Origin: a bacterium
Lineage (GTDB): Bacteria > Campylobacterota > Campylobacteria > Campylobacterales > Sulfurimonadaceae
Assembly (NCBI GenBank): GCA_018824305.1
Contig: JAHJGM010000003.1
Location: 1-49,229 of the forward strand
Length of the DNA: 49,229 nt
Reading direction: 5' to 3'
Positions 1-49,229 of the stretch are shown in pieces; position 1 is the stretch's first letter, and each line of letters opens with the position of its first letter. The position numbers and the translations under genes were made by a program. The notes beneath the pieces were generated by a model. The model saw nothing but the letters and a program-made list of their open reading frames with translations, did not search any database and was not told the origin of the DNA.

Positions 1-733
1 AGAACGTAATGTTGACTGGACGATCGGTGCTCACGTAAACAAAGTTGAAAAAGGCAAAGCGCATTATGAATTACTAGATGGTTCAATGGGTGAGCATGAG
101 TTTGACTTCGCGATGCTTATACCTCCTTTTGCAGGTGTTGGTCTAAAAGCTTATAATAAAGCAGGTGAAGATATAACTGCTACAGTATTTGCTCCAAACG
201 GCTTTATGAAAGTCGATGCAAATTACAATGCCGGTGCATATGAGAACTGGAAAGCTAGTGACTGGCCTCGTACATACCAAAATCCTACATATAAAAATAT
301 GTTTGCTTGTGGTATTGCATTTGCTCCTCCACATGCAATTTCAAAACCGATGAGTTCACCAAACGGAACTCCGATCAACCCGACTCCTCCTCGTACTGGT
401 ATGCCTTCAGGTATTATCGGTAAAGCTGTTGCAGGTAGTGTTTGTGATCTGATCACAAAAGGTTCAAGTGCACATCTACATGAAGCATCAATGGCAGAAA
501 TGGGTGCAGCATGTGTTGCATCGGCTGGTAAAGGTCTTTTCACAGGTACTGCTGCGGCAATGACTATCTATCCTGTTGTACCGGATTTTGAAAAATATCC
601 TGGAACAGGCCGTGATACGGATTATACTTTTGGTGAGATCGGTCTTGCTGGTCACTGGATCAAACATATCCTACACCACTTGTTTATCTATAAAGCTAAA
701 CTAAATCCGGGCTGGACTCTGATTCCAGAATAA
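1..733 (+). CDS. Sulfide:quinone oxidoreductase-type flavoprotein, C-terminal part
   Basis: The reading frame is open from the window edge (first whole codon at base 2), so this is the C-terminal ~243 residues of a longer protein. The frame has the FAD/NAD(P)-dependent disulfide oxidoreductase layout: an MLIPPF strand, a stretch beginning NMFACGIAFAPPH that resembles the second flavin-contact region, a PPRTGMPSG segment, and a C-terminal amphipathic tail (GHWIKHILHHLFIYKAK) of the kind that attaches SQR to the membrane. SQR oxidises sulfide and reduces quinone at the periplasmic face. Visible cysteines lie in FACG, SVCD and AACV. The SQR subtype cannot be set because the N-terminal FAD motif and first redox cysteine are outside the window. 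Another FAD-dependent sulfur oxidoreductase is the main alternative. Confidence 0.72.
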   Translation, partial: ERNVDWTIGAHVNKVEKGKAHYELLDGSMGEHEFDFAMLIPPFAGVGLKAYNKAGEDITATVFAPNGFMKVDANYNAGAYENWKASDWPRTYQNPTYKNMFACGIAFAPPHAISKPMSSPNGTPINPTPPRTGMPSGIIGKAVAGSVCDLITKGSSAHLHEASMAEMGAACVASAGKGLFTGTAAAMTIYPVVPDFEKYPGTGRDTDYTFGEIGLAGHWIKHILHHLFIYKAKLNPGWTLIPE

Positions 734-773
734 ATTTGTGGATTTTAAAATGTTGCATTTGAGCTCCCTGCTG

Positions 774-848
774 AAGGGAACCAAGTGTTAACGTAGTTAT
801 CGAAACGAGTTTCGATAACGTAATAAAAAAGAGGGAAAAGGTTCCCTT
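774..848. repeat. Nested inverted repeat (REP-like) between the SQR-type gene and the 55-aa ORF
   Basis: An outer pair AAGGGAACC (774-782) and GGTTCCCTT (840-848) encloses a perfect 11-bp inverted repeat GTTATCGAAAC / GTTTCGATAAC (796-806 and 809-819, 2-base loop). A related arrangement, GGGAA...TCGC-GCGA...TTCCC, lies between dnaK and grpE at 12410-12438. It could stabilise or attenuate transcript between the two genes, or be a dispersed intergenic repeat. Confidence 0.7.
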
Positions 849-878
849 AAATTTATACAATAAATTAAAGGAAAGAAT

Positions 879-1046
879 ATGTCAAAATATGGTGAAAAAA
901 ATATAAAAGCATACGGTAATAACTTTACAACAATGACACCTGGCCCATTCGCTAAATGGATGAGAACTTGTCTTATTTACCAATTCATTCGTTTTGTTGT
1001 AATTAACATCAAGATGATAATCGTTGTTGGTAAAAGCCATCACTAA
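879..1046 (+). CDS. Small 55-aa hypothetical protein downstream of the SQR-type gene
   Basis: The frame opens with ATG at 879 after a good ribosome binding site (AAAGGAAAG, 867-875) and ends at TAA 1044-1046. The protein starts MSKYGEKNIKAYGNNF, has a TPGPFAKWMR stretch, and a hydrophobic C-terminal half (about residues 32-50, ending KMIIVVGKSHH), so it could be a single-pass or peripheral membrane peptide. It follows the SQR-type gene on the same strand after 145 bases that hold a nested hairpin, and a terminator-like hairpin follows it, so the two may be co-transcribed. I recognise no family. The strong ribosome site, placement and codon use make it more likely real than chance. Confidence 0.6.
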   Translation: MSKYGEKNIKAYGNNFTTMTPGPFAKWMRTCLIYQFIRFVVINIKMIIVVGKSHH

Positions 1047-1053
1047 ATCAATG

Positions 1054-1085
1054 TAAATCGGGTTTCCCCGGTTTATATCTTTTGA
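1054..1085 (+). terminator. Probable intrinsic terminator after the 55-aa ORF
   Basis: Stem TAAATCGGG (1054-1062) pairs with CCCGGTTTA (1067-1075) with one G-U pair and a 4-base loop. A T-rich stretch follows, with a run of T further on at about 1096-1103. Confidence 0.55.
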
Positions 1086-1111
1086 AATCCTCCTCTTTTT
1101 TTTCCTTTTAA

Positions 1112-1130
1112 TTAGTAACTTCTGTATAAT
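1112..1130 (+). promoter_or_regulatory. Promoter-like region of the hybrid histidine kinase gene
   Basis: TATAAT at 1125-1130 sits 30 bases before the ATG at 1161. The 12-mer TTAGTAACTTCT just upstream (1112-1123) recurs exactly at 4679-4690, upstream of both the response-regulator gene and hemN. No clear -35 box is visible. Confidence 0.45.
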
Positions 1131-1160
1131 ATATAATTATTAAGCAATCAGGCAGTTATT

Positions 1161-3791
1161 ATGAATCAACTTGTAAATTTAAAATCAAATATTGTCATTT
1201 TAGAAAATGGAAAATCTATTATTATCTCTAGTTGGATGGATTATACCGCTCCTCAAAGTATTCTAAAGCACCATGAGATCGATCAGGATATCTTTGTACA
1301 AGATTATGCCAATTATGTGTTTGATTATTTCATGGGTGTTATAAAGGGGATCGTACAGATCGGTGATTGCCCGGTGATAGGCGATTTTTTAAAATATTTA
1401 AAAGATAAAAATATCAGTTCAAAAGAGCTTTTTATACTTTGCAGTCATTTTAAACTTTCGATGATGGAGTTCTCGTATGATGCTCAGATAAACACAAAAG
1501 ATCTTTTTAGTGAGATCAGTTATGTGTTTGATAAAAATTTTTCAAGGGTTTTGGAGATCTATTCTGAGACTATTTATGAAAAAGATATAGAGATAGGTAA
1601 AAATGTCGAATTACTAGAGCAGTATATCTATGCGCTTAATGAGAGTGCTCTGGTATCTAAGACAGATAAAAACGGTTTTATAACACATGTGAACTCGAAG
1701 TTTATGAAGTTATGCGGATATGAAGAAGAGGAACTTATAGGGCGCTCTCACAGTGTGATGCGCCATGAAGATATGTCAAAGGTTTTTTTTAAAAAACTAT
1801 GGGATACCATCCAATCCAACCAGATCTTTACAGGAACTATTAAAAATAAAAGCAAAGACGGCAGTTACTTTTACATTGACACGACTATTATGCCTATAGA
1901 AGATCCATTTAGCGGAAAAAAAGAGTATATGGCAATCGGGTATGAGGTCACAAAACTTATAGATGCAAGACAAAAAGCTATTGAAGCGGATAAAGCAAAA
2001 GATTACTTTTTATCAAACATGTCCCATGAAATCAGAACACCGCTTAATGCTATTTTGGGATTCGTGTCACTTCTTAAAGATGAAAACATCTCTTTAAAGC
2101 ATAAAAACTATCTTGATATTATTCATAACAGCGGAGAGAACCTTTTAAATATCATAAATGATATCTTGGACTTTTCAAAACTGAGAAGCGGTGAGTTTAC
2201 CATTGAACCGAAGATCTTTAATCTTGAAGAGGTATTATCCCATACTATGGAACTTTTCGTCGCTTCGGCAAATCAAAAGCAGACTACGATCATCAGTTTT
2301 ATCGACCCGACGATCCCCTCTGAGATTCTGGCTGATCAATTAAGACTTGGGCAAATAGTATCTAATTTTTTGAGTAATGCTATAAAATTTACTCCGGCAA
2401 ACGGTATTATCGAAGTCGATGCGGTATATGAAAACGGATCGATTAAGATATCGGTCGAAGATTCCGGTGTCGGTATCGCTAAACGTGATATCAAGAAGAT
2501 ATTCGATGCATTCACACAAGCACAAAACAGTATTATAAAGCGCAGCGGCGGTACGGGACTTGGTCTGTCGATCTGTAAGCAGCTGGCTGAGATCATGGGC
2601 GGCTACATAGATGTGGAATCGGTTGTGGGCAAAGGAAGTAAATTTACATTGAACCTTCCTGTCGTGGTCATAAACAGTGAAATGATGAGTCTAGATTGTA
2701 AGATGCTGCAAGATAAGTACATAGCATTTTTTGTAAATGAGAATACAGATAAACGAAAACTTGATATATTTAGAAAATATTACAACCAGATCGGCGTAGA
2801 GTTAAATATTATCAATGATATCAAGCAAACTGATTATGATCTACTCTATTTTATGGATAGTGATCTTGATGATGCCTTGAGATATAAGATCATTCAAAAA
2901 AATAAGCCCTCAATAGCCATAATTGAGTATATGGATGATAATTATGAATTGATCAGCAATGTATCAAATCTTTGTTTTCCCATATATTTGACAAAGTTAA
3001 GAGACAGGACTCTGGATGCTTTAGGACTAAGTGAAGCTTATAACAAACGCAACAGCAGTTTAAAAAACAGCAAGAGATTTAAGGGTCATATCTTGGTTGC
3101 TGAAGATAACGAACCGAATCAGGAGCTGATAAAAATTATTTTGGACAAGTATGGGGTGACATACGATATAGCATCTAACGGTGTCGAAGCCGTATCGATG
3201 TACAAGGAAAACAGTTATGACCTGATTCTTATGGATGATCAAATGCCGATAAAAAACGGTTTTGAGGCTGTTGAAGATATACGGTATTATGAAGAGGTCT
3301 ATAATCTAAAACATACACCTATATCAACGTTAACTGCAAATGTGATCAAGGGTTCTAAAGAAAAAAGTTTAAAAAAAGGGTGTGATTTCTTTCTAGGCAA
3401 ACCGATCATTTTAAAAGAGTTGGAGATGGTTTTTGAAACATCCTTAGAACCTGAAATTGAGCAAGAAAACGAGAAAGGTTTTAATATAGAAGATTTAAAG
3501 TATGAGCTGCAGCTTGACTCCGATCAATTACAAAGACTTTTAGGTATTTATATTAGAAAAATGGATGATACCTTGCCAAAATTAAAAGATGAGATCTTGC
3601 AAAAAAACTATTATAATATTTCAAGACTAGCTCATTCCATAAAAGGTTCGAGTGCAAACTTTAGATTGGAAAATCTTCAGAAATATGCACACGAACTGGA
3701 GATAAACTCAAAAAGAGAAAATGAATTATATAATTACGAAGAGTGTATACAGAGAATAGAGAAAGAGTATATGAAGATTAAAGTTTTTTAA
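1161..3791 (+). CDS. Hybrid sensor histidine kinase (PAS-HisKA-HATPase-REC-Hpt)
   Basis: An 876-aa multistep phosphorelay kinase with no predicted membrane segment. Residues 1-150 are an unassigned, mostly helical N-terminal region. A PAS domain follows (about 155-265; GYEEEELIGRSHSVMRH), then HisKA with phosphoacceptor His289 in SHEIRTPLN, and an HATPase (DSGVGI, GGTGLGLSI; about 390-505). Residues 520-635 look like a degenerate receiver. The true receiver begins near 641 (acidic pair E648/D649, phosphoacceptor Asp692 in LMDDQMP). An Hpt domain at the C-terminus carries His825 in HSIKGSS. The stop codon overlaps the stop of the convergent response-regulator gene by four bases, which makes that regulator the natural output partner, though this is inferred from position only. 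Confidence 0.93.
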   Translation: MNQLVNLKSNIVILENGKSIIISSWMDYTAPQSILKHHEIDQDIFVQDYANYVFDYFMGVIKGIVQIGDCPVIGDFLKYLKDKNISSKELFILCSHFKLSMMEFSYDAQINTKDLFSEISYVFDKNFSRVLEIYSETIYEKDIEIGKNVELLEQYIYALNESALVSKTDKNGFITHVNSKFMKLCGYEEEELIGRSHSVMRHEDMSKVFFKKLWDTIQSNQIFTGTIKNKSKDGSYFYIDTTIMPIEDPFSGKKEYMAIGYEVTKLIDARQKAIEADKAKDYFLSNMSHEIRTPLNAILGFVSLLKDENISLKHKNYLDIIHNSGENLLNIINDILDFSKLRSGEFTIEPKIFNLEEVLSHTMELFVASANQKQTTIISFIDPTIPSEILADQLRLGQIVSNFLSNAIKFTPANGIIEVDAVYENGSIKISVEDSGVGIAKRDIKKIFDAFTQAQNSIIKRSGGTGLGLSICKQLAEIMGGYIDVESVVGKGSKFTLNLPVVVINSEMMSLDCKMLQDKYIAFFVNENTDKRKLDIFRKYYNQIGVELNIINDIKQTDYDLLYFMDSDLDDALRYKIIQKNKPSIAIIEYMDDNYELISNVSNLCFPIYLTKLRDRTLDALGLSEAYNKRNSSLKNSKRFKGHILVAEDNEPNQELIKIILDKYGVTYDIASNGVEAVSMYKENSYDLILMDDQMPIKNGFEAVEDIRYYEEVYNLKHTPISTLTANVIKGSKEKSLKKGCDFFLGKPIILKELEMVFETSLEPEIEQENEKGFNIEDLKYELQLDSDQLQRLLGIYIRKMDDTLPKLKDEILQKNYYNISRLAHSIKGSSANFRLENLQKYAHELEINSKRENELYNYEECIQRIEKEYMKIKVF

Positions 3792-4537
3792 TCTTCTATA
3801 TAGTATCCCATCCCTGAAGCATTTTTTATGATGTCTGTAGGCAGTTTGTTTCTAAGTCTCCAGACTAGCGTACGAACACTGTTCTCGGTAGCACCGTCAT
3901 CTTCCCATACATAGCTTATTGCCTGTTCAAAACTGACAACCAGACCAAGTTGAGCGACTAATAGACGTATAAAAGAGTTCTCTTTCTTCGTCAATTTGAT
4001 TTTTTTACCATTATAGAAAGTTTCGCAAACGCTGATATCTAGATGATAACCGTTACCAAACGGTACGATTGGTTTGTCGACCATTTTTTTGCTATAGAGC
4101 AGTTTTTCCAGATTGAGCTTATCGACTTTTAATGAATCAAGACTTTCGCTTCTTTTCTTTTCTTGGTCATATTTATAGAGTGCCATTTGGATAGTGGCAT
4201 GTAGATTTGAGGGATCAAACGGTTTGATTATATAGCCGTATGGTTCAGTTTTGCTTGCATCCTCTATAATATGGTCATCCGTATGAGCCGTTAAAAATAT
4301 AAATGGCATGAGTTGTTTTTCGCGAATATAGTTTGCTAACATTATCCCATCATCACTCTCTTGTAATGATATATCAATAATGACGATATCCGGGTTATAG
4401 ACTTTTAATTTGCTTTTTGCACTTGTTGCATCTTCGGCTATTGATACAACTGCATAACCCTGTTTCTCTAACGACATCTTGAGATTCATTGCAGTGACTT
4501 CATCGTCTTCGACAATCAGGACTCTTTTGTTTTTCAT
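3788..4537 (-). CDS. Response regulator, receiver plus winged-helix DNA-binding domain
   Basis: A 249-aa OmpR-like regulator. The receiver occupies residues 1-120 (acidic pair in VEDDE, phosphoacceptor Asp55 in IIDIS, conserved Lys in IIKPF). After a charged linker the C-terminal ~90 residues form a Trans_reg_C winged helix (KKENSFIRLL ... ENSVRTLVWRLRNKL ... GMGYYIED). The linker is longer than in PhoB. The gene converges on the hybrid kinase with a four-base overlap. Its 240-base upstream region holds repeated AAAAAGTGATA motifs that could be its own operator. The target genes are unknown. Confidence 0.92.
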   Translation of the reverse strand: MKNKRVLIVEDDEVTAMNLKMSLEKQGYAVVSIAEDATSAKSKLKVYNPDIVIIDISLQESDDGIMLANYIREKQLMPFIFLTAHTDDHIIEDASKTEPYGYIIKPFDPSNLHATIQMALYKYDQEKKRSESLDSLKVDKLNLEKLLYSKKMVDKPIVPFGNGYHLDISVCETFYNGKKIKLTKKENSFIRLLVAQLGLVVSFEQAISYVWEDDGATENSVRTLVWRLRNKLPTDIIKNASGMGYYIED

Positions 4538-4563
4538 AACTTATCCTAAACTTCTATTATTTG

Positions 4564-4690
4564 AAAAAGTGATAATTTCATTTATGTAAGTATACTAAAA
4601 AAGTGATATTTTTTAAAGAATATATTACAAAGTTATCACACTTGTGTTAAAAGTAAACAAAAAAACATATTTCGCATCTTAGTAACTTCT
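4564..4690. promoter_or_regulatory. Intergenic regulatory region between the response regulator and hemN
   Basis: The divergent gap 4538-4777 holds AAAAAGTGATA twice in direct orientation (4564-4574 and 4598-4608, 34 bases apart) and an inverted core TTATCAC at 4633-4639. TTAGTAACTTCT at 4679-4690 repeats the 12-mer before the kinase gene (1112-1123). Direct repeats suit an OmpR-family regulator, but the binding protein is inferred. A TATACT box (4754-4759) may be the hemN -10. Confidence 0.35.
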
Positions 4691-4777
4691 TATACCTGAT
4701 GATTCTCCCTATATTTTATAACATATTCAACACATATTTGCCATAATCACGTTTATACTATAAAAAATGGATCTCTT

Positions 4778-6145
4778 ATGCTAGATTTCGCAAAATTTAC
4801 TAAATATTCTAAGCCGGGGCCGAGATATACAAGCTATCCGACAGCATTGGAATTTAATGATAATTTCAGATATGATGAATATATAAAAAAACTAGAATCA
4901 CAGGATAAAAGCCGTCCTTTATCATTATATTTTCACCTTCCTTTTTGTAGAAATGCCTGCTATTTCTGTGGTTGTAATGTTGTATTTACTTCCAAAGAGG
5001 AGAAGAAGATAAGATATATAAAGTATCTTCGCCGTGAACTGGGAATTCTCTCTAAACACTTAGATATGTCTAGAGAAGTGATCCAGATGCATTTTGGCGG
5101 AGGTACTCCGACATTTTTCTCAGCCAAGCAGCTGGGAGAGATCATCAGTATGATAAAGGGGTATTTTCCTAACTTTGTAAAGGATGCCGAAGTTAGCTGT
5201 GAGATCGATCCTCGTCATATAGATGAAGCACAGATGAAAGTGATGAGTGAAGCAGGATTTAATCGTGTAAGCTTCGGGATTCAGGATTTTAATGAAAAAG
5301 TTCAAGTGGCAGTTCATCGCGTTCAGCCCTATGATATCACAAAAAATGCGATGGATCTGGCAAGAAAATATAATATGGTCTCTGTAAACGTCGATCTTAT
5401 CTACGGTCTTCCATATCAAAACCTCCAGACATTTAAAGAGACTCTTGAACTTTCACTGACTTTAGACGCTGATCGTTTTGCTGTGTTTAACTATGCACAT
5501 GTCCCTTGGCTGAAAAAGACGATGAGAAAGATCGATGAAACGACGCTTCCTACCCCTGAAGAAAAACTGCATATCATGCAATACACCATAGACTTTATGA
5601 CTTCTCACGGTTATAAGATGATAGGGATGGATCACTTTGCAAAGCCTAAAGATGAGCTCTTTAAAGCAATAGAAAAGGGTGAATTGCATAGAAACTTCCA
5701 AGGTTATACGACTAAGGGCGGAGCTGATCTCATCGGTGTGGGGCTAACGTCGATAGGCGAGGGTGTAGATTATTATGCTCAAAACTTCAAAGAGATGAAT
5801 GAGTATGAAGAAGCGATCGACGCAGGACGTCTGCCTTTTGAACGCGGCGTGCTTTTAAATGAGGATGATATGATCCGTCAATATGTGATCATGGAGTTGA
5901 TGAGCAATTTCAAACTCGATATCAAACGTTTTGAAAAAGAGTTTAACATCGAGTTTAAAACGTACTTTGCCGATGCGATAGAAGCTTTAAAACCTTTTGT
6001 TCAGGAAGGACTTTTAACTATGGATGAGGAACATATCGTCTGTTCGGAAACAGGAACTTTGCTCATTAGAAATATAGCGATGCCCTTTGATGCGTATATG
6101 AAAAACCATGCAGCCAGCCAAAAAACATTTTCTAAGACGGTGTGA
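4778..6145 (+). CDS. hemN: Oxygen-independent coproporphyrinogen III oxidase (radical SAM)
   Basis: A 455-aa radical-SAM enzyme that converts coproporphyrinogen III to protoporphyrinogen IX without oxygen, in the cytoplasm. The cluster motif is CRNACYFCGC (C57, C61, C64, plus the HemN-typical C66). Other visible HemN features are the PGPRYTSYPTA start, the FGGGTPTFF glycine motif near residue 107, SFGIQDF, and a C-terminal HemN winged-helix-like region. Length matches bacterial HemN (about 450-460). The Fe-S protein gene starts three bases after its stop, so it likely heads a hemN - Fe-S protein - lgt operon. Confidence 0.96.
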   Translation: MLDFAKFTKYSKPGPRYTSYPTALEFNDNFRYDEYIKKLESQDKSRPLSLYFHLPFCRNACYFCGCNVVFTSKEEKKIRYIKYLRRELGILSKHLDMSREVIQMHFGGGTPTFFSAKQLGEIISMIKGYFPNFVKDAEVSCEIDPRHIDEAQMKVMSEAGFNRVSFGIQDFNEKVQVAVHRVQPYDITKNAMDLARKYNMVSVNVDLIYGLPYQNLQTFKETLELSLTLDADRFAVFNYAHVPWLKKTMRKIDETTLPTPEEKLHIMQYTIDFMTSHGYKMIGMDHFAKPKDELFKAIEKGELHRNFQGYTTKGGADLIGVGLTSIGEGVDYYAQNFKEMNEYEEAIDAGRLPFERGVLLNEDDMIRQYVIMELMSNFKLDIKRFEKEFNIEFKTYFADAIEALKPFVQEGLLTMDEEHIVCSETGTLLIRNIAMPFDAYMKNHAASQKTFSKTV

Positions 6146-6148
6146 TAT

Positions 6149-7426
6149 ATGCAGGCAAACGAAATATTTGATTTTAAAGCGACTTCAGACGCATGTGTCA
6201 AATGCGGTAAGTGTATACCTGTTTGTACCATCCATAATGTCAATCCCGATGAGGTGACCTCTCCTCGCGGATTTATCGATCTGCTTGGCGCTTATCAAGA
6301 CGGTAAACTCGAACTTGACAAAAATGCAAAAGAGATATTTGAGAGCTGTTTCTTATGTACGAATTGTACGGATGTCTGTCCTAAAGCACTTCCAACGGAT
6401 ATGGTCATCGAACAGGTACGTAACGATATCCGTAAAAAATACGGGATAGCTTGGTTTAAAAGAGCATTCTTCTTTTTGCTGCGCCATAGATTTACTATGG
6501 ATATCCTGTTTAAACTCGGGTATGTATTCCAAACATGCGGATTTAAGATACGCAAAGAGATCGAGTCTATGGAACCTAGATTTTCTATGCCTATTATCAA
6601 AAAAGACAGACTTCTTCCGAGTATGGGGAAAACATCTTTTTTAAACGCGCATCCTGAAAACATCTCTAACGGCGGGAAAAGAAAAGTAGCAGTGTTTATC
6701 GGTTGTCTGGGGAACTACAATTACCGTCAGGTTGGGGATTCACTGCTCAAGATATTAGAGCATTTAGAAATAGACGCATTCTTGGCAAAAGCACAAAAGT
6801 GCTGTTCTGCTCCTGCTTATTTTACGGGTGATTTTGATACTGTCGATTATTTGGCTAAGTACAACATCGAGTATTTTGAAAAGTTCATAGACGACGTGGA
6901 AGCGGTCATCATTCCTGAAGCTACATGTAGTGCTATGATGAAGATAGATTATGAACATTACTTTCACGATCAGCCCGAGTGGCAGGAACGTGCAAAAAAA
7001 GTGGCAAAAAAGATATTTATGGCGACAGAGTGGCTGGATACTCATACGCATTTAAGGACTCTGCTGGCGTCAAAAGGCAAACAAAATATTGATGTGACCT
7101 ATCATGATCCATGTCACGCTAGAAAGATGCAGGGAGTCTATCAGGAACCTCGCAAGCTTATCTCTCAGAACTACACGATCAAAGAGATGAGTGATCCAAA
7201 TGCTTGTTGCGGATTCGGCGGTGTGACTATGCAGACTGAGAAGTACCATTTTGCAAAAGCTGCGGGAATCCCTAAAGCTGCGATGATAAAACAGACGGGA
7301 GCAACGGTGGTGAGTGCCGAGTGCAGTGCTTGTCGTATGCAGATAAATAACTCGATGTATCAAGCTGATGTGGATGTGGTGTTCAAAAATCCTATCGAAC
7401 TGATTGCTGAGGCGTTAGGAAAATAA
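6149..7426 (+). CDS. GlcF-like (Fe-S)-binding oxidoreductase subunit with two CCG domains
   Basis: A 425-aa protein with two 4Fe-4S ferredoxin motifs near the N-terminus (C16, C19, C22, C26 and C67, C70, C73, C77) followed by two cysteine-rich CCG domains (first KCCSAP with upstream FIGCLGNY; second HDPCHARK with CCGFGG). This is the architecture of glycolate oxidase subunit GlcF, LutA and HdrD-type electron-transfer proteins. No flavoprotein partner (GlcD-like) lies next to it, so the substrate is open. The last A of its stop codon is the A of the lgt start (TAATG), indicating translational coupling. The usual N-proximal spacing is retained and nothing appears truncated. Confidence 0.9.
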   Translation: MQANEIFDFKATSDACVKCGKCIPVCTIHNVNPDEVTSPRGFIDLLGAYQDGKLELDKNAKEIFESCFLCTNCTDVCPKALPTDMVIEQVRNDIRKKYGIAWFKRAFFFLLRHRFTMDILFKLGYVFQTCGFKIRKEIESMEPRFSMPIIKKDRLLPSMGKTSFLNAHPENISNGGKRKVAVFIGCLGNYNYRQVGDSLLKILEHLEIDAFLAKAQKCCSAPAYFTGDFDTVDYLAKYNIEYFEKFIDDVEAVIIPEATCSAMMKIDYEHYFHDQPEWQERAKKVAKKIFMATEWLDTHTHLRTLLASKGKQNIDVTYHDPCHARKMQGVYQEPRKLISQNYTIKEMSDPNACCGFGGVTMQTEKYHFAKAAGIPKAAMIKQTGATVVSAECSACRMQINNSMYQADVDVVFKNPIELIAEALGK

Positions 7427-8253
7427 TGGAGTATTGGAATCATATCTATGAGCATTTTAATCCGGTAGCTTTTCATCTGTTTTCTCTGCCTGTTCATTGG
7501 TATGGGCTTATGTATGTCTTAGCTCTAGTAAGTGCTTTATATACGGCAAAATGGATAGTGGATAAAGATAAGCTCGACATCAATAGGGAGCAGCTCGATA
7601 GATTCTTCATCTATGTGGAGATAGGTGTAATACTAGGAGCGAGATTAGGGTATATCCTTTTTTACGATCCGGACACTCTTTATTATCTTTCTCATCCGTG
7701 GCAGATATTTAATCCGTTTAAAGATGGCGAATTCGTCGGAATACGTGGTATGAGTTATCACGGAGCTCTTTTTGGTTTCTTGATCGGCGCATATCTTTAC
7801 AGTAAAAAAGATAAACTCCATTTTGGAAAGCTTATGGATATAGTGGCTGTTTCTGTTCCTCTTGGTTATGTCTTTGGACGTATCGGCAATTTTTTGAATC
7901 AGGAGCTTGTTGGACGCGCTACGGATGTCAGTTGGGGTATATACGTCGGCGGTACTTTACGCCATCCGTCACAACTTTATGAAGCATTTTTAGAGGGTGT
8001 CGTCGTATTTTTTATCGTCTACATGTACAGAAAAAATAAAAAGTTTGATGGCGAGCTGATCCTTTTATATGCGTTTTCATACGGGATTTTAAGAGCTGTA
8101 GCGGAGATATTTAGAGCACCTGATGTACAGATAGGTTATATCTGTTGCAACGCTGTTACACTTGGACAGATACTTAGTCTGTCCATGACGCTGCTTGCCG
8201 TAGTGCTTTGGTTTTATTTTTTACCAAAGAAGAAAATAGTTGGCAATAAATAA
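7426..8253 (+). CDS. lgt: Prolipoprotein diacylglyceryl transferase
   Basis: A 275-aa inner-membrane enzyme that moves diacylglycerol from phosphatidylglycerol to the lipobox cysteine of prolipoproteins. About seven membrane segments are visible. Conserved Lgt features are HWYGLMY at residue ~26, GMSYHGALFGF in the middle (catalytic-region His) and the signature GRIGNFLNQELVGR. The start is fixed by the one-base overlap with the preceding gene. The 3' end overlaps the convergent deformylase-like gene by 33 bases. Confidence 0.97.
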   Translation: MEYWNHIYEHFNPVAFHLFSLPVHWYGLMYVLALVSALYTAKWIVDKDKLDINREQLDRFFIYVEIGVILGARLGYILFYDPDTLYYLSHPWQIFNPFKDGEFVGIRGMSYHGALFGFLIGAYLYSKKDKLHFGKLMDIVAVSVPLGYVFGRIGNFLNQELVGRATDVSWGIYVGGTLRHPSQLYEAFLEGVVVFFIVYMYRKNKKFDGELILLYAFSYGILRAVAEIFRAPDVQIGYICCNAVTLGQILSLSMTLLAVVLWFYFLPKKKIVGNK

Positions 8254-9030
8254 AACGATAAGTCTGACAAGAGATAAAGCAGTAGAACCGATGATATTGC
8301 CTATTTGACAAGATGTACAGTGTTTGTACTGTTTGCCCTCATACTGCGCATAGAAAAAGTAGATAATCGATGTCGTTATCATCGCGAGCATAATAGAGTT
8401 TTCTGCAGTTTTTAAAACCGGTAATAGAGATTCGTCTATGAAAAATTTTGCACCGAGCGATACGAAACCGATTATAAATAAAACTTTTAATATTCGTAAA
8501 AGTCTGTCTCTTTTAAAGACCGTAGGACAATCGTTTTTCATGATCGCGTCAGTTCCAAACTCCAATTTTGAATCAAAGAGTTTTTTCTCTTCATTATCGA
8601 GTCTGACTCTGAAATTCGCGCCGAAAAGGTAGTCCATCTTTCTCTGTAAAGTTACGGCCAAATCGCCATCGGCATCAAGAAACTTCTGATTTTGGTCTTT
8701 GTCTTCATACATGACTTTTATTTTTTCATAACGCTTTGTCTTAGCACTTAATCCGGGAAAATAAGCCGTTATCTCAGTAGGATTTATACTGCCTTCTCGT
8801 TTTATAATCCTTGGATTGATGATTTCCAAAAACTCTCCGTTGTCCTGTTTAATAACGATAATGGAGAGAGGAGAAGCGATCTGAAACGCTGCAAGTGCAG
8901 TTAGATCATTTGCCTGCATCGTGTCTTTTAGATCTTCTATGACAGCTAGCATCTCATCATTGAAATGTCTGACATTGGCACCGTATTCAAGACTTGGTGT
9001 TGTCGGATATGTAACGATTTCTTTTACCAT
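8221..9030 (-). CDS. Peptide-deformylase-like pseudoenzyme fused to a C-terminal membrane domain
   Basis: A 269-aa protein. Residues 1-150 follow the peptide deformylase fold: the GLAAPQ-type motif I appears as TALAAFQ (44-50) followed by an IIVIK strand, NPRII matches the strand after it, motif II (EGCLS) appears as FPGLS (91-95), and motif III (QHExDHLxG) appears as QRKMDYLFG (129-137). The metal ligands are therefore all replaced (Cys to Gly93, His to Arg130, His to Tyr134), as is the catalytic Glu (Lys131). Residues about 180-269 contain three hydrophobic segments with an HCTSC pair between the second and third. It should be catalytically dead and inner-membrane anchored. Its role is unknown. 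The gene overlaps lgt by 33 bases, tail to tail. Confidence 0.75.
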   Translation of the reverse strand: MVKEIVTYPTTPSLEYGANVRHFNDEMLAVIEDLKDTMQANDLTALAAFQIASPLSIIVIKQDNGEFLEIINPRIIKREGSINPTEITAYFPGLSAKTKRYEKIKVMYEDKDQNQKFLDADGDLAVTLQRKMDYLFGANFRVRLDNEEKKLFDSKLEFGTDAIMKNDCPTVFKRDRLLRILKVLFIIGFVSLGAKFFIDESLLPVLKTAENSIMLAMITTSIIYFFYAQYEGKQYKHCTSCQIGNIIGSTALSLVRLIVLFIANYFLLW

Positions 9031-9059
9031 TTTTGTCCCTATATTTTTATTTTTAGAAA

Positions 9060-9590
9060 TTACTCGCCGAGTGCAAATACATTGGAGAGAGTGTTTATAT
9101 AGTTAAAGTAGCCTGTAATAGCAACAGCCTCAAGAATTTGAGTATCATTATATCCAAATTCTTTTAGTGCTTCTATCTCCTCTTTTAGTATTTTATAGTT
9201 ATCTTTTTTTGAAGCTTTGATACAGAAGTTTAGAAGTGCTTTTTCGCCTTGAGTGGCATCCATCGCATCCACGCCTTGTAAAATACGCTCTATCTTCTCT
9301 TCTGTAAGTCCGAGCATCTTCGCTATGCTTTTATGCACATCGACACACATCTTGCAGCCGTTTTCTTTGGAAATAAGAAGAGCGATTGCTTCTTTGACGT
9401 CATAGGAAAGAGTTGTTTGGTCTAAAAGATATTTTTGAACCATCATATCCGTTGCAAAATATATCTTTTCATCAAGTGCGATGAGTTTGAAAATCTCGCC
9501 AAGCTGCCCCGTTTTTTCTAAAATAGGTCTTGCTTTTTCCTGTATGCTAGGAGTCATCTCTTCAAATTCCGGTAATTTTATGTGTGCCAT
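9060..9590 (-). CDS. AhpD-like / carboxymuconolactone decarboxylase family protein
   Basis: A 176-aa all-helical protein with the AhpD-type redox motif CKMCVDVH (C79, C82, H86), which in AhpD relays electrons to peroxiredoxin. The N-terminus (ELPEF-like start, then PSIQEKARPILEKTGQLGEIFKL) resembles the peroxidase-related subgroup. A strong ribosome site (AAGGGAAA) precedes the ATG at 9590. The MerR regulator is divergently encoded, 94 bases away, with a 19-bp palindrome between them, so this gene is the likely target of that regulator. The physiological electron partner is not in the window. Confidence 0.88.
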   Translation of the reverse strand: MAHIKLPEFEEMTPSIQEKARPILEKTGQLGEIFKLIALDEKIYFATDMMVQKYLLDQTTLSYDVKEAIALLISKENGCKMCVDVHKSIAKMLGLTEEKIERILQGVDAMDATQGEKALLNFCIKASKKDNYKILKEEIEALKEFGYNDTQILEAVAITGYFNYINTLSNVFALGE

Positions 9591-9615
9591 TATTTCCCTT
9601 TTTGGTTTATAAAAA

Positions 9616-9654
9616 CGTTAAGTTAAACTTAACGATATAATTATAATGTATAAT
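9616..9654. promoter_or_regulatory. Palindromic operator and promoters between the AhpD-like and MerR-like genes
   Basis: CGTTAAGTT-A-AACTTAACG (9616-9634) is a perfect palindrome with 9-bp arms. On the plus strand it is followed by TATAAT boxes at 9642-9647 and 9649-9654, placing the palindrome around the -35 to -10 spacer, where MerR-family proteins bind. Binding by the adjacent regulator is inferred. Confidence 0.65.
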
Positions 9655-9684
9655 TCTTAATTAGAGTTTTAAAAAGAGAAAGAT

Positions 9685-10362
9685 ATGGAATATAAAATAT
9701 CGCAACTAGTTTCACTCACAGATGTACCGAAATCGACTATACTTTACTATATACGAGAGGGGATGCTGCCTGAGGCAAAGAAGATCAAGTCAAATGTTCA
9801 CGTGTATAGTGATGAGCATCTGGAGTTAATAAAATATATTAAATATATGAAAAGCAGCATCGGCAGTTCAAATGATGATATAAAAGTTGCACTAAAAAAT
9901 AAAAACAGATCGCTTGCAACATCTTTTACAATGATAGAACCTTTGATGAACACTCTTAGTTTGGTCTCAAAAAATGAAAAATATTATACGAAAGATGAAT
10001 TTCTAGAGCATTTTCAAATTGAAAAACAACTTTTGGATAGGCTGTTACAAGATGGGATCATTATCCCTTTAAATGATAATGAGTTTACCGATAAGGATCT
10101 CTCGGTTATTAAACTTGTTCAATCATTTGCAAAAGTCGGTGTCGAGTATGAGATCATAAAACAGTATGCTGAACATGCAAAAGAGATCAGCAAGTTAGAG
10201 CGAATGATGCAGCAACAGCTTTGCAGTGTCAGGACAGATGATAATTTCACGATACTCTGGGAGATCATGTTCGACACACTTTTTAAAGCAAAAGAGTATG
10301 TTTTTAACAGGTATACCTATAAGAGATTTTTAAAAGCGATTATGGAAGATAAATTTGAGTAG
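9685..10362 (+). CDS. MerR-family transcriptional regulator
   Basis: A 225-aa protein with a MerR winged helix-turn-helix at the N-terminus (YKISQLVSLTDVPKSTILYYIREGMLPEAKK, then the VHVYSDEHLELIKYI wing), residues about 1-75. The rest is helical with no cysteine cluster typical of metal sensors, so the ligand is not metal by that criterion. A second HTH-like stretch (DEFLEHFQIEKQLLDRLLQDGII) lies near residues 105-130. It is divergent from the AhpD-like gene over a palindromic operator and is probably autoregulated. A strong bidirectional terminator separates it from dnaK. Confidence 0.87.
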   Translation: MEYKISQLVSLTDVPKSTILYYIREGMLPEAKKIKSNVHVYSDEHLELIKYIKYMKSSIGSSNDDIKVALKNKNRSLATSFTMIEPLMNTLSLVSKNEKYYTKDEFLEHFQIEKQLLDRLLQDGIIIPLNDNEFTDKDLSVIKLVQSFAKVGVEYEIIKQYAEHAKEISKLERMMQQQLCSVRTDDNFTILWEIMFDTLFKAKEYVFNRYTYKRFLKAIMEDKFE

Positions 10363-10372
10363 TTGAAAGAGA

Positions 10373-10400
10373 TATAAAAGAGCCAACAGGCTCTTTTATA
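10373..10400. terminator. Bidirectional intrinsic terminator between the MerR-like gene and dnaK
   Basis: A perfect 12-bp stem TATAAAAGAGCC / GGCTCTTTTATA (10373-10384 and 10389-10400) with loop AACA. The A/T-rich stem base gives a T tract on both strands, and the element lies between convergent genes. Confidence 0.85.
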
Positions 10401-10407
10401 AGATAGA

Positions 10408-12288
10408 TTACTCTATCTCTGCGTCGATGACATCATCGTCAGCTTTTTTAGCACCCTGTGCTGCTTCGCCACCTTGATTTTCTTGTTTATACATCTGCTC
10501 AGCCATTTTATGACTTGCTTCAGTTAAAGTTTTTACTTTTGCTTCGATCTGCTCTTTTGTAGAGTTTTCATCTTTTAGCGTCGCTTTAAGTTCTGTGATC
10601 GCTGTTTCGATTTTTGTTTTCTCCGCAGCGTCAAGTTTTTCGCCCATCTCTGTCATAGATTTTTCAGTTTGAGCGATCAGAGCATCTGCTTGGTTACGTA
10701 GATCAACTAGTGCTTTACGTTTTCCGTCTTCAGCTTTATGCTTTTCAGCATCTTGAACCATTTGGTTGATCTCGTCTTCACTAAGTCCTGTACTTCCTGA
10801 TATTGTGATCTTTTGCTCAGTTCCAGTTCCTTTGTCTTTTGCACTAACAGTGAGTATTCCGTTTGCATCGATGTCAAAAGTAACTTCGATCTGAGGCACA
10901 CCGCGAGGAGCCGCTGGGATGTTTGAAAGTTCAAACAGACCTAAAGATTTGTTATCTTTTGCGAACTCTCTCTCACCTTGAACTACGCTGATCGTAACAG
11001 CCGGTTGGTTGTCCTCTGCAGTTGAGAAAACTTGAGATTTCTTCACAGGGATAGTCGTACCTTTTTCGATGATCTTCGTAGCAACACCGCCAAGAGTCTC
11101 GATACCAAGTGAAAGCGGAGTAACGTCAAGAAGTAGAACATCTTTTACATCTCCTCTTAAAACACCACCTTGGATAGCAGCACCCGCAGCAACGACTTCA
11201 TCCGGATTTACGCTTTTGTTTAGATCTTTACCGCCGAAGTACTCAGAAACCATTTTTTGAGCGAGTGGTACACGAGTAGAACCACCGACCATGATGATCT
11301 CTTTGATAGCACCGTTATCTAACTTAGCATCTTTCATCGCAGTTTTAATGTGAGAAATCGTCTCTTTGATAAGAGTCTCGATCATACCCTCGAACTTAGC
11401 ACGAGTCAGTTTCACGACTAAGTGTTTTGGACCTGTTGCATCAGCTGTGATGAACGGAAGGTTGATCTCGGTTTCTTGAGCAGATGACAACTCTTTTTTA
11501 GCGTTTTCTGCAGCATCTTTTAGACGTTGAAGAGCCATTTTGTCATTTTTTAGATCGATTCCGTTATCGTTTTTGAACTCAGCAGCAAGGAAGTCAACGA
11601 TCTTGTTGTCAAAGTCATCTCCACCTAGGAATGCATTTCCGTCAGTTGAAAGAACTTCAAAAGTCCCATCACTGATCTCTAGAGTCGTAACGTCGAACGT
11701 TCCGCCGCCTAGGTCATAAACAAGTACATTCTCATCAGCTTTGCTCTCTAGACCGTAAGCCAGTGCAGAAGCAGTAGGCTCATTGATGATACGAAGAACG
11801 TTCAGTCCTGCGATTGTACCTGCATCTTTTGTTGCTTTACGTTGAGCATCATTGAAGTAAGCAGGAACCGTAATAACAGCGTCAGTTACTTTTTCGCCAA
11901 GGTAGCTCTCTGCATCCTCTTTGAGTTTTGTAAGGATCTTTGCAGAGATCTCTTGAGGCGTATATATCTTGCCTGCAACGTCAACAGCAGCCATTCCATC
12001 TTTATCGACGATTTGGTAAGTTACTTTATCGTGTGCTTCTTTAGCTTTATCCTCATTCATCATAAGACCCATGATTCTCTTAATAGAAGAGATCGTTTTA
12101 TGCGGGTTTGTGATCGCTTGACGTTTTGCAGGATCACCTACAAGTACATCGCCTTTGTCTGTAAATGCTACAATTGATGGAGTAGTGTTTTTACCCTCTT
12201 TATTAGGGATGATCTTAGCCTCACCGCCCTCATAAACTGCAACACAAGAGTTTGTTGTTCCTAAATCTATACCAATTACTTTTGACAT
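10408..12288 (-). CDS. dnaK: Chaperone DnaK (Hsp70)
   Basis: A 626-aa Hsp70. The ATPase domain starts [17 protein letters not shown] and contains [17 protein letters not shown], the [13 protein letters not shown] phosphate loop and VGGSTRVP. The substrate-binding domain begins after the linker [13 protein letters not shown], and the C-terminus ends [10 protein letters not shown], the conserved bacterial EEVD-like tail. Length is typical. It lies downstream of grpE on the same strand, separated by 295 bases of hairpin-rich DNA, and without hrcA or dnaJ adjacent, unlike the compact hrcA-grpE-dnaK cluster of Helicobacter and Campylobacter. Confidence 0.99.
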
Positions 12289-12354
12289 ATTATTTCCTTA
12301 ATTTGAATTTTTTTTAAAAATTAAAATGAAGGTAATCCTTCACTTTATTATTCC

Positions 12355-12439
12355 GATAAAGGAACAAAGTCCCTTTATCTTCGCTTGCGCCGCTGTGGCG
12401 ACAAAACAAGGGAACCGTTCGCGTTAGCGATGTTTCCCC
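12355..12439. repeat. Hairpin-rich intergenic element between grpE and dnaK (REP-like)
   Basis: GATAAAGG (12355-12362) pairs with CCTTTATC (12372-12379). CGCC/GGCG follows. GGGAA (12410-12414) pairs with TTCCC (12434-12438) around TCGC-GTTA-GCGA (12419-12430). The GGGAACC plus inner stem plus TTCCC order recalls the element at 774-848. It lies in the grpE-dnaK spacer, where it could adjust the ratio of the two proteins, or be a dispersed repeat. Confidence 0.6.
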
Positions 12440-12479
12440 GAAAAGCTTGATACTTTCGTGTCAGATTTTAAAAATTTAT

Positions 12480-12553
12480 GTATCTACTATGCTTCAAGTG
12501 AAAATGCCGGAAGCATTTTTGTACTTTAGTGGCATAGCGCCTAGCGTAGATAC
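12480..12553. repeat. Long imperfect hairpin upstream of dnaK
   Basis: GTATCTAC (12480-12487) pairs with GTAGATAC (12546-12553). Inside, CTATGC pairs with GCATAG, and the tip is AAAATGC-CGGAA-GCATTTT (12501-12519). The whole fold spans 74 bases immediately downstream of grpE in the direction of transcription. With the element above it fills most of the 12289-12583 gap. Confidence 0.6.
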
Positions 12554-12583
12554 TTGGGATTTTATTCCAAATATCGTTCTGAT

Positions 12584-13120
12584 TTAATTGGCGACTACTA
12601 CCATCGCATCACGAAGCGGGCGGTCTTTGTATCTGTATCCCGTTTGGAATGTCTGAACTATCTGTCCGCTTTCATGCTCGTCACTGTCTACTTTTTGAAC
12701 CGCATTGTGAATATTCGGGTCAAACTCTTCATCGTGACTCACGGCTGTGACACCATGTTTTTCAAGAGTAGTCACAAACTGTTTCATAGTAAGTTCTATA
12801 CCCTCTTCTAATTTCTGAAGTAGTTCTTCCGGCTCTAGCTCTGATTTTGTAGCAGTCAGTGCCATTGATAAAGAATCTATTACAGGGATTAGATCTCTTG
12901 CAAATTTTTCGTTTGCATATTCAAGAGCTTGATATTTCTCGCGCTCTAAACGTTTTTTTATATTATCAAAATCTGCATGTACTCTTGCATACTTATCTTT
13001 TAATTCAGCATTTTCTTTGCGAAGCTGCTCAATCTCAGTAAGTTCTTCTACGACTTCCTCTGAAATCTCAATCCCCTCATCTTGCGGGGTGGATTCCTCG
13101 TTTATTGTTTCATCAGACAT
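12584..13120 (-). CDS. grpE: Nucleotide exchange factor GrpE
   Basis: A 178-aa GrpE: a long N-terminal coiled coil (EIEQLRKENAELKDKYARVHADFDNIKKRLERE) followed by the beta-wing domain (FDPNIHNAVQ, GYRYKDRPLRDAMVVVA). It releases ADP from DnaK. The frame can be extended to a TTG at 13153, but that codon falls at the predicted transcript start of a strong promoter (TATAAT at 13156-13161, minus strand). The ATG at 13120, preceded by AAGGAG, is the better start. It is the first gene of the grpE-dnaK unit. A two-copy repeat in its promoter is a candidate heat-shock operator. Confidence 0.96.
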   Translation of the reverse strand: MSDETINEESTPQDEGIEISEEVVEELTEIEQLRKENAELKDKYARVHADFDNIKKRLEREKYQALEYANEKFARDLIPVIDSLSMALTATKSELEPEELLQKLEEGIELTMKQFVTTLEKHGVTAVSHDEEFDPNIHNAVQKVDSDEHESGQIVQTFQTGYRYKDRPLRDAMVVVAN

Positions 13121-13155
13121 ATTAAAAATTGACTCCTTCTTTGAAATCTGCAAGT

Positions 13156-13236
13156 ATTATAACAAATTGAGTCAATCTATGTCAAGTGTAATCTAATTAA
13201 ATTTACTTAATTTAGTTGAGTCTATTTGTATCAAGT
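13156..13236 (-). promoter_or_regulatory. grpE promoter with a duplicated candidate operator
   Basis: On the minus strand TTGACA (13180-13185) and TATAAT (13156-13161) form a near-consensus sigma-70 promoter with an 18-base spacer. On the plus strand TTGAGT-N9-TCAAGT occurs twice (13167-13187 and 13216-13236), 49 bases apart. The first copy covers the -35 box, so a repressor could bind there. No CIRCE element is present. Confidence 0.6.
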
Positions 13237-13264
13237 CTGAAAAACCCCTTCATTTATCACTTTT

Positions 13265-15283
13265 ATGATAAAATTTTTTAAAAAAGGTCTCACATTGAAA
13301 TACATCGGATGGGTTCTCGGGCTAGTTTTATCTGCAGTTGTCCTTTTATATATAGTCGCCTTTACGGCATTTGGAAACAACTTGGTAAAACCGCTCCTTG
13401 AATCAAAGTTACAGGAGAATACAAAACTTCCTCTAAAGGTCGATGTATTTAAACTTACAACAAATTATATTGAACTAACTTTATTGTTAAATGAAAAAAA
13501 CAGCTTACATGTAGACGGAAAGTATTCGCTGTTTTCTCAAATCTTCGACATATATTACAGCTGTAAATTTAATGAACTGCAAACACTTTCATCTTTAACA
13601 AAAAAAGAGTTACATGGGAGTTTTCATACCAGCGGGGATGTGAAAGGCAATCCGGAGTTTATGAAGATCGACGGGATGAGCGATGTTGCAAAAAGTGATA
13701 CCTATTACCATATAGAATTGACAAAGTTCGACCCGACTTCCATTATCGCAAAGATCAAACATGCGAGATTGGAAGAGTTTTTGGCACTGATGGGGGAAAA
13801 GAGCTATGCGAGTGCGGGCATTGACCTTGACCTTAATTTCAAAAACATCAAACCTCACCGGCTTGATGGTGATATGACTCTACATGTAGGTGATTCAAAG
13901 ATAGACTATGAACTGATGAAAAAGGAGTTTGGTGTAGGTCTGCCAAAAACAGAGTTCAGCATGGATGCAAAAGCAAGACTCAAAGGTGATGAAGCCCTCT
14001 ACATGTACGAGTTCAAATCCAATCTTGCAAACATCCAATCTAAAGGCATAGTCACGCCTTCTCCATTGGCACTCGATCTCACGTACAATATAAATGTAAA
14101 AGAACTCGCACTTCTGCGTCCTATACTCAAAGCGCCTCTTCGCGGAAAAATAGATATAGAGGGAAATGTCAAAGGGACAAAAGAGAACTTACATGTAAGG
14201 GGTAAAAGCGACATTGCAAGCAGTAAGACAGTTTTTGACGCAGAACTTGCCGACTTCACTCCTAAACAGGTAAATGCAGATATAAAGAATTTGAACCTAT
14301 CCAAATTTTTGTATATGGTCAGTCAGCCTCATTATGCAGATGCCTCTGTAGATGTCAGGATGAATATAAAAGACCTGTCTTCATTAGAGGGCAATGTTGT
14401 AACAGAGATAAAAAAGGGTGTGTTAGATGTAAACTATCTGTCAAAGAGTTATGGATTGAAAGATATGCCCAAAGTAAATTTTAGTGCCAAGACAGATTCG
14501 AAACTTTCAAAAAACAGCATAGATACGGGTATTGCTCTGACGTCAAATCTGATGACGCTCGCAGTGAACAAAGCCAGTTATAACGTAAAGAATCAAAGTA
14601 TAGATACAGACTATAAAATAAAACTGCCCGATCTTGGCAAACTGTTTTTTATCACAAAGAGAGATTTAAAAGGAGCGATGGCAGTAGAGGGAAGATTGCA
14701 AAAAGAGAAGGATCTGGATATCAAAGCCCATACGGATATTTTCGGCGGAAAGGTAGATGCCATTTTGCATAATGATGACTTGAGGGCGGATCTGAGCGAT
14801 GTGCGGACTCTGCCAATATTGGAGATGCTCACTTATCCGCAAATTTTTGATTCATCGCTTGGCGGCAGATTTGAATATAACATTGCAAAAAAATCAGGAA
14901 AGCTCGACGCCAAACTTACCGATGGTCATTTTGTAAATACGCAGATGATAAATCTTGTAAAACAGTACACAAAAACAGATCTTTACAAAGAGAAGTTTTT
15001 AGGTCGCCTAAGTGCCGGGATAGATCAGGAAAACATCGTCGCTTCACTGCATCTCAACTCAAATAATGCCAAGATAGACACGAAAAACCTCAAACTAAAC
15101 TCAAACACGAAACATCTGGAAGCGACTATCAGGGTAGAAGCGAATCAAAATCCTTTGACGCTCATACTCAAGGGCGAAATGTCACATCCGAGAATAACGA
15201 TCGATGCAACCGAACTGATAGAAAAAGAAGCAGGCAAAGCGATCAACAAAGAGATAAACAAGTTCTTAAAAGGATTGTTTTAA
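13265..15283 (+). CDS. AsmA/TamB-like membrane-anchored periplasmic protein
   Basis: A 672-aa protein with one N-terminal membrane anchor (residues about 12-38, YIGWVLGLVLSAVVLLYIVAF) followed by repetitive beta-strand-rich sequence in the AsmA-like style (repeats of KARLKGD, IDIEGNVKGTKENLHVRGKSDI, VDVRMNIKDLSSLEGNVVTEIKKG). The end has the AsmA-like pattern GEMSHPRITIDATELIEKEAG. AsmA-family proteins form long hydrophobic grooves thought to carry phospholipids between membranes; that role is inferred here. Its stop overlaps the stop of the convergent MMPL exporter by four bases. The upstream region contains the divergent grpE promoter. Confidence 0.75.
   Translation: MIKFFKKGLTLKYIGWVLGLVLSAVVLLYIVAFTAFGNNLVKPLLESKLQENTKLPLKVDVFKLTTNYIELTLLLNEKNSLHVDGKYSLFSQIFDIYYSCKFNELQTLSSLTKKELHGSFHTSGDVKGNPEFMKIDGMSDVAKSDTYYHIELTKFDPTSIIAKIKHARLEEFLALMGEKSYASAGIDLDLNFKNIKPHRLDGDMTLHVGDSKIDYELMKKEFGVGLPKTEFSMDAKARLKGDEALYMYEFKSNLANIQSKGIVTPSPLALDLTYNINVKELALLRPILKAPLRGKIDIEGNVKGTKENLHVRGKSDIASSKTVFDAELADFTPKQVNADIKNLNLSKFLYMVSQPHYADASVDVRMNIKDLSSLEGNVVTEIKKGVLDVNYLSKSYGLKDMPKVNFSAKTDSKLSKNSIDTGIALTSNLMTLAVNKASYNVKNQSIDTDYKIKLPDLGKLFFITKRDLKGAMAVEGRLQKEKDLDIKAHTDIFGGKVDAILHNDDLRADLSDVRTLPILEMLTYPQIFDSSLGGRFEYNIAKKSGKLDAKLTDGHFVNTQMINLVKQYTKTDLYKEKFLGRLSAGIDQENIVASLHLNSNNAKIDTKNLKLNSNTKHLEATIRVEANQNPLTLILKGEMSHPRITIDATELIEKEAGKAINKEINKFLKGLF
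14188..14199. repeat. CTTACATGTAAG palindrome (copy in the AsmA-like gene)
   Basis: Perfect 12-bp palindrome. The 10-mer core TTACATGTAA is at 14189-14198, 19300-19309, 32081-32090 and 41117-41126. Confidence 0.75.
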
Positions 15284-17373
15284 AGAGTCTTGTTTCTCTT
15301 TTGGAACCTGTCTACGAATAAAAGCATGACAGGTAAGACAAAGAGGTCACTCAGCAGCGAGATGAAAATAAGCAGGGCGCTGTAGACACCGATGAGCTGC
15401 AGGGATTCTACTTGTGAAAAATAGAGTGATCCAAAAACAGAGACAAGCACAAAAGACCCTATGATTACCGGAATACCCGTGTAAAAGAAAAGTTTTTCCA
15501 GTGTGTGCTTTTGACTCATACCGTCATATCGTAACCTAAAATATTTATAAGCAAAATGGATCGTTGCATCAGATGCAAGCCCCAAAGAGATGGTCATGGC
15601 GATCAGCATCTCGATACTCAGCGGAATGTTTAGCAGAGTAATGAATACTCCAAACCAAAGAATAGGGATGAGGTTGACGCTAAAGCCTACGAAGATCATG
15701 GGAACTGAGCGAAAGATCCAGCCTGTAACAAAACCAATGAGAATAAGAGCAAAAAAGAGTGAGCTCGCAAGCAGTAGGGTTTTGTTGTATTTTGCAAGAC
15801 TGAAGAGTGTGGCATCGTCAAGAAAATAAAGCTCGATCTTGGGATATGTTTGTAACCACTCTAACAACTCGAATTTATTGATATCAAATAGATTGATAAC
15901 TACATTTACCGTATTATCGTCAAAGTATTTGTCATTGAGCCGATACAGATCGATAAAGAAAAGTGCTTGAAGCAACGCTTCGTCATCCAGCTTGTCGGTT
16001 TGCGTATTTGCCTCATTAAGGTTGTTGACAAGTGATGCTATTGAGACAACATCTCCTATTTCGTCTTCAAATCTGTTTTGCAGATCACTCGTGAATTGTT
16101 CCAAAGAGGTAATAAGACTGAGATCTATCTGTTTATAGGGGATTTTGAGTTCAAGCTGTTCATTTTTTACATGCAGTTGAAAAAAACTATGGCTTTTTGA
16201 GTAGATCGTAACCGCTCCGATAATCAGCAAACCATAGGTGATCGATAAAAATCCCAAGAGAAATTTTTTATTGTAATGCAGCTCGCTGGATGCTAAAAGA
16301 TAGCCTAATTTAACATAGGGAACATGGGTATGGCGCAGTGTAAAATGACTGAGTATTGCAGGCAGAACCGTCAGGTTGAGAACATAGCTGACAATAGAGG
16401 AGACAATGACGCTAAGGCTCAGGAGTTTGATGATGTCAGAATCGATAAAGACTAGACTGCCGAGTCCCAAAATTGTCAAAATCGATGTCCACATCGCAGG
16501 AGCCATATTTCTGTTTAGCATTTTACGCAGAGCTTGTATCTCACTAGATTTGTACTGAGAAACATGCCAGCGGTAATAAAAATACAAAAATTCAACAAGA
16601 GAGATACTGATGGTAATAAAAGGCATCGTAATGTGGATAGTATTGATACCGGTGATCAAAATGATAGTACCAAAGGTGAGTATGGTCGAGAGTGTCAAAA
16701 TAAAGAGAGCCGTAAATGCTGCAAGATAGTTTCTAAAAAGTACTCTAAACGCAAATACAAGCATCGCACCAAAGATCAATAAATAGATAAAGAGGATATT
16801 CCAGTGGACCCTGTCGTCCAAGTGGATGTACTGGTACTCTCCGGGAATATAGAGTTTTGTAATATCGACTGTGCCGGTAGTGCTTAAAAAAAAGTAAAAG
16901 GTAGTGAACTCTTTATCGACTACGTTGCAGTAGTTGTTATGGGACTTTTTAATGAGCTGTTTTAGTTTTAAACTGTCGATTTGCGAGGAGTTAAGAACTA
17001 CCAGCATTCTGGAATTATTGGAGTCGGACTGATTCTCTATGAAATCGTTGCTAAAGATCGAGGAGACCTTTTTGACTTGTGCAAGGGCAGAAAGCTCTTG
17101 CTGGAGCTTTTGAAGTTTTGCCAGCGTTTCATCATCGAACTGCTTGATATGAACGATCAGTTTAGATTGTTTATATCGCTCGAAATGATGCAGATCGGTC
17201 TGTTTTGCCTCTTTTGAGCTTTCTAACCAAAAAAGCTCATCCGAAGAGAGAAACTTTGGTTCTAAAGTGGTCATAAACAGGATTGCCGTTAAAGTGAAAA
17301 AAAAGATAATCTGCTTTCGGAATATCAGTATGAACTCAAGGTATCCGGTGATCTCTGGTCTATGGTAATACAT
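15280..17373 (-). CDS. MMPL/RND-superfamily exporter
   Basis: A 697-aa integral membrane protein with the two-fold RND layout: TM1 near residues 22-38, a periplasmic domain (about 40-185), a cluster of TMs (about 190-350), a second TM and periplasmic domain (about 365-520) and a final TM cluster (about 525-690). It is at the small end of the MMPL family, similar to hopanoid- or lipid-export relatives. Typical RND residues are the GLASDATIHFAYKYF segment in the second cluster. The next gene on the strand is a secreted thioredoxin-fold protein 12 bases upstream, so they share an operon. The substrate is unknown; with an AsmA-like protein opposite, a lipid-handling task is possible. Confidence 0.85.
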   Translation of the reverse strand: MYYHRPEITGYLEFILIFRKQIIFFFTLTAILFMTTLEPKFLSSDELFWLESSKEAKQTDLHHFERYKQSKLIVHIKQFDDETLAKLQKLQQELSALAQVKKVSSIFSNDFIENQSDSNNSRMLVVLNSSQIDSLKLKQLIKKSHNNYCNVVDKEFTTFYFFLSTTGTVDITKLYIPGEYQYIHLDDRVHWNILFIYLLIFGAMLVFAFRVLFRNYLAAFTALFILTLSTILTFGTIILITGINTIHITMPFITISISLVEFLYFYYRWHVSQYKSSEIQALRKMLNRNMAPAMWTSILTILGLGSLVFIDSDIIKLLSLSVIVSSIVSYVLNLTVLPAILSHFTLRHTHVPYVKLGYLLASSELHYNKKFLLGFLSITYGLLIIGAVTIYSKSHSFFQLHVKNEQLELKIPYKQIDLSLITSLEQFTSDLQNRFEDEIGDVVSIASLVNNLNEANTQTDKLDDEALLQALFFIDLYRLNDKYFDDNTVNVVINLFDINKFELLEWLQTYPKIELYFLDDATLFSLAKYNKTLLLASSLFFALILIGFVTGWIFRSVPMIFVGFSVNLIPILWFGVFITLLNIPLSIEMLIAMTISLGLASDATIHFAYKYFRLRYDGMSQKHTLEKLFFYTGIPVIIGSFVLVSVFGSLYFSQVESLQLIGVYSALLIFISLLSDLFVLPVMLLFVDRFQKRNKTL

Positions 17374-17385
17374 ACGGATTCATTC

Positions 17386-17844
17386 CTATTTTTCTAAGAT
17401 CAAAAAGGGTCGTTTGTTGACGTTTAACTGCAAGGCTATCGCTTTTATAGCAGAGACCTTGGCTTCAATTTGAGGTGTTACGGGTGCCGTTGTTTTATTA
17501 TCATCGATCATAATACTTAAAAGCGTTTTTAGCGGGTCTTTTGCGCTATAAACTGCCGCGATGGCGTTTTGTGAATGTAAGCGGGGAATACCGTAGAGAT
17601 AAAGATGATAACGGTATTTTGCAAGCATAAGCGGATTGTTTGAGACCATCGAGATGAATTTGCGCGAATATTGACACAAAGGATCGATAAAAACATATAC
17701 GTTATGATCGCCGCTGCCGTAAACAATAGCATCTTGGCCAATAGAACGTACCGATCTTATATTTGCCTCATACGGAAGTGGTTTTAACTCGTTTGCTAAA
17801 ACACAACTGCCGAGGAGTAAGGTGAAAATAAATAGTTTATACAT
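17386..17844 (-). CDS. Secreted thioredoxin-fold protein, DsbC/DsbG-like with a CxxS site
   Basis: A 152-aa protein with a signal peptide (about residues 1-17, with LLGSC that could be read as a lipobox or as part of a signal-peptidase I region before ANE). The core VYVFIDPLCQYSRKF is the DsbC/DsbG active-site strand and helix, but CxxC is replaced by C57-Q-Y-S60, leaving one thiol. KRPFLILE near the C-terminus occupies the cis-proline position. Loss of the resolving cysteine argues for isomerase-like or binding activity rather than dithiol oxidation. It precedes the MMPL exporter in the same operon. Confidence 0.7.
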   Translation of the reverse strand: MYKLFIFTLLLGSCVLANELKPLPYEANIRSVRSIGQDAIVYGSGDHNVYVFIDPLCQYSRKFISMVSNNPLMLAKYRYHLYLYGIPRLHSQNAIAAVYSAKDPLKTLLSIMIDDNKTTAPVTPQIEAKVSAIKAIALQLNVNKRPFLILEK

Positions 17845-17915
17845 AAGGGTATTATAACTTTTATTTATTACTTCATAGTTGCGAAATTGAATGTTTTTTC
17901 ATCAACTCTCAGCTC

Positions 17916-19238
17916 TTAAAGAAGCTCTTTTAAAAGGCGTTCCTCACGTTCGAGCTCTTTATCTATATAAGCTGCGAGTTTTTTACCTTTTAGATGGTTA
18001 TACAGATAGCTTAAAATAAGTACGCTAAAGAGAACTACCAAGCTACTATAAAGTGAGTCCGGCGAGTTTTGAATGTTATAGCCGATTAAAGTCACTGCAG
18101 CACCGCTGCAAAGTATGGTACCGATTGCCGGTATAAAACGGTTTGAGCTTGTCTGCTGATAAAGTTTGAAGTTTGCAAAGTTGACAAGAGCAAAGACTGT
18201 TAAAAACCCTATACTACCTGCAACAGAGATATTATTTAGATTAAAAAGTGTTGTAAAGATGATGGCGAGTATACCGATTATAGCCATACCCTCATATCCG
18301 TGTTTGATCTTTGTCTCAAACTCTATGGGAAGTTCGCCGAGTTTTGCGACTATGTAGCTGATGCGTCCGCTTCCATAAATGGTCGCATTGATGGCTGAAG
18401 CTGTGGAGAGCAGGGCGGCTATGGAGATAAATATAAATCCTATATGACCGAAGAATGGCTCGGCAGCTTTTGCCAAAACATAATCTTGTGCACTTTTTGC
18501 CTCTGCAAAGCTCAGGTTTCCCACAGCCACCGCCGAGATGACTATGTAGAGTAAAATGACAAATATAACTGAAGCGTAGTAAGCACGCGGAAGATTTACC
18601 TGTGGGTCTTTGACATCCCTTGCGGTGTTTGCTATGAGTTCAAAACCTTCATATGCAAGAAAGATCATAAATCCGCCTGCTGCGACAGAGGGCAGAGGCA
18701 TCCATTCTTGCGGTGCCATATGTGTCCAATTAATGCTCATGATCCCCACAGCGGCAAAGACAAGCAGTATGATTATTTTTGCAAATACCATGATATCTTC
18801 CGCTCTGCCGGTTAAAAAAGCACCGAGGATATTGATGAAGATAAAAAGTAAAATCACACCTGATGAGAGTGCTTTGTGTACCCACTCTGAGCCATCGCCA
18901 AATAAAACAGCCCCATAACTTCCAAAAGCATACGCATAAAGAGCGAGCATAATGACATAACTGATGAGCAGAAGATTATTAATGATAGAAGAGAAAAGGC
19001 CGTTTCCAAAAGCTTGGACGATAAACTCGATAGTCCCTCCCTCACTTGGATAGCGAAGAGATAGTTTTACATAAGAATAAGCTGTTATGAGTGCAAGTAC
19101 TCCGGCGATAATAAATGCTATGGGAGCACCGCCGCGCGAAAGATCGATAGTGAGCCCCAGTACGGCAAATATCCCTCCGCCGACCATCCCTCCGACACCG
19201 ATGCTAAAAGCTTCTAAGAATCCTATTTTTTTCTCGAT
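17916..19238 (-). CDS. APC-family amino acid permease (non-standard start)
   Basis: An APC-superfamily transporter with about 12 membrane segments. The first ATG (19187) falls inside the conserved first helix, GMVGGGIFAVLG. In the same frame the conserved lead IGFLEAFSIGVGG extends upstream to ATC at 19236-19238, six bases after AAGGA, and reaches an in-frame TAA a few codons earlier that is the comF stop. I therefore place the start at 19238 (440 aa), a rare ATC start or a sequencing/mutation artefact; the ATG start would give 423 aa without half of TM1. Motifs typical of the family include FLAYEGFELIANTARDVKDP. Substrate is not predictable. comF ends 12 bases upstream. Confidence 0.85.
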   Translation of the reverse strand: MEKKIGFLEAFSIGVGGMVGGGIFAVLGLTIDLSRGGAPIAFIIAGVLALITAYSYVKLSLRYPSEGGTIEFIVQAFGNGLFSSIINNLLLISYVIMLALYAYAFGSYGAVLFGDGSEWVHKALSSGVILLFIFINILGAFLTGRAEDIMVFAKIIILLVFAAVGIMSINWTHMAPQEWMPLPSVAAGGFMIFLAYEGFELIANTARDVKDPQVNLPRAYYASVIFVILLYIVISAVAVGNLSFAEAKSAQDYVLAKAAEPFFGHIGFIFISIAALLSTASAINATIYGSGRISYIVAKLGELPIEFETKIKHGYEGMAIIGILAIIFTTLFNLNNISVAGSIGFLTVFALVNFANFKLYQQTSSNRFIPAIGTILCSGAAVTLIGYNIQNSPDSLYSSLVVLFSVLILSYLYNHLKGKKLAAYIDKELEREERLLKELL

Positions 19239-19250
19239 GACAGTTCCTTT

Positions 19251-19823
19251 TTATTCACTCGCATCCACAAGAGTAAGGCAAAATAGAACCTCTTTCCCCT
19301 TACATGTAAGCGTGTTACAGGCCTGAGTGAGTGTTAATCCTGTTGTAATGATATCATCAACTAAGATAACACTCATCTCTTTAAACTCTTTTACCTCAAA
19401 ATCTCTTGGATGGTTGAGTCTGTACTCTTTTGTTTTACCTGCATAGGTGATATCGTTTGTTGAACGCAGTTTGGCATGTTTTGGAGTTATATGGCGGCTC
19501 TTTAGAGCTTTGTTTAAGATGGCTGTGTGAGAATAGCCGTTTTTGACCCTGTCATCTATGGCGATACTAGCGATCTTTTGATCAAAAACAAACTCGGAAG
19601 CAAACTTTTTAAATGTAAGTTCGGCAAGAGTAGAGTAGATGTAGTACCCAAGGTCGGTATGTTTGGTATGTATGAGGTCTTTGATATCTTTATATTTGTA
19701 AAAGGAGATAACTTCTATATTGTTTAGGATTTTTCGTTTGCTGAGCGTGGGAGTGAGAAAATTTTCTTTACACGGGGAGCAGATATGTATGAGGGACAGA
19801 TTCTCACACATCATGCAGCGCAT
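19251..19823 (-). CDS. comF: ComF-family phosphoribosyltransferase-like protein
   Basis: A 190-aa protein with a short N-terminal zinc-ribbon remnant (C3, C6, C15, C18) and a phosphoribosyltransferase domain carrying the PRPP loop VILVDDIITTGLT near residue 150. ComF proteins act with ComFA in processing of incoming DNA during transformation in Bacillus and are needed for competence in Helicobacter and Campylobacter. lepA ends 10 bases upstream on the same strand and the permease follows 12 bases after it, so it is in a housekeeping-type operon. A CTTACATGTAAG palindrome (19299-19310) lies inside the gene. Confidence 0.88.
   Translation of the reverse strand: MRCMMCENLSLIHICSPCKENFLTPTLSKRKILNNIEVISFYKYKDIKDLIHTKHTDLGYYIYSTLAELTFKKFASEFVFDQKIASIAIDDRVKNGYSHTAILNKALKSRHITPKHAKLRSTNDITYAGKTKEYRLNHPRDFEVKEFKEMSVILVDDIITTGLTLTQACNTLTCKGKEVLFCLTLVDASE
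19299..19310. repeat. CTTACATGTAAG palindrome (copy in comF)
   Basis: Same 12-bp palindrome as 14188-14199. Confidence 0.75.
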
Positions 19824-19833
19824 CGTTGGGCCT

Positions 19834-21624
19834 TTAGTCCATTTTCAGGATGGACATAAAAGCTTCTTGCGGAAGCTGTACTTTACCGATGGACTTCATA
19901 CGTTTTTTACCCGCTTTTTGTTTTTCTAAAAGCTTGCGTTTACGGGTGATATCCCCGCCATAACATTTTGCAGTTACGTTTTTGCCCATACTTTTTACGG
20001 TTTCACGTGCGATGACACGGTTGCCGATAGAAGCTTGAACAGCGACCTCGAAAAGTTGACGAGGGATCAGTTCTTTCATGTTTTTAACGAGTACGCGTCC
20101 GCGGGAATCAGCAGAAGTACGAGGTACGATGACAGAAAGTGCATCGACAACGTCGCCTGCGACCCTGACATCGAGTTTTACAAGGTCACCCTCTTGAAAT
20201 CCGCTAGGATCGTAGTCAAAACTTGCGTATCCTTTTGAGATAGATTTGAGTTTGTCGTAAAAATCCACGACGATCTCATTCATCGGAAGGGAGTATTCTA
20301 AAAGGACACGCTCTTCGTTGATATAACTCATCTTGTCCTGTATACCGCGTTTTGAGATAAGCAGAGTTATGATGTTTCCAAGATATTCCGTCGGAGTGAT
20401 GACAGTTGCTTTTACATAAGGCTCTTCGATTCTCTCTATATAGTTTGGTTCCGGCAATTCGGAAGGGTTTTGAACTTGAACCATTTCGCCGTTTGTCAAA
20501 TATACATTATAGATAACAGAAGGCGCAGTAGCGATAAGCTCGACATCAAACTCACGCTCCAGTCTCTCTTTGATCACTTCCATATGCAGCATTCCCAAAA
20601 ATCCTACACGAAACCCAAATCCAAGAGCAACGGATGTCTCAGGCTCATATGAAAGAGAGCTGTCATTGAGGCGGAGTTTGTCAAGTGCTTCACGCAGGTC
20701 TTCGAATTTGTCCGTATCTATCGGATAGAGTCCTGCAAATACAAACGGTTTTGCCGGTTCATAATCCATAACCGGTTCGAGCGTCGGGTTTTTTGCATCG
20801 GTGATCGTATCGCCTACATGGATGACATTGACATCTTTAAGTCCAAGAACGACAATACCTATCTCCCCGCTCTCGATTGCCGAAGTCTTTTGGCGTTTGA
20901 GCGGATGCGGATACATAAGATCTAAAACGCTATGCTCTTCGCCGTTACTCATAAGTTTTACAAGCTGACCTTTTTTGATAGAACCGTCAAACACGCGTAC
21001 GAGCGCAAGCGCACCAAGATATGCATCGAACCATGAATCATAGATGATCGCTTTTGTCGTAGCATCCGGATCGCCCTTTGGTTCAGGGACACGGTCGACT
21101 ATAGCGTCAAGTAATGCACGGATACCGATACCGCTTTTTGCAGAAACGAGAAGTGCATCGGTCGCATCGATGCCGATCGTGGCTTCGATCTCTTCTGCAA
21201 CACGTTCAGGTTCGGCAGCGGGAAGGTCGATTTTATTGATGACGGGGATGATCTCTAAGTTGTTATCAAGTGCCATGTAGACATTTGCGATAGTCTGTGC
21301 TTCGACACCCTGTGCGGCATCGACGATAAGCAGTGCGCCGTCGCTTGAAGCCAGAGATTTGCTTACCTCGTACGAGAAGTCGACGTGGCCCGGAGTGTCT
21401 ATAAGATTTAGCACATAATGCTGACCGTCTTTGACATAGTCAAGTCTCACGGACTGCGCTTTGATGGTGATCCCGCGCTCCTGTTCTATATCCATCGTGT
21501 CCATCATCTGCTTAGTCATCTCACGATCGCTGACAGCTCCGCACTCTTGGATAATACGGTCGGCAAGGGTACTTTTACCGTGATCGATATGTGCGATAAT
21601 AGAAAAGTTTCTAATGTTTTTCAT
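19834..21624 (-). CDS. lepA: Elongation factor 4 (LepA)
   Basis: A 596-aa ribosomal GTPase that back-translocates or remodels stalled ribosomes. The G domain begins with [18 protein letters not shown], then DTPGHVDF (G3), NKIDLP (G4) and SAKSG (G5). EF-G-like domains follow and the C-terminal LepA-specific region ends [20 protein letters not shown]. Length is standard. It lies between prs (35 bases upstream) and comF (10 bases downstream) on the minus strand. Confidence 0.98.
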
Positions 21625-21659
21625 ATATGTTATATTCTTTAAATTTAAGATGGTCTATT

Positions 21660-22586
21660 TTATATAAATAGTGAATTGACGCTTTCGTTGTGATATACGC
21701 GACGGATAACTTCGGCAAATAGCGGAGCAACAGTCAATACTTTTATTTTTTTGTTCGGTTTTGAGACGAGTGTGTTTGAAACGATAAGTTCATCAAGTTC
21801 GCCGCCGTCTAGATTGTCATAAGCTTTACCGCTGAGGACTGCGTGAGTCGCACAAGCCATAACAGACGTCGCACCATTTTTCTTCAGTGCAGCTGCCGCT
21901 TTTACCATAGTTCCCGCAGTATCCACCATATCATCGATCATAATCACGTCTTTGCCCGTGACATCACCGATGATGTTCATTACTTCTGCGACATTCGCTT
22001 TTTCACGGCGTTTGTCTACGATGACCATTTCAAGACCCATTTTTTCTGCAAAATATCTTGCACGAGCAACACCGCCGATATCAGGTGAAGCGATGACAGG
22101 GTTTTTCAGGTGTTTTGATTTGATGTACTCTTTGAAGATGATCGAACCGTAAAGGTTATCCACAGGGATGTCAAAGAAACCTTGTATCTGGCCTGCATGT
22201 AAGTCGATAGTCACGACTCTGTCGATGCCTGCAGTCTCATACATATTTGCAACTAAACGAGCAGAGATAGGTACGCGAGGCGCAGCTTTTCTATCTTGAC
22301 GAGCGTATCCGAAGTATGGCACGACTGCCGTGATACTACTTGCACTTGAACGACGAAGGGCATCCGTCATGATTAAAAGTTCCATCAAGTTGTCGTTTGA
22401 TGGAGCTCCTGTTGATTGGATGATAAAAACATCACGTCCGCGAACGCTTTCAGAGATCTGAACAGAGATCTCCCCGTCACTAAAGCGTTTAATCTCCGCT
22501 TTTGCCAGTGGAACATCAAGTGTTGCACATACCTCTTTAGCAAATTCGACGCTAGACGTACCAGCAAATATCTTATAACCGCGCAT
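21660..22586 (-). CDS. prs: Ribose-phosphate pyrophosphokinase
   Basis: A 308-aa PRPP synthetase (ribose-5-phosphate plus ATP to PRPP). Features: MRGYKIFAGTSSVEFAKEV start, SVRGRDVFIIQS, RQDRK, HAGQIQGFFD (catalytic His region), and the PRPP loop DDMVDTAGT. The frame stays open upstream to 22931, but that extension has no family similarity. The ATG at 22586 has AAGGAA six bases ahead and matches the known N-terminus, so it is the start. An 18-bp palindrome with divergent TATAAT boxes lies directly upstream. Confidence 0.98.
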   Translation of the reverse strand: MRGYKIFAGTSSVEFAKEVCATLDVPLAKAEIKRFSDGEISVQISESVRGRDVFIIQSTGAPSNDNLMELLIMTDALRRSSASSITAVVPYFGYARQDRKAAPRVPISARLVANMYETAGIDRVVTIDLHAGQIQGFFDIPVDNLYGSIIFKEYIKSKHLKNPVIASPDIGGVARARYFAEKMGLEMVIVDKRREKANVAEVMNIIGDVTGKDVIMIDDMVDTAGTMVKAAAALKKNGATSVMACATHAVLSGKAYDNLDGGELDELIVSNTLVSKPNKKIKVLTVAPLFAEVIRRVYHNESVNSLFI

Positions 22587-22601
22587 TTCATTCCTTGAAA
22601 A

Positions 22602-22619
22602 TATAATTGCGCAATTATA
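22602..22619. promoter_or_regulatory. 18-bp perfect palindrome with back-to-back -10 boxes upstream of prs
   Basis: TATAATTGCGCAATTATA reads the same on both strands, giving a TATAAT box in each direction. For prs (minus) it lies 16 bases before the ATG. A separate TATAAT at 22665-22670 with AAAGGA at 22677-22682 fits the plus-strand CorC-like gene better. It may be an operator as well as a promoter. Confidence 0.5.
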
Positions 22620-22687
22620 ACAAATTGGTTCTTTGAAACTATTAAATTCAATCGGCTTTTTGGTTATAATCTTGGCAAAGGATAGAA

Positions 22688-23737
22688 GTGGAACTATTAA
22701 TACTTTTTTTTGTTTTATCGATTGTCGTATCTTTCGTGTGTTCCGTGTTGGAATCGGTTTTACTCTCCATAAATCTTTCATATATCGGGGTACTTGAAAA
22801 GCATAGACCCCATACGGGAAATCTTTTACGCAACCATAAAGAGCAGATAAATAAATCCATAGCAGCGATTTTGATCGTAAATACGATCGCAAATACTGCA
22901 GGTGCCACGGCAGTCGGTGCACAAGCATCAAAAGTGTTTGGCAATGATGCCGTCGTACTGATATCGATAATCTTGACTTTTTCTATTCTGTTTTTATCCG
23001 AGATCGTTCCAAAGACCATAGGTGCCGTGTATTATAGGCAGCTTGCTCCCATCTCTGCACATCTAATCAAACTCTTTATTATTTTAACATATCCGATCAT
23101 TCTCAGTACGCTTTTTGTCACTAATAGAATCTCCAAAAACAGAAAAATCTTTAATAGGTTCACTAAAGAGGAACTCCTGCAGACTACACTTCTCAGTGAA
23201 CATCAGGGCGTACTCGATGAGCAGGAATCCGATGCAATAGAAAATATTTTAAAACTTAACGAGATAAAGGTCAAAGAGATCCTGACTCCAAGAAGTGTCG
23301 TATTTGCACTTGAAGAGGAGATGCTGATCAAAGATGTCGTCGCGACGCAAAAAGAGATCTTCCAATTTTCAAGAATCCCCATCTACAAAGGTAATCTGGA
23401 AAATGTAACAGGGATAGTCCTTACGAAAAATATCTTTAAACAGGTGCTCGAAGATGACAACGTCAAGATCGGTTCTATAAAAAAAGATATCTTTGCAATT
23501 AGCAGAAATCTCCCCGTATCGGTCGCCCTTGATCTGTTTATATCAAAAAAGGAACATATGTTTCTGGTCAAAGATGCCTACGATCAAACCGACGGTATCG
23601 TAACTTTAGAGGATTGTATCGAAACTATTTTGGGAGTGGAGATCGTCGATGAAAGCGATTTGAACGACGATATGAGAGAGCTGGCAAAAATACAGATGCG
23701 TGTCAATCGAAAAACGCAAAAACAGCAAGAGAGTTAA
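22688..23737 (+). CDS. CNNM/CorC-family transporter-associated protein (DUF21 + CBS)
   Basis: A 349-aa protein starting at GTG (22688) after AAAGGA. An N-terminal DUF21 (CNNM) membrane domain spans residues 1-155 with about four hydrophobic helices, the typical NTIANTAGAT helix, and SEIVPKTIGA. A pair of CBS domains follows (about 190-330; LTPRSVV, FSRIPIYKG, DGIVTLEDCIETILG). The CorC_HlyC C-terminal domain is missing; the end is a short charged tail. CNNM/CorC proteins are linked to Mg2+ or Na+ export. It is divergent from prs and converges on the LuxI-like gene. Confidence 0.9.
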   Translation: MELLILFFVLSIVVSFVCSVLESVLLSINLSYIGVLEKHRPHTGNLLRNHKEQINKSIAAILIVNTIANTAGATAVGAQASKVFGNDAVVLISIILTFSILFLSEIVPKTIGAVYYRQLAPISAHLIKLFIILTYPIILSTLFVTNRISKNRKIFNRFTKEELLQTTLLSEHQGVLDEQESDAIENILKLNEIKVKEILTPRSVVFALEEEMLIKDVVATQKEIFQFSRIPIYKGNLENVTGIVLTKNIFKQVLEDDNVKIGSIKKDIFAISRNLPVSVALDLFISKKEHMFLVKDAYDQTDGIVTLEDCIETILGVEIVDESDLNDDMRELAKIQMRVNRKTQKQQES

Positions 23738-23753
23738 AGTCGCTCTATCAAGA

Positions 23754-24398
23754 TCAAACGATAACCTGGTTGGCTCTTATCTGCATGTCCAGATGTAAAA
23801 CAGAAATATTTTGATATTGTTGCCAATGACTAAGAAGCTGCGGGTTTTGTTCCTCCAAATCTCTTACATGTAGCATACTGGGATGTTTTAGCTTGTCGTA
23901 ATCCTGTTTTAGCTCATCGATCGGCTGATAGGGGATCTTGAACATATTGACCAGTTTGAGGAATTTTTTTTCAAGCATGCCGTAACAGTGTTCGATACCG
24001 TGTTCTTTGATCTTTTCATAAGCCAGACTTTTGACGATACTGCTGATAAATATCTTGGTATCACGCATATTTCTATATCTCATGTCGATGAAAATTCTGG
24101 ACATCTCGGCGAGTTTGTCGCGGTCAAAATCGTATTGCGGATCTTGCAGATCGAGAAATCTTTCTGTCGGGTAGCCGATGGGTGAGTGGTGGATCAGCCT
24201 CATTGTACAGCATATCTCTCCCTCACGATTTAAAATAGCGAATTGATTGCAATATTGATCGTAGGCATCAGTTTCTTTTTTACTTGCATTGGATCTGATC
24301 CAGCCCAGCTCCTCATGCATGACTTTGTAGCGGAAACGGTGGACTTTCTCTAGTATTTCAGGATCGGTTACATGGATAAATCGGTACTGCATGGTCAC
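23754..24398 (-). CDS. LuxI/FeeM-like N-acyltransferase (candidate autoinducer or acyl-amino-acid synthase)
   Basis: A 214-aa GNAT-fold protein (GTG start; an ATG two codons on, at 24392, is possible). From the GTG, the residues invariant in LuxI synthases are nearly all present at matching spacing: R23, W33, D44, D47, R67, E98 and R101, in RFRYKVMHEELGW, DAYDQY, MRLI and EMSRIF; only the Phe of the first motif is Met27. FeeM-type N-acyl amino acid synthases and the PEP-CTERM-associated acyltransferases share this pattern, so product class is open. The start overlaps the stop of the methyltransferase gene (GTGA), meaning translational coupling. No LuxR-type receptor is encoded in the window. 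Confidence 0.72.
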   Translation of the reverse strand: MTMQYRFIHVTDPEILEKVHRFRYKVMHEELGWIRSNASKKETDAYDQYCNQFAILNREGEICCTMRLIHHSPIGYPTERFLDLQDPQYDFDRDKLAEMSRIFIDMRYRNMRDTKIFISSIVKSLAYEKIKEHGIEHCYGMLEKKFLKLVNMFKIPYQPIDELKQDYDKLKHPSMLHVRDLEEQNPQLLSHWQQYQNISVLHLDMQIRANQVIV

Positions 24399-25282
24399 CG
24401 TGCCTTTGCCATAACTATGTACTCCCCTTGATGCAGGGTTTTCTTATATCCTTTGGGAAGATAGTTCTGCAAGTAAGTCTCGCTGTTTGCCATCTCCATA
24501 AAGCTGTAGCGACGTTCATCTACAAAGTGCTTTATAGCTGTGTCGGGAATATACCAGCGGTAGCGTTCATTTTTGAGTTTTAGATAGAGATGCAAAAGAG
24601 GGCGGACGTTGTTTTTGTCACTTTTACCCGGTTCCATACAGCTAAAGACAAAGAGACTCCCTGATCCCGTGAGTCCCTTGATCGCATCAAATATCTCTAT
24701 AACATGTACTTCGTCTAGATACATCAACACCCCTTCACAGATATAAAGAGTCTTGCGTTTGGCATCAAAACCGCTGCAATTTTCAAGTACCGATTCCAAA
24801 GAGGTCTTGCTGAGGTCTGCGGCGGCAAAAAAGAGATTTGGCGATGAAAATGATGTTTTTGATAATGCTTTTGTCTTTTCTATACTGGTAGCAGGATGGT
24901 CGATCTCGATAAAAGTAACGGATGGAAATCGTCGGCTCAAACGCCATGCTAATGTATCAAAACCGGCACCGATATTGATAACCTGGATAGTAGAGTCGCT
25001 AATGGCTTCGAGTACTTTTTCTTCGATGAATTTTTTTCTAAGCACATAATTTAGAGTGATCCCCGGAAGCAAAAGCCATTCAAGAAAAGGCAGTAGTTTG
25101 CTCCCCATAGGACTATTAAGCTGGGCAAGACGTTTGCGACCTTCTGTCGAAGCAGAGAGAATCATTGTACATGCTTCAGTCGTGTCATCATCGACTAAGT
25201 GGCTTAGTTGCGGATTTTTTGCCGTATGCAAAATCCCGTGGACGACGCTATATGCAGTTGAACTGGCTTTATCCTCTTTCAT
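24395..25282 (-). CDS. SAM-dependent carboxyl/O-methyltransferase, LCMT/COG3315-like
   Basis: A 295-aa class I methyltransferase of the leucine carboxyl methyltransferase / TIGR00027-like group. Motif I is NIGAGFDT (103-110), followed by LAWRL; FIEIDHP gives the acidic SAM-ribose ligand (Asp128); and YICEGVLMYLD is the family post-motif. The LRKKFIEE stretch (81-88) is also typical. Members methylate carboxyl groups or polyketide hydroxyls. The downstream LuxI/FeeM-like gene overlaps its stop by four bases, which suggests that the enzyme may act on an acylated product made by that synthase. That pathway is an inference. Confidence 0.82.
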   Translation of the reverse strand: MKEDKASSTAYSVVHGILHTAKNPQLSHLVDDDTTEACTMILSASTEGRKRLAQLNSPMGSKLLPFLEWLLLPGITLNYVLRKKFIEEKVLEAISDSTIQVINIGAGFDTLAWRLSRRFPSVTFIEIDHPATSIEKTKALSKTSFSSPNLFFAAADLSKTSLESVLENCSGFDAKRKTLYICEGVLMYLDEVHVIEIFDAIKGLTGSGSLFVFSCMEPGKSDKNNVRPLLHLYLKLKNERYRWYIPDTAIKHFVDERRYSFMEMANSETYLQNYLPKGYKKTLHQGEYIVMAKAR

Positions 25283-25352
25283 GACGGTTATTCTCCTAGA
25301 ACAATGCTAATATCATCGTCAGTATAACGAAAATATTTATTATATTAAGAGC

Positions 25353-26573
25353 TTATATTTTGTCTTTGTCTATTTCGATGCCGCTTTGTTCCAATGTAGA
25401 GATCAGGTCTTGAGTATAAAGTTTATCAAAATTTGCCAACATGACCTTTCGTAAATAATCTTTTTCAGCTTGTTCAGCTCTCATAAGACTAGAAGCGAAG
25501 ATCCCTTTTCTTTCTAAAACCAATGAAGTTATATCATTATCCATATTGATATGGTTCATCAACTCTCTGATGTCCGTCTCGAAAATAGAACTCAGCATAG
25601 AAAACATGCCTGCCAGATAAGCTTTATCTTTATTTCTAGGGTCGGCTTCCGCTTCCATTCTTTCCGCTCTTTTTATAGCCAGTTCCAACATGGTCTTTGA
25701 TGCCGGATTCTTAGAGATCTCGGAGTACAGATATACCATTAACCATCGAAGCAGTTTTTCTCTTCCCAATAAATTGATCACTTGCGTTAAAGATTCGACT
25801 TTTACCTGCATTTTTACTCTTTTGGAACTATTGAAAAACTGGATCAGTTTAAAAGAAAGATCGGGCTGTTTTTTGATAAAAAATTCTAGTTTTTCATTAT
25901 TCGTATCGGGCTCTTTGATGATTTTTATCAGTTGCAGGATTATAAATTGGGCGGGTTCTTTTGAACCTATGATCTCCATGACTTCGGGTTTGTCAAGATA
26001 ATAACCTTGAAACAGATCAAACCCCATCTCATAATATTTTCTTAGATCTTCTCTTGACTCGATATTTTGTGCCAAGAGCTGGATCCTTGTTCCTTTGAAC
26101 TTGTTCATGACCTTTTCCAAGTTTTCAGGTTCGGAGAGTGCCGTATCCATCTTGATAACATCGATATAGTTAAATAAGCGGCTAAACTTTTTTATCATCT
26201 CTGCACTGGAATCAAAATTCTCAAGCGACAACCTAAAGCCCCGTTTTCTGTACTGGATGATCTTATTGATCACAGTCTCCGTTAAAACGATATCTTCGAG
26301 GATATTTAAGACAAATCTGTCTTTGTCCAAAACGTCCAAGATGCCCTTTGTCAAAGTTACATCATCTACATTGATAAATGCCAAAGTTCTTGGACCCAAT
26401 AATTTGTCCAGTTCTGTACTCGTAATGGAACTGATAATGAGTTGCGAAGTACCTTTGACGCTGTCTGACAAACCGGTTGTATGGTTTGACCCATCTTTAA
26501 AAACAAGTTCGTAAGCATATACTTCATTTCTGTTGTTAAATATTTTTTGTTTGGAGATATTGATTATATTCAT
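25353..26573 (-). CDS. Degenerate EAL plus HDOD signalling protein (YuxH-like)
   Basis: A 406-aa protein. Residues 1-200 keep an EAL-fold outline (AYELVF, NVDDVTL, FQGYYLDKP) but catalytic motifs are altered: DDFG reads LENFDS, KxD reads KMDTA, and E-V-E reads QNIES. A phosphodiesterase function is unlikely. Residues about 205-390 form an HDOD domain (LIKIIKEPDTNNEKLEFFIKKQPDLSFKLIQFFNSS). Such proteins act as c-di-GMP-independent regulators of motility or stress. It sits upstream of the methyltransferase on the same strand with a 70-base gap. Confidence 0.87.
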   Translation of the reverse strand: MNIINISKQKIFNNRNEVYAYELVFKDGSNHTTGLSDSVKGTSQLIISSITSTELDKLLGPRTLAFINVDDVTLTKGILDVLDKDRFVLNILEDIVLTETVINKIIQYRKRGFRLSLENFDSSAEMIKKFSRLFNYIDVIKMDTALSEPENLEKVMNKFKGTRIQLLAQNIESREDLRKYYEMGFDLFQGYYLDKPEVMEIIGSKEPAQFIILQLIKIIKEPDTNNEKLEFFIKKQPDLSFKLIQFFNSSKRVKMQVKVESLTQVINLLGREKLLRWLMVYLYSEISKNPASKTMLELAIKRAERMEAEADPRNKDKAYLAGMFSMLSSIFETDIRELMNHINMDNDITSLVLERKGIFASSLMRAEQAEKDYLRKVMLANFDKLYTQDLISTLEQSGIEIDKDKI

Positions 26574-26731
26574 CTAGGATGCCCTTTATTTTGTCATATC
26601 AAGAGGGAGACTTTTAATGGTAAAAGCATTTTCTATTGTACATATTGATTATATATGAAATGTAATGAAAAATACATTAAAAAAAACAATGTCGGCGATG
26701 GGTATATCAGCTCAAAATAATCTATACAAGA

Positions 26732-26737
26732 TATAAT
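26732..26737 (+). promoter_or_regulatory. -10 box of the GGDEF gene
   Basis: TATAAT 30 bases before the ATG at 26767, in the 193-base divergent gap with the EAL-HDOD gene. No clear -35 box is visible. The rest of the gap (26574-26731) holds nothing I recognise. Confidence 0.4.
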
Positions 26738-26766
26738 GATAGATTATTATATGAATGGGTTGTTAA

Positions 26767-28110
26767 ATGATATTTTCTTATAAAAGCTGTGATCCTAAAT
26801 ACGTTAAATTTCAGCGTATTGTTATGGGATGGTTGGCGATAGCATCACTTTTTTTACGTGATATTGATTTAGTCTGGGTATTTTTTGCTATTACTTTTTT
26901 AGGTCTCTTTAGCGGGAGCGTTTACAGTATTCCTACACTTTTTTATAAATTTATTCATAAGCTTTTTAAAGTTGACATGGTACATATATCCTCGCATCAT
27001 GTAAGGTATTATCAGGTTAACTCATCTGTGGATTTTATCGATCATCTGCTTCGATTCGCGGCTTCTTCTTCTGCACTAGGTCTTTATTATAGCGGATTTG
27101 AGACATCGGCATGGCTTCTTATGGCATTTTTATCGGTATTTATGATGCTTAGCGCATATTTTGGTTTTTGTCTTTCCGCTTTGACGTATATAGGACTGGA
27201 GAATATAAGAGAGAAATGTAAGCTGAAGAGCTCTAAATTGTGTGATACTAAAAAAGATAAACCAGATCGTACATATAATCAAAACTGTATCTTGGCAAAA
27301 AGATGTTTCACCCCGTATATGCGTTGTGACAGCTGTCATATAGGTATTAGCAAATGTTTAGGTACAAAGTTTAATCTGTTGGTCATCATCATCGGATTGT
27401 TGATGTCGATATTTTTGTTTGTTGACGATCATACTTTGATCCAGATCAATATTGTACTTATTATGGGTCTTTTATTTTGGTTGGGTTATCGGATAAATTA
27501 CAGTATTGATGCGTTGGTTCAAAGCAATAATAAAAATCTCATTTTAAACAAGCAGCTGAAAAACTATACGGAATCTTTGGAAGCTGAAGTAAAACGCCGT
27601 ACTGCCGAGATCGAACATCTGGCAACATTTGATATGCTGACGGAACTTTACAATAGATTTTATTTTGAAAATCAATTGACTGAAACACTTGATACTCTGG
27701 ATGATAGAGCCTTGACACATCTGGCATTTATTGATCTGGATAAATTCAAGTTGATAAATGACACGGCAGGGCATCTTGCAGGAGATAGATTGCTTAGTAA
27801 CATGGCTCAAATGCTAACTACGGTTGTTGGGCAGAGGGGAATAGTAGCAAGAATAGGCGGAGATGAGTTTGCGATACTTTTTAAAGAAGTAACACAGGAT
27901 GAGGCATTAGAGTGTTGTCAAGAGATATGCGATAAAGCAGGCAGGTATGAGTTTGTATGGGAAGAGCAGAGATTTGGCATAGGTACAAGTATCGGGCTTG
28001 CTACACTAAAATCCTCTATGCAGGATATCAAAGCTGCACTGCACCATGCCGATCAGGCTTGTTATAATGCAAAAAAATCCGGACGTAACCGAGTGAGTCT
28101 GTATAAATAG
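26767..28110 (+). CDS. Membrane diguanylate cyclase with a cysteine cluster
   Basis: A 447-aa protein. Several hydrophobic segments span residues 15-55 and 97-143, resembling the DUF4395-type membrane domain (KFQRIVMGWLAI, FGFCLSALTYI). A cytoplasmic stretch (151-197) holds cysteines C151, C159, C174, C180, C187, C190 and C197 including CDSC, then two more helices (204-245), a coiled coil and a GGDEF domain with intact RIGGDEF signature. The I-site RxxD is absent (GQRG at that position). It should make c-di-GMP and may sense redox or metal through the cysteines. No phosphodiesterase domain is attached. Confidence 0.85.
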   Translation: MIFSYKSCDPKYVKFQRIVMGWLAIASLFLRDIDLVWVFFAITFLGLFSGSVYSIPTLFYKFIHKLFKVDMVHISSHHVRYYQVNSSVDFIDHLLRFAASSSALGLYYSGFETSAWLLMAFLSVFMMLSAYFGFCLSALTYIGLENIREKCKLKSSKLCDTKKDKPDRTYNQNCILAKRCFTPYMRCDSCHIGISKCLGTKFNLLVIIIGLLMSIFLFVDDHTLIQINIVLIMGLLFWLGYRINYSIDALVQSNNKNLILNKQLKNYTESLEAEVKRRTAEIEHLATFDMLTELYNRFYFENQLTETLDTLDDRALTHLAFIDLDKFKLINDTAGHLAGDRLLSNMAQMLTTVVGQRGIVARIGGDEFAILFKEVTQDEALECCQEICDKAGRYEFVWEEQRFGIGTSIGLATLKSSMQDIKAALHHADQACYNAKKSGRNRVSLYK

Positions 28111-28197
28111 CATTTTACTTTCATCGTTATTTCTATTTGATTGTCTTTGATTCATTACAATTGTTTTGTTCTTAATTCATAAAAGGATTTTAAATTG

Positions 28198-28647
28198 ATG
28201 AAAAGACAAATACTTATCATTACTGTTTTACTGACAAATATTGCACTGGGTGCCGCACTGCCGATCAATAATCGGGTAGAGCGAGAGATAGATACAAATA
28301 AAAAAAATACAAATACTTTAGCCGGTGCAGCAAGCAGATACCTTTTTAACAAGGGTCTTGATAAAAGCGTAGCCGATAAAAAAGTCTTAAACTCTCTTGG
28401 TGGCAATGAATACAAAAACTCTCTTATGGCAAAAAATTTAATAGATAGTTTTAGTGGCATTAAACATGAGGATATTGTCGCATATATAGGTGAGTGTGCT
28501 CTTTATGGAAGATGTGCGGATCTGAGTTCGTATGACGAGATCATAGGACTTATACAACAAAAGAGCAGATTGGCACTGGATAAAACAGCTTTAAAGAAAA
28601 TAGAAAAGATAAGTTTGGAAAATAGCAAAATTAAAAACAACGGATAA
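28198..28647 (+). CDS. Secreted hypothetical protein
   Basis: A 149-aa protein. The preceding TTG (28195) is in frame, but the ATG at 28198 follows AAAAGGA at a good distance. Residues 1-21 form a signal peptide (KRQILIITVLLTNIALGAA) and the mature part is helical and charged, with a CALYGRC pair (two cysteines six residues apart). No known domain was recognised. It lies between the GGDEF gene and the NMT1-sensor kinase on the same strand, so it could be related to either, but nothing shows function. Confidence 0.55.
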   Translation: MKRQILIITVLLTNIALGAALPINNRVEREIDTNKKNTNTLAGAASRYLFNKGLDKSVADKKVLNSLGGNEYKNSLMAKNLIDSFSGIKHEDIVAYIGECALYGRCADLSSYDEIIGLIQQKSRLALDKTALKKIEKISLENSKIKNNG

Positions 28648-28729
28648 AATCTTTTAGAAATCAGCGATAGCAGGATTATTACTTACACTCTTCATACAAA
28701 TCTATTGATTATAGGATAAAATTATCCGT

Positions 28730-30577
28730 ATGAAAAAAATAATTTTGATCTTACTGCTGTCAATATCATTGTTTGGGGCACAAAAAGTAGTCTTGCAGTT
28801 GAATTGGAAAAACCAGTTTCAGTTTGCAGGGTACTATGTCGCAAAAGAACAGGGATATTATAAAGATGTCGGTCTTGATGTAGAGATCAAAGAGTTTGAT
28901 GGCAATACTGATATTTCCAGCGTGATCGACAAAGGTGAAGCCGACTTTGCGATCGGGCGTTCATCGCTGCTGATCGATAAAATGAACGGTAAAGATGTTG
29001 TGGCTCTGGGTGCTGTCTTTCAAGACTCTCCGATGATCCTTTTAACAAGAAATGACACAAACATCAGTTCCATACAAGATCTAAGAGATAAAAGAATTAT
29101 GCTCACACGAGATGCCAGAGACACGGCATCTATTACAGCTATGCTGTTTTCAAACGGTATGAATCTAAACGATGTAAAGATAGTGCCGCATAGTTTTAAT
29201 CTGGATGATCTTATCAATAAAAAGACTGATGCGATGGCGTCATATATATCAAACGAACCCATAAGAATGGAAGATGCCGGCATAGGATATAAGATCTTCG
29301 ATCCCAAAGATTACGGTTTTCATTTTTATAGCGATATCCTCTTTACATCTTCACAGTTCATAAAAAACAATCCAAGACTAACAAAAGACTTTTATGAAGC
29401 TACGATAAAAGGCTGGGAATATGCCTTTGAAAACATTACGCAAACAGCAGAGATCATCGGCAAGCATTATAACACCCAGCATAAGACATTGATACAGCTA
29501 ATAAAAGAGGGGGAGATATTAAAACGTCTCTCTTATAAGAAAGACGTGCCTCTTGGATATTTGGACAAAGGGCAGTTAAGCGATATCGTAAAAGTCTATA
29601 AAGTGCTTGGAATCGTGACCAAAGATGTGGACTTGGATAAGTTTATCTATGCGGATAATCATCCAAAAGAGTTAGCGTTTAAACTCAATTACAAAGATAT
29701 CTGGTTTCTTGTCGCCATATTCGTACTGCTTCTTATAAGCTTGAACTTGATGCTTCTTTTTGTGAGTTTTAGAAATAAGTGGATTCATACAAAAAGTCAT
29801 CTCAAAGCGACGATTGAAGAGCAAAAAGAGGAGATCAACAAACAAAACAAGATCATTTTGGTACAATCAAAAATAGCCGCGATCGGGGAGATGCTAAGTA
29901 ATATAGCACATCAGTGGAGACAGCCTTTAAATGTCATCTCGCTGAGTACGGCCAAGATAGAGACATCTTTGCTTTTTGGACATGAGATAAAGAAAGAGGA
30001 TTTTCTCAAAATAAGCAATGATATAAATCTTCAGGCCCAATATCTATCGCAGACGATCGATGATTTTAGAAACTATTTTAACTCGAACACGGAAGATTTT
30101 GTATCGTTTAATATAAAAGACACGGTTAAGAAGCTCAATGAATTGACGAAAGAGATCTTTAGAAGTAGCAATATAGAAGTTATTACGAATGTAGATGATT
30201 GTCTGGTCACTGAAAACGAAAATCTTTTGATCCAGTCCGTGCTCAATATTTACAATAATGCAAGAGATGCGATCGTCGAAAACAATTCGGCATACAGATA
30301 TTTTTTTGTGGATGTCACAAGTACGGACGAGGGTATCGAGATCAGATTAAAAGATTCCGGCGGCGGTATCGATACAGATGTGGTAGAGAATATTTTTGAG
30401 CCCTATTTTACGACGAAGCATAAATCAAAAGGAACAGGACTGGGGCTGTATATAACTTATACGATCATTACCCAACATTTACATGGAACTATCTCAGCAC
30501 ATAATGTAGAGTATAGATACAAGGGTCATACTCTTTTGGGTGCTGAGTTTATCATCACGCTTCCAAGTACGTTGTAG
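28730..30577 (+). CDS. Histidine kinase with NMT1/THI5-like periplasmic sensor
   Basis: A 615-aa kinase. Signal peptide (1-17, KKIILILLLSISLFGA), then an NMT1/SsuA-type substrate-binding domain (18-315; LQLNWKNQFQFAGYYVAKEQGYY), normally a thiamine-precursor or nitrate/sulfonate binder. A single TM lies at about 325-350, followed by a coiled coil and HisKA with His394 in IAHQWRQPL, then HATPase (DSGGGID, GTGLGLYI) to the end. The cognate response regulator is not adjacent. The ligand of the sensor domain is unknown. This architecture is common in sulfur-oxidising Campylobacterota. Confidence 0.93.
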   Translation: MKKIILILLLSISLFGAQKVVLQLNWKNQFQFAGYYVAKEQGYYKDVGLDVEIKEFDGNTDISSVIDKGEADFAIGRSSLLIDKMNGKDVVALGAVFQDSPMILLTRNDTNISSIQDLRDKRIMLTRDARDTASITAMLFSNGMNLNDVKIVPHSFNLDDLINKKTDAMASYISNEPIRMEDAGIGYKIFDPKDYGFHFYSDILFTSSQFIKNNPRLTKDFYEATIKGWEYAFENITQTAEIIGKHYNTQHKTLIQLIKEGEILKRLSYKKDVPLGYLDKGQLSDIVKVYKVLGIVTKDVDLDKFIYADNHPKELAFKLNYKDIWFLVAIFVLLLISLNLMLLFVSFRNKWIHTKSHLKATIEEQKEEINKQNKIILVQSKIAAIGEMLSNIAHQWRQPLNVISLSTAKIETSLLFGHEIKKEDFLKISNDINLQAQYLSQTIDDFRNYFNSNTEDFVSFNIKDTVKKLNELTKEIFRSSNIEVITNVDDCLVTENENLLIQSVLNIYNNARDAIVENNSAYRYFFVDVTSTDEGIEIRLKDSGGGIDTDVVENIFEPYFTTKHKSKGTGLGLYITYTIITQHLHGTISAHNVEYRYKGHTLLGAEFIITLPSTL

Positions 30578-30579
30578 TA

Positions 30580-31440
30580 CTACTCGGCTTTTCTTCTTGT
30601 CAGAAATATCAAGATCGCAAGAGATGTGATGATAAACGAGATACCGCCCATCAGGTAAAGGGCATTTAGCATCTTGTCATAGTTCTCTATCGCGATTTTA
30701 AATACTACCATCAGTGTCTCTATAGAGAGTGCTATCAAAATAGTGATAAGAAATTTTGTCAGGACTTTGATCTCTATTTTAGAGTCTTTAGAGTAGCTTT
30801 TAAAAAACACCTCCTGTTCGAGTATGGTCTTTGCCAGATCGAAGATGGCAAGTCCCAGTGTCGTCGCGATGACAGGTTTAAATATGGCATCGATATCCAG
30901 ACTTTCATGGAAAATGTTTTTTACGAAATCAAATCCCCCATATATGATCGCTGCTGCTGAGAGTATCATCATAAAAAAACCTGTGACGAAATAAAAATAT
31001 TTTATCAGTTTGCTGAAGTAGACATGTTTATCTATCAAACCGACTCTCTCCAGCAGTTTTTCAAGGACAAAATCCATGAAGATGATCTTGTCTCCCTCTT
31101 TTTTTGAGACCGTGACACAAAGAGTTCCTGTGGTACTGCTTTGATAAGGAGTCGTAAATGCAAAGTTGTTCTCTTTGACATTGAGTTTATTTATGAGATA
31201 GCTTCTGCTTTTGTTCCTTTCGCTGTCATCGTTGTATTTGCTGTAGATATTTGCCGATGTCTGGATCTTTGTGATAGCATCGACCGTATATACGACCTCC
31301 AAAGAGGGAAATGTCATGAACAGTTTTTGATAAAAATTCTCAGCTTCGTTGCTTAGTTTGTCTAAGTTCTCGATACTGTTTTGGATAATGCTTTCAATTT
31401 TATCTTTATTGTTGTTATAGATCTCAATATATTCTTTCAT
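30580..31440 (-). CDS. PDC-like sensor membrane protein
   Basis: A 286-aa protein with a soluble N-terminal half (about residues 1-145) whose strands (VYTVDAITKIQTSANIYSK, FAFTTPYQSSTTGTLCVTV) resemble PDC/Cache-type sensor folds, then about four membrane segments (147-172, 183-205, 226-248, 258-282). No output domain is present and no signal peptide precedes the sensor half, so topology is uncertain. It converges on the kinase gene, two bases apart. Role unknown; signalling or channel-like function are both possible. Confidence 0.6.
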   Translation of the reverse strand: MKEYIEIYNNNKDKIESIIQNSIENLDKLSNEAENFYQKLFMTFPSLEVVYTVDAITKIQTSANIYSKYNDDSERNKSRSYLINKLNVKENNFAFTTPYQSSTTGTLCVTVSKKEGDKIIFMDFVLEKLLERVGLIDKHVYFSKLIKYFYFVTGFFMMILSAAAIIYGGFDFVKNIFHESLDIDAIFKPVIATTLGLAIFDLAKTILEQEVFFKSYSKDSKIEIKVLTKFLITILIALSIETLMVVFKIAIENYDKMLNALYLMGGISFIITSLAILIFLTRRKAE

Positions 31441-31518
31441 ATTAAAACTCCTGATTTGATTTATTGGTCAAATTATAGTCCACTATGGAGAATATATATA
31501 CAGTGTATTGATTATATT

Positions 31519-32061
31519 TTAGGCATTTTTATCGATTAATGAAAAACCAAGATCCATCATCTTTTTATCTATCTCTTCTACCGCTTTGTCGATCGTTTTA
31601 TAACTTATCTCCGGAAGTTTGTCTCCCCATGTCTGCTCAGCTTCTTTAAAACCTTGTAAAATCCCCTCACGTCCGGCTTTTAGAAGTTCTTCATTATCAC
31701 CGGCACCTTTGAGTACAAATTCGGCTATTCTTTGTGCTGTTTTTTTGATGCCGAAAAATCCATCTTCACTTACTAACTTTTTTGCTTCACCTTGTGAAAG
31801 AGATGCAATGTTTTTACCGTTATACCCGATCTCTTTTAAAAAATTTTGAAAGTTTTCCTGATTGAGGTCAAATCGGCTTTTGTCACCGCCTGATATCTTA
31901 AACTGTATATCTATGGAGATGATACTAATGCTTATGGAACTTGTTTGTAACTTTGATTTGAGGTCGCTAAAATCCTTCTTGATCTCTCCCTCTTTTTTTG
32001 TTTTATTCTCTTCATATTTTTTGTACAGATCAGCCTGATTCATACTTGAGTTTATCTGCAT
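31519..32061 (-). CDS. DUF5610-type protein (often labelled hydrogenase-4 component G)
   Basis: A 180-aa soluble, highly charged protein. The C-terminal stretch GREGILQGFKEAEQTWGDKLPEISYKTID is typical of the DUF5610 group, which is often annotated as hydrogenase-4 component G without hydrogenase context. There is no hydrogenase gene here. The start ATG at 32061 follows a weak ribosome site. The intergenic side holds a TTACATGTAA palindrome at 32081-32090. Confidence 0.65.
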   Translation of the reverse strand: MQINSSMNQADLYKKYEENKTKKEGEIKKDFSDLKSKLQTSSISISIISIDIQFKISGGDKSRFDLNQENFQNFLKEIGYNGKNIASLSQGEAKKLVSEDGFFGIKKTAQRIAEFVLKGAGDNEELLKAGREGILQGFKEAEQTWGDKLPEISYKTIDKAVEEIDKKMMDLGFSLIDKNA

Positions 32062-32080
32062 TTTTTTCCTTCAGAATTCT

Positions 32081-32090
32081 TTACATGTAA
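32081..32090. repeat. TTACATGTAA palindrome (intergenic copy)
   Basis: Core palindrome upstream of the DUF5610 gene. Confidence 0.75.
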
Positions 32091-32196
32091 GGTAGATCGG
32101 TAATAGAATCTTTTAGTAAAATTTATATCTTTTTTTATTTAGCTGTCTCGAAGTACAAATGTATGACAATCCTTTTTTTATAAAAAGGCTGTAGAG

Positions 32197-33261
32197 ATGG
32201 AATATCTGTCAATATTTATAAACTCGCTTATAGATCTTAGTAATGCAATGGCACCTTACATACTGTTTGGACTCTTGTTTGCAGGGATACTGCATGAATT
32301 GGTACCGCAGAGTTTAGTCACTAAGCATTTGGGGCGAGAGAGCATCTCTTCTGTCATAAAGGCGACACTTTTTGGTGTTCCGCTTCCGGTTTGTTCCTGC
32401 GGTGTCATCCCTCTTGCAGCGAGCATCAAAAAAAGCGGTGCAAGCAGAGGGGCGACACTTTCGTTTTTAATATCTACACCGATAACGGGAGTCGATTCTA
32501 TCCTTGCGACATACGGGATGTTCGGATGGGCGTTTACTCTTTACAGAGTGTTTACGTCTATGTTTATCGCTATGGCGGCGGGCATCTTAACGAACATCTT
32601 CGATAAGGAGGAGGCAGTAGTCAAACCGAAGTTTTCGCTTTCGCCGACTAAACAAGAACCTCAGAGTTGTTGTTCTACTTCAACATGCTGTAGTACTTCA
32701 AATGAACAAGTAAAGTTTTCTATAATGAAGGCTCTTAAATACGGATTTGTGACGTTACTTGGAGATATAGCCAAACCTCTGTTCTGGGGTCTAGTGATCG
32801 GTGCACTGATAAGCTCTTTTATTCCTCAAAATCTAAGTGAGATATTGATCGAGTATTCTTGGCTTTCATATATCATTGTGATAGCTATTGCCGTGCCGAT
32901 GTACGTCTGTGCAACGGCGTCATTGCCGATCGCCGCGGCTCTTATGCTCTCAGGTGTGAGTGCGGGTGCTGCATTTGTGTTTTTGAGTGCGGGACCTGCT
33001 ACAAACACGGTCACCATCGGCGTCGTGAAAAACATGCTTGGCAAGCGTTCTTTGTATATTTATCTGGCCTCCATCACCATAGGCAGTGTGCTCTTTGGTC
33101 TGGGACTCGATTATCTTTTTAAGAGTCTTGATATAGCACCAAGATCGATCTTACATGTAGCCGAACATGCAACGCTCATATCTACAGCAAGCAGTGTCAT
33201 ATTATGGACGTTTGTCCTGTATTTTATAGCAAAGCCCTATTTTAAAAGAGCAAAAGCCTGA
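32197..33261 (+). CDS. SO_0444-family Cu/Zn efflux-type permease
   Basis: A 354-aa permease of the DUF318/ArsP-like superfamily. Two groups of four or so membrane helices flank a central loop with cysteine pairs CC158-159 and CC164-165. The first half has the signature GVPLPVCSCGVIPLA (C66, C68) and STPITGVDSI; the second repeats it as VCATASLPIAAALMLSGVSAGAAFVFLSAGPATN. The SO_0444 subfamily is reported to export copper or zinc. The gene converges on ackA with a 25-base overlap. Confidence 0.85.
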   Translation: MEYLSIFINSLIDLSNAMAPYILFGLLFAGILHELVPQSLVTKHLGRESISSVIKATLFGVPLPVCSCGVIPLAASIKKSGASRGATLSFLISTPITGVDSILATYGMFGWAFTLYRVFTSMFIAMAAGILTNIFDKEEAVVKPKFSLSPTKQEPQSCCSTSTCCSTSNEQVKFSIMKALKYGFVTLLGDIAKPLFWGLVIGALISSFIPQNLSEILIEYSWLSYIIVIAIAVPMYVCATASLPIAAALMLSGVSAGAAFVFLSAGPATNTVTIGVVKNMLGKRSLYIYLASITIGSVLFGLGLDYLFKSLDIAPRSILHVAEHATLISTASSVILWTFVLYFIAKPYFKRAKA

Positions 33262-34322
33262 TGAGCTATCTCTAGCTCTTCATCTGTCGGTATGACATAA
33301 ACGGCGATCTTGCTTTTTGCTTGAGAGATGAGTGGCGTTTTGGCTTTTGTCTCTTTGTTAAGCTCTTTATCGAGGTGGATGTCAAATGCTACGTCAAGTC
33401 CCTCTAGTACCATCTCCCTTACCTCAAAGCTGTTTTCACCGATGCCGCCGCTAAACACGATGGCATCTACTCGACCAAGGATCGCCATATAAGAGCCGAT
33501 ATATTTTTTGACTCTTTGTGTCATGATCTCAAGGGCCAGTTTGGCATCATCGTCATCCCGACTCAGTATCTCTCTAACGTCACTGCTGCCGCAGATCCCT
33601 TTGAGACCGCTTTTGTGATTGAGCAGGTCGTCTACTCCCTGTACACCAAATCCCTCTTTTAAGAGATACAAGACGATGGCAGGATCAATATCACCGCTTC
33701 TTGTACCCATTACAAGGCCTTCTAGCGGGGTGAAACCCATGGAGGTGTCATAGGATTTTCCGTTTTTTATGGCCGTGACACTTGCGCCGTTTCCAAGGTG
33801 AAGTGTGATGATGTTGGTATCTTCGACCTTTTTGCCTAAAATCTTTGCGCACTCTTTTAACAGATAGTTGTGGGAAGTACCGTGAAAACCGTAACGACGG
33901 ATATTGTACTTTGTATACATCTCCTGGGGAAGAGCGTACATGTAAGAAGATGGCGGCATATCCTCGTGAAAAGCGGTGTCAAAAACTGCAACTTGCAAAA
34001 CGTTTGGGGCAAGAGCTTTGGCTGTGAGTATCCCGTCCAAGTTTGCTGGATTGTGAAGCGGTGCGAGATGAGAGAGTTCGTCTATCTCTTTTATGACGGC
34101 ATCGTCTATGATCGTAGCTTTTTTAAATGTGTGGCCGCCGTGAACGACACGGTGGGCGATAAAATCTATCTTTTGCATAGAGTTTATGATCTTTTCAAGC
34201 TCTTTGTGACGATTGCCTTTGACCTCTTCGATCGTTCCTTTTTGTAAAACTTTTTCAGATTCCAGATCATATATCTTAAATTTGATAGATGAACTTCCCG
34301 AGTTTAAGATAAGTGCTTTCAT
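33237..34322 (-). CDS. ackA: Acetate kinase
   Basis: A 361-aa acetate kinase. Signatures [12 protein letters not shown] (N-terminal) and [11 protein letters not shown], the adenine-contact [33 protein letters not shown] region and FSGGIGENS are all present. It is about 35 residues shorter than the 395-400-aa norm; the gap lies in the N-terminal domain around residues 30-55, where a shorter loop precedes [12 protein letters not shown]. The start ATG at 34322 overlaps the pta stop (ATGA), so the pair is translationally coupled. An upstream open frame to 34385 lies inside pta and is not used. Confidence 0.96.
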   Translation of the reverse strand: [361 protein letters not shown]

Positions 34323-36391
34323 TCTACCTCTCCTGCTTGGATGGCCGTTATAGCTACGGTGTTTACTATATCTACGACACTGCATCCGCGGCTGAGATCG
34401 TTGACGGGTTTGTTTAGCCCTTGCAAAACGGGGCCAATGGCGATAGCCCCTGTCGAGCGTTGAACGGCTTTATAACCGATATTGCCGGTGTTAAGATCAG
34501 GAAAGATAAAGATATTCGCTTCTCCTGCGACTTTTGAGTCGGGAAGTTTTTTCTTTGCCACCTCTTTATCGATCGCGGCATCGTACTGGATAGGCCCTTC
34601 GATTAAAAGAGAAGGTACTCTGCTGCGCACGATATCCGTAGCCTCTTTGACTTTCAACACATCTTCACCGCTTCCGGAATTACCAGTCGAGTATGAAAGC
34701 ATCGCTATTTTTGGTTCGATTCCAAATCTTAGTGCAGTTTTTGCCGTGGAAATGGCGATTTGTGCAAGCTCTTCGGCGCTAGGATTTTCATTGACGGCAC
34801 AATCGGCATAGATCAGGACCTCGGTTTCAAGACAGATGAAAAACAGACTTGAGACTATGGAGATGTCCGATGTGGTTTTTATGATCTGAAGTGCAGGGCG
34901 GATGGTGTCTGCGGTGGTGTGGGAAGCTCCGCTGACCATTGCATCCGCATCCCCTTTTTGAACCATCATAGTGGCAAAGTAGGTAAAGTTCTGCATCGCG
35001 TCATGCGCTGCATCTGCAGAGACTCCTTTTGCTTTTCTGAGCTGATAAAACTCATCTGCATAGCTCTGAAGTTTTTCACTCTGTTTGGGGTCTATGATCT
35101 TGGCTTTTGAGATATCAAGACCCAGCTGCATACATCTTTGGTTGATGGTCTGTTCATCCCCTAAAAGCGTGATATCCGCAAGGTCTGCTCGCAGGATGAT
35201 CTCTGTCGCTCTTAAGATCCTGTCATCCTCGCTCTCGGGTAAAACGATGTTTTTCTTATGGGATTTTGCCATGTAAGATATCTTGTACTCAAACATCATC
35301 GGTGTCATAATCTCTGAAGTCCTGAGTTGGATTCTGGATTCTATCGCTTTTGTATCTACATGTGAGTTGAAGAGTCCCAAAGATAAAGCGACCTTTCTCT
35401 CATCCGTGGCTCTGAGCCTTGCTTTTGTCGCCGTGATGTTTTGAACCGTAGTAAAGGTGTCCGTCTTGACGCTAAAGATCGGGATATTGAACCCTTTGAT
35501 CCCCTGTATGAGTTTTAAGATATTTGGATGGATATCCATATTAAAGGGGATGATGATACCGGCGACATTTGCGAAGCTTTTTGACTGAAATGCACAAAAA
35601 ATACCTACGATGATCTCTGATCTGTCAGCAGGAACGACGATTAAATCACCATCTTCTATATGGTCTAGAAAATTGTCTAAAGTGAGTGCCGCTACTTTGA
35701 TCTGTTTTATCAGTCTTGATCTGTCATGAAAGTCAAGCATTATCGGTTTTGCGGACAGATTGTCGATAATGTCTCCTATGGTAGGCGTGTCAAGCTCTTG
35801 AAGCTCTTGAAGCAGGAAAACATTCTCTTTTGATATCTTGTTTTGGAGCTCTTGATAGATAGATGGATCCACACGGTTTATAAATGTCGCAAAATGAAAA
35901 CATTTTTGAGCAGCGATACTGTTGCCGTTTATCTCCAGCGCTTCTAAAATATCTACCGTCTGCATATCTTTTGCATTGATCACATCGATAAAAGAGGCTC
36001 CAAGATTTTGTGCTATCTTGATATTGATGTCAAAATCAAAGATCTGTTTGAAAAAGGGTTTTTGTATCCCTTGGCAGACGATGAGATCATATCGTTCCTC
36101 GAGCTTTTTATATTTGCCGATAAGCTCTTCGATGAGTTCGTCCCTCTTGTTCTGTGCTACCATCATCTCAATGTAGGGGATATCAAAACCGTAGCACTCT
36201 TCATAAGATGCGTCAACGCTGTATCTCGATTGAATAAACTCTATATCCGTATCATGTTCATCTTTATTGGAGATGATCGGTTTAAAAAAGCCGATCTTGT
36301 CAGTCTTGCGGCTTAAAATATCCATTAAGCCGATCGTTACAAGCAGACTGCCTGCATTCTTGGTGTTTGATGCAATATAGATAGTTTTCAT
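34319..36391 (-). CDS. pta: Phosphate acetyltransferase
   Basis: A 690-aa long-form Pta, converting acetyl-CoA and phosphate to acetyl phosphate. The N-terminal BioD-like P-loop domain begins MKTIYIASNTKNAGSLL, which matches the fold but lacks a clean GxxxxGKT. A DRTGG-like middle domain follows, then the PTA_PTB catalytic domain (from about residue 370; DADAMVSGASHTTADTIRP, LSYSTGNSGSGED). It precedes ackA with a 4-base overlap, giving the Pta-AckA route of acetate formation or use. Confidence 0.97.
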   Translation of the reverse strand: MKTIYIASNTKNAGSLLVTIGLMDILSRKTDKIGFFKPIISNKDEHDTDIEFIQSRYSVDASYEECYGFDIPYIEMMVAQNKRDELIEELIGKYKKLEERYDLIVCQGIQKPFFKQIFDFDINIKIAQNLGASFIDVINAKDMQTVDILEALEINGNSIAAQKCFHFATFINRVDPSIYQELQNKISKENVFLLQELQELDTPTIGDIIDNLSAKPIMLDFHDRSRLIKQIKVAALTLDNFLDHIEDGDLIVVPADRSEIIVGIFCAFQSKSFANVAGIIIPFNMDIHPNILKLIQGIKGFNIPIFSVKTDTFTTVQNITATKARLRATDERKVALSLGLFNSHVDTKAIESRIQLRTSEIMTPMMFEYKISYMAKSHKKNIVLPESEDDRILRATEIILRADLADITLLGDEQTINQRCMQLGLDISKAKIIDPKQSEKLQSYADEFYQLRKAKGVSADAAHDAMQNFTYFATMMVQKGDADAMVSGASHTTADTIRPALQIIKTTSDISIVSSLFFICLETEVLIYADCAVNENPSAEELAQIAISTAKTALRFGIEPKIAMLSYSTGNSGSGEDVLKVKEATDIVRSRVPSLLIEGPIQYDAAIDKEVAKKKLPDSKVAGEANIFIFPDLNTGNIGYKAVQRSTGAIAIGPVLQGLNKPVNDLSRGCSVVDIVNTVAITAIQAGEVE

Positions 36392-36400
36392 AGAGGCTTC

Positions 36401-38536
36401 CTATAGATTAAACAGATTTTTATACTCGTTTACGTTGTTTATTATAGCATCAGAGGGTAACGCTTTTGAATAGTAAAAGCCTTGAAGAGTATTTATTTTA
36501 TTCTCTTTTAGATATTTTACATGCTGATGGGTCTCGACACCCTCGGCAGTCACATCCATTTTTAATGCATGAGCCAAAGTAGTTATAGCGGTGACGATGT
36601 GTTCATTGCTCTCTTTATCAAACAAAGGGATGATAAAAGATTTATCTATTTTGATCGTATTTATCGGCAACTGTGCCAAATATTCAAATGAAGAATATCC
36701 CGTACCAAAGTCATCCAGTGCTACTTGTACACCGGCTTTACGCAGGATCTCAAGCTCTTTGACGGCTAACGCGAGATTATCCATAACGACGGATTCCGTC
36801 ATCTCAACTTTTAAATGAGAGGGATCGACGCCATATTCTGACGCATATTTTAAAAATGTTTTTGCAAAATGTTTTTCTCTGAACTGTCTTGAAGATATAT
36901 TTACCGATACAAAAATATCGTGGGAACTAAGTTCGTTGATCTTGCTTGTAAACTTACATGCATTTTGCATCACAAACTCACTGATCTTTAAAATATCTCC
37001 GGTCGCTTCGGCAACGGGTATGAATTTTTCAGGCGAAATAAATCCTTGTTCAGGGTGGATCAGTCGCAGTAGAGCTTCAAATCCGTAGAGCGTGGAGCTA
37101 GATGAATCGATCAGCGGTTGAAAATAGAGTTCAAAATAATTATTTGCGATAGCATCTTTGACTATCATTTCCATATCTAAAAACTCTTGTACGCTGGTAT
37201 TCATATTTGTATTAAAAAAACTGTATCGATTTTTCCCCGCAAGTTTGGCCGTGTACATAGCCGTATCAGCTGATTTTATGAGCTCTGTCGCAGTTGTCGC
37301 ATTATCCGGATAGATCGATATGCCTATGGAAGAGGAAATGAAAAATTCATGATCTTCAACTTTAAAGGGAGTGTTGAGGGCATCTATGATCTCTTGAGCT
37401 TTGATCATAATGTCTCTGTTACTTTGCATCTGCATAATGATCACAAACTCATCCCCGCCAAATCTTGTACATACGCCTTTTTTTCCTACGGCATCGCTGA
37501 GTCGCTGGCTGACTTTGATTAATATCTCATCACCGATATCATGTCCCATCGAGTCGTTTATGTATTTGAAATTGTCAAGGTCTAAAAACAGCACAGCAAA
37601 ATTCTGTCGGATTATTTCTGACTTTTTTAGCAGAGCATTTATCTCCTGCTTTAAAAAAGATCTGTTTGGCAGAGCGGTCAAGACATCATGATAAGCCATA
37701 AACTCTATATTTTGCTGATCTTTTTTTCTTTGAGTGATATCGTGAGTCACCCCTATGAAAAAATTTAAAGAGGGATGGTGTGTTATTGTACTTGAAAGCC
37801 ATCTTACACTCTCATCATCTCTTAGTATTCTGAATTCGATTGTTTGTGACTGAGTCGATTTTATTCCATAGAAAAACTCCATAACGTTTTGTTTGTCCTC
37901 TTCAAAAATCATACTCATCCAAAGCGAAGAGTTACTTAAAAAATTCTCTTTTTTCTTGCCGAATATATTTTCTATAGCGTTAGAGACATATTTTATCTCC
38001 ATTGTCCTGTCATCTATGTACCAGATGATCTCATCGATGATATTGATGATCTCATCGAGCTGGAGCTGTTTTTCTACGATCTGCTTTTTATGTTCATCCA
38101 ACATGCAGACGAGCTGTTTTGATTTCTCTTCGAGTTCTCTTTTTGAACTGCTGAGCTCATAGTTGATCCTGTCTATTCTGCTGACATCTCTGATACTGAC
38201 AAAAAGATACTCTTCATCTTCGATGATTATCTGTCTGACATTCTTCGTCGTAGTGATATGTTTTTTCTGCTTTGTTATAAAGATCGTCGCTTGGTCTAAG
38301 CATTGTCTTGAGTCTTGGAGTTCAAGCAGACACTCTTGGAAAACGGAGTCATCGGCAAGGTAGTTGATGATGTTTTTGTTATACATCTCATCTACGCTGT
38401 AATTTAAAAGAGTGGAAAAAGAGTCGTTACAGAATTTTATATCGCCGAGTATATCGACGATAAGTACAGGATCCGGTAAGTAATTCAATACATTTTTTAT
38501 GTCTAGTTTTGAAAAAAAATCCATATATTTTATCAC
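36401..38536 (-). CDS. PAS-PAS-GGDEF-EAL bifunctional c-di-GMP protein
   Basis: A 711-aa cytoplasmic protein. Two PAS domains (about 13-125 and 160-275; LPDPVLIVD, FRILRDDESVRWL), a coiled coil between them, a GGDEF domain with an intact TRFGGDEF signature but no I-site (GKKG in place of RxxD), and a full EAL domain (FEALLR, DDFGTGYSS, IKIDKSF, AEGVET). Both activities are possible; the EAL motifs look complete. Start: GTG at 38536 or ATG at 38524; neither has a clear ribosome site. Nine bases separate it from pta. Confidence 0.93.
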   Translation of the reverse strand: MIKYMDFFSKLDIKNVLNYLPDPVLIVDILGDIKFCNDSFSTLLNYSVDEMYNKNIINYLADDSVFQECLLELQDSRQCLDQATIFITKQKKHITTTKNVRQIIIEDEEYLFVSIRDVSRIDRINYELSSSKRELEEKSKQLVCMLDEHKKQIVEKQLQLDEIINIIDEIIWYIDDRTMEIKYVSNAIENIFGKKKENFLSNSSLWMSMIFEEDKQNVMEFFYGIKSTQSQTIEFRILRDDESVRWLSSTITHHPSLNFFIGVTHDITQRKKDQQNIEFMAYHDVLTALPNRSFLKQEINALLKKSEIIRQNFAVLFLDLDNFKYINDSMGHDIGDEILIKVSQRLSDAVGKKGVCTRFGGDEFVIIMQMQSNRDIMIKAQEIIDALNTPFKVEDHEFFISSSIGISIYPDNATTATELIKSADTAMYTAKLAGKNRYSFFNTNMNTSVQEFLDMEMIVKDAIANNYFELYFQPLIDSSSSTLYGFEALLRLIHPEQGFISPEKFIPVAEATGDILKISEFVMQNACKFTSKINELSSHDIFVSVNISSRQFREKHFAKTFLKYASEYGVDPSHLKVEMTESVVMDNLALAVKELEILRKAGVQVALDDFGTGYSSFEYLAQLPINTIKIDKSFIIPLFDKESNEHIVTAITTLAHALKMDVTAEGVETHQHVKYLKENKINTLQGFYYSKALPSDAIINNVNEYKNLFNL

Positions 38537-38622
38537 TTTATTGTTATGTTTATGTGATAATGTTACTACAATATTGTTTTTGATATGCTTATATAAAAAT
38601 AAATTATTAATGGATAAAGAAG

Positions 38623-39105
38623 ATGGGATGTTACTGCGGTTTAGAGAAGGATTTCAATGAGTGCTGCGGCGCCATACTGTCTGGTAAAAAGAGTGCGCAA
38701 ACACCAGAAGAGCTGATGCGCTCACGCTACAGTGCCTATGTCACTGCCAATGCGGAGTATCTGGTAAAAAGTGCGACGAAAGAGAATAGATACAGCGATG
38801 ATATTCCTCTTATTTTAGAGTTTTGCAAAAACGTACTCTGGCTGAAGCTTGACATCTTACATGCGGAGTGCCCTGTGGGTGTAGAGCAAAAAGAGAGTAC
38901 GGGAGTTGTTGAGTTTAGAGCGTTTTATCTTGAAAACGGGGAGATCGTCATCTTGCATGAACGAAGTGATTTCGTAAAAAACGATGGTGTCTGGGAATAT
39001 GACAAAGGCGAGTTCATCAATTCTAAAATAGAGTGAAATGAACCTTGTCCATGCGGTTCAGGCAAAAAATACAAAAAATGCAAAGAGCACTTAACCGCCT
39101 CTTAA
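38623..39105 (+). pseudogene. ychJ: YchJ-family SEC-C protein interrupted by an in-frame TGA
   Basis: The frame encodes 137 residues (MGCYCGLEKDFNECC at the start, like the N-terminal SEC-C of YchJ, then EELMRSRYSAYVTAN and the NTF2-like middle domain) and stops at TGA 39034-39036. Reading on in the same frame gives NEPCPCGSGKKYKKCKEH to a TAA at 39103-39105, exactly the C-terminal SEC-C motif of full-length YchJ, where the codon at the stop is Arg in E. coli (GRNDPCPCGSGKK). A single base change would restore it. Either the gene has lost its last zinc-binding motif by nonsense mutation, or the stop is read through. The truncated 137-residue protein may still be active. Confidence 0.8.
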
Positions 39106-39169
39106 TCAACTCTTGGATATAATCGCAAAATATTAAATGTCGTTAAATGACGATACAAGAGAGAAGAGA

Positions 39170-40783
39170 ATGTTAAGAACTGTAAAGCTAACAAAAAGAT
39201 TTGGTAACAGGATTTTATTTGAAAATATAAATATCAAATTAGACCGTCATAAGAGATATGGACTTATCGGCGCAAACGGTGCAGGAAAAACCACTTTTTT
39301 AAATATTTTAAGTGGTGAAAACAAAGAGTATGAGGGTGAAGTTCTCATCGGCTCAGGACTTAAAGTCGGGACTTTGGGACAAAATCAGTTCGCTTATGAG
39401 AACTACACTATCATGGATGCTGTTTTATTTGGTAACAAACGTCTTTATGATGCGGTAAAAGAGAAAGAAAAACTTTACGAAACTGGTGACTTTGAAGATG
39501 ATGCGGTTAACAACCGCCTTGCAGAGTTAGAGATGATCTGTGTCGAAGAAGACCCTACGTATGAGTATGAGATAAACATCGCAAAAGTCTTGGAAAATGT
39601 CGGTATTCCTGCTGAACATCATCATGATCTGATGTCAAGTCTAAAAAGTTCAGATAAATTCAAAGTCTTGCTTGCTCAGGTTCTTTTTCCAAAACCTGAT
39701 ATCCTGTTTCTCGATGAGCCTACGAACAACCTTGATATCGAGTCGATCAGCTGGTTGGAAAATGAACTGCAACGCCATGAGGGAACACTTGTAGTTATCT
39801 CTCACGATAGACACTTTTTAAATGCAGTCGTAACACATATCCTTGATGTCGATTATCAAAAAATCCGTGAGTTTACTGGGACGTATGATGACTGGTACAT
39901 AGCAGCGAACGTCATAGCAAAACAGATAGAAGTGGATAATGCTAAAAAAGTAAAAGAGAAAGAAGATCTTGAGGCTTTCGTTCGCCGTTTTAGCGCAAAT
40001 GCTTCAAAAGCCAAACAAGCGACTTCAAGACAAAAACAGCTTGAAAAACTTGTTATTGATGACATTAAACCATCTTCACGCCGTGACCCGAGTATCGTGT
40101 TTAAATCAAAACGTCAAATGGGCGATGAGGCACTGTTTGTAGACAACATATCTCAATCTTACGGTGACTTGCAAGTCTTAAAAGATATGACGCTCAGAAT
40201 CGAGCCGGGTGAAAAGATAGCTCTTATCGGCGGCAACGGTGTGGGTAAAACTACTCTATGTAAGATAATCATGGAAGAGATCAAGCCTACTAAAGGTCAT
40301 GTCCAATGGGGTGCTACTATTGAGCAAAGCTATTTCCCACAAGATACGACTGACCAGATCAAAGGAACAGGTACTCTTTATGAATGGTTAAGAGGATATG
40401 ATCCTAAACGTGATATCTCGGAGATCAGAAACTGTCTTGGACGTATGCTTTTTAGCGGTGAACAGCAGGAAAAATCTGTAGAGAAGATATCAGGTGGTGA
40501 AAAACACAGAATGATGCTTTCAAAAATGATGTTGGAGCAGGGTAATTTCTTAATTTTAGATGAACCGAGTAATCACCTTGACCTTGAAGCGATCGTAGCT
40601 CTTGGTGAGGGACTATTCAATTTTGACGGAAATGTTATCTGTGTCTCTCATGACCGTGAGCTTCTTGACGCATTTGCCAACCGTATCATCGAGATTTTCC
40701 CCGGCGGACAATATATAGACTTCAAAGGTACTTACGAAGAGTACGCAGAAGCAAAACACAACGGAACACTTGAATACGCGTAA
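39170..40783 (+). CDS. ABC-F family ATPase (YbiT-like)
   Basis: A 537-aa soluble protein with two ABC ATPase domains (Walker A GANGAGKTT and GGNGVGKTT; Walker B LFLDEPTNNLD and FLILDEPSNHLD) and no membrane segment. The linker between them has the ABC-F charged stretch (ANASKAKQATSRQKQLEKL). ABC-F proteins act on the ribosome. The frame stays open to 39137, but the promoter box TATAAT (39118-39123) and homology to MLRTVKLTKRFG favour the ATG at 39170. The second half (GEGLFNFDGNVICVSHDRELL) is closest to YbiT. It begins 65 bases after the ychJ readthrough end. Confidence 0.9.
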   Translation: MLRTVKLTKRFGNRILFENINIKLDRHKRYGLIGANGAGKTTFLNILSGENKEYEGEVLIGSGLKVGTLGQNQFAYENYTIMDAVLFGNKRLYDAVKEKEKLYETGDFEDDAVNNRLAELEMICVEEDPTYEYEINIAKVLENVGIPAEHHHDLMSSLKSSDKFKVLLAQVLFPKPDILFLDEPTNNLDIESISWLENELQRHEGTLVVISHDRHFLNAVVTHILDVDYQKIREFTGTYDDWYIAANVIAKQIEVDNAKKVKEKEDLEAFVRRFSANASKAKQATSRQKQLEKLVIDDIKPSSRRDPSIVFKSKRQMGDEALFVDNISQSYGDLQVLKDMTLRIEPGEKIALIGGNGVGKTTLCKIIMEEIKPTKGHVQWGATIEQSYFPQDTTDQIKGTGTLYEWLRGYDPKRDISEIRNCLGRMLFSGEQQEKSVEKISGGEKHRMMLSKMMLEQGNFLILDEPSNHLDLEAIVALGEGLFNFDGNVICVSHDRELLDAFANRIIEIFPGGQYIDFKGTYEEYAEAKHNGTLEYA

Positions 40784-40869
40784 AACTCTCATAATTTGAT
40801 AAAACACTAGAATATATTTTAGAAATTTCTTGCAAGATTTCTTGCAGGAAATCCATAAAGGATCTGTTT

Positions 40870-41694
40870 TTGGATAAAGATTATAAAAACTCTCTAGGTT
40901 TCGGTATCGCCGGAAACTTTGCACTTCATTTAAAACAAGCGGGCGAACTTGAAGACTTTAAAGATATCATCACTGCTGAAGAGGCTGCTCCAAAAGGTGT
41001 ATTTCCTTTTTATATCCCAAACAATAAAACATTTTTAGGCACATATCCACTCTCAAACGATACTATCAAACTTCCCTCAGAAGAGGTAAATGTACAAGCC
41101 GAACCGGAAGTGGTCCTTACATGTAAGCTGACATATAAAGATGGCAAGATAGAGAGTATAACGCCGACTCACTTTGGGGCATACAATGATACTTCACTTA
41201 GAAAGAACGCACCTAAGATCAGTCTGAAAAAAAACTGGGGTTCACAAACCAAAGGGATTAGTTCTCAGCTTATCGAAATAGACAAATTCAGCGAGGGCGG
41301 TGTCATGGATAATTACCGTATCTGCAGTTTCCTGCGCCGTGGCGGAAATGTCTTTAGATATGGCGAAGACGTAGAACTTACGGGATACAGCTATTTTTAT
41401 GAAAAGCTTTTGGAGTGGATCATAAACCAGATAAACACTCAAGAGGATTTCGGACCGCTCGAACCTGTTATGGAGTATATCAAAGAGGCTTCGTATCCTG
41501 AGGAACTACTTATCAGTATCGGTGCTACTCGTTATACGGAGTATGGAGAGGGTACATTTTTGCAAAGCGGCGATGAGGTTATAGTCGCTTTGTATGATGA
41601 CAGAGTTCACTGTAAAAACCCGGTCTTTTCCAAGATAGTCGCAGGCAGTTATGAACATGAAGGTATGAGTGTTCTGGCACAAAAGGTGATCTAA
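40870..41694 (+). CDS. DUF5718 family protein
   Basis: A 274-aa soluble protein, TTG start at 40870 with AAAGGA eight bases upstream. The N-terminus DYKNSLGFGIAGNFALHLKQAGE and KGVFPFYIPN resemble DUF5718, which is distantly like fumarylacetoacetate-hydrolase folds (EPEVVLTCKLTYKDG). No catalytic residues could be set. Its stop shares one base with the start of the SUI1-like gene (TAATG). A CTTACATGTAAG palindrome lies inside it (41116-41127). Confidence 0.7.
   Translation: MDKDYKNSLGFGIAGNFALHLKQAGELEDFKDIITAEEAAPKGVFPFYIPNNKTFLGTYPLSNDTIKLPSEEVNVQAEPEVVLTCKLTYKDGKIESITPTHFGAYNDTSLRKNAPKISLKKNWGSQTKGISSQLIEIDKFSEGGVMDNYRICSFLRRGGNVFRYGEDVELTGYSYFYEKLLEWIINQINTQEDFGPLEPVMEYIKEASYPEELLISIGATRYTEYGEGTFLQSGDEVIVALYDDRVHCKNPVFSKIVAGSYEHEGMSVLAQKVI
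41116..41127. repeat. CTTACATGTAAG palindrome (copy in the DUF5718 gene)
   Basis: Same 12-bp palindrome as 14188-14199. One-mismatch forms of the core are at 13505, 23864, 33151, 33936 and 44088. Confidence 0.75.
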
Positions 41695-42029
41695 TGAGCA
41701 GGGGTAAAAAGTTAGACCTTTTTATTGGTGCCGAGATCGATGAGGGCTGGAATGAGGTCGTTGAGCGCAGAAGTGTCGTAGCAAAAGAGATACTAGAACC
41801 TGCAAAGCATTTTTTGGTATTTAGAAAAGAGAAGCGCAGAGGTAAAGTCGTGACGCTTGTCGGAGAGTTCTGTCTTGAGGAGAGTGCTGCAAATGATGTA
41901 CTGAAAACTTTAAAGAAAAAGCTTGCCTGCGGCGGGACTTATAAAGAGGAATGGATGGAGTTTCAAGGGGAACTTCAGGAGAAACTGAAGTTAAACTTGC
42001 AGGAACTGGGATTTCGATTTAAGAAGTAA
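41694..42029 (+). CDS. SUI1/YciH-like translation initiation factor-type protein
   Basis: A 111-aa protein with the SUI1/eIF1-like core (VFRKEKRRGKVVTLVGEF, LKTLKKKLACGGTYKEE, LNLQELGFRF). Bacterial YciH-type proteins are known to influence initiation fidelity. It overlaps the DUF5718 gene by one base. Its stop codon (42027-42029) is the first three bases of the left 20-bp repeat of the inserted element, so the insertion landed immediately after this gene without changing it. Confidence 0.8.
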   Translation: MSRGKKLDLFIGAEIDEGWNEVVERRSVVAKEILEPAKHFLVFRKEKRRGKVVTLVGEFCLEESAANDVLKTLKKKLACGGTYKEEWMEFQGELQEKLKLNLQELGFRFKK

Positions 42030-42046
42030 ACCCTTCTAATTTTTTT
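42027..42046 (+). repeat. Left direct repeat (att-like) of the inserted element
   Basis: TAAACCCTTCTAA plus T7, identical to 43959-43978. It overlaps the SUI1-like stop codon. The next bases AAGTTAT (42047-42053) have an inverted partner ATAACTT at 42099-42105, and ACTTTG repeats at 42083-42096, possible iteron-like or recombinase-site motifs. Confidence 0.8.
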
Positions 42047-42256
42047 AAGTTATTATCTTTTAAAAATTTATTTCTAAATCAAACTTTGTTACTTTGGTAT
42101 AACTTATGACTCCTTAATTAGGCGTTTATGTGTGTTAAAAGTTTTGAGTTCTGGTATTACTACAGTTTTTTCTTGAATTATTTCTGCATAATGGTACCTT
42201 ATGTTATAATTGCTATAAAAAGTGAAGTTATTTTGATTGTACTTTCTGAAAAAACA

Positions 42257-43357
42257 ATGAACTTGTTTGTCTCTTTAAAAGAATTAGAGTTAGCTGACTT
42301 TTTTCTTATATTCCTTCAAAATTTTCATTTGTATAAAAAGTTAAACTATGTTAACGTTGATATACATATTACGGACGAAAAATTAGAAAACTTCTTAGAT
42401 AAAGTTTTGATGTTATCGACATCTTGGATCGAAGAGAAAACTAATTATAGAATTAATATTTTTAGTATGCTTTCTTTCCAAAATAATCAAATAACTCTTG
42501 TAGTTTCTGATGCAGGTAATGAAATAGTTCATGAAATTTTAAATTTGATGAAAAGCTATGAATTTCAAGATATATCTTCTTTGAAAAATCAGTATGCACG
42601 ACGATTGTATGTATTTCTTTTGTTAAATAAACCACAACATATTAATTTAAATATTGATGAGTTAAAAGAGATTTTTCATCCTCCGACTGATATAATTAAA
42701 TGGACACAGTTTAAAGCAAAAATTTTAGAACCATCCGTTCAAGCAATTAATACTTGTCAAAATATTAATCTATCCTATGAACTAATTAAAGATGGTAGAA
42801 CTATTTCTGGGATTGAATTCAATAGTATCTATCTAGCTAGTGAAGATATTTTTAAAAAAATCAATTCTTCTTCAGTAATTGAATATATTTCAAAAGATTT
42901 TGTAGAACTTCAAAAAGTATCTCAGCTAACTGAAGTAGTAAGTGAACAGACACTCATAGAAAAAGAAAAAGTTGATGGTGCTAAAAAGGTGGTTGAATAT
43001 TTTGATAAACGGCGACAAGAACTTCAACCTAACTTTAGAAGAATAGAATATAAAAATATAGATGCTATTTACCAATTGCGTTTACATTTCAAAGAAACTG
43101 GAAGAACTCCTGAAATGTTTATAGACGCAATTAATTGGTTGTTTTCAGATAGAAAAGAAGCAGAATTTCATCGAGCATATATAATGTCAATTGGTAAGTT
43201 AATTGAGAAGTTCAATACATTGGAACATTTGGCAATATATTCTAAAGAATCTATTAAAATGAGTGAAGAAGCTAAAAGTTGGGCAAATGTATATAAGAAA
43301 CAAGGTCTTGGTGATGAAGAAATTATACAAAAATTGAAAGAAGGTGGTTACTTATAA
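42257..43357 (+). CDS. Rep_3/RepB-like replication initiator protein
   Basis: A 366-aa protein from ATG 42257; the frame opens upstream to 42128, but that extension is hydrophobic and precedes a TATAAT (42205-42210). A TTG at 42233 is another candidate. The middle (about residues 100-190) matches the initiator WH2 domain of Rep_3 plasmid proteins: NQYARRLYVFLL, then KWTQFKAKILEPSVQAINTC and YELIKDGRTISGIEF. The N-terminal half would be the weakly conserved WH1. The C-terminal third (GRTPEMFIDAINWLF, IGKLIEKFNTLE) recalls phage replisome-organiser tails. It suggests a once-autonomous replicon. It overlaps the downstream gene by one base. Confidence 0.75.
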   Translation: MNLFVSLKELELADFFLIFLQNFHLYKKLNYVNVDIHITDEKLENFLDKVLMLSTSWIEEKTNYRINIFSMLSFQNNQITLVVSDAGNEIVHEILNLMKSYEFQDISSLKNQYARRLYVFLLLNKPQHINLNIDELKEIFHPPTDIIKWTQFKAKILEPSVQAINTCQNINLSYELIKDGRTISGIEFNSIYLASEDIFKKINSSSVIEYISKDFVELQKVSQLTEVVSEQTLIEKEKVDGAKKVVEYFDKRRQELQPNFRRIEYKNIDAIYQLRLHFKETGRTPEMFIDAINWLFSDRKEAEFHRAYIMSIGKLIEKFNTLEHLAIYSKESIKMSEEAKSWANVYKKQGLGDEEIIQKLKEGGYL

Positions 43358-43920
43358 TGGATTTAATGAAATCTGTCAAAATTTTAGCTGATGAATATGG
43401 ATTAGATACTGAAGAATATACAATTGAACTTCTTTTAGAGTTACTTGATAAATTTGGATCTTTGAATAATGTTTTGAAAGAAGGACTTAAACCAGAATAC
43501 AAGTTTTTAAAAAAACGTTCTAAAATTATCGCTATGCTTGGTGATAGTTTACTTGATGAGGACTCTCATAAAATAGATAATTTTATAAGCTACTGTCATG
43601 CGTTAAATCATGCAATTAGTACTCAGGCTATTACTATGGCTTACAGTTATGAAGAATTATTAAATAAGCTAAAAATAAAAGAGACAATCTCTAAATGGAA
43701 AGAATCAGAAGAAGAAATAAATGAAACAGACTGGGTTTTAAATAGATTGGGAGGCAAAAACTTTATTAAAACAATTATTTTACAAGAGCCTAATCAGCTT
43801 AGAAAAAATGTTAAGCTTGTTTTTGATCAATATGCAAGAATACCGGTTGAAAAAAGAGCTGATATATCCTTAGAATATAATCCAAATGTATTAAAAGGGC
43901 TATCTTTTCAACGTACATAG
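43357..43920 (+). CDS. Unknown protein encoded with the Rep-like initiator
   Basis: A 187-aa soluble, mostly helical protein (MDLMKSVKILADEYGLDTEEYTIE...). No family was recognised. It begins one base inside the stop of the initiator gene (TAATG), so the two are translationally coupled and probably work together, for example in helicase loading, copy control or maintenance; none of these is shown. It ends 38 bases before the right repeat. Codon use is A+T-rich like the initiator gene. Confidence 0.6.
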   Translation: MDLMKSVKILADEYGLDTEEYTIELLLELLDKFGSLNNVLKEGLKPEYKFLKKRSKIIAMLGDSLLDEDSHKIDNFISYCHALNHAISTQAITMAYSYEELLNKLKIKETISKWKESEEEINETDWVLNRLGGKNFIKTIILQEPNQLRKNVKLVFDQYARIPVEKRADISLEYNPNVLKGLSFQRT

Positions 43921-43953
43921 TTGATTTAGAAATTATTGGTTATTAGAATGGAT

Positions 43954-44325
43954 TTAATTAAACCCTTCTAATTTTTTTTGTAACTTTTTATAAAACAGCT
44001 CGAAGCTCGGTAATTCGAGCTTTGCTTCACGCTGTTTTTCTCCCCACATCGGATTTGGAAAATAACTGTCATTTTTGTATCTTGCCATTACATGTACATG
44101 TACACGCACAAGCATATTCGCAAATGAAGCCATATTGATCTTATCGGGGGAGAAGTAGTCGATCATCTCGACCTCTACGATATCGTAAAGTTCGAAAAGT
44201 TTGAGTCTGAGCTCACGAGGAAGATCGCTTAGCTCTTTGTATTCTACTTGCGTAAATATTTTAAGCCAAGGAATTTCACTTTTTTCACTCTCGATAAAAA
44301 AGTTACTATCCTCGTAGATTTTCAT
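43954..44325 (-). CDS. HIT-family protein
   Basis: A 123-aa histidine-triad protein: VRVHVHVMARY gives the H-x-H-x-H nucleotide-hydrolase/transferase motif followed by FPNPMWGEK. These enzymes cleave adenylated or similar substrates. Its last residue and stop are supplied by the inserted element (…KLEGFN-stop); the reconstructed original end is …KLEGFTS-stop using the left repeat. A 3-base gap separates it from the upstream helicase gene on the same strand. Confidence 0.88.
   Translation of the reverse strand: MKIYEDSNFFIESEKSEIPWLKIFTQVEYKELSDLPRELRLKLFELYDIVEVEMIDYFSPDKINMASFANMLVRVHVHVMARYKNDSYFPNPMWGEKQREAKLELPSFELFYKKLQKKLEGFN
43959..43978 (+). repeat. Right direct repeat (att-like) at the HIT gene 3' end
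   Basis: Identical to 42027-42046. On the minus strand it encodes the K-L-E-G-F portion of the HIT protein's last residues, so the repeat restores the gene after insertion. Confidence 0.8.
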
Positions 44326-44328
44326 AGC

Positions 44329-45969
44329 TTACGCTCTTGGTCCGCGATTTCTGTCACCTGATGGACGTCTGTCGCCTGAAGGACGGTCACCACGAGGTCT
44401 ATCACCTGAAGGACGGTCACCGCGAGGTGCTCTGTCACTGCTTGGACGTGGAGCTCTTTCTCCGCCTGAACGCTCACCGCCACCATTTCTGTCTCTGTCA
44501 GAACGATTTCTATCGCCGCCTGAACGGTTTCCTCTGAATCCGCCACGACGATTTCCGCCGCCACGATTTCCTGCACCACGACTTTCACCGCGGTTATTGA
44601 TTCTTGCTAGGATACCTTCAAGTCTATCAGCAGGGATACCGATGTTGTTAGGACCTTGGATAGTTTGTTTTTCTAAAAGCATAGATATCATTTTAAACAA
44701 CATTGTCTCTTCATCGATATCTTGTTTGAGTTGATCAAGAATCACGTGTGCTTCATCATAGATTTTTTGCTCTTCAATAGAAGCAACAAGAGTAGCAATA
44801 CTTGATGTTTTCATATCACTTTTACTTGGGACGTAAGCATGAGCCATAGTCGTACCGACTTTAGCTTTGATACGTTGAAGCTCTTTGAACTCTAAGGGAG
44901 TTAGAAGTGTGATAGCTTTTCCGACTTTACCTGCACGTCCAGTTCTACCGATACGGTGAACATAGCTTTCAGGATCAAACGGGATATGGTAGTTAAATAC
45001 GTGAGTGATATCATTTACGTGGATACCACGAGCTGCAACGTCAGTTGCAACTAAAACTTGTACGCTACCTGCTTTTACAGCTTTAATAACTGTCTCACGT
45101 TGGCGTTGTTCCATATCTCCATGAAGACCGTTAGCGATGAATCCAGCAGCTGAAAGTACATTTGCAAGACGATCAACTTCACGTTTTGTACGACAAAACA
45201 CGATCGCTTTATCCATATCTTCTGATTCCATAAGACGGATGATCGCAGCATCACGCTCACTCTCTTCGATAACATAGTACTCTTGTGTAATATCTTTGTT
45301 TGTAGTCTCACCTTTTGTGATCGATACAAACGCAGGATTGTGTAAAATACGTTCAGCTAGGATTTTGATCGGAGCCGGCATCGTTGCTGAGAATAGAAGC
45401 GTTTGGCGACTTGTCGGAAGATATGTGAATATCTCATTGATATCATCCAAAAATCCCATATCCAGCATCTCATCAGCTTCGTCAAGTACAACTATTTTAG
45501 GTGCGAAGTTGTTTAGCATATTACGTTTTAAAAGGTCAAGTAAACGACCCGGTGTTGCAACAACGACTTGCGCACCGCGTTTGATAAGGTCAAGCTGACG
45601 GTTGTAAGAACTACCGCCGAATATTGTTACTGTATTGATACCTAAGTTACGTCCGTATTTGAAAAGTTCGTCACTTACTTGAGTAGCAAGTTCACGTGTC
45701 GGAGTGATAACAAGTACTTCTACACCTGATTTCATATCCATTGAGTTAAGGGCCGGTAGGCCGAATGCTGCAGTTTTACCTGTACCAGTATGCGCTTGAC
45801 CTACGATGTCACGACCTTGCATAACTAACGGTATAGCTTCTGCTTGGATCGGGCTAGGTATTTTAAATCCGGCATAATCGATAGCTTTAAGCAGATCTTT
45901 TTTGAAGCCAAAGTCTTCAAACGTCATTTGTTTTACTTCAGTTGCCTGAATCTGTGTTTCTTCTTGCAT
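44329..45969 (-). CDS. DEAD-box RNA helicase with Arg/Gly-rich tail
   Basis: A 546-aa helicase. Q-motif FGFKKDLLKAI, motif I AHTGTGKTA, PTREL, motif II VLDEADEMLD, SAT, and motif VI HRIGRTGR. Residues about 470-546 are an Arg/Gly/Asp tail with tandem SGDRPxGDRP repeats, as in DeaD/CsdA-like or RhlE-type cold-shock helicases, which bind structured RNA. The frame opens to a TTG at 45999, but ATG at 45969 matches the Q-motif spacing. Function: ribosome assembly or mRNA unwinding at low temperature. Confidence 0.95.
   Translation of the reverse strand: MQEETQIQATEVKQMTFEDFGFKKDLLKAIDYAGFKIPSPIQAEAIPLVMQGRDIVGQAHTGTGKTAAFGLPALNSMDMKSGVEVLVITPTRELATQVSDELFKYGRNLGINTVTIFGGSSYNRQLDLIKRGAQVVVATPGRLLDLLKRNMLNNFAPKIVVLDEADEMLDMGFLDDINEIFTYLPTSRQTLLFSATMPAPIKILAERILHNPAFVSITKGETTNKDITQEYYVIEESERDAAIIRLMESEDMDKAIVFCRTKREVDRLANVLSAAGFIANGLHGDMEQRQRETVIKAVKAGSVQVLVATDVAARGIHVNDITHVFNYHIPFDPESYVHRIGRTGRAGKVGKAITLLTPLEFKELQRIKAKVGTTMAHAYVPSKSDMKTSSIATLVASIEEQKIYDEAHVILDQLKQDIDEETMLFKMISMLLEKQTIQGPNNIGIPADRLEGILARINNRGESRGAGNRGGGNRRGGFRGNRSGGDRNRSDRDRNGGGERSGGERAPRPSSDRAPRGDRPSGDRPRGDRPSGDRRPSGDRNRGPRA
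44337..44470. repeat. Tandem repeats in the 3' end of the DEAD-box gene
   Basis: Short direct repeats of about 18-36 bases (tcacc-acgaggtct / tcacctgaaggacgg units) encode alternating GDRP and SGDR. They make that segment prone to slippage but are clearly coding. Confidence 0.7.
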
Positions 45970-46148
45970 ATTATTCCATTGCTTAAGGACACGACTCAAC
46001 TCTACTCAAAGCGCTTGTATGCACTTGTAGAGCTTAGAGGTGCCCTAGTTAATTTTTCCCGCTTTTATTTGCGGAATGGAATTATATCTAAATAAACTTA
46101 TAAGTAGTGCTTAAAATATTTATTAGTTTAAAATTAAGAATTATTACT

Positions 46149-46175
46149 TATAATGTGTGTAAAAAATAATCGGAG
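46149..46175 (+). promoter_or_regulatory. Promoter and ribosome site of the YceI gene
   Basis: TATAAT at 46149-46154 and CGGAG at 46171-46175, six bases before the ATG at 46182. No clear -35. Confidence 0.5.
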
Positions 46176-46181
46176 TTTTTC

Positions 46182-46784
46182 ATGAAAAAAGTTTTTATAT
46201 CAAGTGTGTTAGCTGTTTTGTTATCAAATACACTTTTCGCTGATTGCCAGTATGCGCAGAGTACAAATGTAGAAGTCGCTTTTAAAGCCTATAAAACACC
46301 ATTAAAAATTGGAGTCGGCGGTAAGTTTGATGATGTCAAGTATCTAAGTGTGACAGATTCTGCAAAAGATATAAAAACTCTTCTTGTCGATTCAAAAGTC
46401 ACTATCGATACTTCAAGTGTCAACAGTGCAAATGAAACCAGAGACAAAAAACTTGTCAAGTTCTTTTTTGATACGATGAATCAAAAAGAGATCGATGCGA
46501 AGATCATCTCTCTTAGTGTAGATAAAAACGACGGAACATCTAAAATATTGACGGGTGTCGTAAATGTAGATATTAAAATGAACGATATCTCTCATGAAGC
46601 AGAGCTGAAATTCGTATATGAGAATGGCATATTCAAAGCGGACGGCTTTATAGATTTGGCGGATTATAATGCACTTGGCTCTCTTGCATCGATCAACAAG
46701 ACTTGTTATGAATTGCATCAGGGCAAGACGTGGTCTGATGTAATGATAGGTTTTACCATGAATATAATCTCAAGCTGTAAATAA
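46182..46784 (+). CDS. YceI-family periplasmic protein
   Basis: A 200-aa secreted protein with signal peptide (1-20, KKVFISSVLAVLLSNTLFA). The mature part has the YceI beta-barrel pattern (VEVAFKAYKTPLKIGVGGKFDD, SKVTIDTSSV, TGVVNVDIKMNDISHEAELKF). YceI proteins bind isoprenoid lipids in the periplasm. It is followed immediately (one base) by a small gene. Two cysteines, one near each end of the mature chain, could form a disulfide. Confidence 0.87.
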   Translation: MKKVFISSVLAVLLSNTLFADCQYAQSTNVEVAFKAYKTPLKIGVGGKFDDVKYLSVTDSAKDIKTLLVDSKVTIDTSSVNSANETRDKKLVKFFFDTMNQKEIDAKIISLSVDKNDGTSKILTGVVNVDIKMNDISHEAELKFVYENGIFKADGFIDLADYNALGSLASINKTCYELHQGKTWSDVMIGFTMNIISSCK

Positions 46785-46785
46785 T

Positions 46786-46971
46786 ATGAAAATAGCTACG
46801 AAATACAGTTATGAAAAGATTTGGCAAGAGACAAAAGAGGAGGATCTTCTTCGTATGTTAAAAGAGGAGGTGGGAGAAGAGGCCGCGGAGGGCACTCTTG
46901 TTTATGTCAAAGATGCTTGTAAGCAAGACAAAACGATTACAGTAGGCTCTTTAAAGTTTAAAAAACTTTAA
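46786..46971 (+). CDS. Small 61-aa hypothetical protein
   Basis: A 61-aa charged cytoplasmic protein starting one base after the YceI stop and ending inside the next hairpin. The N-terminal half is helical (YEKIWQETKEEDLLRMLKEEVGEEAAEGTLVYVK). No family recognised. Placement and codon use suggest a real gene in an operon with the YceI gene. Confidence 0.6.
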   Translation: MKIATKYSYEKIWQETKEEDLLRMLKEEVGEEAAEGTLVYVKDACKQDKTITVGSLKFKKL

Positions 46972-46975
46972 GAGC
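46946..46975. terminator. Bidirectional hairpin between the 61-aa ORF and the chemoreceptor gene
   Basis: GCTCTT-T-AAAGTTT (46946-46959) pairs with AAACTTTAAGAGC (46963-46975) with one bulged T and an AAA loop; the stop codon of the small ORF lies in the stem. It sits between convergent genes. T tracts are short, so terminator strength is uncertain. Confidence 0.6.
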
Positions 46976-46989
46976 ACTGTTTAAAGAGT

Positions 46990-49122
46990 TTATCCTTTTC
47001 TTTGATCTCTTACCATGGTATCTAGAAGCAAGAACAGCTTGTTTGATGATTCTTCGGCATTTTTAAACAGAGAGATAATCTCGTTCGTTTTTATATTGCC
47101 GGATGCCATCATTTCCATAGCAGCTTTTATATTTTTATGGACCTGTGCATGTGGAGCTTCGATCGCAGTAAATGAGCTGTTGTTTTGGAAATCTACTCTC
47201 CCTTCGCCTGCATACCATTTACCAAGATTACAGCTCATGTGATCACTGACGGGATGATTTACTTTTCCATCAAACACTGCTGAATATGCGGTTGTCTTAA
47301 ATATCATATGATCGAGTTTTGCCATATTTACAAAGAGTTCATGACCGATTGCCGTGTTATATTCTTTTATCTTCTCTACATTTGATATCATCTCGTGCAG
47401 GACATCTTTAAATTCATCAAGTCTGCTTTGTGATGCCGAAGCCGATTCATCTATCTTTTCACTGTTTTCCGTCATAGCCATGGAGTTTTGTTTTAAGACG
47501 CTGATATTGGCTTCCACTTCGCTTGTAGCTTTTTGCGTACGTTCTGCAAGTTTTCTGACTTCATCTGCAACAACTGCAAATCCGCGTCCGTGTTCTCCTG
47601 CGCGTGCTGCTTCGATCGCAGCATTAAGCGCAAGCAGGTTGGTTTGGTCAGAGATGTCTTTAATCAGAGTGATAACGTTAAATATCTCTTCTACATTGGA
47701 GTTTAACTGCTCGGCCGAAGCTCTTGAATCACTGATCATGACTGTAATATCTGCAATTGAACTGATGATATCATCTGTTGATGAAGTGACTCTATTGACG
47801 ACTTCACCGGTCACACTGTTGAGTTCATTGACCTCATTGACTTTTTCTATATTTTCTTTCATGCTCTGGTTAAGATCGGTTACATTGTTGACCGAACCTG
47901 CGATCATCTCATGAGAAAGCCCCAGATGCAACTCATTTTTTTCCAATATTTTTTCAATCTCATGGGATGCCTGTCTTGCTTTTTCAGCGTCCTCTTTCGC
48001 TGCAATGGAGATCACTTCCACCTTGTCCAAAAATGCATTGAAACTTGCACTGGCTGCACCGAGTTCATCTTTTGATGTAATAGGCAGTCTTCGTGAGAGA
48101 TCGGCATCGCCGAGTGCTAGTTCTGAAGCTACTTCATCAAGATGCAGTATCGGTCCTGTGATAGCCTTTTTAATGACTATAAGAAGGAAAAGCAGGATGA
48201 CAATGTCTATAAGTGCCATAATGACTACTTGTCTTATCAAAGAGCTCTTTGAGTCTGCGATTATATTTTCTACTTCGATATTAGGCTTTGCTATCAATGC
48301 ATAAGCCACTATATTGTTTGAAAAATCGACGATAGGTTCTGAGACGACGAAATAGTCTTTTGAACGCTGGATAGACTTGGTGTCTTTTGGATTAATGGAA
48401 GAGAGTTCGCTAAAAAACTTTTTATCTATGATATCCTCTTTGACTGCCAGTGAAAAGTTGCCTACTTGCGGAGCTTTTGAAAGACCGCTTGCTACGTTGA
48501 GATAATCATTGTCAAGCAATATGATGATATCTGTATCGGAGCTTTTCTTTGCCGTTCTTACAATTGAATTGAGTCCCTGCATAAACTCGACAGAGCCAAG
48601 GTATTTATCGCCGTCCATTACAGGAGCCAAGCCGCGAAGAATAAGTCCTGCAACTCCTAATTCAACTGCGACGATAGGTTTTCTCTCCGCTTTTACTTTT
48701 AAGATCGTTTTTCTAAACGAACTTAAGTCGTCTCCATGTTTTTCCGGTTTCCAAGCTCTCAAAAAACTTTTGACATCAGCATCGTGGATATGGATCTTGA
48801 TGTTTCTAAATTGCGTGTTCTCTTTAAACTGTTTTGAGATAGCGTTTAACCCCTCAATCGCGATCTCTCTGTTGTTTTCTTTTAATGCTCTCATCGTATA
48901 ATAGTTATCAGCTATACTTATGGCATTTGTTAAGCCTATGTCTCTTTTGCCGTCAAACAGGTCATTGTATATAGTACGTAAATTTGTACTCTCTTTTATA
49001 TAGATGTTTTTTTCCATATTATCTATGGAATAAAAATAGTTGATTCCGATGATAACAAATCCGATCAGTATTGACAGGATTAACGGAATATGCAGTTTTT
49101 GGCTAATGCTCATATTTGACAT
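46990..49122 (-). CDS. Methyl-accepting chemotaxis protein with Cache-type sensor and CZB domain
   Basis: A 710-aa chemoreceptor: TM1 (about 10-30), a periplasmic double-Cache-like domain ([25 protein letters not shown]), TM2 (about 298-322), HAMP, the MCP signalling domain with the conserved hairpin tip ([31 protein letters not shown]), and a C-terminal CZB zinc-binding domain ([10 protein letters not shown] plus H-x-x-H like segments) about residues 610-690. CZB domains bind zinc through His and Cys and often sense it or reactive chlorine. A 16-bp palindrome lies upstream. Confidence 0.96.
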
Positions 49123-49176
49123 TAACGACCCCTTCTTAGAATTTCATACATTGAATAATGTGTTAAGATGATTCTA

Positions 49177-49192
49177 TCATACAATTGTATGA
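49177..49192. promoter_or_regulatory. 16-bp palindrome upstream of the chemoreceptor gene
   Basis: TCATACAATTGTATGA is a perfect palindrome; a further half-site TCATACA is at 49144-49150. On the minus strand an extended -10 (TGTATGAT) overlaps it, so a repressor binding there would block the promoter. The binding protein is unknown. Confidence 0.45.
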
Positions 49193-49229
49193 AAGTCCAT
49201 AAAATAGGAATAAATTATACTTATAATAT

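Follow-up and report, generated by a model that had tools for sequence, protein, structure and literature searches.

The window, by which we mean the whole stretch of 49,229 nucleotides of Sulfurimonadaceae DNA that we analysed, contains a discrete and precise insertion of 1,932 bp that has no integrase of its own. It carries a gene for a Rep_3-type initiator, a gene for a partner of 187 aa, and nothing else. We believe, with moderate confidence, that the insertion is a modular replication initiator with a translationally coupled helical cofactor, that it is mobile or was formerly so, and that it would act in replication by recruiting the helicase. What is new here compared with an earlier sequence-only reading of the same DNA is an extra C-terminal domain in the initiator, a modular family of such genes in Sulfurimonadaceae, and copies of the family at the chromosomal origin.

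A precise insertion between a SUI1 gene and a HIT gene

At each border of the segment is the exact 20-bp direct repeat TAAACCCTTCTAATTTTTTT, with the left (attL-like) copy at 42027-42046 and the right (attR-like) copy at 43959-43978. It is the sole repeated 20-mer across the window. The sequence-only reading had proposed that exact repeats bound an A+T-rich segment of 1.9 kb and had raised the case of a repeat that is common in the genome. The repeat is indeed exact, the insert has a GC content of 26.8% vs 41.8% in the flanks, and the 2.41-Mb draft genome has no further copy even at up to two mismatches. The 14-base core of the repeat has exact matches at these two positions only, and a few one-mismatch matches are scattered over the genome. 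Neither the ORF list nor the family searches gave an integrase, transposase or other recombinase among the two genes of the insert.

We call the segment an insertion because its flanks adjoin in three congeneric species and the borders defined by these empty sites agree with the borders defined by the repeats. Over 348 bp the window's flanks, once joined, align without gaps, at 89% identity to G013, 86% to G019 and 79% to G017; the sequence-only reading had pointed to strains with an empty site as the comparison to make, and these are such strains.

The left flanking gene (41694-42029, forward strand) is an intact member of the SUI1 family (Pfam SUI1, 5e-11), and the left repeat opens with its three-base stop codon. 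The right flanking gene (43954-44325, reverse strand) belongs to the HIT family (Pfam HIT, 1e-4), and the right repeat lies within its 3' end. When the flanks are joined, the two genes overlap tail to tail, and it is this overlap that served as the target, as expected from the earlier suggestion that the 3' end of a gene was used as the insertion site. Classical integrases target gene ends and leave the genes complete. Here both genes retain a stop codon after the insertion. The right repeat had been thought to restore the end of the HIT gene, which is correct as far as ...LEGF, but the element supplies the last residue, N, and the stop codon, TAA; the protein ends in ...KKLEGFN with the insert and in ...KKLEGFTS in the joined flanks.

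A convergent SUI1/HIT overlap of several bases, as seen in the empty-site species, is an unusually tight target. In a further genome, G018, a block of about 5.4 kb (L111, 921-6258) lies between SUI1 and HIT and by eye holds acyltransferase-like and transporter genes. We considered whether it is the same element and rejected this, as it has no matching flanking repeat. The neighbouring DEAD-box helicase gene (window 44340-44600) has at its end a low-complexity repeat tail of the RGD/RPSGDR type, which varies among congeners (compare L111).

Slightly further in, the two ends of the insert carry an inverted repeat of 13 bp, with the left copy ATTTCTAAATCAA at 42070-42082, 23 bp inside the left direct repeat, and the right copy TTGATTTAGAAAT at 43921-43933, 25 bp inside the right one. 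An inverted match of 13 bp between the ends was reached in 22 of 20,000 shuffles of both ends. In a circle these repeats would flank the 20-bp core (fold z -3.0). Two other readings of these sequences were tried and dropped. The 20-bp repeat folds no better than its shuffles, which does not fit an intrinsic terminator, and the inverted repeats around the core, which we considered as attC-like because the genome has an integron integrase, show the GTT...AAC order in reverse of attC (by reading only).

The initiator and its partner

The mechanical ORF of the initiator spans 42128-43357 on the forward strand, and we place the gene itself at 42233-43357. A probable promoter, TATGTTATAATTGCT with a -10-like TATAAT, is found at 42200-42214 on the same strand and is identical in the nearest relative, G192. 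Because this conserved promoter-like sequence falls inside the mechanical ORF, translation probably starts at TTG 42233 or ATG 42257, and the first ~35 codons of the ORF are probably not coding.

Both winged-helix domains (WH1 and WH2) by which a Rep_3 protein is recognised are present, at about 42380-42823 on the forward strand. The match to Pfam Rep3_C (1e-12) is above the cut-off and that to Rep3_N (0.02) is below it. The protein also has a RepM-type match (2e-13), and among PHROGs it matches Rep_3-type ones only.

Behind the winged helices is a conserved, all-helical C-terminal domain of ~130 residues (residues 275-409; 42950-43354, forward strand). At least 17 other genomes have this domain, mostly at 50-62% identity, while the rest of the protein differs. 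A Foldseek search with the model of the domain gave no PDB fold match. The viral matches include phage entries annotated as HTH or as Replication initiator A, several of the best having probabilities of 0.8-0.97, and their E-values are weak at 0.2-1; entries annotated as "Phage conserved hypothetical protein C-terminal domain" rank lower. In L071, a divergent member that is homologous to the window initiator (E 3e-13), the C-terminal domain matches phrog_2514, a DnaD-like helicase loader, at 3e-5 and phrog_4880, a replisome organizer, at 0.004. Together, the model and these profile matches weakly suggest that the domain is distantly like the C-termini of phage replisome organisers and DnaD-like helicase loaders. 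Since the Foldseek E-values are weak, we take this likeness as support and not as proof.

The partner gene (43357-43920, forward strand) overlaps the initiator by 1 nt (TAATG). Its 187-aa product is predicted to be all-helical (pLDDT 79), has no family or structure match in the databases searched, and is not a recognisable AAA+ loader. Between the window and G192, differences at the three codon positions are 0.16/0.07/0.44 in the C-terminal domain of the initiator and 0.29/0.18/0.49 in the partner. Both genes are intact and under constraint.

The nearest architectural parallel is the Rep_3/OrfX backbone of Acinetobacter, which also consists of a Rep_3 initiator and a short overlapping downstream gene, is bounded by recombination sites and needs no integrase of its own (PMC13141974). 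The two also differ. The Acinetobacter backbones have iterons and pdif sites, both absent here, and the window element is chromosomal; RepM lacks the extra C-terminal domain of the window initiator; and OrfX is an HTH protein that is unrelated to the 187-aa partner. We tried the partner as an OrfX homologue and gave this up, with a BLASTP E-value of only 2.3 against an Acinetobacter protein at the OrfX position and no plasmid match. Phage replisome organisers and DnaD-like loaders (PHROG 2514, 4880 and 6493) share another layout with the element, namely a protein with a DNA-binding N-terminus and a helical C-terminal domain and, downstream of its gene, another replication gene, and the family members L070 and L071 match their PHROGs. 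The window protein, in contrast, matches only Rep_3-type PHROGs, its partner cannot be recognised as an AAA+ loader, and there are no phage genes around it.

Relatives and their chromosomal positions

Judged by comparison of the proteins, the C-terminal domain and the partner define a small family that is confined to Sulfurimonadaceae and has modular N-termini. The partner is found in 21 of 228 Sulfurimonadaceae genomes and the initiator in 27 of 228, a count that includes some ordinary Rep_3 plasmid-type initiators. In the genus g16 there is exactly one copy in each of 18 genomes out of 135. Across 399 genomes of the order we found no matches outside Sulfurimonadaceae. Where the two genes are paired they are always adjacent, and the overlap is mostly 1-14 nt. 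A full Rep_3 N-terminus is present in the window protein and in L053, L058 and L069, where Rep3_N is above the cut-off. L064 has a WH1-like half of the Rep_3 N-terminus above the cut-off and L061 has a weak one. The N-terminus of L063 is of the Xre HTH_3 type, with similar ones by eye in L055, L059 and L060, and that of L070 is of the phage DnaD-like helicase-loader type (phrog_6493, 9e-18).

Some members have unusual surroundings. In G183 (L062, 2178-3296) the partner is found beside dnaG, downstream of an ORF that by eye is an HTH/WYL-like regulator, and without a recognised initiator; on a different contig of this genome (L047), a Rep_3-like stretch adjoins dnaA. The G192 insert has an extra ORF of 137 aa upstream of the initiator (L053 reverse-complemented, 13851-14264), which matches no known NCBIfam family.

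The family sits at six or more chromosomal places; we named the neighbour genes by reading protein starts, except for dnaA and ruvC (tblastn) and for rplU, rpmA and hypA (compared). One of these places is the dnaA-ruvC neighbourhood (L055, L058 and L063, with L059 and L060 near dnaA and L057 beside ruvC) and another is an RND-pump locus (L061 and L064-L068). Other copies are at mog (L054, L056), at uvrC (L069), at dnaG (L062, partner only) and between rplU and hypA (L053, in G192). The gap between ruvC and dnaA, about 110-230 bp in many related genomes, is oriC1 in Epsilonproteobacteria (PMC5043019), and a module between these two genes is therefore inserted in or next to oriC1. In G167 (L058, 2586-3133) there is also what appears by eye to be a RelE-type toxin-antitoxin-like pair between dnaA and the initiator pair, and the oriC1 gap of this genome thus houses two kinds of module.

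We considered whether the origin had relocated to the module in the complete genome G217 and rejected this. The coarsely sampled GC skew reaches its minimum at dnaA (1.34 Mb), whereas the module is at 1.91 Mb and is thus not the main origin in this genome. This sets it apart from the cyanobacteria that have lost dnaA and use integrated plasmid origins (PMC7198777), with which it otherwise shares the presence of plasmid-type initiation functions in a chromosome.

In G192 the module lies between rplU and hypA, a second insertion in the same clade; in most of the other Sulfurimonas in which we saw both genes, these are only 80-180 bp from each other. The copy in the window and the one in G192 group as sisters (99/100) although their sites are unrelated and the genera differ, which suggests movement. 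Direct repeats at the G192 insert, if any are left, are shorter than 12 bp. A search for the pair with flanking repeats elsewhere in Campylobacterota had been suggested; we found the pair in other Sulfurimonadaceae, but flanking direct repeats are not visible at the other copies. As most relatives are at stable chromosomal positions without such repeats, the window insertion is the only direct evidence of mobility.

Alternative explanations and proposed role

Integration most likely relied either on a recombinase provided in trans or on recombination at short stretches of identity. The former is a candidate because the genome encodes XerC-like and XerD-like proteins outside the insert, as well as an integron integrase (TIGR02249, 413 bits; L187, 146-1105, on contig G000:C4, at a contig end). 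The sequence-only reading had suggested host Xer, and the element could in that case be an Xer-exploiting element (IMEX) or a dif-module type Rep_3 backbone that was integrated by XerC/XerD. The lack of an integrase and the two host genes fit this; XerC/XerD are likewise reported for Sulfurimonas denitrificans (PMC5357621), and pdif sites bound the Acinetobacter backbones (PMC13141974). However, the reconstructed attP and attB differ from dif at 11/28 and 13/28 positions, 62% and 84% of shuffles are as good, and neither has dif-like arms beyond chance. The empty-site sequence is also not conserved between species, unlike a dif site. For these reasons we consider integration by Xer very improbable. 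IMEX such as TLC-phi and CTX-phi, which also integrate without an integrase of their own (PMC5357621), use dif through Xer, whereas the window site is not dif-like. One difH half-site matches attP with one mismatch (3% of shuffles), which we took as chance among ten tests. Transposition, with the 20-bp repeat as the target-site duplication, would account for an exact repeat at both borders and a single copy in the empty sites. We find it scarcely credible, as terminal inverted repeats are lacking at the extreme ends, the insert encodes no transposase, and a target-site duplication of 20 bp would be a long one.

A different question is what the element is. The sequence-only reading had proposed a live mini-replicon or satellite, in which a 1.9-kb circle excises, replicates by its own Rep_3 initiator and reintegrates with the recombinase of a helper. 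The clean att-like repeats, the unique site and the empty sites agree with this, as do the nearly symmetric inverted repeats that would flank the core in a circle and the tyrosine recombinases encoded in the genome. An iteron search upstream of the initiator had been suggested; there is no repeated 9-mer or longer in 42047-42245 and short repeats are at or below the shuffled level, although an origin may be located inside a gene. No relatives of the partner were found on 72,556 plasmids and none of the initiator on 50,697 phages, and neither gene was matched in IMG/VR. Among the 228 family genomes we saw no free copy, and the matches are chromosomal where the context is visible. Because there are no iterons and no extrachromosomal relative was found, the evidence argues against a self-sufficient mini-plasmid, and we regard a live replicon as rather unlikely. 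An alternative that deserves serious weight, even if we doubt it, is that nothing here is mobile: the pair would be a chromosomal one, domesticated in some Sulfurimonas and relocated by ordinary recombination of foreign DNA, with the repeat as microhomology. The single copies in g16 at shared loci (ruvC-dnaA and the RND pump) speak for this, as does the lack of visible direct repeats around any other copy. Against it, an exact 20-bp repeat at independently defined borders exceeds the usual microhomology, the insert holds the pair alone, and the closest kin, in the window and G192, share neither locus nor genus. The pair could also be a regulator or a defence or toxin-antitoxin-like system that has borrowed a Rep_3 DNA-binding domain. 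Xre regulators do occur among the N-termini, the partner has no known family, and in L062 it stands beside dnaG without a recognised initiator. We judge this improbable, since PADLOC matches are weak and inconsistent (E 0.001-0.006, to different models) and both the N-termini and the C-terminus point to replication initiators.

Under the reading that we prefer, a mobile or formerly mobile initiator with its cofactor, the Rep_3 part would bind an origin-like site and open the DNA there. The C-terminal domain and the partner would then bring in the replicative helicase or primosome of the host, much as phage replisome organisers of the lambda O/P or DnaD-like kind do. The module would move among chromosomal sites in Sulfurimonadaceae and exchange its DNA-binding domain as it does so, and here it would have entered at the 20-bp site in the SUI1/HIT overlap, leaving both genes with stop codons. 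A bolder version, which we put forward only as a speculation with rather little confidence, is that the whole family, previously undescribed, consists of mobile initiator and helicase-recruiting modules with exchangeable origin-binding domains and no integrase, repeatedly captured at or beside oriC1 and other replication genes, where they would join or hijack the replication of the Sulfurimonas chromosome.

Pfam DciA gives weak and scattered matches in Sulfurimonadaceae, where it is barely recognisable, and one of them is in a pair-bearing genome (G139). We dropped the idea that the pair replaces DciA, as these matches support no inverse relation. With DciA so hard to recognise in the family, the pair is a concrete candidate for helicase recruitment. 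The element also raises the question of what inserts DNA that lacks its own recombinase. If our reading is true, the smallest insertable unit of replication initiation would consist of two genes and have an origin-binding part that can be swapped, and the copies at oriC1 would be an example from nature of a bacterial origin with a foreign initiator built in.
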